Assembly: GCF_002887595.1 (NCBI RefSeq)
Contig: NZ_PEBU01000001.1
Location: 682,001 to 746,000, forward strand
Direction: 5' to 3'
Origin: Bowmanella denitrificans
GTDB lineage: Bacteria > Pseudomonadota > Gammaproteobacteria > Enterobacterales > Alteromonadaceae
DNA: 64,000 nt
Both the position numbers and the translations under genes were made by a program. Within the stretch, counting starts at the first letter, position 1. Each line of letters starts with the position of its first letter. Shown piece by piece: positions 1 to 64,000 of this stretch. The notes beneath the pieces were generated by a model, which saw nothing but the letters and a program-made list of their open reading frames with translations, was not told where the DNA came from and ran no database searches.

Positions 1-1
1 C

Positions 2-535
2 GCCCGGACTCTTAGACATTTCGAGCAACAACATCAACTTCTAACCAGTCGTAACTCTGACGGATTTGTTCCCGGCGAAGCAGCTGCAGCATTGCTAGTA
101 GAGAAACCGGTAAACAATTCAAGACTGGTTTGTTTGGGCATTGGATTTGGTCAGGAAACAGCAACCTTCGATTCTGAAGAGCCTTTGCAAGCTAACGGCT
201 TAAAAGACGCCGTGTCGATGGCATTAAACCAAGCTCAACTTTCAATGACCGAGATAGATTTTAGAATTGCTGATATGTCCGGTGGACAGTATTGGTTTAA
301 AGAGAGTGCATTATTACTTAGCAAACTACTCAGAGTGCATAAGGAAGGATTTCCTTTATGGCTTCCAGCCGATTGCACGGGAGAAGTTGGAGCAGCAACA
401 GCCCCGCTGGCCATCAGTTATCTTGTCAATGCGTTTGAAAATGATTTCTCGAACGGCCCGCGGGTGCTTCAGCACTGCTCTAACGATGATGGGTACAGAG
501 CCGCCGCCGTATTTCAGTTTGGAGGCACCGAGTAA
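2..535 (+). CDS. beta-ketoacyl-synthase-like protein, T6SS-associated (3' part)
   Basis: The reading frame is open from the window edge, so only the C-terminal 177 residues are visible. They resemble the C-terminal half of condensing enzymes (thiolase fold): a DGFVPGEAAAALLVE stretch near the start and a GEVGAATAPLA stretch where condensing enzymes carry the second active-site histidine. That histidine position reads TGE rather than GH, and the first histidine region reads DMSGGQYW rather than HGTGT. It is therefore probably a non-catalytic homologue. The stop overlaps the next start (TAATG), which indicates translational coupling to the PAAR-like protein. Such synthase-like genes are known beside DUF4150 and TIGR02270 genes in T6SS clusters. 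Its role there is not known to me. Confidence 0.7.
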   Translation, partial: ARTLRHFEQQHQLLTSRNSDGFVPGEAAAALLVEKPVNNSRLVCLGIGFGQETATFDSEEPLQANGLKDAVSMALNQAQLSMTEIDFRIADMSGGQYWFKESALLLSKLLRVHKEGFPLWLPADCTGEVGAATAPLAISYLVNAFENDFSNGPRVLQHCSNDDGYRAAAVFQFGGTE

Positions 536-1542
536 TGGGAAACAAAGTTTATGCCAACGGCAGAGAAATAGCCTGCAAAGCTGGCAGCGGCAAGGTAATA
601 GCTGCTTTTCCGGACGTATGCTTTACGCCTCCAGATAAAGTCCCGCCCACACCACCTGGGGTACCAATACCTTATCCGCTATTCAGTAAAAATGCTGATA
701 CGACTAAAGGGACTAAAAAGGTCACTATTGGCGGCAAAGAAGTAATGAAACGAGATGATTCAAATTTTAAAACTTGTAACGGAGATGAGGCAGGCAGTAC
801 CGCTAAAAAAGGGATCATAAACGGCAAACTTACCGGTAAAGTTTACTTCACCAGTTGGTCAATGAATGTCAAGGTAGAAGGCAAGAATGTAGTCCGGCAT
901 TTAGACCTCACCACCAGCAATCACTCATCGCCCAATGCTAATGCTGCGGTGCCCTGGGCTCATGTAGCCACACAAAGCGTCAATGGAAATAGTTGTAAAG
1001 CCATAGTGGCAGAAATACATCCTTATGATAAAGCAGACTGTCCTTCGGGTAGTCAGTCTCACCACATTATTGACAACGCCTGTTTCGTCATGCCTGGAGC
1101 AAGGAGCATGGCGCTGAAAAATATTGAGAGCAGTGCATCCGGACAAGCAAAACGCAATATTTTTCAGCCGGGGTCAGGCCACCCTGGAGAGAAATACAAC
1201 CAAAATAAAGCCCCTTGTATTTGTTTGGAAGGGGAAGCAAAGATAGATGGCACAGAGCACAATATTGCCCATGGACATACTAGCCGTGCGGCAAAGAAAA
1301 AATGCTCTGCAGACGGAAAATCGAAATTCAAAGATCTCAAAAGCGACGGCGCAAAATCAATTAAGAAAGCCAAAGGACTGGAAAGCTGGGAGGAAGAATG
1401 TATCAAATTGGTTATCGACAGCCATTTTAAAGACTTTAAAGACGATACCGAACTCCCCGCCCCCGGACAATCATGCTCGGCCAGTCACTTTAGTAATGGC
1501 AAAGGTAAAGATTGCCAGGCTTCAGAGTTGATAGATATCTAA
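535..1542 (+). CDS. PAAR-like (DUF4150) protein with C-terminal HNH-type nuclease toxin domain
   Basis: This is a 335-residue two-part protein. Residues 1 to about 130 look like the DUF4150 PAAR-like domain, which caps the T6SS spike: MGNKVYANGREIACK at the start, then a Pro-rich PPTPPGVPIPYP stretch and a GKVYFTSWSMNVKVEGKNV strand region. Residues 150-335 form a cysteine- and lysine-rich tail with SQSHHIID at 173-180 and EHNIAHGH at 241-248. That His-rich arrangement resembles HNH/endonuclease VII type toxins of the SHH/AHH/GHH group. The likely role is a specialised T6SS effector that carries its own spike-tip domain. The nuclease call is inference from motifs. The gene is coupled to the upstream synthase-like gene and followed 15 bases later by a possible immunity gene. 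Confidence 0.72.
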   Translation: MGNKVYANGREIACKAGSGKVIAAFPDVCFTPPDKVPPTPPGVPIPYPLFSKNADTTKGTKKVTIGGKEVMKRDDSNFKTCNGDEAGSTAKKGIINGKLTGKVYFTSWSMNVKVEGKNVVRHLDLTTSNHSSPNANAAVPWAHVATQSVNGNSCKAIVAEIHPYDKADCPSGSQSHHIIDNACFVMPGARSMALKNIESSASGQAKRNIFQPGSGHPGEKYNQNKAPCICLEGEAKIDGTEHNIAHGHTSRAAKKKCSADGKSKFKDLKSDGAKSIKKAKGLESWEEECIKLVIDSHFKDFKDDTELPAPGQSCSASHFSNGKGKDCQASELIDI

Positions 1543-1557
1543 TTAAGGGAAGTGCAC

Positions 1558-2430
1558 ATGCAATTAAACTCAAAGCAACATCTGCAGATTACGGGCATCC
1601 TGGAGTTGGCTGAAAACGACTTACTGTTTAAAGCTAGCTATTCTAAAAATAGCCCTTTAGGCAATCAAAATGAAACGCTGTTGATTAGACAGGCAGGTAC
1701 AACCACTTCCTTGCTCAGAGCATTTGACACCGAAATCAAGATTTTGCTGTCTACACCAAACAATGGGATTACTGCAATATCATCATTTGGTGATATTTAC
1801 ATGTTCGATGGCCAACAATGGCAGGACCAGCAAACCGAGCCAGAAGATCCAGAGTACATATTTGCCGCACTGGCCTGGGAAGATGATATCTACGCGTGCT
1901 GCACTTTGGGCAAAGTGATGAAGTTCAATGGTCAGCAATGGCAAGTATTATCTGACGATTTGAGTGGAGAAGAGCTCGATACCTACGACCTTTGTATGAC
2001 TCAAGATGGGTTAGTCGTTTGTGGTGAAGACGGTTTGCTGGTATGCAAAAAGCCTACAGGTAGTGACGTTTATGATATTCCAACCAATGTCAGTTTGATG
2101 TCTATAGTACAAACCCGAACAGAAGAATTAGCCTGTGTAGGTCGTAAAGGCACTATGCTAATAGGTAGTAAGGATAGCTGGAGTCTGGTTGACACTCATG
2201 GAATAGAGGCGAATCTAAGCGACATCACAAGATGGCGCGAACACTTATATGTAAGTGCCAACCAGCAAATACTGGAGTTTGATCAGCATATTTTGATAAA
2301 TAAATACGACATTCCCTCTTTTAATGTCATTTCTCTATCCACCTCTTTGTGGAGCATTGGTCTGCAGTCCTTACATCAGTTTGACGGCCAAAACTGGCAG
2401 GAAATCATTATCCATCTGGACCTAAGTTAA
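1558..2430 (+). CDS. WD/propeller-like hypothetical protein, candidate immunity protein
   Basis: The product is 290 residues with no signal peptide or membrane segment. It shows repeated blade-like units with a shared FDGQQWQ / FNGQQWQ / FDGQNWQ motif followed by acidic strands, suggesting a small beta-propeller. A GTG at 1552 lies only one base after the AAGGGA ribosome site, while ATG at 1558 has a 7-base spacing, so 1558 is chosen. Its position directly after a PAAR-nuclease gene is where immunity genes usually sit. No sequence feature proves immunity, and an adaptor or accessory role for the effector is equally possible. The next gene starts one base after the stop. Confidence 0.6.
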   Translation: MQLNSKQHLQITGILELAENDLLFKASYSKNSPLGNQNETLLIRQAGTTTSLLRAFDTEIKILLSTPNNGITAISSFGDIYMFDGQQWQDQQTEPEDPEYIFAALAWEDDIYACCTLGKVMKFNGQQWQVLSDDLSGEELDTYDLCMTQDGLVVCGEDGLLVCKKPTGSDVYDIPTNVSLMSIVQTRTEELACVGRKGTMLIGSKDSWSLVDTHGIEANLSDITRWREHLYVSANQQILEFDQHILINKYDIPSFNVISLSTSLWSIGLQSLHQFDGQNWQEIIIHLDLS

Positions 2431-2431
2431 G

Positions 2432-3703
2432 ATGCAGACGCATACCATAAATACACCTCAGAGTCGGGCAATACCCGTCATTGTGGATAGGCATGCAGAA
2501 GATGCCGCATTCTTATGGTTACAGTGGACCGACGCAACTTGTGAACCACACTACACCTTAAATGATCTTATTGACTTGGAAGAGCGTCTGAACAGTCACC
2601 TAAATGGTTTAAGGCTGGCTGGTGATCAGGGTATTCATGTTGCAAAGCAGCAAGTAACGCAGCATGGTGAGCCCGGTGAAATTTTTGTGGCGGTATGGCT
2701 TCTATGTAGCAATTGGGATGGTGAATGGTTTGATAAATTGTTGAATAGATGCCTGGGTGATCCAGACACCTACCAGGCACTTTTGTATGGTTTGGCCTGG
2801 TCAGCCCGCGCTGATACATTGACGAGCAGTTTGTTAAGCGCAAAAGCCATTGATTACCAGCTGTTAGGCTTACTATTGGCAGAACAGCAATGCAAAGATC
2901 CCGGCAACAGTCTCAGCGAACTAATACAACAAGGCAAGATGTTACCCGCTTTGATAGGAGCTGCGGGCAAGTTAGACAGGCGAGATCTTCTGAGTAAAAT
3001 CACCTCCTACGCATTGCATCAAGACCCGCAAGTCAGCTTTAAGGCAAAGTGGTCTGCTTCTTTGTTGGGTGATTGGTCGGCAGTAGCTCAATTGGCTCAG
3101 CATGTATTGCAGAGCGGTCCAGGTGCCTGGCAGGGCATGTCATTGTTAGCCAGGAGACTTAGCCCTATTGAGTTGAGAAACTTGCTGGAAACATTGTCGG
3201 AAAACGCCCACACAACCAGATTAGCTATACAGGGCATGGGGTACAGCGGCGATCCATTCTGGCTGCCAGTCATTCTGAAACATATGCATGACCTTAACCT
3301 GGCACGCGTAGCCGGTGAAGCCTTTTCACTGATTACCGGGCTGGATTTGGCCTATCTGGATATGGACAGAGACTGGCCGGAGGGCTTTGAAAGCGGCCCC
3401 AATGAAGACCCCTTGGATGACAATGTTGAACTGGATGCTGACCTTAATTTGCCCTGGCCAGACTCGGCCAAAATACAGGAGTGGTGGCAAGCCAATGCAG
3501 CTCAGTTTACATCTGGTCAGCGCTACTTGTGCGGAAAACCCATCAACAAAGCCCAGTGCTACCAGGTGTTAAAAAACGGCTATCAAAGACAACGTCATGC
3601 TGCCGCGCTGGAACTGGCGTTAATGGGGGAGCCTTACTTTAATGTCTGCGCGCCGGCTAAGCGGCAGAAAGCCCTGTTGGACGCTATTCCTGATGCTGAC
3701 TAA
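2432..3703 (+). CDS. TIGR02270-like conserved protein of T6SS clusters
   Basis: A 423-residue soluble protein. The N-terminal region, with LNDLIDLEERLNSHLNGLRLAG, is typical as I recall it of the TIGR02270 family, which is found beside DUF4150 and ketoacyl-synthase-like genes in T6SS loci. The rest is alpha-helical with leucine-rich repeats that look HEAT-like (for example around residues 180-300). A very acidic linker (DPLDDNVELDADLN) lies near residue 330. The biochemical function is unknown. It is packed in the operon with one base between it and the propeller gene. The family assignment is from memory of the motif; no search was possible. Confidence 0.6.
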   Translation: MQTHTINTPQSRAIPVIVDRHAEDAAFLWLQWTDATCEPHYTLNDLIDLEERLNSHLNGLRLAGDQGIHVAKQQVTQHGEPGEIFVAVWLLCSNWDGEWFDKLLNRCLGDPDTYQALLYGLAWSARADTLTSSLLSAKAIDYQLLGLLLAEQQCKDPGNSLSELIQQGKMLPALIGAAGKLDRRDLLSKITSYALHQDPQVSFKAKWSASLLGDWSAVAQLAQHVLQSGPGAWQGMSLLARRLSPIELRNLLETLSENAHTTRLAIQGMGYSGDPFWLPVILKHMHDLNLARVAGEAFSLITGLDLAYLDMDRDWPEGFESGPNEDPLDDNVELDADLNLPWPDSAKIQEWWQANAAQFTSGQRYLCGKPINKAQCYQVLKNGYQRQRHAAALELALMGEPYFNVCAPAKRQKALLDAIPDAD

Positions 3704-3863
3704 CTACCTGCCCTGGTTATTCCTGGCCCTTGCGGTGGTCTTTGCCGCTCTGTGGCTTAAAGAGCGTCGGGCAGGTAGTACCAGCATCAAAGCCACAAAC
3801 AGATTAAAGTTAGCGGCCGCTTTTTTTATCGTGGCCTTAATTCTACTTTATCCATTCATTTAA
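3693..3863 (+). CDS. small two-span inner-membrane protein
   Basis: This 56-residue protein has two hydrophobic segments (LPWLFLALAVVFAALWL and LAAAFFIVALILLYPF) separated by a basic loop (KERRAGSTSIKATNRLK), which suggests a hairpin with the loop in the cytoplasm. The start at 3693 overlaps the preceding stop by 11 bases. An in-frame ATG at 3642, with GGGGGA 11 bases upstream, would add 17 residues, so the start is uncertain. It ends in a four-base tail-to-tail overlap with the phosphatase gene on the other strand. I do not recognise a family. Confidence 0.5.
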   Translation: MLTNYLPWLFLALAVVFAALWLKERRAGSTSIKATNRLKLAAAFFIVALILLYPFI

Positions 3864-4660
3864 CGGCGCAGTGGTAAGGTATCGTCCAGTGGCAGGGTAT
3901 CTTTGTATTGTCCGGTCTGTTCCAGGTCTGACAGCCCTTCAGTAACGTCAACCATGACCAGGGTAATGTTGTCTCTGGCATGTCTCTGCAAGGCACTTTG
4001 CATCAAGTCTTCAGCCAGCTCAGGTAACGTCGGTTGCAGCAACATTCCCCCTAGTTCGGCATCTCCCATCACTTTGTTCAGGCCATCGGTACAAAGTAAA
4101 AATCTGTCACCTGGTAAACGTTCAAAGGAAAGCAAATCTAAATGCACTTCGTCATTGGCACCAATTGCACGGGTAATAACATTGGCAGCAGGGTGTATTG
4201 CCGCCTGCTCAGAGGTGAGCAGGCCTGCCTGGACCATTTCTTCCACTTGGCTGTGATCCCGGGTGAGCTGCGTAAAGCGCCCCTGGCGTAAGCGATAAAT
4301 ACGGCTGTCGCCGGCCCACAAACAATGCGCCAGTTTGTCATCAAACAACAATACGGCCACCGTGCTGCCAATCACACTGGCACCAGGCAACTGTTCGGCC
4401 ATGCTAACCAATTTGTGGTTTACCAGTGACATACGTTCTTCTATTTGCTCTGGCCTGAGAGGAAAGCTATGCATATTTACCAAAGCGTTGAGATAGTCAA
4501 CTATCAGGGCACTGGCGGTATCCCCCTTCTCATGCCCCCCCATACCATCAGCTACGCACCACAAGCCCGCTTGCGGAGCATCCAAGAAGTTGTCTTCGTT
4601 TATTTTTCTGATATTACCAACATGTGTCTTGGCAAAGGACGTCCAGGCGTTTTTATTCAT
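3860..4660 (-). CDS. PP2C-family protein serine/threonine phosphatase
   Basis: 266 residues with the PP2C metal-binding and core motifs: NEDNF (21-25), ADGMGGHEKG (37-46), GDSRIYRLR, LCTDGLNKVMGD and RDNITLVMVDV. Enzymes of this type remove phosphate from Ser/Thr in a Mn/Mg-dependent reaction. The start at 4660 (MNKNAW) is supported by GAGG five bases upstream; a longer reading would begin at TTG. It is divergent from a Ser/Thr kinase gene 218 bases away, the usual PppA/PpkA pairing. With T6SS-type cargo on the other side, control of secretion by threonine phosphorylation is a reasonable inference, but a general kinase-phosphatase pair cannot be excluded. Confidence 0.9.
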   Translation of the reverse strand: MNKNAWTSFAKTHVGNIRKINEDNFLDAPQAGLWCVADGMGGHEKGDTASALIVDYLNALVNMHSFPLRPEQIEERMSLVNHKLVSMAEQLPGASVIGSTVAVLLFDDKLAHCLWAGDSRIYRLRQGRFTQLTRDHSQVEEMVQAGLLTSEQAAIHPAANVITRAIGANDEVHLDLLSFERLPGDRFLLCTDGLNKVMGDAELGGMLLQPTLPELAEDLMQSALQRHARDNITLVMVDVTEGLSDLEQTGQYKDTLPLDDTLPLRR

Positions 4661-4878
4661 TAGGCCTCTATTTGTTTCAATTCCCTGAAAAAGCAATAGC
4701 CACCAGCAAAAGCACCGCCTATTACTGGAGCTTGCCTATAGTAAAGTACATATCTGTCGGCTTTGCCTGTCATTTATCTAATGATTTCTTACAGATAAAC
4801 CGAATGTAGTTGAATTTGCTGACTAACAGAGCTACACATTTTAGACTTAGTAGTCTGTATAAAAAAGGAACATTGTCG

Positions 4879-6804
4879 GTGACGGACATATTAGACAAGA
4901 CCATAGATCGCTACGAAATCAAGGAAGCTATTGGCGAAGGCGCCATGGCCAAGGTGTATCGTGCCTTTGATCCCGAGATTAACCGCTCAGTAGCATTCAA
5001 GGTACTTAAGGAAGACTTCTGTGTGGATCAGGAGTACCTCGCTCGATTTATGCGCGAAGCCAAAGCGGCTGGGGCACTCAATCACCCGAATATTGTAACG
5101 GTTTTCGATGTCGGTAAGGTAGAAAACTCGCCTTACATTATGATGGAACTACTCAGTGGTAAGGATTTGGGTGATGTTCTTAAAGAGAAGGGCAAGTTGC
5201 CACTGGCCGATACACTGAAAATTGGTATTCAACTGGCCAATGCCCTGGATTATGCCCACAAGGCTGGCGTTGTGCACCGGGATATTAAACCAGACAACAT
5301 CATTGTAATGCCAGACGGTGTATCGATAAAAGTGGCTGATTTTGGTATTGCACGAATGGGTGAAAGTGAGGAGGCAATGAAAACCCAGGTGGGTTCGGTG
5401 TTAGGTACGCCGCGTTATATGTCTCCTGAGCAGGCCCTCGCTCAATCCGTAGATGGCCGTTCAGACCTATTTTCTGTTGGTGTCATTCTGTATGAGATGC
5501 TGTCTGGGGTGAAAGCGTTTGATGCCTCAAACATAGGCACACTGATGACACAAATCACCCAGATGCAACCAGCACCGATTAAAAAGCATCGCCCTGATGT
5601 GCCCGCTGGTATACAACAAATCATTGCAAAACTCCTTAACAAGTCACCAGGTAAACGCTTTCAGGATGGCGCTATACTGGCCAACGCCCTGCGCAAAGAA
5701 TTGGCCGCCTTGCATGAACAAGAGAAAGAGCAAAAAAAGCACAAATACCTGCCTTTAAAAGTGCGATGGGCACTCTCCATGGGCGCTATTGTTGCGCTGG
5801 TATTGCTGATTAGCGTCAACATTGTATTTAGTATCCAGTCCAAGGCACTGACTAATCAAGCGGTAGACTCAGGTTCCTCCTTCGCTAAATTTATCGCCAT
5901 AGAGACTGTGGTGCCATTGCTCAGTGAGGACTGGATTACCCTGGAAACCTTTATCAATGATGCCAGTAACAGAGAGACTTTCAGTTATCTGATTGTAATG
6001 GACAGGTTTGGCGTTATTCGGGGAGCAAGTAATAACAATTTGATAGGCACCAATTATCAGGACAACCAGGAAGCGGAATTGGTAGCTGAGCGCAGCGGTG
6101 TCAAGGTAAGCAGTGAAGCCATGGAAAATGGTGAGAAGGTCTTCAATATATCGACCCCGGTTTTATTCCAGGACACCGAAGTAGGGCAGATTGTATTAGG
6201 GTTGTCACAACAGAGTCTGGAAGAAGTAAAGAGTGTTACCGGATGGCTGATGTTTGCCCTGGCTCTGGTCACAATCTCTTCCGTGGTGCTGATGTTGTTT
6301 ATTTTTGGTGCGCTGGTTGCCAGGCCATTCAGAGTGCTGAACGATGCACTACATGCTGTAGCAGAAGGCGATTTAGACCAGCGTATTTCTTTAACCAGAA
6401 ACGACGAGATTGGTGAACTGTTCGAAAGCTTCAACCATATGGCGGCCTCTTTACAGTCGGCACAGGCACTTGAATTGGCAGATAGCAAACCCGAAGAAGT
6501 AGCTACGCAAAGTGAGCCGCGCACCTCTGAACAACCCGAATCTGAACAGTTAAATCCGGTTGAGTCGGTTGAGTCGGTTGAGTCGGTTGAGTCGGTTGAG
6601 TCGTCAGACAGTATGGAACAAACCCAGGTGCAGAAAAAAGGCGTTTCCCGCACCGCACGAAAGAAGAAACCTCAGGCAAGCGCCAAAGACGATGTGGCGA
6701 ATATGGATAAAACTCAAATTGCCAGTACCAGCGGTAATGATGAGCCAGACATGGAAAGTGACAAAACAGTAATAGGCCAAAGCATGCTGAAGAACTCACA
6801 GTGA
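4879..6804 (+). CDS. membrane Ser/Thr protein kinase with HAMP domain
   Basis: 641 residues from a GTG start at 4879, chosen because AAGGAA lies eight bases upstream. The kinase domain (about 11-275) is complete: GEGAMAKVY loop, Lys41 in AFKVLK, HRDIKPDN (133-140), DFG (154-156), GTPRYMSPE. A membrane span (about 297-320), an extracytoplasmic stretch of about 130 residues, a second span (455-480) and a HAMP domain (478-530, DLDQRISLTRNDEIGEL) follow. The tail is disordered, with repeated VES and many Lys, Ser and Thr. The architecture puts sensing outside and the kinase inside. The stop overlaps the GTG of the next gene by four bases. Likely partner of the PP2C phosphatase; relation to PpkA-type T6SS kinases is inference. 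Confidence 0.88.
   Translation: MTDILDKTIDRYEIKEAIGEGAMAKVYRAFDPEINRSVAFKVLKEDFCVDQEYLARFMREAKAAGALNHPNIVTVFDVGKVENSPYIMMELLSGKDLGDVLKEKGKLPLADTLKIGIQLANALDYAHKAGVVHRDIKPDNIIVMPDGVSIKVADFGIARMGESEEAMKTQVGSVLGTPRYMSPEQALAQSVDGRSDLFSVGVILYEMLSGVKAFDASNIGTLMTQITQMQPAPIKKHRPDVPAGIQQIIAKLLNKSPGKRFQDGAILANALRKELAALHEQEKEQKKHKYLPLKVRWALSMGAIVALVLLISVNIVFSIQSKALTNQAVDSGSSFAKFIAIETVVPLLSEDWITLETFINDASNRETFSYLIVMDRFGVIRGASNNNLIGTNYQDNQEAELVAERSGVKVSSEAMENGEKVFNISTPVLFQDTEVGQIVLGLSQQSLEEVKSVTGWLMFALALVTISSVVLMLFIFGALVARPFRVLNDALHAVAEGDLDQRISLTRNDEIGELFESFNHMAASLQSAQALELADSKPEEVATQSEPRTSEQPESEQLNPVESVESVESVESVESSDSMEQTQVQKKGVSRTARKKKPQASAKDDVANMDKTQIASTSGNDEPDMESDKTVIGQSMLKNSQ
6559..6603 (+). repeat. 9-bp in-frame tandem repeat (5 copies) in kinase gene
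   Basis: Five perfect copies of GTTGAGTCG lie in tandem inside the kinase tail and encode repeated Val-Glu-Ser. The unit is a multiple of three, so copy-number change would lengthen or shorten the linker without a frameshift. Confidence 0.95.
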
Positions 6805-7778
6805 CATCAAGACTAGCAATACTGATTTTGTGCATTCTGTTGTCGGGATGCACCATCAGCAATAGAAAACTGATCGCACAAAGTGATCATTTCTGGATCG
6901 TAGAAACCAGACACAATGACAGTTTCCCAGCATTGGCGCAGGACTACCTTGATGATCCTGCACTGGCATCGGTCATTGCCCGATACAATCCGGGCCAGTC
7001 TTTACAAACGGGGACATTGGTGGCCATTCCCAGAAAAAACCTCAATCCAGCCGCAGTTTATACGCAGGGAGTGCAAGTCGTTCCGATACTTTGTTACCAC
7101 CAATTTACCCAAAAAGATAAAAGCACCAATAGTATGGTAGTGACCGCCAGGGCCTTCGAGAAGCAAATGGCTTATCTGAAAGAGCATGGGTATCAGGTAG
7201 TCACTCTGGATGACGTAGCAGATTTCCTCAATGGCGAGAAAAATCTACCAGATAAAGCCGTTGTTATTACAATCGACGACGGTTACGCCAGCTACTACCA
7301 AGTCGCTTACCCAATATTAAAAAAATATGGCTACCCCTCCACTTTGTTTGTCTATACCGACTTTGTTGGTATAGGCCGTTCTCTGAGTTGGCAGCAAATC
7401 AATGAATTGAACGAAGATCCACAGGTCAGTATTCAGTCGCACTCCAAAAGTCATAGTAATCTGGCGGCATCACAGGATGAAACTACTAATGACTACCTAT
7501 TTCGACTAACACAAGAGGTGGAAAAGCCAGATCAGATTCTGCGGCACAAAACGCAAAAGGATATTAGTCATTTTGCATATCCTTATGGCAATAGCAGCCC
7601 GGAACTGGTGAAGTTGCTGAAAGATCGGGATTACCAATTGGCATTAACGGTACGTAAAGGCAGCAACCCCAGCTTTGCAGCCCCCTATTTACTGCGTAGA
7701 ACCATGATTTATGGGCAAGACAGCCTGAATGGCTTTAGCAGCAAATTGGAGGTATTCAGGCAAATGAATTTGAAGTAA
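6801..7778 (+). CDS. polysaccharide deacetylase (NodB-type) lipoprotein with LysM-like N-terminus
   Basis: 325 residues starting at the GTG that overlaps the kinase stop (GTGA). A lipobox (ILLSGC, Cys at 17) marks a lipoprotein. Residues 25-75 resemble a LysM repeat (ends in GTLVAIPRK). The NodB domain follows from about 95: TIDDGY carries the Asp pair, SHSKSHSNL the zinc-binding His-x3-His, and AYPYG the later motif. Members remove acetyl groups from glycans such as peptidoglycan or exopolysaccharide at the cell surface; the substrate here is not evident. It is probably translated with the kinase, which suggests envelope remodelling under kinase control (inference). Confidence 0.85.
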   Translation: MTSRLAILILCILLSGCTISNRKLIAQSDHFWIVETRHNDSFPALAQDYLDDPALASVIARYNPGQSLQTGTLVAIPRKNLNPAAVYTQGVQVVPILCYHQFTQKDKSTNSMVVTARAFEKQMAYLKEHGYQVVTLDDVADFLNGEKNLPDKAVVITIDDGYASYYQVAYPILKKYGYPSTLFVYTDFVGIGRSLSWQQINELNEDPQVSIQSHSKSHSNLAASQDETTNDYLFRLTQEVEKPDQILRHKTQKDISHFAYPYGNSSPELVKLLKDRDYQLALTVRKGSNPSFAAPYLLRRTMIYGQDSLNGFSSKLEVFRQMNLK

Positions 7779-7785
7779 AGGTGCA

Positions 7786-8643
7786 ATGACTTTCAAAATC
7801 GCCCTGCTATGTAGCATCGTATTAGGCCTTGCTGGTTGTGCCAGCCCTGTTGGCAACGTCTTCCCATTGGAAGAGCGCAAGTTGCAGGCGAAAGCACTGG
7901 AAAAGCGCCAGCAGTTGGCTGAAGCATTATTACAATGGGAGATTATTCAATCGGTCAATAGCAACGATCAAGATGCTGTTATCGCTATATCCAAATTGAA
8001 AAATGAAATCCACCTGAGTCTGCAAAAACACTATGCCAGCTTGAAAAAAGCCGAAGTAGAGGAAGACATAGAAGAGCAACGACTGTTGCTATTGAAGATC
8101 TTAGCCCTGAACCCGACTGACTCTGAGGCAATGGCATCTTTGCGTAAGCTGGAATGGCAGGACGCCTACCAGGCTGCCAGCGATAAAAACGCCAGCATGG
8201 CTAACTGGCGTATTGAAAAGCCAGTAACAAAAGACAGCGTCGCAAGACTAAAGCAGCCGTCAACCAATCTGCCGAAGCGAGAAAAAACACAGCAGTCTCT
8301 GCAGCAACGCAGCACTCAGGAGCGTATTGATCGGTTGTTGCAACAAGCAGAGCAAAAGTTACAAGGTCAACAATGGGCACAGGCCGGTGAAATCCTGCAA
8401 CAGCTATCCGATTTCAATGGTACGTCCAGTTTGCAGACCAGCAAATTAATCAATATGAAGAAGCAACTCTCGGCTCAATATTACTCACAAGGTATGCGAG
8501 TGCTCACATCCGATATAGACCAAGCTATTGATGATCTACAAACCAGTCTTTGGTATGACCCAGACAATACCAAGGCCCGTTTACAACTTTCCCGGGCCAG
8601 CAAAATGAAGCAGAATCTGGAGGAAATTCGCAATCCTAAATAA
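7786..8643 (+). CDS. TPR-like lipoprotein
   Basis: 285 residues. The signal peptide ends in a lipobox (LGLAGC, Cys at 18). The mature part is helical and Gln/Lys rich with units like WEIIQSVNSNDQDAVIAI, LALNPTDSEAMASLRKL and SLWYDPDNTKARLQLSRA, each matching the TPR pattern. No catalytic motif is visible, so it is probably a scaffold in the outer membrane or periplasm. It follows the deacetylase by seven bases in the same operon and resembles in design the LysM-TPR lipoprotein encoded convergently next door. Confidence 0.75.
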   Translation: MTFKIALLCSIVLGLAGCASPVGNVFPLEERKLQAKALEKRQQLAEALLQWEIIQSVNSNDQDAVIAISKLKNEIHLSLQKHYASLKKAEVEEDIEEQRLLLLKILALNPTDSEAMASLRKLEWQDAYQAASDKNASMANWRIEKPVTKDSVARLKQPSTNLPKREKTQQSLQQRSTQERIDRLLQQAEQKLQGQQWAQAGEILQQLSDFNGTSSLQTSKLINMKKQLSAQYYSQGMRVLTSDIDQAIDDLQTSLWYDPDNTKARLQLSRASKMKQNLEEIRNPK

Positions 8644-8669
8644 GTGACTGTTACGAGCAATGCTCCGAA

Positions 8670-9839
8670 TTAGTTTTTGATCTTCTCCAGCCGCTCTTTC
8701 AATTCCAGCGCCTGTGCAAGATAGAGTTTGGCACTATTATGGTTAGGGTCGACCTCCAATACCTTTTCCCATTTATCTATGGCCGTATCCAACTCCTGAC
8801 GACGAAAAGCCGATGAGGCTTCACGGTGGTATTGGTCAGAGATTTCTTTCTGCAATATCAGCATTTCTTCCATGGCCTGACTATTTTGCGGATGCAACTC
8901 GGTGGCTTGCTTAAAGTCCCGAAACGCTTGCATCTTATTGCCATTAAGTAAACTTAGCCCGGCCGCTTCAGCAAAGTTTATCGACGCCTGATCTTTCTTG
9001 TCGGTAGCGGCTAGTTGCTGCCCATAACCTTCCAATGCGATCAGCGCAATGCTTCTGGCATCACGACTCAAATCTCCAAAGGCTTTCAGCGATTGATATT
9101 GCTCCACTGCAGCGGCAAAATCTTGTTGTTGAGTCAATGTGGTCATCCGCTCGAGCAGTGAGTCCTGACTTGGCGGCATGGGTTTGGCTGTTTCAGCCTT
9201 AACCAGTTCAGAGGTTACCGCATCTTCAATTGGATCTTCTACATTATCGGCTTGAGTTTCCGTTGCGACTTCAATCTCTTTGGCCTTAACATCGACGGGC
9301 TTTTGCTTCTCTGGCGTTTTTGCTGGTTGGCTACGCACAAACTTGGCTTCTGCGGTCAGCGGAATCCTGATGGTTTGGCCAATATTTACCCGGCTGGGGC
9401 TGGCAATATCATTGTATTTAGCCAATGCATAGAACTTCAACGGTGAATTAAGGTATTTACCCGCCAAGGTAGACAGGCTCTCACCGGAAGATAATGTCAC
9501 TTCAAAAAACTCGGGGGGAAAATAACTGCTGGCAGGGGAGTCTATTTGTTTCAACAGCTCCTTGGCACTGCTACTGGCAGGAATATTGATAAGATAAGCC
9601 TGCAATTCTGCCTTGGCCTGTGGTGCTTCACCTTGCTCCAAATGCTCCAGGGCTTTACTGAATCTTTCCCTTGGTGACAGTCCCGGCTGCGCTTGCACAA
9701 CAACTTGTGCTTGATTGGCAGTACCGGACTGCTTCTCCTCTTTTGAAAAAAACTTATCGGTGGCTTTGCAGCCAACCAACATGGCAATCAACACTATGGT
9801 TAATGCCGTTTTTGCACTGATATCCCTACTTTTAAGCAT
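8670..9839 (-). CDS. LysM and TPR lipoprotein
   Basis: 389 residues. N-terminal hydrophobic segment with a lipobox-like MLVGC (Cys at 24). A short TPR-like unit (about 57-95) is followed by a LysM domain near residues 113-160 (VTLSSGESLSTLAGKYLN ... IGQTIRIPL), an acidic/Lys-rich linker and C-terminal TPR units such as ATELHPQNSQAMEEML and KVLEVDPNHNSAKLYLAQAL. LysM domains bind peptidoglycan or chitin-like glycans, so this is likely an outer-membrane protein anchored to the wall. It is convergent with the TPR lipoprotein (26 bases between stops) and divergent from tapT. Together the three lipoproteins form an envelope cluster. Confidence 0.8.
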   Translation of the reverse strand: MLKSRDISAKTALTIVLIAMLVGCKATDKFFSKEEKQSGTANQAQVVVQAQPGLSPRERFSKALEHLEQGEAPQAKAELQAYLINIPASSSAKELLKQIDSPASSYFPPEFFEVTLSSGESLSTLAGKYLNSPLKFYALAKYNDIASPSRVNIGQTIRIPLTAEAKFVRSQPAKTPEKQKPVDVKAKEIEVATETQADNVEDPIEDAVTSELVKAETAKPMPPSQDSLLERMTTLTQQQDFAAAVEQYQSLKAFGDLSRDARSIALIALEGYGQQLAATDKKDQASINFAEAAGLSLLNGNKMQAFRDFKQATELHPQNSQAMEEMLILQKEISDQYHREASSAFRRQELDTAIDKWEKVLEVDPNHNSAKLYLAQALELKERLEKIKN

Positions 9840-10013
9840 TTGCTACGTCCACCTGTTTAACACTACTGTTGCAATGCGTTACCACCTAACTCCGCATTTC
9901 CTGCTATTTTTTACATTCCGATCCAAGAATATAGCATAGTCAGCTTTGACCAAAAGCCCATTTAGATGAATAGATAAGTTACACTTCAGACAATTTCTCT
10001 CAGTACTTTATTT

Positions 10014-10583
10014 ATGCCGAAACGTCACTACTGTATGGCTTGTCAGTTTCCTTTGTCGGTATGCTTGTGCAAATTTGTGCACAAAATATGTAATAGTGTT
10101 GAACTCACTGTGTTACAGCACCCAAGTGAAACCAAGGTAGCAAAGAATACCGCCCGATTGCTGGCCCTGGCACTGCAAAACATTCAGATAGTAGTTGGAG
10201 AAACAGCGCAGGACTTCAGGCAATTGCAAGCGTTTTGTTTGCAGCACCACAATGACGTTGCCTTACTTTATCCCTCAACAGTTAGTCGTCCTCTTGAAGA
10301 GCTCAATAAAGCGCATAACATAAAGTATCTGTTATTGCTGGATGGTACCTGGAAAAAGGCCTTCAAACTTTATCAATGTAATCCCTGGCTGACAGCATTG
10401 CCGTGTTGGCACTTTGCTCATCCACCAGCCAGTCAATATCAGCGCAAAGCACACCGCTCTGATAGTCTCTCCACATTGGAAGCTGCCGCTTATGGATTAC
10501 ACTTACTGGAAAATATCGACACCGCGCCACTGCTGGTATTGCAGCAAAAACGGCAGCAATTCTCAGGGCAGCGGCCAGACTAA
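10014..10583 (+). CDS. tapT: DTW-domain tRNA-uridine aminocarboxypropyltransferase
   Basis: 189 residues of the DTW family (YfiP/TapT). Visible features: N-terminal CMACQFPLSVCLC zinc-ribbon-like cysteines, HPSETKVAKNTARLL, and the signature LDGTWKKAFKLY (family DxTW). E. coli TapT transfers the 3-amino-3-carboxypropyl group from S-adenosylmethionine to U47 of tRNA. Length is somewhat shorter than the E. coli protein. The 3' end overlaps the histidine kinase gene on the opposite strand by 21 bases. Confidence 0.88.
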   Translation: MPKRHYCMACQFPLSVCLCKFVHKICNSVELTVLQHPSETKVAKNTARLLALALQNIQIVVGETAQDFRQLQAFCLQHHNDVALLYPSTVSRPLEELNKAHNIKYLLLLDGTWKKAFKLYQCNPWLTALPCWHFAHPPASQYQRKAHRSDSLSTLEAAAYGLHLLENIDTAPLLVLQQKRQQFSGQRPD

Positions 10584-11822
10584 TTCTACCCTGGCGCCTC
10601 CCCCCGGCAGATTACCCAAATGTATCCGACCACCATGTTTACTTATGATTACATTTGCCAGCGTTAAGCCAATACCAGAGCCCCCCGTTTTGGTTGTGTA
10701 CAGTGGGGTCAGGGCATTGTCCAAGTTAGCAAAACCAGCACCACAGTCGTCAACTTGCAGGACCTGACTTTTATCCCGGCAGTAACATCGAACCCAGACT
10801 TTGCGCTCGCCTTCTTCAGACGCTTCCAGTGCATTCTTCACCAGATTGATCAGCATCTGTGCAAAAAGTTCGGGATCAGCATAACAGCGACCTTCGCCAC
10901 TAAATTCAAGTTGATCACCCGCTTTCAACAGGCCATTACATTGTTCCAGCACGGCTGAGAAGCTGAACCATTCTTGTCTCGGCGGTGGTAACTGAGACAC
11001 AGATGCAAAACGTTGCACAAATTCCAGCAATACATTGGCTCTTTGCCTTACCCTTTCCAACACTTTTCGTACCTGCGACTCTTGCCAGTTATCACCGCAA
11101 AGCAAGGTATCAGCCATAGAAGACATGGGAGTCAGAGAGTTGCGTAATTCATGGCTAAGTACCCTGACCAAATTGGTTTGAATTGCCAACTCAGCCTGCT
11201 GAAGCGGCTGACTAATGTCGAACGCGGTAAACAGCCAGTATTGTTCGCCTTGCCATTCATAACGAATAGATTGGGTTTGCCAGCCTTTGTGTAACAAATG
11301 ATGGCTTAGCCCCGCTGGTGTCATTTCAAAGCCAAGATCGGTGTAACTGCTTCCTACCAGGCGCGCGATACCAGGCAGGCTGTTGCTGGCAGGATTGGCA
11401 TATAATAAAGTTCCCTGCCCACTAAACACACAGACCGGCTGACTCCAGTTGCTAAACATCAACTCAATCAGCAAAGCCAGACTTTGTTGTTGATGTTCAG
11501 CTCTCAATCGGTCTGCTGCCAGATTATCGATATCTTTACTCAATTGCGCCAGCAAGCCGGATTGTTGCAACTGATTTGGACATACCGCATCTTCGCCACT
11601 ATGCAAACGCTGCACGTAGTTACTCAGCAACATCAAAGGCAAGTTCAATTGCTGCCAGAACTTGTATGTCAACCAGCCAAAAGGATAGAGCAGAGCGAAT
11701 AGCAGGGTTAGCATGGCCAGCACGCTCCAGCCCCAATGCCATGTCAGAATTAGCAGCAAGACAAGAACCAAGAGTTGGATGCTGCAAAACAGCATCAGTA
11801 GTCGGGATTCTCTAGTCTTCAT
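10563..11822 (-). CDS. NtrY-like sensor histidine kinase
   Basis: 419 residues from ATG 11822; the coding region overlaps the end of the response regulator by 11 bases, so they are co-translated. Two hydrophobic spans (about 8-28 and 32-52) precede a HAMP/linker segment, a PAS-like domain (residues 118-205), and a HisKA box with the phospho-acceptor His224 in VLSHELRNSLTPM. N box (INLVKNALEAS), G1 (VDDCGAGF) and G2 (GGSGIGLTLAN) of the ATPase domain are intact. It very likely phosphorylates the NtrC-type regulator encoded just upstream. The signal is unknown; the link to the efflux operon is from position. Confidence 0.88.
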   Translation of the reverse strand: MKTRESRLLMLFCSIQLLVLVLLLILTWHWGWSVLAMLTLLFALLYPFGWLTYKFWQQLNLPLMLLSNYVQRLHSGEDAVCPNQLQQSGLLAQLSKDIDNLAADRLRAEHQQQSLALLIELMFSNWSQPVCVFSGQGTLLYANPASNSLPGIARLVGSSYTDLGFEMTPAGLSHHLLHKGWQTQSIRYEWQGEQYWLFTAFDISQPLQQAELAIQTNLVRVLSHELRNSLTPMSSMADTLLCGDNWQESQVRKVLERVRQRANVLLEFVQRFASVSQLPPPRQEWFSFSAVLEQCNGLLKAGDQLEFSGEGRCYADPELFAQMLINLVKNALEASEEGERKVWVRCYCRDKSQVLQVDDCGAGFANLDNALTPLYTTKTGGSGIGLTLANVIISKHGGRIHLGNLPGGGARVELVWPLP

Positions 11823-13176
11823 CAGGACCAAAATCCTGTTTGTCCAGTGCGAACTTTTCCATCCGCCGGTACAAGGCCATGCGGGAAATACCCAAAGCTT
11901 GTGCCGCTTTGCTGATATGTCCTTTATAGTGAAGTAAGGCAGCTTCCACTAACTCGGCTTCCACTTCTTCCAGCGGCCGCAAGCCAACCTGTCGTTTGGC
12001 AGAAGAGCCTGCCAGCATAAGCTGCGAAGACGAGATGATGCCATCACGGCAAATCAATACAGAGCGCTCAATCACATGACTCAGTTCACGAATATTACCC
12101 GGCCAGCTGTGTTCCCTCAAACGTTGAATGGCATCGTCAGATAGCCTAACCGGTCCTTTGTTATATTTGGCTGCAAAGGCCTGTAAAAAATGCTCGGCCA
12201 GGGGCGGGATATCTTGCAGCCTATCGCGCAGCGGAGGCAGTTCAATCACAAAAGTATTGAGTCTGAACAACAGATCCTGACGAAACTTACCTTCAGAAAC
12301 ACTGGCGTGCAGATCAGCATTGGTGGCACTAATAACCCTGACATCGGTAGAGCGTGTGAGGCTGGTGCCCAGCACTTCATATTCTCCTGTCTCCAGCACC
12401 CTGAGCAATTTAGGTTGAACATCCAATGGCAAAGTGCCCACTTCGTCCATAAACAGCGTACCGCCATTAGCCAATTCAAAGCGCCCTGTGCGCGCTTCTC
12501 TGGCATCGGTAAATGCACCTTTGGCATGGCCAAATAATTCGCTTTCAAACAGGGTGGCGGGGACAGCCCCCATATTGACCGTTACAAAGGGGCTTTCACT
12601 GCGCTGAGACAACTGATAAATGCGTTTGGCCAATTGCGATTTACCCGTGCCGTTTTCACCCAATATCAGAATATTGGCATCCGTTGGTGCTAATTGCTCC
12701 AGCATTAACTCCAGTTCTTGCATGGCAGGAGAAACCGCGATCCATCCATGGTGGGTTGTTTTAGCTGGCGATGGTATGACAGTATCAGCGATTCTTTCGC
12801 CCTGTAACTGCTGCTGAATAATCTGTAACAGGCGAGACTTATCCCAGGGCTTTTCAATGAAATCCACTGCGCCGCTCTTCATTCCCCTGACGGCCAGATC
12901 AACACTTCCCCAAGCGGTCATCAGAATCACTTTCAGCCCTTGCTGAACCAAAGAGGTCAGATACTCAAGACCTTCTTCGCCACTGGTAGTATCACGATGA
13001 AAGTTCATATCCAGCAATACAATATCAGGCCGATGGCGACTAACCTGTACCGCAATTTCGCGCCCGTCAGCGGCTTCAACAACACGGTACCCTTCGTTGC
13101 AAAGCAGCATGTCAAGCGCCAGGCGAATATCCTCATCATCATCTGCCACTAAGATAAGGCCTGAGTCCCGACGCAT
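11812..13176 (-). CDS. sigma-54-type response regulator (NtrC family) with GAFTDA loop
   Basis: 454 residues with receiver, AAA+ and Fis-type HTH domains. Receiver: ADDDEDIRL with acidic pocket and phospho-acceptor Asp56 (VLLDMNF). AAA+: Walker A GENGTGKS (173-180), Walker [10 protein letters not shown], and the loop that normally reads GAFTGA reads GAFTDA at 220-225. The C-terminus has a HTH ([22 protein letters not shown]). Regulators of this type drive open-complex formation by sigma-54 RNA polymerase; the changed loop residue could alter sigma-54 contact. It is downstream of the efflux operon, separated from it by a terminator, and overlaps the sensor kinase gene. Confidence 0.92.
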
Positions 13177-13229
13177 ATAGTTGTTCCCGACAAAGATGTA
13201 TACCCGCCAACCGGCGAAGGAAAGTAGGT

Positions 13230-13262
13230 AAAAAATAAAAGGGGCATTCTAAAGAATACCCC
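13230..13262 (-). terminator. rho-independent terminator after ABC permease gene
   Basis: Read on the minus strand, GGGGTATTCT and AGAATGCCCC form a 10-bp stem with one mismatch around a TT loop, followed by TTTTATTTTTT. It lies between the permease stop and the response-regulator start, so the regulator pair is probably transcribed mostly from its own promoter. Confidence 0.75.
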
Positions 13263-13318
13263 AGACAAGGTAAATTCGGGTCAATGCTGTTTTATGCAAC
13301 ATGGTCGAATATTGGTTA

Positions 13319-15784
13319 TTACAGTTCCCTTAGCACACGCATGGGGTCTGACTGGATTGTTCTCCAACTGGGTACAGCCACCGATATCAACATAGCCAAT
13401 GCCAATACCAAAGCAACCATCGCACTCACTGACCAGGTAAACTCGGGGAGCTGCTCGACTAAACCGGCCATATACTGATAGCCAAATACCGAAACAACAA
13501 ATCCTAATGCCAAGCCCAGCGCCAACATCAGTCCGGCATCCCTAAGCAGTAACTTAAGCAGTGAAAACTGTTTAGCGCCGGTAGCCATGCGCACCGCCAT
13601 TTCATAGCGTTTTTGGGCCGCAGTCATCTGGCTGAGACCGGATACGCCAATAACTGCCAAAGCTAGGGTCAGTGCAGCCATGACTAAAACCACGTACATA
13701 TTTAACCTAGCGCTTTGCGTCATACTTGACCAACGGCTCTGAATGGAATTGATAGCCACATCACCAAGACGTGGATCGAGATCGCGCAGCAAAGTGGCAA
13801 CCGTTTCTTGGTCCAGATTTTCCCCCTCGGGCAAAATTACCAGCGTTGTCAACCGAGCACCGGCCAACTCTTCAGCAGCATAGAGGGTCGGTAAATTGTA
13901 GCTAATGTTGCTGCCCACAGTTGGGGTAATACTGTCTACTACACCTACCACCGTCAGAACATCATCATTTTCGCTACCGACACGCAATGCTTTACCTACA
14001 ATGTCCTGCCACTGCTGCGAGCCAAAACGCTCCTCTGCCAGACGTTTATCCACAATAACGTTATCAGTGCCGATATCCTGTGCATTGATATCCCGTCCTG
14101 CCAGCAGTTTTATACCGAATTTTGCGAAGTATCCATCAGTAACCGGTGCCGTTATCATCATACGGTTTTCATTAGTTTCCGGGTCAGGAAAGCTGGTAAT
14201 TCTCATATTGGCTCTTAACGGCAATGTTGATACGTCAAGCACTTGTGCGTTCAGACTGCTTAGTCGCTGGTTCATGCGCTGGCGTAATAGAAATAGTTCA
14301 CTACCCTTGTATTCTTCGTACTCATCAAGATTCTGCTGCCAGGCTTCGTCAGCGTATTCCATGCTGACTTCAAAGGCGTTTGGCAGTTCAAACCCCAGTG
14401 ATTGATACACTTCATCAAAACTGTTTTTTGCACAAATCAGGGATATTGTCAGTAATAAACAAGCCAATACTAACTGCACAACCATTAGGATACGTCCCAA
14501 TGCCTGATTTTGCTGCGATGGAGTCCCCTTGCCACTGCTGTTAAGACTATCGGTCAGGCTGTCTTTCTTGACATGTATTAAGGCGACAAAGGCAAACAGA
14601 ACATTAATAATGCACACGGTAGCAAGTCCGACCACGGCGCTACTAGTATCCAGTTGGATATGAGATAGCAAAGGCAGACTGTCACCAGCCAGGGCAGGCA
14701 GGAAACGAATTAACCAAGCCGCAGCCAGCAAACCCAATAGCGTAGCTAAAGCGAACATTGGCAGATTTTCCACAAAAATTAGATTTCTCAATCTCTGCAC
14801 CGTCGACCCCATGCAAAGCTGTATGGAGAACTCTTTATTGCGGCCTTGATAATGTGCAATAAACATATTGAACAAGTTCAAACAGGCCATCACTAACAGA
14901 CTCACCATCGCCAGCAATAATGCTAAAACTAACACATGGCTATCTCCCATAAATGCATCACGATAAGGTAGGATCTCTGCAGTAAATGGCTTGGACAGGA
15001 TAAATTGTTGCGCTTGCTCCTCAGAGATCTCGGCTTTTACGTAGCCACGGAACCAGCTTTCTATTTCCTGGGTACTGGGTAGCATCCCTGAATTGGCTCT
15101 GACAAGCGTGATGACACCATTAGTAATGTTAAGTGTTTCAGGTTGGGTCAGTGACTCCTGCATATTTTCAAACAACCAGACCTGCTGATAGCCTTGATCC
15201 ATATCATCATCAGACTCCACGCTGACAAAGTCTGCCAGCACACCTAAGATTGGATAATCTTTGCCAGCCATGCTGACAGTCGTATTCAGAACATTTTCAC
15301 GTCCACCAAGCGCAATCTGCCAGAAAGAATTGGATATCCAGATGCCTTGCTTAGCTTCATCTGCCGTTGTGGTTTGACCCAGCAATATATCCAGTCCAAG
15401 CACTTCCGGGCTGCCCATAGAAGCATTTATGCGGGTAACGGTATACTGCTGCGCATTTATTGTCAGATTACTGTCCCCTAATCGAAACTGGGCCCAATTC
15501 AGTTCATTACCGAATTGTTGCTGTAAATGGGCCACCCTGCGCAAATCGCTTAGAAACGAGACGGAAATGTCGTCGGTAAACTGCAAATTAGCACTTACCT
15601 GATACAGATGACTTTCCTCTTTGATATCCGGTAGCGGCAACAACAATAGGGTTTTGGCGATGGCCACCACAGTTAGCACGGCGGCTAATGTCATGCCCAG
15701 CGTCAGGACCAGAGGCAAACTCAATCTTGGTAATGTAAGCAGCCGCACCACCCCCTGTTTCAACGCGCTCTGGTAAAGGCTCAT
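13319..15784 (-). CDS. MacB/FtsX-type ABC transporter permease
   Basis: 821 residues. An N-terminal span (VLTLGMTLAAVLTVVAIAK), a large extracytoplasmic MacB_PCD-like domain, then clusters of spans near residues 285-400 and 435-450, a second periplasmic domain and a final three-span FtsX domain (VYVVLVMAALTLALAVIGVSG, LALGLALGFVVSVFG, VALVLALAMLISVAVPSW). This is the duplicated FtsX layout of large MacB-like permeases without a fused ATPase. ATPase and permease share an ATGA overlap. It probably exports a peptide, lipid or antimicrobial together with the adjacent ATPase and adaptor; the substrate is not evident. Confidence 0.87.
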   Translation of the reverse strand: MSLYQSALKQGVVRLLTLPRLSLPLVLTLGMTLAAVLTVVAIAKTLLLLPLPDIKEESHLYQVSANLQFTDDISVSFLSDLRRVAHLQQQFGNELNWAQFRLGDSNLTINAQQYTVTRINASMGSPEVLGLDILLGQTTTADEAKQGIWISNSFWQIALGGRENVLNTTVSMAGKDYPILGVLADFVSVESDDDMDQGYQQVWLFENMQESLTQPETLNITNGVITLVRANSGMLPSTQEIESWFRGYVKAEISEEQAQQFILSKPFTAEILPYRDAFMGDSHVLVLALLLAMVSLLVMACLNLFNMFIAHYQGRNKEFSIQLCMGSTVQRLRNLIFVENLPMFALATLLGLLAAAWLIRFLPALAGDSLPLLSHIQLDTSSAVVGLATVCIINVLFAFVALIHVKKDSLTDSLNSSGKGTPSQQNQALGRILMVVQLVLACLLLTISLICAKNSFDEVYQSLGFELPNAFEVSMEYADEAWQQNLDEYEEYKGSELFLLRQRMNQRLSSLNAQVLDVSTLPLRANMRITSFPDPETNENRMMITAPVTDGYFAKFGIKLLAGRDINAQDIGTDNVIVDKRLAEERFGSQQWQDIVGKALRVGSENDDVLTVVGVVDSITPTVGSNISYNLPTLYAAEELAGARLTTLVILPEGENLDQETVATLLRDLDPRLGDVAINSIQSRWSSMTQSARLNMYVVLVMAALTLALAVIGVSGLSQMTAAQKRYEMAVRMATGAKQFSLLKLLLRDAGLMLALGLALGFVVSVFGYQYMAGLVEQLPEFTWSVSAMVALVLALAMLISVAVPSWRTIQSDPMRVLREL

Positions 15785-16485
15785 GCGACCTCCTTATCCG
15801 CTTTAATTTGCTGTTCTGCCACTACTTTGCCATCCAACAACTGAATCTGACGATTCGCCAGGCCACTGTAACGACTATCGTGCGTTACCATCACTATCGT
15901 GGCACCTTGTTTATTCAGCTCCAGTAGCAGTTGCATCACTGCGTCACCGTTTTTTGTGTCCAGGTTACCTGTCGGCTCGTCCACCAAAATCAGGTCTGGG
16001 TTGCCTACCAGAGCACGGGCGATAGCGACACGCTGTTGTTGTCCGCCTGAGATTTGATTGGGCCGGTATTCTATTCTGTGTCCCATGCCAACCTTTTCCA
16101 GCGCATCTGTGACAGCGGCTTTAATCGCTTCTTTGTTTTCACCGCGGTGTTCCAGTGGCAAAGCCACATTCTCAAACACGGTCAAACTATCAATCAGGTT
16201 AAAGGACTGGAACACATAACCTATATGCTGGTTACGCACTGCAGTGCGCTGATCCACCTTCAAACCACGGGTATCGATACCCGCAATCTGGTAACTACCT
16301 TCTGTAGCACTGTCCAGCAAGCCCATAATGGTGAGCAGGGTGGATTTGCCACATCCTGAGGGGCCGGTAATAGCCACAAACTCTCCTTGTTTCACTTCCA
16401 GACTGATACCGCGCAGGGCATGCGTTTCGATTTGCTGGCCAAGGTAAGATTTATGAATGTCACGCATTGAGACGATAGTTTTCAT
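15781..16485 (-). CDS. ABC transporter ATP-binding protein (LolD/MacB type)
   Basis: 234 residues from ATG 16485, with AGGA 7-8 bases upstream; longer in-frame extensions overlap the adaptor gene and are not credible. Walker [11 protein letters not shown]-loop region [12 protein letters not shown], signature [15 protein letters not shown], Walker [13 protein letters not shown] and H-loop VTHD are all present. It belongs to the LolD/MacB/FtsE group that powers mechanotransmission-type exporters. It sits between adaptor and permease in one operon. Confidence 0.93.
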
Positions 16486-16489
16486 CTGG

Positions 16490-17734
16490 TTATCCTTTTT
16501 GTTCAATCTGAATTTTTTGGTGGCTGGCCCATTGCTCAGGCATTTGGGCGATAACTTGTTCATTGGCCTGCAGGCCGGAAAGTACCTGTAAGTGTCCCTG
16601 GCTGATATCACCAAGTTCTATGGTGCGTTGCTCAGCCAGTCCTTCACCGGTCATCACAAAACGTTGCAACTGACTTCTGGGGCGCAATCCTGGGGCTTGT
16701 GCGACATAAAGGGCCTGCTGCAAAGACTGTAAGAATATCTGACCGGTAACTGACATAGCGGGGCGGGCATCGGCAGGGAGTTCCCCTTCAAGCCCGACTT
16801 CCGCCAGTACGGTGCCGTTGGTTACAACAGATTCAACCCGGTTAACCTTGCCTTTAACTTCACCTTTGCGGGTTTGTACCAGAACATCGGCCCCTAATTG
16901 AATCTGGTCTGCCTGATGCTGAGGAACACGCAATCTGGCCAGTAGTTTGCTGTCGCTACCCACTTTGCCCAGTGACGCGCCCTGAGGCACATTTTGCCCC
17001 AACTCAACATCCAGACTTTGCAATGTGCCTTCAATACCAGCCGTTATCTGCAGATCCTGTAGCTGAGTCTGTAACAGAGCGACCCGCTGTTCCTGCTGTT
17101 GCACTTCTATTTTCTGTTGTTGCAGTTGCAGGGCCTGCATTTCCATAAATTGCACTAACTTCTGTTTCTCAAATTCCAATCTGCGCTTTTGCAGTTTTAC
17201 ATCCAGCTCGGCGCGTTTAATATCCAGACTGGCAGAAACCCCACGGTCCTTTAGTTCAATTAACACCGCCAGTTCCATTTCAGCCTGTTCCAGGGCTGAT
17301 GCTATATCTGCGACTTGTCCCTCAAAATCTAATTTGTCATTGTTTTGTTCAAGCTCAAAAGACGCCAGCGCAGCCTGCTGCCTCAGTAATTCACCTTGCT
17401 CATGACTAACTTCTTGCTGAAGCTCTGGATTGGCTAGCAATAAGATAGGTGTGTCGGCTTTAACACTGGCTCCTGGGCGTTGATAGATCATCGCCACTTT
17501 ACCCATTGATTGAGCGGTAAGCAGCCGTTCTTCCGCAGAAAAGAATTCGCCGAAGGCCTGACTGTACAAATTCATATTGCCCTGCTCAACAGCCAACAGT
17601 TGCACCTCACTGGCAGACACACTGGGGATGTTCTCGCTGTTTAAGCTATAGATGGACAAAGCCAGCAGGGCACCCACACCCGCCGCCATATACCAGCCCC
17701 GCTTAGAAGATTTTTTTTCTAGATTAATTTGCAC
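16490..17734 (-). CDS. MacA/HlyD-type periplasmic adaptor of ABC efflux pump
   Basis: About 414 residues from GTG 17734, preferred because GGAG lies seven bases upstream; GTG 17752 would add six residues. One N-terminal span (WYMAAGVGALLALSIYSL) anchors the protein. Long coiled-coil hairpin (about residues 100-220, rich in Gln/Glu/Leu) is flanked by lipoyl-like halves (VKADTPILLLANPEL and GQNVPQGASLGKVG) and a beta-barrel domain. It bridges the inner-membrane ATPase-permease to an outer-membrane channel that is not encoded here. First gene of the operon adaptor-ATPase-permease. Confidence 0.88.
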   Translation of the reverse strand: MQINLEKKSSKRGWYMAAGVGALLALSIYSLNSENIPSVSASEVQLLAVEQGNMNLYSQAFGEFFSAEERLLTAQSMGKVAMIYQRPGASVKADTPILLLANPELQQEVSHEQGELLRQQAALASFELEQNNDKLDFEGQVADIASALEQAEMELAVLIELKDRGVSASLDIKRAELDVKLQKRRLEFEKQKLVQFMEMQALQLQQQKIEVQQQEQRVALLQTQLQDLQITAGIEGTLQSLDVELGQNVPQGASLGKVGSDSKLLARLRVPQHQADQIQLGADVLVQTRKGEVKGKVNRVESVVTNGTVLAEVGLEGELPADARPAMSVTGQIFLQSLQQALYVAQAPGLRPRSQLQRFVMTGEGLAEQRTIELGDISQGHLQVLSGLQANEQVIAQMPEQWASHQKIQIEQKG

Positions 17735-17771
17735 GATGACACTCCGATTCACACTTGCTTGTTAAGCGTAA

Positions 17772-17787
17772 TGAAAGTGTCGTACCA
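17772..17787 (-). promoter_or_regulatory. candidate sigma-54 promoter of efflux operon
   Basis: On the minus strand this reads TGGTACGACACTTTCA, close to the sigma-54 consensus TGGCAC-N5-TTGCA, with GG at -24 and TTTC instead of TTGC at -12. It ends about 38 bases before the adaptor start codon. The downstream operon carries an NtrC-type regulator gene behind it, which fits. Confidence 0.5.
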
Positions 17788-17851
17788 ATTTTAATTATCT
17801 TTAAAATACAAATAGTTAACTAATTTTCAGAATGGCTAACTCAGTTAACTA

Positions 17852-17887
17852 TGTTCGTATTCAAGCAGGCTTGTTCGAAAACGAACA
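17852..17887. promoter_or_regulatory. paired TGTTCG palindromes, candidate activator sites
   Basis: A perfect inverted repeat TGTTCG-AAAA-CGAACA lies at 17872-17887. A degenerate copy, TGTTCG-TATT-CAAGCA, lies at 17852-17867. Centres are 20 bp apart, about two helical turns, and 65-115 bp upstream of the sigma-54-like promoter. This is the layout of an enhancer for an NtrC-family activator. Confidence 0.5.
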
Positions 17888-17999
17888 ATGTACTTATGCA
17901 GTGAATTTGAAGGGTAGCGTCGTTCTCTGTGTAATGGACACATGGCTTGCTAGGTAAAATTCGGCTCTGACTAGCGCCGATGAATACTTCCTGCAAACA

Positions 18000-18023
18000 G
18001 AAAACCCGCCGGGAGGCGGGTTT
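18000..18023 (-). terminator. rho-independent terminator of the atp operon
   Basis: On minus, AACCCGCC and GGCGGGTT form an 8-bp GC-rich stem around TCCC, followed by TT and a T-rich stretch. It lies 26 bases after the atpC stop. Confidence 0.8.
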
Positions 18024-18048
18024 CTAAGATAAATTTCCAGACGGAAAC

Positions 18049-18465
18049 TTATTTACGCATGTTCTTAATCAGGCGCAGCTGGGCAATGGCTTCTGCCAGC
18101 TCTGCCGCCGCTTCAGCGTAGTTAAGATCATTGCTTGCATTGGCGATATGCTCTTCAGCACGACGCTTGGCATCCAGTGCGGCCTGTTCATCCAGGTCCG
18201 CAGCACGAACGGCCACGTCAGCCAGCACAGTGACGTTACCAGGCTGAACTTCTAATACGCCACCGGCGATGTAGATCAGCTCTTCGTGACCATGCTGTTT
18301 AACCAGTCGCACCATACCAGGCTTAAGGGTAGTCAGTAGCGGAGCGTGACCAGGGTAAATACCCAGTTCACCTTCGCTGCCGGTCACCTGAATGGTTTCT
18401 ACGCGACCAGAGAAGATCTTGTCTTCGGCGCTCACCACTTCGAGATGTACAGTCATAGCAGCCAT
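18049..18465 (-). CDS. atpC: F1F0 ATP synthase epsilon subunit
   Basis: 138 residues. N-terminal beta sandwich ([34 protein letters not shown]) and C-terminal helical hairpin rich in Ala/Glu ([16 protein letters not shown]). Epsilon couples the rotor to the catalytic head and inhibits ATP hydrolysis. A strong AAGGAGG ribosome site precedes ATG 18465. Last gene of atpIBEFHAGDC, 53 bases after atpD, followed by the operon terminator. Confidence 0.97.
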
Positions 18466-18518
18466 TTCACCTCCTTACGGTTAACTAATGCACCGCCGGC
18501 TGGGCCAGCGGTACCCCC

Positions 18519-19922
<1,404 letters not shown>

Positions 19923-19934
19923 TTAAACCTTTGC

Positions 19935-20795
19935 CTACACAGCTGCGGCGCCGCCGACGATTTCGCTGATTTCCTGCGTAATCGCCGCCTGACGGGCCTT
20001 GTTGTAGATCAGTTGCAGTTCGTCAATCAGGTTGCCCGCGTTATCTGTCGCGGCTTTCATGGCAACCATTCGCGCAGCCTGCTCAGAGGCGGCGTTTTCA
20101 ACTACACCCTGATATACCTGGGATTCCACATAACGAACCAGCAACATATCCAAAATAGGTTTTGGATCCGGCTCGTACAGGTAGTCCCAACGGTGCTTGT
20201 ATGCTTTGTCGTCAGACTTGGGCAAAGGTAGCAATTGACTGATCTTGGGGGCCTGAGTCATGGTATTCACAAAATTGTTGTATACCAGATACAGACGATC
20301 GATCTCGCCATTGTCAAAGGCGCTGAGCATGACCCTAACCAGGCCAATCACGTCTTTAACGCTGGGCGCATCACCGATTCCCGATTCCGCTGCCAATACC
20401 TTACCGCCGAAACGGTTGAAAAAGCTGCAGGCTTTCGAACCTAAAGCAGCAAATTGCACTTGCGCGCCTTTTTGCTGCCAGGCTTTGGCATCTTTTACTA
20501 CCGCCTTGAATTCGTTGGTGTTTAAGCCACCACATAATCCACGATCAGTAGAAATAACGATGTAACCTACGGCCTTGACATCACGCTCTTCCATATATGG
20601 ATGACGGTATTCAAGGTTGGCGTTGGCAAGGTGACCAATCACGCTGCGCATGCTGTCAGCGTATGGACGGCTGGAAGCCATACGGTCTTGCGCCTTCTTC
20701 ATTTTGGAGGCGGCAACCATTTCCATAGCGCTGGTGATCTTCTGAGTATTTTTGATACTCCCGATCTTACCTTTTATCTCTTTACCACCGGCCAT
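19935..20795 (-). CDS. atpG: F1F0 ATP synthase gamma subunit
   Basis: 286 residues from ATG 20795 ([19 protein letters not shown]), the conserved family start; an upstream in-frame ATG at 20816 would add seven residues. GGGAGAG precedes the chosen start. Central stalk protein: long N- and C-terminal helices ([20 protein letters not shown] and [20 protein letters not shown]) form the rotating coiled coil. It lies between atpA and atpD. Confidence 0.97.
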
Positions 20796-20846
20796 GACAC
20801 TCTCCCGATTACTCAACGATGGATGCGCCTAAGCGCATCCAGTTAT

Positions 20847-22388
20847 TTACCAAGTCTGCGTATCCTTGAATTTGCCCAGGGCTTCTTTCAAGGTTGCTTC
20901 GATCTCGTCGTTGTAGTTACCCGTGCTATTGATAGTGTTCATGAGCTCGGCGTATTCGGCATCCATAAAGGCATGCAGAGCAGATTCAAAGTCCAGGACT
21001 TTCTTCAGCTCAACATCTTTCAGGAAACCTTTTTCAACGGCAAACAGAGACACAGCCATTTTCGCTACATTCAGCGGGCTGTACTGTTTCTGTTTCATCA
21101 GTTCAGTTACACGCTCACCATGCTCCAACTGGGCACGCGTGGCGTCGTCCAGGTCAGAAGCAAACTGTGAGAAGGCCGCCAGTTCGCGATACTGAGCCAG
21201 GGCCAGACGAATACCGCCACCCAGCTTCTTGATGATCTTGGTCTGCGCTGCACCACCTACACGAGAAACCGAGATACCGGCGTTAACAGCAGGACGAATA
21301 CCAGCGTTAAACAGGTTGGTTTCCAGGAAGATCTGACCATCGGTAATCGAGATTACGTTGGTCGGTACGAAGGCAGAAACGTCACCAGCCTGAGTTTCGA
21401 TGATAGGCAGAGCGGTCAATGAACCGGTCTTACCTTTCACTTCGCCCTTGGTGTAGTTTTCTACGTATACGGCGTTAACACGCGCAGCACGCTCCAGCAA
21501 ACGGGAGTGCAGATAGAAAACGTCACCTGGATAGGCTTCACGGCCTGGCGGACGACGCAGCAGCAAAGAAATCTGACGATAGGCAACGGCCTGCTTAGAC
21601 AGGTCATCGTAAATGATCAGAGCGTCTTCACCACGGTCACGGAAGTATTCACCCATAGTACAGCCAGCAAAGGGAGCCAGGTACTGCAGGGCAGCAGATT
21701 CAGATGCAGAGGCCGCCACCACAACAGTGTGAGCCATGGCACCATGCTCTTCCAGCTTACGTACTACGTTGGCAATAGTAGAAGCCTTCTGGCCTACCGC
21801 TACATAGATACACTTAATGCCAGTGCCTTTCTGGTTGATGATGGCATCAACGGCCAGTGCAGTCTTACCAGTCTGACGGTCACCGATAATCAACTCACGC
21901 TGACCACGACCAACAGGGATCATGGCATCGATTGACTTGTAACCAATCTGAACAGGTTGATCAACCGACTGACGCTCGATTACGCCAGGTGCGATTTTTT
22001 CAACTGGCTCAAAACCGTCAGCTTCGATAGCACCTTTACCGTCGATAGGCGCGCCCAGGGTGTTAACCACGCGACCCAGCAGGTTGCGGCCAACAGGCAC
22101 TTCCAGAATACGACCGGTGGATTTAACCTTTACGCCTTCCTGCAGGTCAGCATAAGGGCCCATCACTACCGCACCTACGGAGTCACGCTCCAGGTTCAAT
22201 GCGATGGCATAGCGACCGCCAGGAAGCTCGATCATTTCACCTTGCATCACATCAGCAAGGCCATGGATACGGATAATACCGTCGGTTACACCAACGATAG
22301 TTCCTTCATTACGTGCTTCACTTACTACTTCGAACTGCTCAATTCGCTTTTTAATCAGTTCTGCAATTTCAGTGGAATTCAGTTGCAT
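20847..22388 (-). CDS. atpA: F1F0 ATP synthase alpha subunit
   Basis: 513 residues, same length as E. coli AtpA. P-loop [36 protein letters not shown], and the Arg-finger region [10 protein letters not shown] are visible. Non-catalytic nucleotide-binding subunit of the F1 head. It is 12 bases after atpH in the operon. Confidence 0.98.
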
Positions 22389-22400
22389 ACTCTTTCCCCG

Positions 22401-22934
22401 TTATGCTTGCAACGCGTCTGCGAGACGGTTCAATTTGCTTCGGATGGAACCATCAATAACAGTGTCACCGGCTTTAATTACAGCGCCGGCAACCAATGCA
22501 GGGTCCACGTTACAATTCAGCTTAACTTTTCGTGCGAGACGTTTTTCAAGAGACGCGCTGAGATCGGCCTGTTGCTTAGCACTGAGCTCGACAGCAGAAG
22601 TGACATCAACGTCAACTTCTTTGTCGTAGTCAGCCTTGAGCTGGTTAAACAAACCCAATACATCAGGAAGCGTGTTCAAGCGTCTGTTTTCAGCCATTAC
22701 CTTGATCAGGTTCTGGCCGTGCAGATCGAGTTCGTCACCACAGACTTTAATAAACACCTCAGACAGACGGTCTGCCGCGGCAGCACTGCTGAGTAAGTTT
22801 TGCATGGCCTCGTTGTCTGCCACAGCAGCGGCAAAGGTCAGCATGTGCTGCCATTTGTCCACTGCCTGGCTCTCGACTGCATAATCGAAAGCAGCTTTGG
22901 CATAAGGGCGAGCGATGGTTGTCAATTCAGACAT
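22401..22934 (-). CDS. atpH: F1F0 ATP synthase delta subunit
   Basis: 177 residues with the OSCP/delta pattern: [19 protein letters not shown] at the start, [15 protein letters not shown] in the middle, and [20 protein letters not shown] near the end. It joins the peripheral stalk to the top of F1. It lies 14 bases after atpF. Confidence 0.97.
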
Positions 22935-22948
22935 AAGCTCATAACCCC

Positions 22949-23419
22949 TTATAGCTCAGCGACCAGTTTTTCAACTATGTCACTTTGTGCCGCCGCATCG
23001 ATTTGACGCGCTAAAATTTTCTCTGCACCAGCAACGGCCAGAATAGCAACCTGCTTGCGCAGTTCCTCTTTGGCACGGTTACGTTCGGCTTCAATTTCGG
23101 TCTGGCCGGAAGCAATGATCTTGTCACGCTCCTGGTGTGCACGCTCTGTCTCTTGATCAACAATCTGCGTTGCACGCTTTTTGGCCTGCTCGATAATTTC
23201 AGCCGCTTGTTGCTTGGCTTCTTTCAATTGCTCTTTGGCTTTTTCCTGAGCAATCTGCAAGTCTTTTTCGGCCCGATCAGAAGCAGCCAGCCCATCGGCT
23301 ATCTTCTTCTGACGCTCCTCAATCGCAGCCATAATAGGTGGCCACACGTATTTCATACAGAACAGTACGAAAACGGTGAAAGCGATAAGTTGGCCAATTA
23401 GAGTGGCGTTAATATTCAC
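22949..23419 (-). CDS. atpF: F1F0 ATP synthase b subunit
   Basis: 156 residues from a GTG start with AGGAGGAG upstream. One N-terminal span ([20 protein letters not shown]) is followed by a long charged coiled coil ([20 protein letters not shown]), which dimerises as the peripheral stalk. It lies between atpE and atpH. Confidence 0.97.
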
Positions 23420-23464
23420 GACCGCTCCTCCTCGTTAGTTGTTCGCGTTGAAAGTGGATAAAAC

Positions 23465-23701
<237 letters not shown>

Positions 23702-23760
23702 TTAGTTAAGTTAAAAGTTAAAGGTTTAAGGTTAAATTAGAAAAAAATCTCTAATACGTT

Positions 23761-24597
<837 letters not shown>

Positions 24598-24631
24598 TTA
24601 TCCCAACAAGTTTTTTAAAAAATCTTTCATC

Positions 24632-25030
24632 TCAATGTTTTATTCTTATCAAAAGGACCCATTGAGTCATCATTGTGGCAGCGAAGCTAGCAAACAGTAC
24701 GCTGACCTTCATATCAGGCCACTGGAACACTGCCACAAAGAAAAAAATCGTTAATATCAGTTTGAATTTAGCGCCCTGACTAAAGCTGCGCACAACCAGT
24801 TGGTTCTTACTGGCGCCAGCATGTCTGAAAGCAAGGTGGGCAAATACGGCATTGGGGATAACGCAGGCACAAACACCTGCTAAAGCGGACAACCCACTGT
24901 CAGTCCCCCACAACCACCATGTAGCGAGGGACAGGAGCAAACCTGTCAGGCTCTGGGCGATTAAAACTCTTCTGGCCAGCAACTTGCCGGTCCTGGCCAA
25001 ATCCGCCACTGCGTTCCCCGCTCTATTCAA
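24632..25030 (-). CDS. atpI: ATP synthase protein I
   Basis: 132 residues, four hydrophobic segments (SLTGLLLSLATWWLW, LSALAGVCACVIPNAVF, LILTIFFFVAVFQW, LFASFAATMMTQWVLLI). AtpI helps c-ring assembly and is not essential. The start is either TTG 25030 with weak AGAG upstream or GTG 25009 after GCGGGGAAC; no ATG is available nearby. First gene of the operon. Confidence 0.9.
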   Translation of the reverse strand: MNRAGNAVADLARTGKLLARRVLIAQSLTGLLLSLATWWLWGTDSGLSALAGVCACVIPNAVFAHLAFRHAGASKNQLVVRSFSQGAKFKLILTIFFFVAVFQWPDMKVSVLFASFAATMMTQWVLLIRIKH

Positions 25031-25051
25031 ACTCTATTCAAAAGCGCCAAA

Positions 25052-25079
25052 ATTATACTGTTTCGCCGCAAATATTCAA
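25052..25079 (-). promoter_or_regulatory. promoter of the atp operon
   Basis: On minus, -35 TTGAAT (25074-25079), a 16-base spacer and -10 TATAAT (25052-25057), giving a start about 15 bases before the TTG of atpI. It lies between parB and atpI. Confidence 0.6.
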
Positions 25080-25147
25080 CAATTACCGGATTATGCCCTG
25101 GTCTTATAAGTTGGAAGAATAAAGCGCCATCAGCAGGGGTAACTGAA

Positions 25148-26023
25148 TCAGTGAATTTTAGCCAGAATACCGTCCAGTTCCTCAAGGCTGGTGTAGTTGA
25201 TGACCAACTTACCTTTACCTTTGCTGTTGTGGCTAATAGACACTGATGCGCCTAAATTTTCGGAAAGCTGGGTTTCCAGCCGCTTAACATCCGGGTCGGC
25301 CTTCTTCTGTGGCTTTTCAGGCGCAGGTTCCAAAATCTTACGAACCAATTTTTCCGCATCCCTGACCGTCATACCTTTGGCGACAACAGTACGCGCTGCG
25401 TCAATTTGCTGTTCACCTTGCAAAGACAGCAGGGCACGTGCATGGCCCATTTCAATGTCTCCGTACTCCAGTAACAGTTTGACATCATCGCTGAGGTTAT
25501 TGAGACGTAACAGGTTAGTGACACTGGCTCGTGATTTGCCCACTGCATCAGCAACTTCCTGATGCGTTAACTCAAATTCATTGAGTAATCTTTGCAGAGC
25601 CTGGGCTTCTTCCATGGCATTAAGATCTTCTCGCTGAATATTCTCAATCAGGGCAATGGCCACCGCCGCTTCGTCTGGTACATCTTTAACCAAACAGGGA
25701 ATTTCCGCCAGTTGCGCCATTTGTGACGCACGCCAGCGTCGTTCACCAGCAATAATCTCATACTTCTGCTCATCCAGTTTGCGCACTACGATGGGCTGTA
25801 TAATCCCCTGTGAGCGGATAGATGCTGCCAGATCTTCGAGGGCCTCAGGGGACATATCTTTGCGAGGCTGATATTTACCGGGTTGTAGGAACTCAACGGG
25901 CAATTTTTGCAGTTCACCACTTTTTTCGAGCTGTTCCAGGTCACTTTCCTGTTTGGCGTGCTGATTACTGGTGGCCAGTAACGCATCCAGGCCTCGGCCT
26001 AGTCCTCGTTTCTTGCTCGACAT
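25148..26023 (-). CDS. parB: chromosome partitioning protein ParB
   Basis: 291 residues. Basic N-terminus (MSSKKRGLGRGLDALL), the CTPase/ParB box (ELQKLPVEFLQPGKYQPRKD, then IIAGERRWRASQMA), HTH (LTHQEVADAVGKSRASVTNLLRL compressed in family order) and a C-terminal dimerisation tail. ParB binds parS near the origin and spreads as a CTP clamp. Two parS-type sites lie within recF in this window. It follows parA by 50 bases. Confidence 0.97.
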   Translation of the reverse strand: MSSKKRGLGRGLDALLATSNQHAKQESDLEQLEKSGELQKLPVEFLQPGKYQPRKDMSPEALEDLAASIRSQGIIQPIVVRKLDEQKYEIIAGERRWRASQMAQLAEIPCLVKDVPDEAAVAIALIENIQREDLNAMEEAQALQRLLNEFELTHQEVADAVGKSRASVTNLLRLNNLSDDVKLLLEYGDIEMGHARALLSLQGEQQIDAARTVVAKGMTVRDAEKLVRKILEPAPEKPQKKADPDVKRLETQLSENLGASVSISHNSKGKGKLVINYTSLEELDGILAKIH

Positions 26024-26073
26024 GGGGTCCTCAAAATTCTATTTGGTAAATTCAGTCGGCGAATTCTAACGGA

Positions 26074-26865
26074 TTAACCGGCTTTAGCTACAGTGCTTTC
26101 TCTGTCGCGTCTACGCAGAATTTCGCCAGCTAACGCCAAATAAGCCTTAGCCCCGGCCGACGACTTTTCATAGTACATAGCTGGAGCCCCAAAGCTTGGT
26201 GCTTCAGCCAGACGCACGTTGCGGGGAATGACAGTACGATAAACCTGTTCGCCAAAATGGCGCTTTAACTGCTCAGAAACGTCATTGGCCAGGCGATTGC
26301 GAGGATCGTACATGGTGCGCAATACCCCTTCGATTTTCAAATCCGGATTCACCACCGACGCCAGCTTGCGAATAGTATCCATTAGGGCGGTTAATCCCTC
26401 CAGGGCATAATATTCACATTGCATGGGAACCAATACCGAGTCTGCTGCAGCCATGGCGTTAACGGTCAGTTGGTTAAGAGAGGGAGGACAATCGATAAAT
26501 ATATAATCATAGTAATCGCGCACCGGTTTCAAAGCGTTACGCAGCCTGACTTCCCGGGCAAACAATTCCATTAACTTGATTTCTGCCGCCGTCACATCAC
26601 CATTGGCAGCAATAAGATGGTACTTCCCAGAAGTTTCCTTAACGATGACTTCGTCGACAGGCTTTTCTTCGATCAGCAGCTCGTAACAGGTTGAGTCAAC
26701 CTCAAATTTATCAACACCACTGCCCATGGTCGCATTACCCTGCGGATCCAAATCAATCAGCAGGACTTTGCGTCGGGTGGCCGCCATAGAAGCGGCAACG
26801 TTAACCGCCGTGGTCGTTTTTCCTACCCCACCTTTTTGATTTGCAATGGCAATGACCTTACCCAA
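26074..26865 (-). CDS. parA: chromosome partitioning ATPase ParA
   Basis: 263 residues from TTG 26865 (reads MGKVIAIANQKGGVGKTTT), preferred because GGGGAAG lies six bases upstream; a GTG at 26880 would add five residues and lie in that ribosome site. Deviant Walker A KGGVGKTT, A' region LLIDLDPQGN and YIFIDCPPSLN are intact. ParA moves ParB-parS complexes along the nucleoid. It follows rsmG by 21 bases, in the common order mnmG-rsmG-parA-parB. Confidence 0.96.
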   Translation of the reverse strand: MGKVIAIANQKGGVGKTTTAVNVAASMAATRRKVLLIDLDPQGNATMGSGVDKFEVDSTCYELLIEEKPVDEVIVKETSGKYHLIAANGDVTAAEIKLMELFAREVRLRNALKPVRDYYDYIFIDCPPSLNQLTVNAMAAADSVLVPMQCEYYALEGLTALMDTIRKLASVVNPDLKIEGVLRTMYDPRNRLANDVSEQLKRHFGEQVYRTVIPRNVRLAEAPSFGAPAMYYEKSSAGAKAYLALAGEILRRRDRESTVAKAG

Positions 26866-26886
26866 GACAAGCTTCCCCACGTTCTG

Positions 26887-27525
26887 TTAGATTTTTCGGA
26901 TCTTGACCAGATGTCGTTGTGCATCCAGACCGGGCACATCCAGCTTGACCACTTCACTGACCGCAAAATTGGCAGGGATGTCATCCATTTCTTCGCCTGG
27001 AAACTGACCCTTTAGGGCCAGAAAAACCCCCTCAGAATCTACCAGATGCTGGCACCAGTGCAACATATCTTTTATCGAAGCGAAAGCACGGCTTAAAACA
27101 GCATCAAAAGGTATACCCTGCTGAAATTCCTCAACCCGGCACTGCACGGCTTGCACATTAGGTAGTGCCAGTTCGTGCGCTACCTGCTTAATGAAACGAA
27201 CCCTTTTGCCCAGACTGTCAAGCAATACAAACTCACAATCAGGCCGCATAATAGCCAGTGGTATGCCAGGTAAACCCGGCCCGGTACCCACATCAATAAA
27301 CCGGCTTCCCTGCAACAGTGGCGCAACCACAATTGAATCGAGAATATGCTTAACCAGCATTTCCTTGGGGTCACGCACCGAAGTGAGGTTATATGCTTTG
27401 TTCCACTTGTCTATCAGTTGAACAAAGCGAACCAGATTTTGTTTTTGCGTCAGACTAACCGACAGAGACAAGTTGGCAAGACCGTCATCCAGGCTGGCGA
27501 GCAATTCACTATCGACGAGCATCAT
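26887..27525 (-). CDS. rsmG: 16S rRNA (guanine527-N7)-methyltransferase
   Basis: 212 residues. SAM-binding [16 protein letters not shown] and [14 protein letters not shown] are the family signatures. The enzyme methylates G527 of 16S rRNA; loss gives low-level streptomycin resistance. Start and the stop of mnmG overlap by one base. Confidence 0.97.
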
Positions 27526-29426
27526 CAGGCAGATTCTTTTTCCAGTTTCTTAAGCAGCCCCTGTTTTTTCAGGTGCACCAACAACAATGAAATTGCCGCG
27601 GGCGTTATACCTGAAATACGGGATGCTTTACCCACAGTCTCAGGACGGGCCGCTTTTAGCTTGGCGACCACTTCATTTGATAAACCAGAAATACAGGCAT
27701 AATCGAAATCAAGCGGCAGCAAGGTATTCTCATTGCGTTGTGTTCGCTCAATTTCATCCTTCTGACGTTCTATGTAGCCAGCATATTTGATCTGAATTTC
27801 CACTTGTTCTGCAGCCAGGGGATCATCCAGGCCCGGACCAAGATCCTGGATCTGCATTAGCTCAGCGTAGCTCATCTCCGGGCGACGAATCAGTTCCTCA
27901 AGAGAATGCTCGCGTACCACAGGATTTTTCAATTTCTGGTTCAAAGCTTCTGCGGCCGGATGCTTGGGATGCACCCATTGGCTGCGCAGACGCTGACGTT
28001 CAGTCTCGATGGCTTCCAGTTTGTTATTGAAAACAGCCCAGCGGGTGTCGTCCACCAGCCCAAGCTCCCGACCTTTTGCTGTCAGACGCAAATCCGCATT
28101 GTCTTCGCGCAGAAGTAAGCGATACTCGGCACGGCTGGTAAACATACGGTAAGGTTCTTGTGTACCCATAGTCGCCAGATCGTCGATCAAAACACCTACA
28201 TAGGCTTCGTCACGCCTTGGCGTCCAGGCGTCTTTACCCTGCACCTGCAGGGCAGCATTCATGCCTGCGATTAACCCCTGTGCACCGGCTTCTTCATACC
28301 CGGTTGTACCGTTAATCTGTCCGGCAAAGAATAACCCTTTGATAAACTTAGTTTCTAAAGATTGTTTCAGATCCCTTGGATCAAAGAAGTCATATTCTAT
28401 GGCATAGCCAGGTCGCACAATATGTGCATTTTCAAAGCCTTTGATGGAGCGCACCAATTGCCATTGCACATCAAAAGGTAAACTGGTTGAAATACCATTA
28501 GGGTAAATTTCGATGCTGTTCAGCCCTTCCGGTTCGACAAAGATCTGATGTGAGATCTTGTCCGCAAAGCGCACGATCTTATCTTCAATGGAAGGGCAGT
28601 ATCTGGGTCCTATGCCTTCGATTACTCCCGCATACATAGGCGACTGATGCAGATTGGCGCGGATAATGTCATGGGTTTGCTCATTGGTATGAGTGATATA
28701 GCAAGGGATCTGTCTGGGGTGATCTTCGACCTTACCCAGATAAGAAAACACCGGCAGAGGATCATCACCAGGTTGCTCCTGCATCTTTGAGAAGTCCAGA
28801 GTCCTGGCATCCAGACGCGCTGGCGTACCTGTTTTTAAGCGGCCTACCCTGAAAGGCAAATCTCTCAGACGTTTAGACAGGGCATTGGCCGGTGGGTCAC
28901 CTGCACGACCCCCCTGATAATTCTGCAGGCCAATATGAATCAGCCCTCCAAGAAAAGTTCCTACGGTCATCACCACCGTTTTGGCCTGGAACTTAAGGCC
29001 CATCTGGGTAACCACCCCTACAACCTGATCATTTTCCACAATCAGATCATCACAAGATTGTTGAAATAATGTCAGATTAGGCTGTTGTTCCAGTATGTTA
29101 CGAATAGCTGCCTTGTATAGGCTACGATCTGCCTGGGCTCTGGTCGCTCTTACTGCCGGGCCCTTACTGGAATTTAGCGTTCTGAACTGGATCCCGCCCT
29201 GATCCGCCGCCTTGGCCATGGCACCACCCAAGGCATCAATTTCCTTCACTAAATGGCCTTTACCAATACCACCGATAGCAGGGTTACAGGACATCTGTCC
29301 CAAAGTGTCTATGTTGTGAGTTAGCAGCAAGGTGGCTGCACCCATCCGAGCAGAGGCCAGAGCAGCTTCAGTACCGGCATGGCCGCCACCAACAACAATG
29401 ACATCAAAGTTTTCTGTGTAGAACAT
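27525..29426 (-). CDS. mnmG: tRNA 5-carboxymethylaminomethyluridine synthesis enzyme MnmG
   Basis: 633 residues. FAD-binding [40 protein letters not shown] and [11 protein letters not shown] are conserved; C-terminal domain ends in [20 protein letters not shown] and the usual tail. With MnmE it makes the cmnm5 modification at U34 of several tRNAs. It is transcribed away from oriC, as in other gammaproteobacteria. Confidence 0.98.
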
Positions 29427-29499
29427 CTTTCACTTCTAACCTGCCAAATTCGGGGCGCATATTCTATAGAGTTTCGGCTCTAAACGGAACGATTAAAAT

Positions 29500-29915
29500 T
29501 CGAGCAGCAGATCTTTTTGATCCTTGGATCCGGATAATAAAAGAAAGGATCTGTTTAGATCTCTTTATTTATTTTTATTGTTTTTAAGCACGGCCGATCC
29601 TTTGGATAACACAATATAACTTATATTTATCAATATTTTAGATGTTGATCTAAGGTGTGAGTAAATACTGATCTACCCGGTATAAGCTGGGATCAAAACG
29701 CGATCTTATCCACAGGGGGGGAGAAGTGAAAAGTTATTCTATGAGTGATCAAAGGATGATCACAGCATTACACTAGATCTTATCCACAAAGCCTGTAATC
29801 CTGTGCCATCTCTGTGTATAAGCTTGGGGTTGATCTTGGGTAAGATCACAAGATCCTTTACCGAACTGGGCTGATCGAGGATCTGGTGTTTTGATCCAAT
29901 TCACTGGGGATAAGA
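29500..29915. other. oriC: chromosomal replication origin oriC
   Basis: Between mnmG and mioC-side genes. 19 GATC sites fall between 29510 and 29896. AT-rich 13-mer-like elements beginning GATCT lie at 29510, 29548 and 29558 (the last runs into a T-rich stretch to 29585), the likely unwinding element on the mnmG side. DnaA boxes: TTATCCACA at 29706-29714 and 29780-29788, TTATACACA (minus) at 29813-29821, weaker ones at 29601-29609 and 29905-29913. The GTATAAGCTGGGATCA stretch at 29680-29695 matches the E. coli oriC core as I recall it. Confidence 0.95.
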
Positions 29916-29974
29916 GTGTGGTGAGTTTTAACGGCATCAGCACACTAACCAGTATGCTGATGCAAGGCATGGAA

Positions 29975-30790
29975 TTATCTTACCTGGTTAGGCACGTACC
30001 CAGAGGTTTTTTTCGTTGTAGTAAAGTCATCTTCGACAGTTTTCCGTCTGCTTGGGCCATTAAAACGCACTTTGTAAGTGTCGTATTCCTTAATCGATTC
30101 AAAGCAGTAAGGGCCTACTGCTTGCTCCAAACCGGCTAAATCATGATTAGTAATCAGAATACAGTTCTTGTTCTGGCTGTACCTTTGCCTAAGCAAAGTG
30201 CCTAACCAACTTTGGGTGCTTTTCTTAAGCATGGTTTCATTGACGCAGACTTCGTCAAGGATGAGCAGGTCCACCGTCATCAGTTCCTGGGTGATTTCCC
30301 TGAATTTCTGACCTATATCGTCTTTTGCCGAGTAGTCATATGAAAAATAACGCATCTCTAACAGGCTGGTTAATTGCCGGTATAAGACGGAAATTTCATA
30401 TCGGTCAATCAACTCATGGGCAATGGCGCCAGCAATGTGTGACTTGCCACGTCCATAGTCGCCGTAGAACAGCATCATATGTGAACCACTGGCACGCCAG
30501 CTTGGATCACTATGTGCAGCGATAAAAGACTGGGCGATGCTGACAGCTTCGGTAACATCCGGGCTGTCTTGTATTAGATTACTGAATGTCCACTTTGAAT
30601 TCAGGTCGGAGCGGCCATGGATCTGTTCAATCCGTTTGCGCTTTGCATCCAACTGCAACTGTCTGACTTCCTGGTTGGCCTGGTGCTCGTATTCCTTTCT
30701 CAACTGTGCATAATCTTTTGCTTGCTCCACCCGGCTTGTTTTACCTAGTGTTCGGCCGAACTGTTCTATTTTATCCTTTAGACTTTGCAC
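29975..30790 (-). CDS. dnaC: DnaC-like replicative helicase loader ATPase
   Basis: 271 residues from GTG 30790, chosen for GGAG eight bases upstream; it overlaps dnaT by 20 bases. N-terminal coiled segment with many charged residues, then the AAA+ core: Walker A GDYGRGKS (110-117), Walker B LLILDEV, sensor-1 like ILITNHDL, and a basic C-terminus. This is the DnaC/IstB-type fold. Coupling to a DnaT-like gene and location 60 bases from oriC make a role in loading DnaB at the origin likely. A phage- or transposon-derived ATPase is the alternative, but no IS features are present. Confidence 0.82.
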   Translation of the reverse strand: MQSLKDKIEQFGRTLGKTSRVEQAKDYAQLRKEYEHQANQEVRQLQLDAKRKRIEQIHGRSDLNSKWTFSNLIQDSPDVTEAVSIAQSFIAAHSDPSWRASGSHMMLFYGDYGRGKSHIAGAIAHELIDRYEISVLYRQLTSLLEMRYFSYDYSAKDDIGQKFREITQELMTVDLLILDEVCVNETMLKKSTQSWLGTLLRQRYSQNKNCILITNHDLAGLEQAVGPYCFESIKEYDTYKVRFNGPSRRKTVEDDFTTTKKTSGYVPNQVR

Positions 30791-31415
30791 TGTATTTCTC
30801 CACCAGTTTTTTAGCGTTTTCGTCTGCACTCAGGCCGGCTGTTACAGCGACCAGTTGATGCCCTACTTTTTGCTTTTGCCCTGGAGCTAGTCGCGATTTT
30901 TTGAGATGCAAAACAAACTTCTGGGTCCACTGAAAGCCAGTCAGATTGATTTCAGGACGTGTTAACCAGTAAGCAATAAATTCACCCAGGTCTTCATCAG
31001 TATATTGGTTATCCAGCAGGCCTACCAGTTGGCTAAGCTCATCGAACAGTTTGTCATCCGGGCGCCAGTCCATCGACATAGACTGCCATTGCAAGTGTAA
31101 GCTCTGATACTGGCTGACGGACGTTGCCACCAGTGGTAACAGCAATTGTTGTCCATTCAGGCTACGTGAACTGATACATTGCTCCTGACAATCTACCAGA
31201 CCGGCGTCGGCCAGTTCCTTAAGTAACTGATTTATATGACGGCCTAAATTAAACAAGGTTTGCTTGCTGTTGAGCAGCGCCAGTAATTTCCGGTAATTGA
31301 GAGGCTGTGTCAGACCAGAAGTTTTATCAACCTCTGGTCGTAAGCCCAGGCAATAAAGCACTCTCGCTTCGTTGCTCAATGTGGTTTGCAGCGCAATGAG
31401 TTCTGACTGATTCAA
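30771..31415 (-). CDS. dnaT: DnaT-like primosomal protein
   Basis: 214 residues from TTG 31415 with GGAG seven bases upstream. The C-terminal half matches the DnaT DNA-binding domain: DWRPD (116-120), EDLGEFIAYW (141-150) and FQWTQKFVLHLKK (161-173) parallel the E. coli DnaT pattern DWQPD, FIAYW and VQWQQK as remembered. The N-terminal half (EARVLYCLGLRPEVDKT, FNLGRHINQLLKEL) looks like a winged helix and differs from E. coli DnaT. DnaT exposes single strands and helps DnaC deliver DnaB. Placed between mioC and the dnaC-like gene as a translationally coupled pair. Confidence 0.82.
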   Translation of the reverse strand: MNQSELIALQTTLSNEARVLYCLGLRPEVDKTSGLTQPLNYRKLLALLNSKQTLFNLGRHINQLLKELADAGLVDCQEQCISSRSLNGQQLLLPLVATSVSQYQSLHLQWQSMSMDWRPDDKLFDELSQLVGLLDNQYTDEDLGEFIAYWLTRPEINLTGFQWTQKFVLHLKKSRLAPGQKQKVGHQLVAVTAGLSADENAKKLVEKYSAKSKG

Positions 31416-31419
31416 TGAC

Positions 31420-31881
31420 TCACTCCTGATCCAGCCATTGCATTAATACGTCCGTTGTCAGTTCAGATTCAATCCATTCTATGACTTTGTCTTCCGGGAC
31501 AGGATGTTCCAGCACATCCACGTGCAGAGGGGGGGCAAGTAATTTAGCACCGGCTGCATCAAGGAGCCTTTGCATCTGTTTGCTGCCCTCGCAGAATGTG
31601 TCATAGCTGCTGTCACCTAAACCCACCACCAGGTAGGGTTGCCCTAGCAGTGAACGTCCGGCGATTTGTCTGGCAAAAGGTTGGATATTATCTGGTAGTT
31701 CCCCTGCACCGTGGGTAGAGGTACAGACAAACCAAAGACTATTAATGTTTAGGCTTGGCAGGTTTGGGTTAAGGTGCTGCCTGTGTTCAATACCTAGTGC
31801 TGAAAGTTTAGCGCTGATGGCGTCTGCTACATATTCTGTCGCGCCAAGCATTGAACCAACCAATATCTCTATCTGTCGCAT
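31420..31881 (-). CDS. mioC: flavodoxin-like protein MioC
   Basis: 153 residues from ATG 31881. FMN-binding loop GSMLGATEYVAD, FVCTSTHGAGELPDN and VGLGDSSYDTFCEGSKQM are typical of MioC/flavodoxin domains. A TATAAT on the minus strand at about 31910 would start RNA just before this codon, which argues against the longer ATG at 31905. MioC is an electron carrier linked to biotin synthase. In E. coli its transcription enters oriC. Here the helicase-loader pair lies between it and oriC. Confidence 0.92.
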   Translation of the reverse strand: MRQIEILVGSMLGATEYVADAISAKLSALGIEHRQHLNPNLPSLNINSLWFVCTSTHGAGELPDNIQPFARQIAGRSLLGQPYLVVGLGDSSYDTFCEGSKQMQRLLDAAGAKLLAPPLHVDVLEHPVPEDKVIEWIESELTTDVLMQWLDQE

Positions 31882-32049
31882 GTTTAATACAGGGTTTGCT
31901 TGCATGGCAGCATTATATCAAGTTGTCGATAAAATGGCCTTGCGTGATTTTGCCAGATAATCACAGCGATTCTGTCGGTGTGCAATATTGGGCGCTATAG
32001 TGAAGGCTATGGCGACTGCCCTAAAAATTTTACTCTGCTCAGGTTACAA

Positions 32050-33357
32050 ATGAATCAAACTTCAGAACAAGATGAATTGCTGTTTTGCAGTGAAGAGGAT
32101 GAATCGGCTGATTCCCCTGCCGGAGGCAGCCCCTGGAAGGTGTTAGTGGTAGATGATGATGAGGAAGTGCATGTCCTTACCCGCTTGGTGTTAAGAGATC
32201 TGGTATTTGAAGGTCGGCCATTGCAACTGCTTAGCGCCAGAAGCGGTATACAGGCTCGTGAAGTCCTAACCAGTGAACCTAATATAGCCTTAGTCTTATT
32301 GGATGTTGTGATGGAGTCTGATGACGCCGGCTTGCAACTGGTGAAGTATATTCGTCGAGAGCTCCACAATGATGCAGTTCGGATAATTTTAAGAACCGGT
32401 CAGCCAGGTCATGCACCGGAACAGGAAGTGATCCTCAAGTACGATATTAATGACTATAAAGAAAAAACCGAACTCACTCTGCAGAAGTTACTGACCGCAG
32501 TGGTGTCTTCCTTGCGTTCATATAAATATATAGAGCAGGTTGTTCAGTTGAATCAGGAGCTGGAAATAAAGGTCCAGCAACGTACAAAAGAGTTACAAAA
32601 GGCCAATGCCAAGTTACAGCGCACGGTGCAGGCGTTGCAGGAAGGTGAAGAGGCTGGAAAACGTATTCAGTTTAAATTGCTTCCGGCATCTGACACACAC
32701 ATCAACGGCATAGACTTTGCGCATATTTTATTGCCCTCTGAGTTTATGAGTGGTGATTTTGTTGACTATTTTGCTATTGACGATCGCTATGTGGGATTTT
32801 ACCTGGCCGACGTTTCCGGTCATGGTGTGTCATCGGCTTTTGTGACGGTTTACCTTAAACGTTTTATTTCTAATATGCTGGAGCAATACCGACGCGGGGA
32901 AGAGCAAAGTGTTCTCGACCCTGCTGCAGTGTTAACCGCCCTAAACTGTGCCTTGTTAGCAGAGAACCTGGGCAAGCATATTGCGATTTTCTATGCCGTA
33001 ATAGACAGACAAAATAACCAATGCAGATATATAAATGGTGGCATATTTCCCTGGCCGTTGCTGATCCAGCATGAACGTGCTGAATTTGTGGAAAGCCGTG
33101 GTACGCCAGTGGGGTTGTTTGATTTCAGTCAATATCAAAGTGCGGAATGTCATTTGGCTGAGGCGTTTCAACTTTATTTATTCTCTGATGGTGTGCTGGA
33201 AATTATGACCGAGAAAACGCTCGAAGCGAAAATGGCAGCACTGCATGCTTGTGTGAAAGCACCTGTGAAAGATTTGCAAGATTTGGCGGGTCGTCTGGGT
33301 ATAAGTGAGTCAATGAGCTTACCGGATGATTTGGCTATGTTGGCTGTGACGAGATAG
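32050..33357 (+). CDS. response regulator with SpoIIE/PP2C phosphatase output
   Basis: 435 residues from ATG 32050 (CAGG six bases upstream). Receiver domain at about 28-150: VVDDDEEVHVL with phospho-acceptor Asp in LVLLDVVMESDD, followed by the RTGQPGHAPEQEVILKYDINDYK element common to this RR group. A coiled coil (EQVVQLNQELEIKVQQRTKE) leads to a SpoIIE/RsbU-type PP2C domain (LLPSEFMSGDFVDYF, LADVSGHGVSS, LFSDGVLE, LPDDLAMLAV). It should dephosphorylate the STAS partner encoded next. No HATPase domain is attached. Confidence 0.88.
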   Translation: MNQTSEQDELLFCSEEDESADSPAGGSPWKVLVVDDDEEVHVLTRLVLRDLVFEGRPLQLLSARSGIQAREVLTSEPNIALVLLDVVMESDDAGLQLVKYIRRELHNDAVRIILRTGQPGHAPEQEVILKYDINDYKEKTELTLQKLLTAVVSSLRSYKYIEQVVQLNQELEIKVQQRTKELQKANAKLQRTVQALQEGEEAGKRIQFKLLPASDTHINGIDFAHILLPSEFMSGDFVDYFAIDDRYVGFYLADVSGHGVSSAFVTVYLKRFISNMLEQYRRGEEQSVLDPAAVLTALNCALLAENLGKHIAIFYAVIDRQNNQCRYINGGIFPWPLLIQHERAEFVESRGTPVGLFDFSQYQSAECHLAEAFQLYLFSDGVLEIMTEKTLEAKMAALHACVKAPVKDLQDLAGRLGISESMSLPDDLAMLAVTR

Positions 33358-33384
33358 TAATCAACTGCTGGCCGCGGAGATGTA

Positions 33385-33882
33385 ATGAATAAAGAACATG
33401 TTTTGTTTGCTTGTCAGGCTGGTGTGTGTGTATTCAAGTTTGTAGGCGATCTCAGGCATACTGATGTGCAAGGGATGGATTCCTATGTACAGTCTTTATT
33501 TAAGCCACTGAAACGCTGTAATGCTGTTTCAGTAGATTTAAGCCAGACCCGCTATATGGACAGTACCTGTCTTGGTTTGTTGGCCATGATTGCTAAATAC
33601 AGCATCGCTGCCGATAGCGGCAAGCCTGCGCTGGTTTGTAACAATGAGGACATGCTGCAATTGCTGAGAAGTATGTGCCTTGATCAGGTGTTTGTAATGG
33701 TTAAAAGGAGCAGGGAACAGCTTAACTTTCAGGGGCTGGAAGGGGATACCAGTGATGACATGCAGGCCAGACTAATCTACCAGGCACATAAAGCCCTCAG
33801 CGACTTAAGTGACAGTAATAAAGCTATGTTTCAGCCGGTAGTGGATTTAATGGCTGAAGAATTAAAAAATAGCAGGAAATAG
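33385..33882 (+). CDS. STAS-domain anti-sigma factor antagonist
   Basis: 165 residues. STAS domain in the first ~110 residues with the phosphorylatable Ser in YMDSTCLGLLAMI (pattern DSTCLGLL), preceded by AVSVDLSQTR. A helical C-terminal extension of ~55 residues follows. It starts 27 bases after the phosphatase with GGAG upstream. Partner-switch systems of this type (HsbA, CrsA relatives) control anti-sigma factors or diguanylate cyclases; the target is not encoded nearby. Confidence 0.85.
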   Translation: MNKEHVLFACQAGVCVFKFVGDLRHTDVQGMDSYVQSLFKPLKRCNAVSVDLSQTRYMDSTCLGLLAMIAKYSIAADSGKPALVCNNEDMLQLLRSMCLDQVFVMVKRSREQLNFQGLEGDTSDDMQARLIYQAHKALSDLSDSNKAMFQPVVDLMAEELKNSRK

Positions 33883-33890
33883 ATTTCTGA

Positions 33891-35255
33891 CTATTTACCG
33901 ATACAGAAAGAACTGAATATACGCCCCAGTAAGTCATCTGAACTAAATTCACCGGTGATTTCATTCAACTGCTGCTGAACCAGCCGCAGTTCTTCCGCCA
34001 AAAGCTCGCCAGCCAGATGACTAAGTAACTGGTGCAGGCCATTTTCAAGATGTTGTGCTGCGCGTTCAAGCGCATCTAAGTGACGGCGACGGGCGATAAA
34101 CTGACCTTCTGTATTCGCATCAAAACCCATACAGTCTTTTAGGTGCTGAGCGAGTAGTTCTATTCCCTGGGCCTTGCTGGCGCAGAGGCGGATCAGGGTG
34201 TGCCCATTGGCTTCAAGCTTTTCGATTGGTTCGCCGGATAGATCCACCTTGTTGCGGATTAACGTCACTTTTACCCCTTTGGGCAGCCGATCGATAAATT
34301 CAGGCCAGATAGCATGTGGATCGGTTAGTGCTGTTTCATTGCTGTCTACCATTAACAGCACCCGATCTGCCTGAGCGATTTCGTCCCAGGCCCGCTGGAT
34401 ACCTATTTGTTCCACCTTATCGTCGCTGTCGCGTAAACCGGCTGTGTCAATAATATGCAATGGCATACCATCAATATGGATATGCTCTTTGAGTACATCA
34501 CGGGTGGTACCGGCTATATCGGTGACAATAGCCGCTTCCCGGCCAGCCAAAGCGTTCAACAGGCTGGATTTACCCGCATTGGGGCGACCCGCGATAACCA
34601 CCCGCATACCTTCGCGTAAAATACTGCCTTGTTGCGCCTGGCTGAGAATGTCGGCGAGTTGACGGATAATACTCTGCAGGTCTGCTTGTACCTTTCCATC
34701 TGACAGGAAATCCACCTCTTCATCGGGAAAATCTATGGCCGCTTCAACATAGATACGCAGATGGACAACTTGTTCAACTAATTGATGGACTTGATTAGAA
34801 AACGCGCCTTGCAATGAACGTAAGGCAGATCGCGCAGCCTGCTCGGAACTGGCATCAATCAGATCGGCAATGGCTTCTGCCTGGGCCAGGTCTAATTTGT
34901 CGTTTAAAAAGGCCCGCTCGCTGAATTCACCCGGTCTGGCCATCCGTAATCCTTGGATGGTCAGAATACTACGTAGCAGCATGTCCATAACGACTTGGCC
35001 ACCATGGCCTTGCAGCTCCAGTACATCTTCACCGGTAAAGGAATGTGGCCCTTTAAAATACAGGGCAATACCCTGATCCAATACCTGCCCTTGGCTATCA
35101 TAAAAAGGCAAATATTCTGCATACCTTGGTCTGGGTAGTTTTCCCAGTATGTGCTCAGCAACATCGGCTGCCTTGTCACCTGATACCCGGATAATACCTA
35201 CACCACCGCGACCCGGAGCCGTCGCTTGTGCCACTATGGTTTGCGCAGCGGTCAT
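33891..35255 (-). CDS. mnmE: tRNA modification GTPase MnmE
   Basis: 454 residues. N-terminal folate-like domain ([21 protein letters not shown]), GTPase P-loop [14 protein letters not shown], switch [12 protein letters not shown] and [23 protein letters not shown], and the C-terminal FCIGK with the essential Cys. It works with MnmG on U34 of tRNA. It follows yajQ by five bases. Confidence 0.98.
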
Positions 35256-35260
35256 ATGGG

Positions 35261-35743
35261 TTAATCGCGAAAATTGGTGTACTGGAAAGGTTGCCCAAGA
35301 TCAGCAGATTTAACCAAGGCGATGGCTTCTTGTAGGTCATCGCGCTTTTTGCCGCTGACTCTGACCTGATCCCCTTGAATAGAAGCCTGCACTTTGACTT
35401 TGCTTTCCTTAATTAGCTTAGTGATCTTCTTACCCATATCTTGTTCGATACCCTGGCGGAAAACCAATATCTGTTTAAAGGTTTTGCCGCTGCGGTCTAT
35501 GCCTTTTTGCTCAATACTTGCGGTACTGACACCGCGTTTGGCGCATTTGGAACGCAAAATTTCCTGCATTTGCTGCAACTGGAATTCTGCTTCTGCGATT
35601 AGGGTAATTTGATTGTCTTTCTGTTCGTAGCTTGCCTCAACGCCACGAAAGTCGAATCTGGTATCCAGTTCGCGGATGGCATTGTCGACAGCATTTTTTA
35701 CTTCAACCAAATCTATTTCAGAGACGATATCAAAAGATGGCAT
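35261..35743 (-). CDS. yajQ: YajQ-family nucleotide-binding protein
   Basis: 160 residues, family length. [20 protein letters not shown] at the start, then [16 protein letters not shown] and [21 protein letters not shown]. YajQ-like proteins bind nucleotides, and some bind cyclic di-GMP and act with LysR-type regulators. It lies between yidC's terminator and mnmE. Confidence 0.93.
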
Positions 35744-35783
35744 GGGGCTTCCTTATTGATGATTGAGTGCTTTTTATCTAAAG

Positions 35784-35812
35784 GATAAAAAAGGCCCTTG
35801 CATCGGGCCTTT
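35784..35812 (-). terminator. terminator of the rpmH-rnpA-yidD-yidC operon
   Basis: On minus, AAAGGCCC and GGGCCTTT pair around GATGCAA and are followed by TTTTATCC. It lies 13 bases after the yidC stop. Confidence 0.8.
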
Positions 35813-35824
35813 AAATTATGGCGC

Positions 35825-37462
35825 TTAATGCGACTTGATACCGCGTTTTTCCATTGACGCGTAGATCATCTTCGCCTGCACCAGCGTAATCACGTTACTG
35901 ATTAGCCAGTACAATACAAGACCCGCCGGGAACCATAAGAAGAACACACTCATCATTACCGGCATCCACTGCATTATTTTTTGTTGCATCGGATCCTGGA
36001 TGGTCATGGGTTGCAGTTTCTGCAACAGATACATACTGGCGCCAGTTAATATAGGCAATACAAAGTAGGGGTCTTTCACCGACAAATCTGTAATCCACAG
36101 GAAGAAGTCAGCATGGCGTAATTCAACACTTTCCAGGAATACCCAATACAAGGCCAGGAATATTGGCATCTGCAGTATCAGAGGGAAACAGCCACCCATC
36201 GGATTGACCTTTTCCTTCTTGTACATTTCCATCATCGCCTGCGACATCTTCTGGCGATCCTCACCATACCTTTCTTTTAATGCCTGCATCTTTGGCTGCA
36301 AAGCACGTAACTTGGCCATGGACTCGTATTGCGCCTTAGTCAGGGGATACATGGCACCTTTAACGATGATTGTGATAAAGATAATTGCCAGCCCCCAGTT
36401 ACCCACCAAACCATGGATAAACTGCAGTAACCAGAACAGCGGTTTGGACAACCACCACAGAATGCCGTAGTCAACAGTTAGGTCCAGGCCCCTGGCAAGC
36501 AGCTCCAAATCATCCTGATCTTTGGGGCCTGCATAAAATATGCTGCTGATTTCTGCTTGGTCACCAGCGGCAATATTGACCAGATTACCTTTAAAGCCAA
36601 TGCTGGCGTATTGCGCACTTAAGATTCGGCTATACAGCGTGTTTTGGGCATCCTGAGGTGGAACCCAGGCCGAAACGAAGTAGTGCTGCAACATGGCTAC
36701 CCAGCCACCTTGTGTTACTTCATTTAGCTTTTCGTCTTCAATGTCATCAAACTGATGCTTTTTGTAGCGGTGCTCTGCAGTGGAATAGGCAGCTCCGCGG
36801 TATGTGGGCATAAACATGCTGCCTTCCGGGCCAGCCAGTGTCTGCTTTAGCTGCGCATACTGCTGAATTTGTATATCAGCGTTAGTTTGGTTATTGACCT
36901 GATACCGCACTTCAATATCGTGCTGGCCTTTTTTAAAGATAAAGTTCTTGGTGATTTGCAGGCCACTGTCAGTCTGATAGCTAAGTGGGACAACCAGACT
37001 GTCACCCTCAAGCTGATATTCTTCTGCGGTAACAGTGTATACAGGTCGACCTTTACTGGAAGAATCTGGACCATTCGGGCCGATTAAACCACTTTGGGCG
37101 ATATAGAGATGGGCCGGGTCCTGCGTCAGCAACTGGAAGCTCTCGCTGGAGCCCTGTGTAACGGGATAGTCGGCTAATTTAACCGATACTATGTCGCCAC
37201 CGCGGGTGTCTATTAACACGTCCAGGCTGTCGGTAACGACCTTTATCAGGCGATTGCTAGTCTCGGCAGAGGCTGGCACATGTTGAATATCAGCGCTGGG
37301 AACATCGCCAGATGTTGTTGCTCTATCCGGTGAGACATCAGTGTTTTGGCTTAACGGCGCTTGCTGGACCGGCGGTTGACCATAGTCCATTTGCCATTGT
37401 TGCCATAATAAAAAGCTGACCAGGGCCAGACCAATGAGAAGAAAGCTTCTTTGGGATTCCAT
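35825..37462 (-). CDS. yidC: membrane protein insertase YidC
   Basis: 545 residues. N-terminal span (RSFLLIGLALVSFLLWQQW), the large periplasmic domain, and the conserved insertase core with spans near LLQFIHGLVGNWGLAIIFIT, MGGCFPLILQMPIFLALYWV and MQKIMQWMPVMMSVFFLWFP, with VLYWLISNVITLVQ at the end. It inserts and folds inner-membrane proteins such as the ATP synthase c and a subunits. 17 bases after yidD. Confidence 0.98.
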   Translation of the reverse strand: MESQRSFLLIGLALVSFLLWQQWQMDYGQPPVQQAPLSQNTDVSPDRATTSGDVPSADIQHVPASAETSNRLIKVVTDSLDVLIDTRGGDIVSVKLADYPVTQGSSESFQLLTQDPAHLYIAQSGLIGPNGPDSSSKGRPVYTVTAEEYQLEGDSLVVPLSYQTDSGLQITKNFIFKKGQHDIEVRYQVNNQTNADIQIQQYAQLKQTLAGPEGSMFMPTYRGAAYSTAEHRYKKHQFDDIEDEKLNEVTQGGWVAMLQHYFVSAWVPPQDAQNTLYSRILSAQYASIGFKGNLVNIAAGDQAEISSIFYAGPKDQDDLELLARGLDLTVDYGILWWLSKPLFWLLQFIHGLVGNWGLAIIFITIIVKGAMYPLTKAQYESMAKLRALQPKMQALKERYGEDRQKMSQAMMEMYKKEKVNPMGGCFPLILQMPIFLALYWVFLESVELRHADFFLWITDLSVKDPYFVLPILTGASMYLLQKLQPMTIQDPMQQKIMQWMPVMMSVFFLWFPAGLVLYWLISNVITLVQAKMIYASMEKRGIKSH

Positions 37463-37479
37463 AACAGACTACTTTTATT

Positions 37480-37719
37480 TTAAGTTTTCGGCGGGACGGG
37501 ATCGTCTCCCCCCGGATGTAAAGGGTGGCATTTTAATATGCGTTTGGTGCTTAACCAACAACCAATCAGCAATCCATGACGATTTATTGCGCCAATCGCA
37601 TATTCCGAGCAGGTTGGATTGAACCTGCATCTTGGGCCAAGCATGGGAGATATCCATCTTTGATACTGGCGAATCAGCCAGACGCTTGCTGATTGCAGCG
37701 CTGTTTTAGCTTTTTCCAT
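37480..37719 (-). CDS. yidD: membrane protein insertion efficiency factor YidD
   Basis: 79 residues. [28 protein letters not shown] carries the two cysteines of the family (written here in two overlapping parts: [14 protein letters not shown]), and HPGGDDPVP is the usual C-terminal element. An amphipathic inner-face membrane protein that aids YidC. It overlaps the end of rnpA by 46 bases. Confidence 0.95.
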
Positions 37720-38042
37720 AACCGACTTAACAGTTCAGACAATTGCTGATTGGTCATTTTATCTAACCCGGATTTTCCCACTACCACTATATCAGCACTA
37801 GGTAGATCATGTTGGGCTAGTCGAAAACTTTCTCGAATAACACGCTTAAGCCGATTGCGGTCATGAGCTTTCCTGACCCTTTTTTTCGACAGTGTTATAC
37901 CAATTCTTGGATGGGATAGGCCGTTATGTCTGGCCAACAGCGTTAGTTGTGGAGATACTGCAGGTATGGCTTGCTGAAATACATTCTCGAAATGGGTGGG
38001 AGTAAGTAACCTTAACTCCCGAGAAAATTGATTTTCACCCAC
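37674..38042 (-). CDS. rnpA: ribonuclease P protein component
   Basis: 122 residues from GTG 38042. RNP motif [20 protein letters not shown] and [17 protein letters not shown] are family signatures. It binds the RNase P RNA that trims tRNA 5' ends. It starts 14 bases after rpmH and shares its promoter. Confidence 0.96.
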
Positions 38043-38056
38043 TTCGATAAATGCAA

Positions 38057-38191
38057 TTAGGCTGATAAACGAGCACGGCCTTTAGCACGACGACTGGCAA
38101 GAACCTTGCGGCCATTCTTTGTCGCCATGCGGGCACGAAAACCGTGTGAACGTTTACGCTTCAAATTACTTGGTTGAAATGTTCTTTTCAT
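38057..38191 (-). CDS. rpmH: ribosomal protein L34
   Basis: 44 residues, all basic: starts [20 protein letters not shown], ends [10 protein letters not shown]. Too short for ordinary gene callers with a 60-residue cut-off but unmistakable. It is the first gene of rpmH-rnpA-yidD-yidC. Confidence 0.98.
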
Positions 38192-38260
38192 AACCTAGTC
38201 CGCCGCTTTCAATTACTGATGGATCAATTTAAGCACGGGATGTGCTCAAAAGGACGCCGA

Positions 38261-38289
38261 ATTTTAGAGATCTGTACAGCTTATGTCAA
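38261..38289 (-). promoter_or_regulatory. rpmH promoter
   Basis: On minus, -35 TTGACA (38284-38289), 17-base spacer, -10 TAAAAT (38261-38266), about 70 bases before the rpmH start. The -35 is a perfect match and the -10 differs in one base. Confidence 0.75.
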
Positions 38290-38368
38290 CGTAAATTGGT
38301 GATCTGTTAGTGCTTTGCTTTACGTTAATCGATCGTTCCTGTTAATAACCTAGGGTTATGCCCTGATT

Positions 38369-38572
38369 TTATCCACAGTTATAGTCGATAGGCTTGCTAA
38401 TTCTTTCATTATATGCGGGGTTTTTATCCACCAGTCAATCCAACCAAGCTCACTTAGTATTTTAAATTGTCCTGCCATTACATAAATAAAAATATAATTA
38501 AAACAATGATATAGTGGTTTTGTGCGGAAGCTGCACAAATGCAGATAAGATCAATGTTGAACTTGTGGATAA
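38369..38572. promoter_or_regulatory. DnaA boxes and dnaA promoter region
   Basis: The 499-base region between rpmH and dnaA holds no other gene. DnaA boxes: TTATCCACA 38369-38377, TTATCCACC 38424-38432, and TGTGGATAA 38564-38572 (minus). The last lies inside a candidate promoter TTGAAC (38557-38562)-18-AATAAT (38581-38586), so DnaA could block its own transcription. Confidence 0.7.
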
Positions 38573-38690
38573 ATTTGCGCAATAATTCACAGCCTTAGTC
38601 TAAAGCGGGTGTAGCAGATCATCTGAGATCTTTGCCCGGTTCGTTTTTTCTTCATCAATTTTCTGGGTCGGGTGCTAGTGCCGGCGGGGG

Positions 38691-40091
38691 TTGTCAATGT
38701 CATTGTGGGAAGAGTGCCTCAGGCGGCTGCAGCAAGAGTTGCCGACTCAACAGTTCAGTATGTGGATACGCCCCTTGCAGGCTCAATATGACAGTTCAAC
38801 TCTGACCTTGTTTGCGCCTAACCGTTTTGTACTTGATTGGGTCAGAGACAAATACATTTCACGTATTTCAGAACTGTTTGATGAGATTTGTGCGCCCGAG
38901 CAGGCGCCAGCTTTACACTTTGATGTGGGCGTTGCGTCGTCTGTGGTGCCTAGTATGACAAGTCAGGCTCCGGCTAACTTTCATCAGGGGCAGACAACAT
39001 CGTTCAATGTCCCCCCCGTATCTGCTCAGCCGCAGCAGAATATGGCAGGACAGGGGGTTAGGGTAGAACACAAGAGTAATATCAACCTGACCTATACCTT
39101 TGATAACTTTGTTGAGGGTAAATCTAACCAACTGGCCAGAGCTGCAGCCAGCCAGGTTGCAGATAACCCCGGTGGCGCTTACAACCCCTTGTTTATTTAT
39201 GGCGGTACAGGTTTGGGTAAAACCCATTTATTGCATGCCGTAGGTAATGGATTGATGGCACGTAATAAAGATGCCAAGGTTGTATACATGCACTCTGAGC
39301 GATTTGTTCAGGACATGGTAAAGGCCCTGCAAAACAATGCTATTGAGGAATTCAAACGTTATTATCGGTCTGTTGATGCATTGCTAATTGATGATATTCA
39401 GTTTTTTGCCAAAAAGGATCGATCTCAGGAAGAATTTTTCCATACATTTAATGCGTTATTGGAAGGTAATCAACAGATCATTCTCACATCTGATCGCTAT
39501 CCTAAAGAAATTGATGGTGTGGAGGATAGGCTGAAATCTCGTTTTGGCTGGGGATTAACTATTGCTATCGAGCCGCCAGAGTTGGAAACCCGGGTAGCCA
39601 TCTTGATGAGAAAAGCGGTCGAAAATCGGATTCATCTTCCCGACGAAGTGGCATTTTTTATAGCTAAGCGATTACGTTCCAATGTCCGGGAACTGGAAGG
39701 TGCGTTAAACAGGGTAATAGCCAACGCCAACTTTACTGGCAGACCAATTACCATAGATTTTGTTCGTGAGGCGCTCAGAGATCTATTAGCCTTGCAGGAA
39801 AAACTGGTTACTATAGATAACATTCAGAAAACGGTCGCCGAGTATTATAAAATCAAGGTAGCCGACATACTCTCTAAAAGAAGAAGCCGTAGTGTTGCCA
39901 GACCCAGGCAAGTGGCAATGGCCCTGGCTAAGGAATTGACCAACCATAGCTTGCCCGAAATAGGCGATGCATTTGGTGGGCGGGATCATACAACCGTATT
40001 GCATGCATGCCGAAAAATAACCCAGCTTCGAGAAGAGAGTCATGATATTAAAGAAGATTATCAGAATTTGATTCGAACCCTGTCGTCTTAA
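38691..40091 (+). CDS. dnaA: chromosomal replication initiator DnaA
   Basis: 466 residues. Domain I ([20 protein letters not shown]), a Gln/Pro-rich linker, AAA+ domain III with [16 protein letters not shown] and [10 protein letters not shown], and domain IV with the DnaA signature [15 protein letters not shown]. The TTG at 38691 lines up with the E. coli GTG start, but ATG 38697 has GGGGG six bases upstream and may be used instead. It opens oriC and regulates itself. First gene of dnaA-dnaN-recF-gyrB. Confidence 0.98.
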
Positions 40092-40109
40092 AACAACAAC
40101 GAGTCGCTC

Positions 40110-41213
40110 ATGAAATTTACTATAAGTAGGGAAAACTTCTTACAGCCACTACAGTTGGTTGCCGGTGCAGTCGAACGCAGACACACTTTACCTATACTCT
40201 CAAATGTACTTATTAAGGTAAGTGAGGGAACACTATGGCTGACGGGTACTGATTTAGAGGTGGAGCTGATATCCAATATGAGTCTGTTGGGCGATTCGGA
40301 GGATGGCGAGATCACCGTTCCTGCGAAGAAGCTGTTGGATATTGTAAAAGGATTTTCTGATAGTACTGATGTTGAATTTCATCTGGAAGGCAACAAGGCG
40401 CTGTTGAAGTCGGGACGGGGGCGTTATTCGTTATCTACGCTACCCGCAAGTGAATATCCAAACCTGGAAGACTGGCAAGGCGAGGTTGAGTTTGAAATTT
40501 CTCAGTCTCAACTAAAAAAATTGATCGACAGTACCCATTTCTCCATGGCGCAGCAGGACGTACGGTACTATCTGAATGGTATGTCATTGGAAACAGAGAA
40601 TGGCATTATTCGTACTGTCGCTACTGATGGCCATCGTTTGGCGTTGTGCCGGATTCAGTATGAAGGGACCGCTTTGCCTGACAGACAGGTAATTGTTCCT
40701 CGAAAAGGGGTCATGGAGATTTCCCGTCTTATTGAAAATGACGATAAGCAGCTAAAAGTTCAAATTGGTGCAAATCACATTCGTATTTTCTCAACCGATT
40801 TCATATTTACCAGTAAGCTGGTTGATGGGCGTTTTCCTGATTATCGCAGAGTGTTGCCGAAAGACGGCGATAAGCTGGTTGAAGCTAGTAAAGAAATTCT
40901 GAAACAGGCGTTTTCTCGTGCCTCCATTCTTTCTAATGAAAAGTTTAGGGGAGTGAGACTTAACCTGGCAACCGGGGAGCTTAAGATTACTGCTAATAAC
41001 CCCGAGCAGGAAGAGGCCGAAGAAATTGTCGATGTTAACTACGAGGGGGCTAATCTTGAGATTGGCTTTAACGTAGCCTATTTGATTGATGTGTTGAACG
41101 CATTGTCTTCTGAAAACGTAAAAATTAGCTTGTCGGACTCTAACAGCAGTGCATTGATAGAAGATGCAAAGGATGATTCTGCACTCTATGTCATTATGCC
41201 AATGAGGCTATAG
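40110..41213 (+). CDS. dnaN: DNA polymerase III sliding clamp (beta)
   Basis: 367 residues, the standard length. Start MKFTISRENFLQPLQLVAG, middle ATDGHRLALCR and end ALYVIMPMRL are all signatures of the clamp; the last lies at the partner-binding C-terminus. 18 bases after dnaA. Confidence 0.98.
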   Translation: MKFTISRENFLQPLQLVAGAVERRHTLPILSNVLIKVSEGTLWLTGTDLEVELISNMSLLGDSEDGEITVPAKKLLDIVKGFSDSTDVEFHLEGNKALLKSGRGRYSLSTLPASEYPNLEDWQGEVEFEISQSQLKKLIDSTHFSMAQQDVRYYLNGMSLETENGIIRTVATDGHRLALCRIQYEGTALPDRQVIVPRKGVMEISRLIENDDKQLKVQIGANHIRIFSTDFIFTSKLVDGRFPDYRRVLPKDGDKLVEASKEILKQAFSRASILSNEKFRGVRLNLATGELKITANNPEQEEAEEIVDVNYEGANLEIGFNVAYLIDVLNALSSENVKISLSDSNSSALIEDAKDDSALYVIMPMRL

Positions 41214-41258
41214 AGATAATTTGCGACACCACATTTTCCTTTTCGCTCCAGTTTACAT

Positions 41259-44770
<3,512 letters not shown>

Positions 44771-44797
44771 AAAAAGCCGGCGAAAGCCGGCTTTTTT
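44771..44797. terminator. bidirectional terminator between gyrB and lipoprotein gene
   Basis: AAAAAGCCGGC-GAAA-GCCGGCTTTTTT forms a strong GNRA-looped hairpin with T tracts on both strands. It serves gyrB on plus and the lipoprotein gene on minus. Confidence 0.9.
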
Positions 44798-44818
44798 ATT
44801 AAATTCAATAGGTTACAA

Positions 44819-45250
44819 TTATTTCTTTCGAATCCGGACGGTCGGCTGCGGGGACGCAAAGTCTATAAAAAACTCATATACAGCGGTTTCTTTCGGAGTA
44901 AACTTAAAATTGTTATTACTGCTATTGCAATCCGCTTGAACTGGCTTGTCCAATACAATTAGCTCGTCCGCTGTCTTTGTTAAATAACCACAGTTTGCAC
45001 CATTCGACCAGTTGGCATCGGCAATACGAAAATCGTAAGGCTGACCATCTGCAATGAGCTCTGCTTCACCTTTAAATTGAGTATCTGAAAGACGCTGCAT
45101 CTTGTAGTTTTCATCAGCTTCCCACCAGGTAAATACACCTCGTAGATACAGGTCCTTAACCTGCTCAGGCTCTGGTATGCCAGGGCGAGTGGCGCAAGCA
45201 GCCAGCGAGCCCAAAAGAAAGGTGATGATAAGCGCTCTTGGCAATGACAT
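44819..45250 (-). CDS. small lipoprotein with pullulanase-type carbohydrate-binding-like fold
   Basis: 143 residues from ATG 45250; GAGGA eight bases upstream and a clear signal peptide with lipobox SLAAC (Cys at 19) support this start. The mature part reads like one beta-sandwich module of the pullulanase X25/CBM48-type group: YLRGVFTWWEADENYKMQRL, then YDFRIADANWSNGANCGYL, ending in TVRIRKK. No catalytic region exists, so it may bind a glycan at the outer membrane. It could also be an unrelated beta-sandwich. It stands alone, convergent with gyrB. Confidence 0.6.
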   Translation of the reverse strand: MSLPRALIITFLLGSLAACATRPGIPEPEQVKDLYLRGVFTWWEADENYKMQRLSDTQFKGEAELIADGQPYDFRIADANWSNGANCGYLTKTADELIVLDKPVQADCNSSNNNFKFTPKETAVYEFFIDFASPQPTVRIRKK

Positions 45251-45365
45251 TCCTGTTTTCCTCAATTCGTCACAGCGTCCAATATTACCCATAGTTATAA
45301 CAAAACATAGGGGGCAAAGTGAATGCTTTACAGAAGTAGCGATAATTTATTGCGTGGTATACAAA

Positions 45366-45389
45366 AAGGCCCACACATAAGTGGGCCTT
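45366..45389 (-). terminator. glyS terminator
   Basis: On minus, AAGGCCCAC and GTGGGCCTT form a 9-bp stem around a 6-base loop and are followed by TTTGT, 20 bases after the glyS stop. Confidence 0.85.
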
Positions 45390-45408
45390 GAATTTGAAAT
45401 TTCGATGG

Positions 45409-47475
45409 CTAGTTAATCAGAGATATATCGGCAATTTGCAAAAACAGTTCACGTAGCCCCTGCAGAAGCGACAATCGGTTTGCCCTGATCGCAGGGTCAT
45501 CATCCATAACCATCACATGATCGAAGAAGCTATCCACAGAATCACGCAGGGTCGCCAGACATATCAATGCCTGTTTGTAATTCAATGTGGCCATGGATTC
45601 CTGTACTTCTTCTGTTACTCGCAGCAAATCACTGGCTAGTTCTCTCTCTGCGTCTTCTTTCAGCAGCGCCTTATCCACCTGAGTGCCAATTTGTCCCTCG
45701 ACTTTAGACAAAATGTTGGCGACTCGTTTGTTTGCGGCTGCAAGCGTCTGAGAAGCTTCTAATGTCTTAAAGTGTTGTACGGCCTTAATACGTGCATCGA
45801 AGTCCGCTGGTCGGGAAGGGCGCCGGGCCAGCACCGCCTGAATAACATCTACGTCGACATCTTGTTCCTGATACCAAGCGCGGAATCTGGCCTGTATAAA
45901 CTCGAACACCTGCTCTGCGGTATCTGTATTGGTGAGCTTATCGCCGAACAATTTCACGGCCGCTTCAATCAGTGGTACCAAATCCAAAGGCAGGTTCTTT
46001 TCTACGGTAATACGTAGAACACCTATCGCCGCTCTGCGTAACGCGAAAGGATCTTTATCGCCCTTGGGAGCTTGCCCAATTCCAAATATACCGACCAGTG
46101 AATCTAACTTATCGGCGATGGCAACCGCGCAACTGATGTGTGAATCAGGTAATGCATCACCGGAAAATCGTGGCATATATTGCTCGTTGAGCGCCACTGC
46201 AACCAACTCATCCTCGCCGTCCAATCTGGCATAGTGCATTCCCATCACACCTTGCACTTCAGGGAATTCCATGACCATTTGCGACATCAAATCGGTCTTA
46301 GACAGCAAGCCGGCCCGATGAGCGAGAGACGGCTCAGTATGTAAACTTTCGGCAATCACGCTGGCTAAACTGGCAATCCGTTCTGATTTGTCCTTTAGTG
46401 TGCCAAGCTGCTGTTGAAACAACACATTGCCAAGACTATCCAAGCGGCTGGCCAGGCTTTGCTTCTTATCCGTACTAAAGAAGAATTCTGCGTCGGCCAG
46501 ACGCGGACGAATTACTTTTTCATTACCCTGAATAATCTGACCCGGGTCTTTGCTTTCAATATTGGTGACAAAGGCAAATCTGGGTAACAGCTCACCTTTG
46601 GCTGAAAACAGCGGGAAATACTTCTGGTCACCCTTCATGGTATGAATAAGGGCTTCTTTGGGTACCTGCAAAAAGCGTTCGTCAAAAGAGGCCGTTAATA
46701 CAACGGGCCACTCTACCAAGGCAGTGACTTCTTCCAGCAAGCCTTCCTCTGGGATAATCTGCGCACCTTCCTGCTCCGCCGCCTTAATTAATCCCTGGCG
46801 AATGATTTCTTTGCGCTCAGCCGCATCGGCCAACACATGGGCTTGACGCAGTGCGGTAAGATATTCATTTGCATGCGCCAGTACAACGGGCTGAGGATGA
46901 TGGAATCTATGGCCAGACAGCCGGTCTGAAGAGCTCACTCCCAGCACCTCGCCGCTAATCAGGTCAGAGCCATACATCATACATACTGTATGTACAGGGC
47001 GAATAAACTCAGTGCTTTTATTACCCCACCGCATAGGCTTGGGTATGGGCAGAGCCTTAAGCGCCTGACCGACCATGCCTGGTAGCAGGGCAGGCAAGCC
47101 TTCGCCTTTAACTTTCGCCATGTGCAACAGCCATTCACCTTTATCGGTGGAGAGGCGCTGCGCTTCGCTGATATCTATGCCAAGGCCCTGGGCCCAACCC
47201 AAGGCTGCCCGGGTAGGTTGACCCTCGGCGTCAAATGCCGCGCTCACCGCCGGGCCGCGCTTTTCAATCACCTTATCTTCCTGTTCACTGGCTAGACCGC
47301 GAACAAACAAGGCCAGGCGCCTGGGGGAGGCATACCAGTTGATTTCCTGATACTTTAACTCAGCTTGCTGAAGTAGCTTGCCCATTTCCAGGGCAAAGGC
47401 TTCCGCTAATTTGGTAAGGGATTTTGGCGGCAGCTCTTCGGTCCCGATCTCAACTAAAAGGTTGTCCTGTCGCAT
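45409..47475 (-). CDS. glyS: glycyl-tRNA synthetase beta subunit
   Basis: 688 residues from ATG 47475 ([20 protein letters not shown]), the family start, with GGAG upstream; the ATG sits on the glyQ stop (TAATG). Conserved: [31 protein letters not shown], the HD-like region [20 protein letters not shown], and C-terminal anticodon-binding helices. With GlyQ it charges tRNA-Gly in the alpha2beta2 form. Confidence 0.97.
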
Positions 47476-48383
47476 TAATTGATCTCCTGCTTGCACATGG
47501 GGAAACCCAGGGACTGACGGGAATCGTAGTAGCTCTGTGCGCAAGCTTTAGCTAAAGCCCTGACCCGTAAAATGTAACGTTGACGTTCAGTGACCGAAAT
47601 AGCGTGTCTGGCATCAAGTAAATTGAACGCATGGGAGGCTTTCATAACCTGTTCATAAGCAGGCAGTGCCAGGCCTTTTTCAATTAAAAGCTGGCTGTCT
47701 TTCTCACACTGATCAAAGTTTCTAAACAGTGCATCAACATCGGCATACTCAAAATTATAAGTAGACTGTTCTACTTCGTTTTGATGAAACACATCGCCAT
47801 AGGTTACTTTGCCCATCGGCCCGTCGGTCCAAACCAGGTCATAGATGCTATCTACCCCTTGAATGTACATGGCAAGCCGCTCAAGGCCATAGGTAATTTC
47901 CCCTGTAACCGGGGCACATTCCAGTCCACCGACCTGCTGGAAGTAAGTAAACTGTGTTACTTCCATACCATTCAGCCAGACTTCCCAGCCCAATCCCCAG
48001 GCGCCCAGGGTAGGCGATTCCCAGTTATCTTCAACAAATCGGATATCGTGCACCAGAGGATCAAACCCCAGCTCCTTCAGAGAACTGAGATAGAGCTCCT
48101 GGATATTATCGGGTGACGGCTTGAGCATCACCTGGAATTGATAGTAATGCTGCAATCGGTTGGGGTTATCCCCATATCGTCCGTCGGTAGGGCGGCGGCA
48201 TGGCTGTACGTAAGCGCTACTAATGGGCTCAGGGCCGATGGCGCGTAAGAATGTCATGGGATGGAAAGTTCCCGCTCCCACTTCCATATCCAGTGGTTGG
48301 ATAATGACACAGCCCTGGCGTGCCCAGTAATCCTGCAGGGCTAAAATCAGGCCCTGAAATGTTTTGACATCAAACTTTTGCAT
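47475..48383 (-). CDS. glyQ: glycyl-tRNA synthetase alpha subunit
   Basis: 302 residues from ATG 48383 ([20 protein letters not shown]), matching the E. coli start. [18 protein letters not shown] and the class II motif [20 protein letters not shown] are present, as is [20 protein letters not shown]. Catalytic subunit of the tetrameric enzyme. Translationally coupled to glyS. Confidence 0.97.
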
Positions 48384-48563
48384 AGTATCCGCTGTCTTAC
48401 TGGTTTGAAAAATGCTGCCAAGTATACCTTTTGAGCGGCATGGAAAGTAGGGCAATTTACGCCTTCAACATGATGTGTTTAAGCGGCACTACGCCGTGTG
48501 GATTTAACTGAGTGACAGTCAATGCCTGTTAGATGGGGTTTATTTGATAAAACGGGGCAGGGA

Positions 48564-49007
48564 CTAATAAGACTTCAGATGCTGGATCTCTCTAAGGATT
48601 CGGCTTTCTAGTTCAGCCTCATACTCTTCACGCTCCATTTGCATACGCATTCGGTCTTGTTTGGGTAACGCTTTGTAGGCGTCGTGAGTAGGCATGTGCT
48701 TTATCTTGGCATACAGCTCATGTAGTGCTGGAAAATGGCTGGCATGATCCTGATTTTTATCCAGGTTCTCCAACAATACGCAAAGCCGGATACTGCCTTC
48801 AGACAAACTACACTGCTGTTGATCCAGTGCCATGGCAATGGTTTGAATACTCTGGCGTAGATGCTGTTCGCGTCGTTTCTGGACATCGCGCTGCTGGCGG
48901 GTTTGCTGCTTAAGCTGGTAGAGCAACTTACCGGCATAAAATGCCAAAGCGGCAACAATCACTAGCGCGGCAATTATCAGGCTTATATGTGTTGTTGTTA
49001 GTGTCAT
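48564..49007 (-). CDS. DUF2489 membrane-anchored protein
   Basis: 147 residues. One N-terminal span (LIIAALVIVAALAFYAGKLL), a coiled coil (QQTRQQRDVQKRREQHLRQS), then a conserved soluble region (LSEGSIRLCVLLENL, FPALHELYAKIKHMPTHDAY). This matches the DUF2489 family found beside yihI in Alteromonadales and Vibrio. Function unknown. The ATG overlaps the yihI stop (ATGA). Confidence 0.75.
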   Translation of the reverse strand: MTLTTTHISLIIAALVIVAALAFYAGKLLYQLKQQTRQQRDVQKRREQHLRQSIQTIAMALDQQQCSLSEGSIRLCVLLENLDKNQDHASHFPALHELYAKIKHMPTHDAYKALPKQDRMRMQMEREEYEAELESRILREIQHLKSY

Positions 49008-49465
49008 TTCCTAAATGGATCCAGGCTACTATTTTCGAATTTATCTAGCAGGTCCTGCTCATCAATATCCTGATCATCCTCTGCTGCTATGCCCATTAAC
49101 GCGCAAAGCTCCTGATGCCGGGACAGCTTGCCATCAACATAACGTTGTTCTTCAGCTGTAAGCGCCTGTCCTGCATCGATTTTATCCATTAAACCGTCCA
49201 GACGCTGGTCGGCTTCAATGGCTTTCAGTTCTGCTGCGGGTGAAAAAAAGCGAGCCTTATCTGTGGTCTTAGCTTTATCAGCAATCAAAACAACAGGTTT
49301 TTTACTGCCAATACGGGGGTCCCGATGGGCTTTGGCCACCTTTTCCTCGCGCTTTGGAACCGTGTTGTTGCGATTGCCTGCGGGTTTGCCGGTCCGACGC
49401 TTAGGTTTTTTATCCTCAACAACGTTGGATTTAGGTGATTTTTTTGGACGAAGTGGTTTAGGCAT
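49004..49465 (-). CDS. yihI: Der GTPase-activating protein YihI
   Basis: 153 residues. Highly basic N-terminus (KPLRPKKSPKSNVVEDKKPKRR) and a C-terminal acidic helical part (EADQRLDGLMDKIDAGQALT, HQELCALMGI). YihI stimulates the GTPase Der (EngA) in 50S assembly. It lies near engB, another ribosome-assembly GTPase, as in E. coli. Confidence 0.9.
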   Translation of the reverse strand: MPKPLRPKKSPKSNVVEDKKPKRRTGKPAGNRNNTVPKREEKVAKAHRDPRIGSKKPVVLIADKAKTTDKARFFSPAAELKAIEADQRLDGLMDKIDAGQALTAEEQRYVDGKLSRHQELCALMGIAAEDDQDIDEQDLLDKFENSSLDPFRK

Positions 49466-49495
49466 GAAGGCTTACTCAGGTTGAATCAGGGTATT

Positions 49496-50140
49496 TTACA
49501 CTTTGTCGCTATGCAAAAACACCACGTCTGCAGCGACTATCTGTAATCGTAAGGAATAATAGTCTGCCAGCCACTGGAATGTCTCTTCACTGAAAAAACA
49601 CACATGGGTTTGGTCATTTTTATAATGCCAGTTCGCAAAGCGCTCCTTACTCAATACCCGTTTTGTCATTATGGCCAGTAGTCCACCTGGTCGCAGCAGG
49701 GTCATCCAATCGCCTATTACCTTCCCAGGTTGGTAAAAATGTTCGATGGCTTCAGTGCAACTAATAAAGTCATAGCGGCTTTGTGGCTGCGTTGGGAAGT
49801 AAAATGGGTCGTAGCCTTTGGTTGGATAACCATTTTGCGTTAGCAATTCTGCCAATACCGGGGAAGGGCCACAGCCATAATCCAATCCCTTGGCACCGGC
49901 GTGGAGTACGTCCATCAAAGGCTGGGCCAATCTGGATAAAAAACGCAGATAACCTGGATCATCAGGAAGGTTTTCATGCAGATCATAAATGGCTTTTTCG
50001 GCTTCAGGTGTGAGCCTATGCGCTGGGTCTACATAAACCAACCGGCAATGTAGACATTGCCAGTAATCTCTGCGGTTGTCCTGATGATAGAAGTCAGAAT
50101 CCTGACTGGCACAGAGTGGACAAGTCATTTTTCTATGCAT
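49496..50140 (-). CDS. class I SAM-dependent methyltransferase with zinc-ribbon-like N-terminus
   Basis: 214 residues. N-terminal CPLCASQ ... CLHCRLVY contains two CxxC knuckles; the SAM motif GLDYGCGPSPVLAELL follows, then CTEAIEHFYQPGKVI and LLRPGGLLAIMTKRV. This is the methyltransferase-type fold with a zinc-ribbon that occurs in SpnB-like and ribosome-associated enzymes; the substrate is not evident. It starts 30 bases before yihI and after a strong hairpin. Confidence 0.82.
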   Translation of the reverse strand: MHRKMTCPLCASQDSDFYHQDNRRDYWQCLHCRLVYVDPAHRLTPEAEKAIYDLHENLPDDPGYLRFLSRLAQPLMDVLHAGAKGLDYGCGPSPVLAELLTQNGYPTKGYDPFYFPTQPQSRYDFISCTEAIEHFYQPGKVIGDWMTLLRPGGLLAIMTKRVLSKERFANWHYKNDQTHVCFFSEETFQWLADYYSLRLQIVAADVVFLHSDKV

Positions 50141-50146
50141 AAAAGA

Positions 50147-50173
50147 AAAGGCGATAGTTTAACTATCGCCTTT
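50147..50173. terminator. strong hairpin terminator upstream of methyltransferase gene
   Basis: AAAGGCGATAG and CTATCGCCTTT pair perfectly around TTTAA. On minus a T-rich tail (TTTTCTTTTATG) follows; on plus the tail is weaker. It ends the small frameshifted gene on minus. Confidence 0.8.
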
Positions 50174-50208
50174 CGTATAACCAAGTGCCAGATGACACTT
50201 CTCCCGTT

Positions 50209-50382
50209 TTATCGTTCATCCTGAACGGTGCTGACTGCCTTATCAACGTGCTTCACTTTTTCTTTTTGTTCACGAAGCTTCTTGTTATTGGTCTTCCAGA
50301 CGCTTTATTAAATCTTCCCTGGATTCCAAGAGCGAGCTAAACGCAACGAACTACTATGTATTTCCCTTCCTGGGCGCTTCAT
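50209..50382 (-). pseudogene. frameshifted small coiled-coil gene
   Basis: From ATG 50382 on minus the reading is MKRPGREIHSSSLRLARS, then the frame breaks. A one-base addition near 50329 lets it continue as LESREDLIKRLEDQ, and a second shift of two bases near 50290 leads to NNKKLREQKEKVKHVDKAVS and then TVQDER before TAA at 50209-50211. The three pieces join into one charged helical protein of about 58 residues. A promoter-like TTGTAA-16-TATTCT (50404-50431) and a hairpin terminator flank it. No family is known to me. A sequencing error is the alternative to real decay. Confidence 0.5.
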
Positions 50383-50403
50383 AGTCCTTGTTGTTGATGC
50401 GAA

Positions 50404-50431
50404 AGAATACAGGATAAAAATTATTTTACAA
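50404..50431 (-). promoter_or_regulatory. candidate promoter of the frameshifted small gene
   Basis: On minus, TTGTAA (50426-50431), 16-base spacer, TATTCT (50404-50409). It would start RNA about 15 bases before ATG 50382. Confidence 0.35.
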
Positions 50432-50516
50432 CTTTTTTACAAGGTGTCGCTTGCATTAAAATTGTGCAACATTGGTGTTTTCGTAAAGATGTCTAGACAG
50501 GTTGTCTTTGGTTTAC

Positions 50517-50545
50517 AAAAAAGCCGACCAATAGGTCGGCTTTTT
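50517..50545 (-). terminator. terminator of cytochrome c4 gene
   Basis: On minus, AAGCCGACC and GGTCGGCTT pair around TATT with a TTTTTTG tail, 16 bases past the stop. Confidence 0.85.
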
Positions 50546-50560
50546 CTCAGTACTTTAAAC

Positions 50561-51178
50561 TCAGTACAGACCACCCACGTATTTGGACAGCAGCTCAATA
50601 TCCGCATCTGTCAGGCGCATGGCGATATCGTGCATCATTCCGTTGGGGTCGTTATTGCGCTTACCAGCACGAAAATCTTCCAATTGTTTTTTCACATAAG
50701 TCGCATGCTGGCCACTTATGTCTGGGAATTTGGCTAAACCCATGCCGTCACCCCTTGGACCGTGACAGGCCGCACAGGCGGTAATTCCGCGTTCCAGATC
50801 ACCACCCAGAAACAGCTTGGAACCTGCTTCGATAACATCTTCGGGTGTACTACCTGCATTGGCTTTTTGCTCTGAAAAGTAGGCGGCCAAATCTTCGATG
50901 TCCTGATCAGACAATGGTGCTGCCATGCCTGACATTACTGGATCGTAGCGCCCTTGCTCACCATTACTTTGCGCACCTAAACGCAGATCCTGTAGCTGTT
51001 TGACGATATAACTGGCGTGTTGGCCAGCAATACTGGGGTACATGTCCATTGCACTGTTACCATCAGCACCATGGCAGGCTGCACAGGTCATTGACTTGGC
51101 TTTTCCCGCTTCAGCGTCACCGGCGGCGATTACCGGCAGGCTTAAAGTGAGGCAAAGCATCAGGAAGATCTTTTTCAT
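50561..51178 (-). CDS. di-haem cytochrome c4
   Basis: 205 residues with a signal peptide (MKKIFLMLCLTLSLPVIAAG) and two haem motifs CAACH (about residues 32-36 and 136-140), each in a class I domain with distal Met regions (PVMSGMAAPLSDQDI, NGMMHDIAMRLTDADI). Cytochrome c4 passes electrons from the bc1 complex to cbb3-type oxidases in the periplasm. It is divergent from engB, as is common in gammaproteobacteria. Confidence 0.95.
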   Translation of the reverse strand: MKKIFLMLCLTLSLPVIAAGDAEAGKAKSMTCAACHGADGNSAMDMYPSIAGQHASYIVKQLQDLRLGAQSNGEQGRYDPVMSGMAAPLSDQDIEDLAAYFSEQKANAGSTPEDVIEAGSKLFLGGDLERGITACAACHGPRGDGMGLAKFPDISGQHATYVKKQLEDFRAGKRNNDPNGMMHDIAMRLTDADIELLSKYVGGLY

Positions 51179-51315
51179 AATAATTCTCGTTGAGCTTTAT
51201 GTGGGCTGGCTACTGGTCTTGCCGTATTTTACACATTTAATCCCGCAGGAAAATATTTTCCCGTTGATTTGTAGGGTTTTAACTGGCTTATCAAGCTCTG
51301 AATCGATGACAATGT

Positions 51316-51321
51316 TATACT
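51316..51321 (+). promoter_or_regulatory. extended -10 promoter of engB
   Basis: TGT followed by TATACT lies at 51313-51321, an extended -10 element about 77 bases before the engB start. A -35 is not obvious. Confidence 0.35.
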
Positions 51322-51397
51322 TTGCGCCTGAATATGGCAGTTTGCCATCGTTATCCATATTAAGTCATAAAGGCCATGCGGCCTGTCGGGAGACAAT

Positions 51398-52021
51398 GTG
51401 AGTCATTACAGCCACGCCAAATTTTTGTTAAGCGCCCCGGATATCCGGCATCTTGGCGATGACCAGGGCATTGAAGTCGCATTTGCGGGGCGTTCAAATG
51501 CAGGTAAATCCAGTGCCTTGAACCGCATTACCAGGCAAAAGGGGCTGGCGCGCACCAGTAAAACGCCCGGCCGCACGCAACTGATTAACGTATTTTCTCT
51601 GGACACGGAACGACGCCTGATCGATCTACCCGGATACGGTTTTGCTCAGGTGCCGGTGGAGATGAAAATAAAGTGGCAAAAGGCCTTAGGGGAATACCTC
51701 CAACAACGTAAAAGTCTGAAAGGACTGGTGGTCCTGATGGATATTCGTCATCCATTTAAAGATTTGGATCAGGAACTTATCCATTGGGCTGTGCAAAGTA
51801 AGTTACCCGTGCTGGCGTTGTTAACTAAAGCCGACAAGCTCAAGTCGGGGCAGCGTAAGGCCCAGTTATTAATGGCACGGGAAGCCAGTCTGGCCTTCTG
51901 TGGCGATGTTCAGGTGCATGCATTCTCTTCATTGAATGGATTTGGCTTGCCGGAAGTGGAGTCGATTTTGAATCAATGGTTTGGCCTTCCGGATAAACAA
52001 ACAGTACCGACACCAGCCTGA
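51398..52021 (+). CDS. engB: ribosome biogenesis GTP-binding protein EngB (YsxC/YihA)
   Basis: 207 residues from GTG 51398, with GGGAG six bases upstream. G1 [15 protein letters not shown]2 region [17 protein letters not shown]3 [10 protein letters not shown]4 LTKADKL and the EngB-typical [16 protein letters not shown] are present. Essential GTPase of 50S assembly. Convergent with the Spot 42 and polA region, as in E. coli. Confidence 0.96.
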
Positions 52022-52061
52022 TTCAACTCTCGCCAGCCTCCGCAACTACCTGATTACCCAT

Positions 52062-52090
52062 AAAAAAAGCCCCATCCAATGGATGGGGCC
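52062..52090 (-). terminator. second terminator downstream of Spot 42
   Basis: On minus, GGCCCCATCC and GGATGGGGC pair around ATT and are followed by seven T. It lies about 235 bases beyond the Spot 42 terminator, so a second transcript or read-through from spf probably ends here. It cannot serve engB, which is on plus. Confidence 0.75.
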
Positions 52091-52324
52091 AGACACAAAC
52101 TCAGGGACACACACATAAACCGTAAATTCAGACGCTGATGTTGCTGAAAAGTTCAGAAGAAAATCGATTTTTTATAAAAAAGTCTGGGTGTGCTTTTCTT
52201 AACGCTTTGTTGAAGGGGGCATCAAGGCTCCTGTTTCTCCATGAACCCAATACATACGACCGCCAGGGAGGGCGGAAGTGACGAAAACGCAGGGGCTGTT
52301 TTTCGTGCCGTTCATTCTGAACAT
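52091..52324 (-). other. region between two minus-strand terminators, possible small transcript or ORF
   Basis: This stretch lies after the Spot 42 terminator and before a second one. A 38-codon frame runs from ATG 52314 to TAA 52198 (begins MNGTKNSPCVFVTSALPGGR, has GRMYWVHGETGAL). No ribosome site precedes it, and I do not recognise the product. A second small RNA is the other possibility. Confidence 0.3.
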
Positions 52325-52397
52325 AAAAAAAGCCCCGGCAATGCCGGGGCCTAAAGCAAAGGTCTGAAAGATAGAACATCTTACCTCTGTACCCTAC
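52325..52397 (-). ncRNA. spf: Spot 42 small RNA (shortened form)
   Basis: On minus the RNA begins GTAGGGTACAGAGGTAAGAT at 52397 and continues GTTCTATCTTTCAGACCTTT, identical over its first 40 bases to E. coli Spot 42 as remembered. After GCTTTA it goes directly into a GGCCCCGGCATTGCCGGGGC terminator with seven T, giving 73 bases instead of about 109. The central segment used in some mRNA contacts is missing. Hfq-dependent regulator of carbon use in enteric bacteria. Position between polA and engB is conserved. Confidence 0.92.
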
Positions 52398-52404
52398 AGC
52401 TTGA

Positions 52405-52432
52405 ATAATAGCCATGTTCCGGATAAAAGCAA
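52405..52432 (-). promoter_or_regulatory. spf promoter
   Basis: On minus, -35 TTGCTT (52427-52432), 16-base spacer, -10 TATTAT (52405-52410), seven bases before the Spot 42 5' end at 52397. Confidence 0.75.
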
Positions 52433-52440
52433 GAGGTTTT

Positions 52441-52455
52441 TGTAATTAAATTACA
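52441..52455. promoter_or_regulatory. HexR-like operator upstream of spf
   Basis: TGTAATTAAATTACA is a palindrome except for its central base and matches the gammaproteobacterial HexR motif TGTAATwwwATTACA. It is -44 to -58 from the Spot 42 start and 8 bases upstream of the -35. A CRP site would need a 16-base TGTGA-N6-TCACA layout and is not seen. Confidence 0.6.
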
Positions 52456-52479
52456 TTGCGTTGATTTCGACCGTTTAGG

Positions 52480-55218
52480 CTAGTGTGCCTCATCCCAGTT
52501 GGCTCCTATGCCAGCTTCCACTACCAGAGGAACCGCCAGGGTTGCAGCATTTTCCATCAGGCTAATGATTTTTTGTCTATTTTCTTCCAGGTTTTGTTCT
52601 TTTATTTCAAATACCAGTTCGTCATGTACCTGCATAATCATCCGCACCTCTCCAACGGGGAGTTGGTCTATCCAGGCATCTACTGCCAACATGGCCTTTT
52701 TGATGACATCCGCCGCAGTTCCTTGCATGGGCGCATTAATAGCCGCTCTCTCAGCCCCTTTGCGACGGGCTGCATTGCTGGATTTGATTTCGGGCAGATA
52801 GAGGCGTCTGCCAAACACGGTGCTGACGTAACCCTGCTCTTTCGCTTGTTCTCTGGTGGTTTCCATATACTTCAATACGCCAGGGTAGCGCTCAAAATAC
52901 AAATCCATGTAACTCTGGGCTTCGCCTCGCGGAATATTCAACTGCTGAGACAAACCAAAAGCTGACATGCCATAAATCAGTCCGAAGTTGATGGCCTTAG
53001 CGCTGCGTCTTTGCTCGGCTGTTACTTCGTCCAGCTCCACCCCAAATACCTCGGCAGCCGTTGCCCGGTGAATATCTTTACCTTGTGAGAAGGCGCTCAG
53101 CAGACCTTTATCTGCAGACAGGTGGGCCATAATGCGCAGCTCTATCTGAGAGTAATCCGCTGCAACCACTTTATAGCCTGGTGAGGCAATAAAGGCCTGT
53201 CTGACCCGGCGACCTTCCTCGGTACGAATTGGAATATTCTGCAGATTAGGATCGGTAGATGACAATCTGCCAGTGGCTGCTACCGCCTGATGATAAGAAG
53301 TATGCACCCGGCCGGTTTTTGGGTTGATCATTTTGGGCAGTTTGTCGGTGTAAGTGTTTTTGAGCTTGGTCAGCCCCCGGTACTCCATCAAAAGCTTAGG
53401 CAGAGGATACTGATTGGCTAATACCTGCAGCACATCTTCAGAGGTCGATGGCACACCTTTGGGGGTTTTTTTAATCACCGGCAGGTTCATTTTCTCAAAT
53501 AGAATTTCCTGCAACTGCTTGGGGGACCCCAAGTTGAACTCTTGTCCGGCCTGCTCATGCACTTGCTTTTCAAGTTCCATAATGCGTACGGCCAGTTGCT
53601 GGCTTTGCTCGTTGAGCTTCTGGGCATCGATTAATACGCCTTGAACCTCCATCTTTGACAGCACGGTTGCCAGAGGGATCTCGATATCAGTGAGGACGGC
53701 ACAAAGATCTTGGTTTTGTTCCAGAGCCGGCCACATAGCCTGGTGCAACCGCAGCGTGATATCGGCATCTTCTGCGGCGTATTTAGCTGCCTGCTCCAGC
53801 GGAATTTGGTTAAAGGTTAGCTGTTTGGCTCCTTTACCAGCGATATCTTCAAAATGAATGGTTTGATGACCCAGATGGCGCTCAGCCAGGCTGTCCATAT
53901 CATGGCGACCGGCCACACTGTTACTTACGTAAGACTCCAGCATAGTGTCAAAGGCAATACCTTTGAGGTTTATACCATGGTTTGCCAGTACGTTTTTATC
54001 ATACTTAATATGTTGACCTACCTTGCGACACTGTTCATCTTCCAGCAGTGGCTTTAACTGCTGTAATACCCATTCCTTGTCCAGTTGCGCCGGTGCATCC
54101 ATATAGTCGTGGCCCACGGGCAGGTAGGCCGCCTGTCCAGGAGCGACGGCAAAGCAAAAGCCCACCAGTTGGGCCTGCATATAATCCAGACTGGTCGTCT
54201 CAGTATCCAGTGCAATCAGAGGAGCTGACTTTAACTTATCCAGCCACAGGTTGAAGTGTGCCTTATCCAGGATGGTTTCATAATCTTCTGTGCTAATCTC
54301 CGTTGCTACCTGCGTTTCTGGCAGGGCTTGGTCTTGTTCCTGGCCCAACTCTTCCAACCAGCGTTTAAATTCGAACTCGCTATACAAACTGGCCAGTCGT
54401 GGTTTATCTGGCGTGGTAGGCAGCAACTGTTCGGGACTAACAGCTAATTCGACATCAGTTTTTATTGTAGCCAGCTCGTAGGATAACCTGGCCTGTGTTT
54501 CATGCTCCTGCATCTTGATGGCCATGGTTTTGGCGCCCCGAAAGTCCAATTGCGCTATTTCATCGAGTCTGGCATAAATTTCCTCTATGCCACCCAAACC
54601 TTGTAGCATCGCCAGCGCGCTTTTGTCACCCACACCAGGTACACCGGGAATATTGTCAACTTTGTCGCCCTTCAGGGCCAATAGATCAATGATTAGATCT
54701 GGCGGTATACCAAACTTCTCGACGACGCCCTGGGGGTCCATCAGGGTATTGGTCATGGTGTTGATTAAGGTCACCTTATCGTCCACCAACTGGGCCATAT
54801 CTTTGTCACCAGTACTAATCAGCGTTGGAATGCCGACTGCACTGGCCTGTCGGGCCAATGTGCCGATAACATCATCGGCTTCGACTCCTTCAACTACCAG
54901 AATAGGCAGTCCCATCGCTTTGATAATTTCATGGATTGGCTCTATCTGCACTCTCAGGTCATCCGGCATCGGCGGGCGTTGAGCTTTATATTCTGGGTAG
55001 ATGTCATCCCTGAACGTTTTGCCTTTGGCATCAAATACCACAGCCATATGCGTGGGATGATATTGCTTGATTAGGCTGCGCAACATATTGATAACGCCGT
55101 AAACAGCATTAGTGGGTTGGCCCTTGGAGTTGGATAAATCACGTATGGCGTGAAAGGCTCGGAACAAATAAGAGGAACCATCTACTAGAATCAGAGGATA
55201 AGTGGGTTTTGTCGACAT
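52480..55218 (-). CDS. polA: DNA polymerase I
   Basis: 912 residues. 5' nuclease domain ([60 protein letters not shown]), 3'-5' exonuclease with [10 protein letters not shown] and the later DADITLR region, and polymerase motifs A ([17 protein letters not shown]), B ([20 protein letters not shown]) and C ([10 protein letters not shown]). The exonuclease acidic residues appear intact, as in E. coli. Role in Okazaki fragment maturation and repair. spf follows 83 bases later on the same strand. Confidence 0.98.
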
Positions 55219-55286
55219 GGTCTTGAGCTCTGGCTGAGAATGCTGGCTAGGATGCCATAAGCGATGACGTTGAGCTATGCAAAGGA

Positions 55287-55460
55287 TTATCCACAGACTT
55301 TACAACCTGTGGATAAGGTTGTTGATTAAGTTTTCCTGCATAACATAACGCACCTCGCCTATACAAAAGCAAAGTGTTGGAAAGTCTTATAAATACTGGC
55401 TTATGAAAAAAACAGGGGACCGCAGGACCTGTTATTTTTTTTATAATCCTTTGTGGATAA
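55287..55460. other. cluster of three perfect DnaA boxes upstream of polA
   Basis: TTATCCACA at 55287-55295, TGTGGATAA at 55308-55316 (inverted, 12 bases apart) and TGTGGATAA at 55452-55460. The 399-base region between polA and elbB holds nothing else recognisable except a T-rich hairpin near 55411-55440 (AACAGG ... CCTGTT). Confidence 0.8.
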
Positions 55461-55617
55461 TCCTGCAGCCTGGAAATTGCACTTGGCCGCAGGGGAGAGC
55501 TACTCTACCATACCCAAAGTCGAAGAAAAGCCTTGATTGATTAATTTTTAGATTGATTGGCTATGTGGTTTTGAAGCAAATAGCATAAGCCAGTATTGAC
55601 GGGCATTGGAGCGAAAA

Positions 55618-56271
55618 ATGAGCAAAGTAGCGATTTTATTGAGTGGGTGCGGTGTATATGACGGGGCGGAAATTCATGAATCCGTATTGACCATGTTGGC
55701 CCTTAGCCAGCGAGGTGTGGCATACCAGTGTTTCGCTCCGGATTTGCTCCAACTGCATGTCATCAACCATCGCACTGGCGAAGTGGCCGAGGGTGAGCAG
55801 CGTAACGTATTGGTGGAAGCTGCGCGCATTGCCAGGGGCGATATTTTGCCCATCAGCGAGCTTGATCCTGCTGAGTATTCTGCACTGTTCGTGCCTGGCG
55901 GTTTTGGCGCAGCAAAAAATTTGTGTGATTTTGCTGTCAATGGGAAGAATTGTGAGATTCAGCCGCAGGTCATGGAGGTATGTCAGGCATTTGCCAACAG
56001 TGGTAAACCCGCTGGCTATATGTGTATCGCACCGGCATTGGCTGCCAGGGTGTATGGTCAGCAGGTAAAGCTAACAATTGGTAATGACCCGGCTACGGCA
56101 GATGCGCTTGTTGCAATGGATGCAACCCATGTGAGCTGTCAGGTGCAAGACATTGTTGTGGATGAATCACGAAAACTGGTAACTACCCCAGCTTACATGC
56201 TGGCGCAAAATATTGCAGAAGCGGCAGTGGGTATAAATAAGCTGGTAGATAAGGTTTTATCCTTGGTATGA
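55618..56271 (+). CDS. elbB: isoprenoid biosynthesis glyoxalase ElbB
   Basis: 217 residues from ATG 55618 (GGAG seven bases upstream); a TTG upstream is less likely. DJ-1/PfpI fold: MSKVAILLSGCGVYDGAEIH start, LFVPGGFGAAKNL, and PAGYMCIAPALAARVYG with the nucleophile Cys. ElbB acts on glyoxal-type substrates in vitro and affects isoprenoid production. Function in the cell is not fully known. Confidence 0.95.
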   Translation: MSKVAILLSGCGVYDGAEIHESVLTMLALSQRGVAYQCFAPDLLQLHVINHRTGEVAEGEQRNVLVEAARIARGDILPISELDPAEYSALFVPGGFGAAKNLCDFAVNGKNCEIQPQVMEVCQAFANSGKPAGYMCIAPALAARVYGQQVKLTIGNDPATADALVAMDATHVSCQVQDIVVDESRKLVTTPAYMLAQNIAEAAVGINKLVDKVLSLV

Positions 56272-56280
56272 GAATGCTCC

Positions 56281-56913
56281 GTGCAAGCCAGCAGCGATAA
56301 AATTCTGTACCTGCTTAAAAACCGGGGTGAGATGACCGCCCGGCAATTGGCTGATGCTTTACAGATGACGGCAATGGGGGCCAGGCAACATCTGTTGCAA
56401 TTAGCCCGACAGAACCTGGTCAGTCACTTTTCCCGCCAGGGTCAGGTGGGTCGTCCCAAGCAGTTTTGGCAGTTGACCGAGCTTGCCCAGCAACGCTTTG
56501 GGGATATGCACGCACATCTTAGTCTGCAATTATTGGCGTCGGTAAAGCAGGAGTTTGGCGAGCAGGGATTGGAGAAGATTATTCGCCGCCGCGAAGCGAC
56601 CAGTCGAAAGGAGTATCTGGCAAGCATGCAGGGGCTCGAAAACATCACCGATAAACTAATTTGTCTGAGTGAAATTCGCAGCCGGGAAGGGTACATGGCC
56701 AGTTGGCAGGAGGAGCCGGGCCGCGGCTATTGGTTTATGGAAAACCATTGCCCAATCTGCACCGCAGCCAATCAATGCCAGCAGTTTTGCCGCTCGGAGC
56801 TGGAGCTTTTTCAGGCCTGCATTGGCGAACAATATCATGTGCAGCGTATGGAGCATATTCTTGACGGAGCCAGACGCTGTAGCTATCTCATCACAAAAAA
56901 ACATTCTAAGTAG
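56281..56913 (+). CDS. SufR-like HTH transcriptional regulator with Cys cluster
   Basis: 210 residues from GTG 56281, 9 bases after elbB. Winged HTH at 15-60 (MTARQLADALQMTAMGARQH). The C-terminal part holds cysteines at 157, 160, 166, 170, 180 and 200 (ENHCPICTAANQCQQFC then FQACIG and ARRCSY). The 157-170 spacing matches the first SufR spacing; the others do not. Probably a metal- or Fe-S-sensing regulator of the ArsR/SufR kind. The ligand is inference. Confidence 0.7.
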   Translation: MQASSDKILYLLKNRGEMTARQLADALQMTAMGARQHLLQLARQNLVSHFSRQGQVGRPKQFWQLTELAQQRFGDMHAHLSLQLLASVKQEFGEQGLEKIIRRREATSRKEYLASMQGLENITDKLICLSEIRSREGYMASWQEEPGRGYWFMENHCPICTAANQCQQFCRSELELFQACIGEQYHVQRMEHILDGARRCSYLITKKHSK

Positions 56914-56921
56914 AAAAACAA

Positions 56922-56951
56922 ATGGCCAAATCAAGGTGTTGATTTGGCCAT
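56922..56951. terminator. perfect 13-bp hairpin between regulator and M16 genes
   Basis: ATGGCCAAATCAA and its complement TTGATTTGGCCAT enclose GGTG. On minus the tail is T-rich (TTGTTTTTC), so it probably ends the M16 operon; on plus the tail is weak. Confidence 0.7.
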
Positions 56952-56989
56952 CAGGATGTCAGCTTTTAATAAACCCTAAAGGGTACAAT

Positions 56990-58369
56990 TCACTCTTGTG
57001 TTGGCTGAATACTGGTCTGTTGCATCTGACCATAGTCTTTCAAGCTTTCGCGAATTGCATCGGCACGACCCACTACCACAAATTGCAACTGCGCATTGGG
57101 GAAGTATTTGTTCACCAGTTGTTTTGCTTTGTCTGGTGTCAGGGCATTTACCTGGCTAGAGAAGTTATTGATAAAGTCCTCGTTAAAGCCATACACAAAC
57201 ATGGACGACATCAGATTTGCCAATTGAGTAGAGGTCTCATAGCGTGGTGGGAACTGACCTTTTACATAGGCCTTGGCTGACTCCAGAGTTTCCTGGTCTA
57301 TGCCTTTTTCCCATAACCTTTGGTATGTCTGCAGGGCCAAGTCTATGGCTTGCTTGGTAGTTTCGGTTTTGGTGAAGGTGGAAATATAAAAGCTGCCACT
57401 TTGCTGATAGGCTTCAAACGTGCTGCGTGCGCCATAGGTCAGACCAGAATTAACGCGTAATTCATCGTTAAGCCATGATGTGAAGCGCCCACCTAATACG
57501 GTATTAATCACGCTTACGGCTACGTAATCCGGGTTGCTCATGGCAATGCCAGGCCCACCAATCATAAAGGTACTTTCTACGGCATCTGCCTTATCCACCA
57601 GCATCAACTGCGCTTGTGTGGGAAAGGTCGGCGCTGTAATTGCGGGCATGGCTTCAGTGTTACCCTGCCAATTTGCAAAGAGCGACTGCAATTTTTTCTT
57701 AAGCTGTTCAGTTTTAAAATCTCCCGCCACGATGACAGCGGTGTTGTCGGGCTTGTACCAACGCTGATGGAAGTCCTTAATATCCTCAAGCTCAATAGTG
57801 GCTACCGACCGGCTGGAGCCGTCTAATTGTGCAGCATAGGCATGCCCTTTGAAAAGTTGGGCATTGAAGTAGTCTTTAATCACCGCCTTGGGGCTTTCTG
57901 CTTTTTGCTGCAGACCAGCCAGGTAACGTTGCTTGTGATTATTGAATTCCTGTTGATTGAATGCCGGTGTCAGTAAGCTGTCACGAACCCAACCCAATAC
58001 CTGATCAAGATCCTTACTGGCGGCAGAAGCCTGTATTGTTGAATACTCCAGCATGGCATCGGCATCTAATTCGGCGCCAATAAAATCCAATTTGGCTTCG
58101 AGCTCCGCGCGAGACAGAGATTGCGTGCCAAGCAACAGGTTTGCCGCCGTTAATTTGGCCTGACCTGCTTTTTGGTCAGCAGTGGCACCAGCTTTCACAG
58201 TGATATACAGGTCTACCAAAGGAACTTCATGTTGTTCCATCAGATACAAGGTCAGGCCATTTTTAAGCGTGACTTTTTCATAAGCTGGCAGCACAAATTC
58301 TGCCGCTACACTAGCCAGGCTCAGACTGCCAAGTAAAACGGAAATAATAAACTTAGAGATCGTCTGCAT
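56990..58369 (-). CDS. M16 family peptidase-like protein, non-catalytic
   Basis: 459 residues with a signal peptide (MQTISKFIISVLLGSLSLAS ending near AEFVLP). The N-terminal domain lacks HXXEH: the corresponding stretch reads ADQKAGQAKLTAANLLLG. The C-terminal domain keeps the YGARSTFEAYQQSGSFYIST pattern of M16 partners. It likely forms the inactive half of a periplasmic M16 pair with the next gene, with which it overlaps by 17 bases. Confidence 0.85.
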   Translation of the reverse strand: MQTISKFIISVLLGSLSLASVAAEFVLPAYEKVTLKNGLTLYLMEQHEVPLVDLYITVKAGATADQKAGQAKLTAANLLLGTQSLSRAELEAKLDFIGAELDADAMLEYSTIQASAASKDLDQVLGWVRDSLLTPAFNQQEFNNHKQRYLAGLQQKAESPKAVIKDYFNAQLFKGHAYAAQLDGSSRSVATIELEDIKDFHQRWYKPDNTAVIVAGDFKTEQLKKKLQSLFANWQGNTEAMPAITAPTFPTQAQLMLVDKADAVESTFMIGGPGIAMSNPDYVAVSVINTVLGGRFTSWLNDELRVNSGLTYGARSTFEAYQQSGSFYISTFTKTETTKQAIDLALQTYQRLWEKGIDQETLESAKAYVKGQFPPRYETSTQLANLMSSMFVYGFNEDFINNFSSQVNALTPDKAKQLVNKYFPNAQLQFVVVGRADAIRESLKDYGQMQQTSIQPTQE

Positions 58370-59687
58370 GGCTGTCCTCCTGAGCGTCTAAGATGCCGAC
58401 TGTGCGGTTGGCCTTTTTAAGATATTGTTTGGCTACACGTTGAATATCTGCCGTTGTCAGACTTTCCAGTTTTGCCGGGGCATCAAACAGCGCCTGATAG
58501 TCGCCAAAGTACATTTCGTAGGTACCCAGCGTGTTGGCTTTACCATTGATGGTGGACATCTCCCGATAAAAATCTACCAGGCGACGGTTTTTGACCTTCT
58601 GCAATTCTTCTTCGCTGATGCCTTCTTGCTTGATTTTTTGCAACTGGGCGATAATGCCATCCTCTAGCTTATTGGCATCGACACCGGGATTGGCCACGGC
58701 ATAAATATAAAATAGGTTAGGGTCAATCGATTCTGGGAAATAGGCAAAAAGCTCGGTGGCCAATTGTTGCTCGAACACTAGGCTACTCTGCAGTCTGGAG
58801 CTATTGCCGGTGGACAGAATATCCGCCAGTACCGCCAACGCATAATAATCCTCGTGGCGTGAATTGGGCACATGAAAGGCCATCATCAGATTGGGGCTGG
58901 AAACCGAGGCTTTGTGCAAATACACCCGCCGTTCACCTTTCTGTTCTGGTTCTACGGTGTGCACTTCTCTGGGGGGCTGCTGGGCCGGGATGGGGGCGAA
59001 ATGCTTTTCCGCCAATGTCTTTACTTCGTCCAGGGTCACATCGCCCGCTACCACCATAACGGCGTTATTCGGGGCGTAATACGTTTTGTGGTATTGAATA
59101 AGATCATCCATTGTCCAGTTAATGATGTCAGACTCGTGACCTATTACCGACCAGCTATAGGGGTGCGCGCGAAAAGCACTGCCCTTCACCTCTTCCCAAA
59201 TAGCACGAAAGTTGGAATTCTCCAGCCCTGTTGAGCGTTCGGACATGACCACGCCTCGTTCGCTCTCCACCATTTGCGGGTCAATCGCCAGATGCTGAAT
59301 ACGATCCGCTTCCAGTTCAAAGATTAAGTTCAATTGGTCAGCCGGAAACCAGTTGGTGTATACCGTCAGGTTTTCAGTGGTATACGCATTATTACTGCCA
59401 CCTGCAGCCTCCATGGTACGGTCAAACTCTTTTGGGCCGTATTTCTTGGCACCATTGAACATCATATGTTCAAAGAAATGCGAAAGCCCGGTGATGCCTG
59501 GATACTCATTGCGTGAACCCACACGCCAAAACAGATAAGAATTGGCATTAGGAATGGAATGGTCCTCCAACACCAGAAACTTCATGCCATTTTGCAGTGT
59601 AAAACTTTTCACTTGATCCTGCTTTGGCGACGCTATGGCGGGCATGGCCAATAGTATCAGCAGGCTCCATATTGATATTCTTTTCAT
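58353..59687 (-). CDS. M16 family zinc metallopeptidase
   Basis: 444 residues from ATG 59687 (GGAG six bases upstream) with a signal peptide (MKRISIWSLLILLAMPAIAS). The inverted zinc motif HFFEH lies at residues 70-74 with a downstream Glu in SERGVVMSERS, and the substrate-clamp region YTTENLTVYTNW is present. It degrades peptides in the periplasm. It is the catalytic half of the pair and is cotranslated with the inactive half. Confidence 0.92.
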   Translation of the reverse strand: MKRISIWSLLILLAMPAIASPKQDQVKSFTLQNGMKFLVLEDHSIPNANSYLFWRVGSRNEYPGITGLSHFFEHMMFNGAKKYGPKEFDRTMEAAGGSNNAYTTENLTVYTNWFPADQLNLIFELEADRIQHLAIDPQMVESERGVVMSERSTGLENSNFRAIWEEVKGSAFRAHPYSWSVIGHESDIINWTMDDLIQYHKTYYAPNNAVMVVAGDVTLDEVKTLAEKHFAPIPAQQPPREVHTVEPEQKGERRVYLHKASVSSPNLMMAFHVPNSRHEDYYALAVLADILSTGNSSRLQSSLVFEQQLATELFAYFPESIDPNLFYIYAVANPGVDANKLEDGIIAQLQKIKQEGISEEELQKVKNRRLVDFYREMSTINGKANTLGTYEMYFGDYQALFDAPAKLESLTTADIQRVAKQYLKKANRTVGILDAQEDSHADDL

Positions 59688-59858
59688 CCGATTCTCCGTA
59701 GGGTAGGGATCAGAGTAGTGTATGTTTAGCGGAGGGACTGTACCAGAGGTGCTCTGTAAGAAACTTTGTAAACTGCGTCGCAATCATCAAATTGGGCTTT
59801 TGATTTCCACCCAGTCGGTCAATAATTGGATACTGAATTGGCAATCTTACTCAGTATC

Positions 59859-60278
59859 ATGCAACAGCGTGTATATCTGGCAGGCAATAACGCTCAACAG
59901 CTCCGGGCACTCCGGGATGTGCTTGCGTCCAGACAGTTGCCGATAAACTTTTTTCATGCCTTGTCTAACCAATACGTTGGTGGGACAAGGCTGCAGGTAG
60001 ATGATATTCTCGCCGAGCGATTGTGTCTGAGCATAAACCAGTCATTACTTGAAAGTGCAGACTGGTTGGTGTTTATGCTAAGCGGGCCAAATGATGCACA
60101 GCAAATGGCTGGAGATATTGTCAGGGCGATGGCAAAGGGCAAGCGGGTCATACTCGTACACCGTAAAGAACAAAGTGAGCTCTTCCACTACCTCGACCAA
60201 ACCGCGCTATTTGTAGCGAAAGATCATTTTCAACTTCTGGAATATCTGGAGCGGCAAACGACAGGGGCAGTTAGCTAA
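59859..60278 (+). CDS. hypothetical protein upstream of trkH
   Basis: 139 residues from ATG 59859; a TTG at 59826 would add 11. Starts MQQRVYLAGNNAQQLRALRD and has ADWLVFMLSGPNDAQQMAGD and AMAKGKRVILVH, an alternating strand-helix pattern that recalls nucleoside deoxyribosyltransferase or SLOG folds. No catalytic residue can be named. It ends 7 bases before trkH, suggesting co-translation and a possible nucleotide-sensing link, which is inference. Confidence 0.5.
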   Translation: MQQRVYLAGNNAQQLRALRDVLASRQLPINFFHALSNQYVGGTRLQVDDILAERLCLSINQSLLESADWLVFMLSGPNDAQQMAGDIVRAMAKGKRVILVHRKEQSELFHYLDQTALFVAKDHFQLLEYLERQTTGAVS

Positions 60279-60285
60279 GGACAAC

Positions 60286-61737
60286 ATGCAGTACCGCACA
60301 ATAATCAGAATTCTCGGCTTGTTGGTTGCCTTATTCAGCGTAACCATGATTCCCCCTGCTTTTGTTTCGTTAATCTACGCAGACGGCGGTGGTCTGCCTT
60401 TTTTACTCGCGTTCTTTTTATGTTTGGTGACGGGCCTTTTGTCCTGGTACCCCAATCGGGCACATCGTAAAGAATTGCGTGCTAAAGAAGGTTTCTTGAT
60501 CGTTGCGCTATTCTGGACGGTACTGGCCAGCTTCGGCGCTTTGCCATTTTTGTTACTCGAACAACCTCAGATGTCGGTAACCGATGCCTTTTTCGAATCT
60601 TTCTCTGGCTTAACCACTACCGGGGCGACGGTAATAGAGGGAATAGACTATCTGCCTAAAGCCGTGCAATTTTATCGCCAGCAACTGCAATGGCTGGGGG
60701 GAATGGGCATCATTGTGCTGGCGGTGGCGATTCTGCCAATTCTGGGTGTCGGCGGAATGCAGTTGTATCGGGCAGAAATTCCCGGCCCGGTGAAAGATTC
60801 TAAAATGACTCCGCGTATTGCCGACACGGCCAAGCATCTTTGGTTCATATATCTGGGATTAACCATCGCTTGCATGTTGGCGTACTGGGTGGCAGGTATG
60901 AACTGGTTTGACGCTATCTGCCATGCTTTCTCGACGGTAGCGATAGGTGGTTTTTCAAATTATGACGCCAGCCTGGGATATTTTGACAGCTCAGCAATTA
61001 ATTTGGTCTGTGTCGCATTTTTGTGGATCTCAGCCCTAAATTTTGCTCTACATTACAATGCGTTCAGCAATCGCAGTATAAAAGTGTATATACATGATCC
61101 TGAGCTGCGCGCATTTTTCATCATCCAGTTTGTACTGGTGGCGATTTGCTTCGCCACGCTGACGGCACATAACTGGTATAGCGACGTTGAAACTGCCTTG
61201 GATCAAGCCTTGTTTCATGCGGTTTCTATTAGTACTACCGCAGGTTTTGCAACAGACAGTTTTGCCAGTTGGCCAGTTTTTTTACCTATCTTGTTAATTT
61301 TTGCCAGCTTTATTGGTGGTTGCGCAAGCTCTACCGGTGGTGGCCTGAAGGTTGTGCGGGTACTGCTGCTTTACCTGCAAGGCAAGCGGGAAGTGGACAG
61401 ACTTATTCACCCTAAGGCCATTTATTCCGTGAAACTGGGTGACAGAGCTTTGCCTGACAGAGTGGTTGAAGCAGTGTGGGGATTTTTTTCCGCTTATGCT
61501 CTGGTGTTTTTAATTATCATGATCGCGCTGGTGGCAACCGGCATGGACAATATCACGGCATTTTCTGCAACGGCCGCTTGTTTGAATAATCTCGGGCCGG
61601 GCCTGGGTGCGGTGGCAGCGAACTTTGCGGATGTGACCGACGCGGGTAAGTGGTGGTTAGTACTGGCCATGCTATTTGGTCGCCTGGAAGTATTTTCTTT
61701 GCTGGTGTTGTTTTCACCGACCTTCTGGCGCAGTTGA
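60286..61737 (+). CDS. trkH: potassium transporter TrkH
   Basis: 483 residues, AAGG ribosome site. Four selectivity-filter-type loops include SGLTTTGATVIEG, FSTVAIGGFSNYD, SISTTAGFATDSF and LNNLGPGLGAVAANF, with LGGMGIIVLAVAILPILGVG. TrkH takes up K+ with the regulator TrkA, whose gene starts at the right edge of the window on the opposite strand. Confidence 0.96.
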   Translation: MQYRTIIRILGLLVALFSVTMIPPAFVSLIYADGGGLPFLLAFFLCLVTGLLSWYPNRAHRKELRAKEGFLIVALFWTVLASFGALPFLLLEQPQMSVTDAFFESFSGLTTTGATVIEGIDYLPKAVQFYRQQLQWLGGMGIIVLAVAILPILGVGGMQLYRAEIPGPVKDSKMTPRIADTAKHLWFIYLGLTIACMLAYWVAGMNWFDAICHAFSTVAIGGFSNYDASLGYFDSSAINLVCVAFLWISALNFALHYNAFSNRSIKVYIHDPELRAFFIIQFVLVAICFATLTAHNWYSDVETALDQALFHAVSISTTAGFATDSFASWPVFLPILLIFASFIGGCASSTGGGLKVVRVLLLYLQGKREVDRLIHPKAIYSVKLGDRALPDRVVEAVWGFFSAYALVFLIIMIALVATGMDNITAFSATAACLNNLGPGLGAVAANFADVTDAGKWWLVLAMLFGRLEVFSLLVLFSPTFWRS

Positions 61738-61901
61738 GCCAGTAGTGGCAAGCTGGTGATCCGCATCCTGGCTGCGGCTGATATTGTATGATAGCGCTGG
61801 TTTTCTAAGCGCTATCTGATACAGTCTGTTTGTTTACACTTTGCATACAATAGCGGGTTTGCTGTAAGAATGCCGAAGGCGGACCGCTCGGGGGTTAGAA
61901 T

Positions 61902-63149
61902 ATGTTTGCTTATATAGCCCGCCATCCCATTCTGGACAGTGACAGGAATGTCTTTGCCTATGAACTGCTATTCAGGGATGGCAGAAAGAACTGTTTTCCG
62001 GATATCCGCCCTGACGAGGCCACTTCAAAGATTCTGACTGGTAGTCACCTGACGTTGGGGTTAGAAGATATAGCCTGTCATAAAACGTCGTTCATTAATT
62101 TCCACAAAGAAACCTTGTTGCATGGTTTTCCCACCATGTTGGATCCTGAGTCTGTAGTAGTGGAAATCGTTGAAACTGTGCCTACCGACAACAATATGCT
62201 GGCAGCCTGTAAACAAATAAAAGACCAGGGCTATAAGCTGGCACTGGATGACCATAACTTTGACCCAAAGTGGGACATGTTCCTGCCTTATGTGGATATT
62301 ATCAAAGTTGACACTTTACGCAGTGACTACGAGACCATTGCCCGTAACATTGCCAAGTTTAAGCAAGCCAAGGTGCAACTGGTAGCCGAAAAAGTTGAAA
62401 CCTACGAGGACTTCAATCGTTTCAAAGAACTTGGTTTTGACTACTTCCAGGGCTTCTTCTTTGCCAAGCCCGAGGTTATTCGTCAGCGTAACCTGCCGAC
62501 CTCCAAACTTGCCCTGTTGGAATTACTGCAGGAGAGCAGCAGCAGAGACTTTAATTTTGAACGGGTCAACGCCATATTCGAAAGGGATGTAGGCCTGTCA
62601 TACATGTTGCTGCGGTTTATTAATAACCCAACCATAAACAAACGCTACAAGATCTCGTCCTTGCGCCATGCCCTGAATTATCTTGGGGAAGTGGAGCTGA
62701 AGAAGTTTATCTCTATTCTGGCCCTGGCCAATATGGGTGAAGAGAAACCCATGGAACTGCTGCATTTGTCGCTGGTTAGGGCCAAGTTTTGCGAACTGGT
62801 GAGTTTGGCCAAGAAAGATCAGGATAATCCCCCTAAAGGCTTTCTGGTTGGCTTGTTTTCTTTGTTGGATGCTTTGCTTGATCAGAGCATGGAGCATTTA
62901 GTGGAAAAATTACCAATTGATGAAGAAATCAAACAAGCCTTGTGTGGGCAGGAGGGACGTTTAAAAAATTACCTTGGTTTGGCCAGAGCGTTTGAAAGTG
63001 CAAACTGGCTGGCGTTGATTAAATTGTCCGGACAGTTAGACCTGAGCCAGAAGATGTTACATGGGCTTTTCAACCAGGCCATTGTCTGGGGAAATGAAAT
63101 TCGCCAGACGGTATCACCGCATTTTCCAAAATCGCAGGTTAAAAGTTGA
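61902..63149 (+). CDS. EAL and HDOD domain signalling protein (YuxH type)
   Basis: 415 residues. EAL-like domain at 1-200 with YELLFR at the place of EAL and EIVETVPTD, LALDDHNF and IIKVDTLRS following; active-site residues deviate from catalytic EAL enzymes. HDOD domain at about 205-400 (LLRFINNPTINKRYKISSLR, ALNYLGEVELKKF). The family is thought to bind rather than cleave cyclic di-GMP. Neighbours: trkH upstream, tRNA-Leu downstream; no link is evident. Confidence 0.85.
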   Translation: MFAYIARHPILDSDRNVFAYELLFRDGRKNCFPDIRPDEATSKILTGSHLTLGLEDIACHKTSFINFHKETLLHGFPTMLDPESVVVEIVETVPTDNNMLAACKQIKDQGYKLALDDHNFDPKWDMFLPYVDIIKVDTLRSDYETIARNIAKFKQAKVQLVAEKVETYEDFNRFKELGFDYFQGFFFAKPEVIRQRNLPTSKLALLELLQESSSRDFNFERVNAIFERDVGLSYMLLRFINNPTINKRYKISSLRHALNYLGEVELKKFISILALANMGEEKPMELLHLSLVRAKFCELVSLAKKDQDNPPKGFLVGLFSLLDALLDQSMEHLVEKLPIDEEIKQALCGQEGRLKNYLGLARAFESANWLALIKLSGQLDLSQKMLHGLFNQAIVWGNEIRQTVSPHFPKSQVKS

Positions 63150-63199
63150 ACTCTAAGGTGAAAAAACGCGCGAACGACATAAAAAGTTCATAACGAGTG

Positions 63200-63228
63200 T
63201 TGACAACCAGAGCGTGACTCAATAAAGT
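63200..63228 (+). promoter_or_regulatory. tRNA-Leu promoter
   Basis: TTGACA at 63200-63205, 17-base spacer and TAAAGT at 63223-63228, about 7 bases before a GC-rich start region (ACGCGCAC). Confidence 0.7.
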
Positions 63229-63241
63229 ACGCGCACTTCTC

Positions 63242-63328
63242 GCCCAGGTGGTGGAATTGGTAGACACGCTAGCTTCAGGTGCTAGTGGCCGAAAGGCCGT
63301 GGAGGTTCAAGTCCTCTCCTGGGCACCA
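63242..63328 (+). tRNA. tRNA-Leu (anticodon CAG)
   Basis: 87 bases including an encoded CCA. Acceptor GCCCAGG pairs with CCTGGGC. Anticodon stem CTAGC/GCTAG with loop TTCAGGT gives anticodon CAG (63276-63278). Long variable arm (GTGGCCGAAAGGCCGT) and TTCAAGTCC T-arm are those of a class II leucine tRNA. Confidence 0.97.
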
Positions 63329-63339
63329 ATTCTCGGAAA

Positions 63340-63369
63340 AAGCTCTAAACGTTAGTTTAGAGCTTTTTT
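63340..63369 (+). terminator. terminator after tRNA-Leu
   Basis: AAGCTCTAAAC and GTTTAGAGCTT pair around GTTA and are followed by TTTT. Confidence 0.9.
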
Positions 63370-63396
63370 CTTTTCTGCCGTTTGATATCATGCTGC

Positions 63397-63473
63397 GCAG
63401 CCCGCAGCCCGCAGCCCGCAGCCCGCAGCCCGCAGCCCGCAGCCCGCAGCCCGCAGCCCGCAGCCCGCAGCCC
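63397..63473. repeat. heptanucleotide tandem repeat, 11 copies
   Basis: Eleven perfect copies of GCAGCCC (77 bp). It lies directly at the 3' end of trkA, whose stop TAG starts at 63475 on minus, so it is outside the coding sequence. Seven is not a multiple of three. Confidence 0.95.
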
Positions 63474-64000
63474 TAGCCAAAAAAGAAAGCGCTGGGCTGG
63501 AACAACTTTTCAACATCGCTGATAAACTTCTTGTCTACCAGAAACAGGATGACATGATCATCGGCCTCAATCACCGTATCCCCGTGAGCGATAATGACCT
63601 CGTCTTTACGCACCACAGCACCTATGGTGGTGCCTGGCGGTAGTTTTATATCATTGATGGTTCTGCCCACCACTTTGGATGTATTGGCGTCACCATGGGC
63701 TATGGCTTCTATCGCTTCGGCCGCGCCACGTCGCAGTGAATAAACGTTTACTACGTCACCACGGCGCACGTGTGTTAACAGCGCTGAGATGGTGGCTTGT
63801 TGCGGCGATATGGCGATATCGATCTCTCCACCCTGAACCAAATCCACGTAGGCACTGCGCTGAATGAGCACCATGGCTTTTTGCGCACCCATACGTTTAG
63901 CCAACATGGCAGACATAATATTGGCTTCATCGTCGTTGGTAACGGCAATAAATACGTCTATCTGCTCAACCTGCTCCTCCAGAAGCAGTTCCTGGTCGGA
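63473..64000 (-). CDS. trkA: Trk system potassium uptake protein TrkA (3' part)
   Basis: The frame is open to the right edge, so the N-terminus is missing. Visible residues: [20 protein letters not shown] with the NAD-binding-domain motif, then [40 protein letters not shown] and the C-terminal RCK_C region ending [16 protein letters not shown] and the last residues SAFFFG. TrkA gates TrkH by NADH/NAD+ binding. Stop at 63473-63475 touches the heptanucleotide repeat. Confidence 0.93.

Follow-up and report, generated by a model that had tools for sequence, protein, structure and literature searches.

A predicted HexR-type operator upstream of the Spot 42 RNA gene spf in Bowmanella denitrificans and its relatives

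The spf locus

Spot 42, the product of spf, is a textbook example of a small RNA under the control of CRP. A copy of spf lies in the window, by which is meant the whole 64,000-nucleotide stretch of B. denitrificans DNA that was analysed, from a genome of 5.48 Mb in 39 contigs. The term family refers throughout to the f1 group (Bowmanella in the Alteromonadaceae), represented by 395 genomes drawn evenly from a larger number. Spf-bearing genomes were recognised by a match to the 5' sequence of spf with at most three mismatches. The promoters of all 74 such family genomes were read; they represent 13 genera and are related, so that counts among them are not independent. The other 321 gave no spf 5' match at this level, with which gene loss and divergence are both compatible. 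The features of the locus are:

51398..52021, plus strand: engB/yihA, convergent neighbour, named by protein sequence and synteny
52324..52397, minus strand: spf, short Spot 42 RNA of about 74 nt, from sequence and an Rfam match, start inferred from E. coli
52330..52352, minus strand: intrinsic terminator of spf, a 10-pair stem plus T tract, the stem found in the sequence
52405..52410, minus strand: candidate spf -10, TATTAT, at -13 to -8, with a 16-bp spacer
52427..52432, minus strand: candidate spf -35, TTGCTT, at -35 to -30, 3 of 6 to consensus
52441..52455, no strand: predicted HexR-type operator (proximal), TGTAATTAAATTACA, -58 to -44 of spf, from sequence, a matrix score of 24.5 of 24.5 and a position kept in 73 of 74 family genomes
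52480..55218, minus strand: polA, upstream neighbour in the same direction as spf, named by protein sequence and the E. coli polA-spf-yihA order

The first 40 nt of the window RNA are identical to those of E. coli K-12 spf, after which the sequence passes almost directly into the terminator; the +1 (G at 52397, minus strand) was placed by this likeness. The locus thus shares with Spot 42 of E. coli and A. salmonicida the conserved 5' sequence, the terminator and the synteny with polA and engB, and differs in length, the RNA being about 74 nt as against the 111 annotated in K-12. The Rfam model Spot_42 (RF00021) matches 52324-52407 of the minus strand with 52.9 bits (E 9.5e-10), which does not reach the gathering score of 80 because the window RNA lacks the middle of the model, and a scan of the full window at gathering scores missed spf. 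Among five loci examined that score was passed by E. coli K-12 only, the spf genes of the family loci L114, L087 and L135 and of the Budvicia locus L034 falling below it; sub-threshold Spot 42 genes of this kind may escape annotation. Likewise, a promoter scan with a 9-of-12 threshold left the spf hexamers unreported because they agree with the consensus in only 8 positions out of 12; the TTG at -35 to -33 is well conserved among family spf promoters. The window RNA (52324-52397) retains the opening residues, MFYLSDL, of SpfP, a small protein of E. coli, with no stop codon before the terminator. Two genomes of the same genus, G001 and G004, have spf regions that are identical over 185 nt with the regions of B. 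dokdonensis (L055) and B. yangjiangensis (L037).

A palindrome abutting the spf promoter

The 15-mer TGTAATTAAATTACA occupies 52441-52455 exactly, 8 bp above the spf -35, upstream in the polA-spf gap with the polA stop 24 bp above it. The sequence-only reading had reported a HexR-type palindrome at just this place, -44 to -58 and immediately upstream of the -35, and its coordinates were confirmed, with the +1 inferred from E. coli. Letter for letter, the 15-mer is the HexR motif predicted for V. parahaemolyticus (excerpt of PMC11906056), and it matches exactly the 15-bp pseudo-palindrome TGTARTNNNAYTACA by which a HexR operator was defined.

A matrix was trained on the hexR-flanking sites of 30 family genomes and three sites from the B. 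denitrificans genome itself, which together gave 11 distinct 15-mers; spf sites were excluded. The matrix thus owes nothing to spf, but it does depend on the HexR consensus, resemblance to which was the basis on which the training sites were chosen. It finds a single site of at least 11 bits in the window, the spf palindrome, at its maximum score of 24.5. When three mismatches are allowed, two rows are returned from the window, both of them the spf palindrome, against 2.72 expected in shuffles, so that the signal comes from the exactness of the match, from where it lies and from its conservation, and not from any excess of such matches. Under a first-order Markov model TGTARTWWWAYTACA is expected at 0.14 places per 5.48 Mb and 1.6e-6 per 60 bp, and the exact 15-mer, on either strand, 0.017 times per genome.

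HexR and HexR-type sites elsewhere in the genome

The window genome encodes HexR (model NF008451, 540.8 bits, cut-off 296) in a cluster with zwf, pgl, edd, eda and pykA, in which the ORF between edd and eda is presumably glk. It has four matches to the RpiR helix-turn-helix, HexR included, and the closest relative of HexR that it encodes is 31% identical. A HexR orthologue of at least 77% identity is found in all 74 spf-bearing family genomes, and RpiR paralogues of 38-39% identity in part of them. Genome G023, with an apparent internal stop in hexR and a weak spf site, was considered as a natural hexR knock-out and rejected, the stop being the end of a slightly shorter protein; G535 and G465 were flagged for a hexR internal stop like that of G023.

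The motif lies on both sides of hexR in the window genome. Among 30 of the 74 family hexR loci, exact TGTARTWWWAYTACA occurs in the low-coordinate flank of 29, and the other flank has TGTARTWWWAYTACA with at most one mismatch in all 30, the flanks being unsorted as to zwf or pykA side. The slightly narrower pattern TGTARTTWWAYTACA has seven exact places in the 5.48-Mb genome. One is at spf; two are in the hexR-zwf gap and upstream of pykA; one falls in the pgm-glgP gap; one is upstream of ppc and another next to a small ORF close to ppc; the last precedes an ORF for a 140-aa secreted protein. With at most one mismatch it is found 12 times on the forward and 11 times on the reverse strand of the whole genome, where the reversed control pattern gives 5 matches on each.

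Several of these places deserve mention in their own right. The sites at G000:C2:232385, C2:388951 and C2:389400 are those of the pgm-glgP gap, of ppc and of the small ORF, whose product we take to be a carbohydrate-binding (CBM48-like) protein; together they suggest that the HexR regulon of Bowmanella includes genes of glycogen metabolism and PEP carboxylation. A further perfect palindrome of HexR type, at G000:C9:239518-239532 (L017:4019-4033), stands about 160 bp above the 140-aa ORF, with degenerate copies nearby.

Conservation within the family

When the region from -75 to -30 was searched, the best matrix match was found to start at -57 to -60 in 73 of the 74 family promoters. The sequence-only reading had asked whether the palindrome is conserved at spf in relatives and whether the genome carries hexR, and both are borne out. 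The remaining promoter, L138 (genome G134), has its best match at -70 (18.3 bits) and a second at -57 (13.8 bits); these are tandem, overlapping sites of HexR type that together cover 28 bp, from -70 to -43. The median score of the 74 sites is 23.0 of 24.5, 65 of them reach at least 15 bits, and the lowest stands at 7.0; mononucleotide shuffles of the same segments reach 15 bits in 0.18% of cases. The nine sites below 15 bits include those of all six genomes of genus g42 (7.0-13.5). In the family alignment on the site the arms carry 1.16-2.0 bits per position and the eight leftmost positions 0.0-0.46; this profile replaces an un-aligned one, the argument from which was dropped, its register being blurred by 1-2 bp. 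In the downstream control region, 10 bits are reached in only one of the 74 family promoters and none of 64 others from the order.

A scan of GTDB returned 41 contigs on which the palindrome stands 28-58 nt upstream of spf, from genera that include Rheinheimera, Arsukibacterium, Bowmanella and Planctobacterium, together with five Budvicia-group species. The promoters of the Budvicia group were recovered by their proximal palindrome, so that their proximal scores are no test of it. Leminorella was looked up and belongs to the Budviciaceae; the family placement of the other members of the group is assumed.

The element outside the family

The draw from the order comprised 257 genomes, with the spf 5' sequence in 67, of which 64 lie outside the family. 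In 63 of these 64 promoters the best match starts at -58 to -60 and is a degenerate dyad, usually of the form TGAAA-N5-WTACA, in which G at position 2 is retained in 63 of the 64 promoters, as is C at position 14, and positions 6-11 carry 0.2-0.95 bits, with the register chosen by the matrix within eight positions. The median score is 11.6 bits, with at least 6 bits in 51 promoters, 10 in 34 and 15 in 3, and shuffles of these segments reach 10 bits in 1.5% of cases. Genome G423, whose spf match has three mismatches, showed no element (-12.1 bits) and was counted as a miss; L212 has its best match at the expected place, yet at -7.8 bits.

A hexR match at 1e-60 was obtained in 63 of the 64 non-family genomes; the spf-bearing enteric genome G411 has none at this level and keeps a degenerate element (9.4 bits). 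The flanks of hexR at 30 loci from the 63 matching genomes gave no match with at most one mismatch in 19 cases, which weakens any order-wide reading.

Where the window has its near-consensus palindrome, E. coli K-12 spf has TGAAAAAAAATTACA, at -59 to -45, which scores 14.6 bits. The same sequence is the putative HexR site of V. parahaemolyticus pgi, whose promoter is responsive to hexR (excerpt of PMC11906056). The best match upstream of K-12 zwf, the candidate zwf operator TGTAATTTTCTTACG, scores 11.7 bits, and since the spf element outscores it, HexR (YebK) of E. coli would, on an order-wide reading, be expected to bind at spf. According to the available part of PMC8464067, yebK is among the E. 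coli regulators that have been screened.

A second, distal palindrome

A second HexR-like site of at least 10 bits, typically GGTAATTWAATTACC, is present at -106 to -108 in 47 of the 74 family promoters, 48-50 bp above the proximal one; 10 of the 74 reach 18 bits and the rest of the 47 lie at 10-12. In the window, polA ends at -82 and leaves no intergenic room for such a site. Among the enteric promoters scored, 10 of 11 have a second palindrome 63-65 bp away, and a distal site at -122 to -134 occurs in all five Budvicia-group promoters and in 6 of 15 f18 promoters; K-12 has a faint one only, CGTAAGTAAGCAACA. This second palindrome is the reason why the upstream control region (-200 to -76) is unclean, with 47 of 74 family promoters reaching 10 bits there. 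In the order set, at least 15 bits are attained by 6 of 64 promoters in the upstream control as against 3 of 64 at the proximal place.

CRP, adenylate cyclase and the enteric CRP site

The best CRP match in the window genome scores 62.1 bits against a cut-off of 266, and none over the cut-off was found in 69 of the 74 spf-bearing family genomes. The other five, from genera g33 and g44, encode a relative that exceeds the cut-off, at 278-288 bits; CRP was found in all six order genomes tested, at 391-409 bits. Class I adenylate cyclase reaches at least 478 bits in 15 of 15 order genomes, and no full-length enzyme at that level was found in any of 25 family genomes tested; in 12 of the 25 there is a relative that is shorter, with an open frame of 634-685 aa and a score of 160-206 bits, and in 13 there is none. 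The CRP-bearing g33 and g44 genomes keep strong sites, none of them being among the 14 lowest scorers, so that the strength of the site does not simply track the loss of CRP.

Enteric spf is repressed by CRP, and the published E. coli spf site is TTTTGTGATGGCTATTAGAAAT (excerpt of PMC3295665). In K-12 this lies at -95 to -74, apart from the element at the HexR position. TGTGA at -100 to -84 was found in K-12, in all five Budvicia-group promoters, where it sits between the two HexR-like sites, in 11 of 15 f18 promoters (each time at -92) and in 1 of 17 from f21; it was found in none of 32 from f25, f9, f10, f20 and f6 together and in none of the 74 family promoters. Neither a CRP gene over the cut-off nor a CRP site at spf, which together would mark a CRP-controlled promoter, is seen in the window genome.

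The sequence-only reading had proposed a switch from CRP to HexR that would tie spf to flux through the Entner-Doudoroff (ED) route. The tie to ED flux gains in plausibility from the fit to a HexR matrix built without spf sites, from the presence of hexR and the ED genes, and from conservation. The notion of a switch, as put, is not supported: the CRP site and the HexR-like element are separate in E. coli, and the dyad is also present in the order's other spf families, except in the one f6 genome. Its distribution fits a HexR-type element that either predates the enteric CRP site or is unconnected with it, and the situation is better described as a HexR-type element that extends across the order and is at its strongest in this family, where CRP is for the most part absent.

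Likely mode of action and alternatives

Taken together, the sequence comparisons make it very probable that HexR, the KDPG sensor of the RpiR family, has an operator in the palindrome, which would place spf in the HexR regulon of this lineage and mean that Spot 42 is here probably wired to a sensor other than CRP. HexR of Pseudomonas binds DNA as the apo form and responds to KDPG (excerpt of PMC5489143). Ligand-free HexR would bind at -58 to -44 of spf, centred near -51; KDPG, arising from sugars by the ED route, would release it; and the level of Spot 42 would then track ED flux instead of cAMP, whichever the sign.

Given binding, activation of spf by apo-HexR is to be slightly preferred, since the site adjoins the -35 on its upstream side with a spacing that hardly varies; at pykA in the same genome the site is placed differently, starting 3 nt after a -10-like hexamer. 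It is the reported view that HexR sites above a promoter activate and those below it repress, and the glgX and pgi reporters of V. parahaemolyticus agree (excerpt of PMC11906056). The preference is only slight because the known induction of Spot 42 by glucose fits repression better. HexR might instead cover the A/T-rich region above the -35 and exclude the alpha subunit of RNA polymerase, so that relief by KDPG would raise Spot 42 on sugar; this is a serious possibility, if the less probable one. The usual UP-element region does extend over about -58 to -44, and the second palindrome of 47 of 74 family and 10 of 11 enteric promoters would suit cooperative repression. Glucose induces Spot 42 in E. 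coli, and likewise in A. salmonicida, where spf has only weak CRP-like sites (excerpt of PMC3295665). Besides the reported view, a distance to +1 that varies by at most 3 bp in 73 of 74 promoters speaks against repression.

Could the site be no more than the A/T-rich UP element that a strong promoter for a small RNA would have, its palindromic form incidental? It is A/T-rich, in the right place and followed by runs of A, and its left half outside the family is usually TGAAA. This is nevertheless unlikely, because an UP element would hardly account for two conserved arms around a looser centre (even outside the family, where G2 and C14 persist against 0.2-0.95 bits at positions 6-11), for a score of 15 bits in 65 of 74 real segments but 0.18% of shuffled ones, or for the same sequence flanking hexR. 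A reading of the site by another RpiR regulator seems more doubtful still. RccR of Pseudomonas is a related protein that likewise senses KDPG and has 15-bp sites with similar half-sites (TGTAGT/ACTACA), though with a different regulon (aceEF and the glyoxylate shunt) (excerpt of PMC5489143). The four RpiR-type matches in the window genome leave room for such a regulator; against it, HexR at 77% or more is universal among the 74 genomes, and no paralogue of at least 38% identity occurs in every one. That the palindrome is a displaced CRP site, a thought prompted by the CRP repression of enteric spf, was rejected with near certainty. The site has 15 bp where TGTGA-N6-TCACA has 16, the CRP site of E. 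coli occupies another place, TGTGA is absent at -100 to -84 from all 74 family promoters and CRP is missing over the cut-off in 69 of these genomes.

Relation to the HexR regulon and to Spot 42 control

As an operator for HexR, the spf palindrome would join a regulon known from Shewanella, Vibrio and other gammaproteobacteria, with which Bowmanella shares the motif, the hexR-zwf-pgl-edd-eda-pykA cluster with the same sites, and further sites beside pgm, glgP and ppc. It differs in that the targets named in the available parts of PMC5343134 and PMC11906056 are protein genes, whereas here the target is a small-RNA gene; reconstructions that start from annotated proteins would not list one. Searches of an open-licence library yielded no published link between HexR and Spot 42, in agreement with the sequence-only reading, which knew of none, and no report of spf expression in a hexR deletion. 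To be counted against the HexR reading is the case of Neisseria, in which knock-out of hexR left the glucose-controlled small RNA Bns1 unchanged (excerpt of PMC4423775).

It is tempting to suggest, tentatively and as something a little short of an even case, that control of Spot 42 by HexR is an ancestral trait shared across the order: in promoters of E. coli and Vibrio type the element at -59 would be a weakened HexR operator, control by CRP an enteric addition placed between two HexR-type sites, and Spot 42 a KDPG-controlled RNA in lineages without cAMP-CRP. If HexR does act at spf, a small RNA is added to the HexR regulon, and a HexR input is predicted at E. coli spf also. In this family Spot 42 has been kept, together with a conserved operator of the type read by a KDPG-responsive regulator, where CRP is mostly undetected, which would mean that an RNA of carbon control can come under a different flux sensor.
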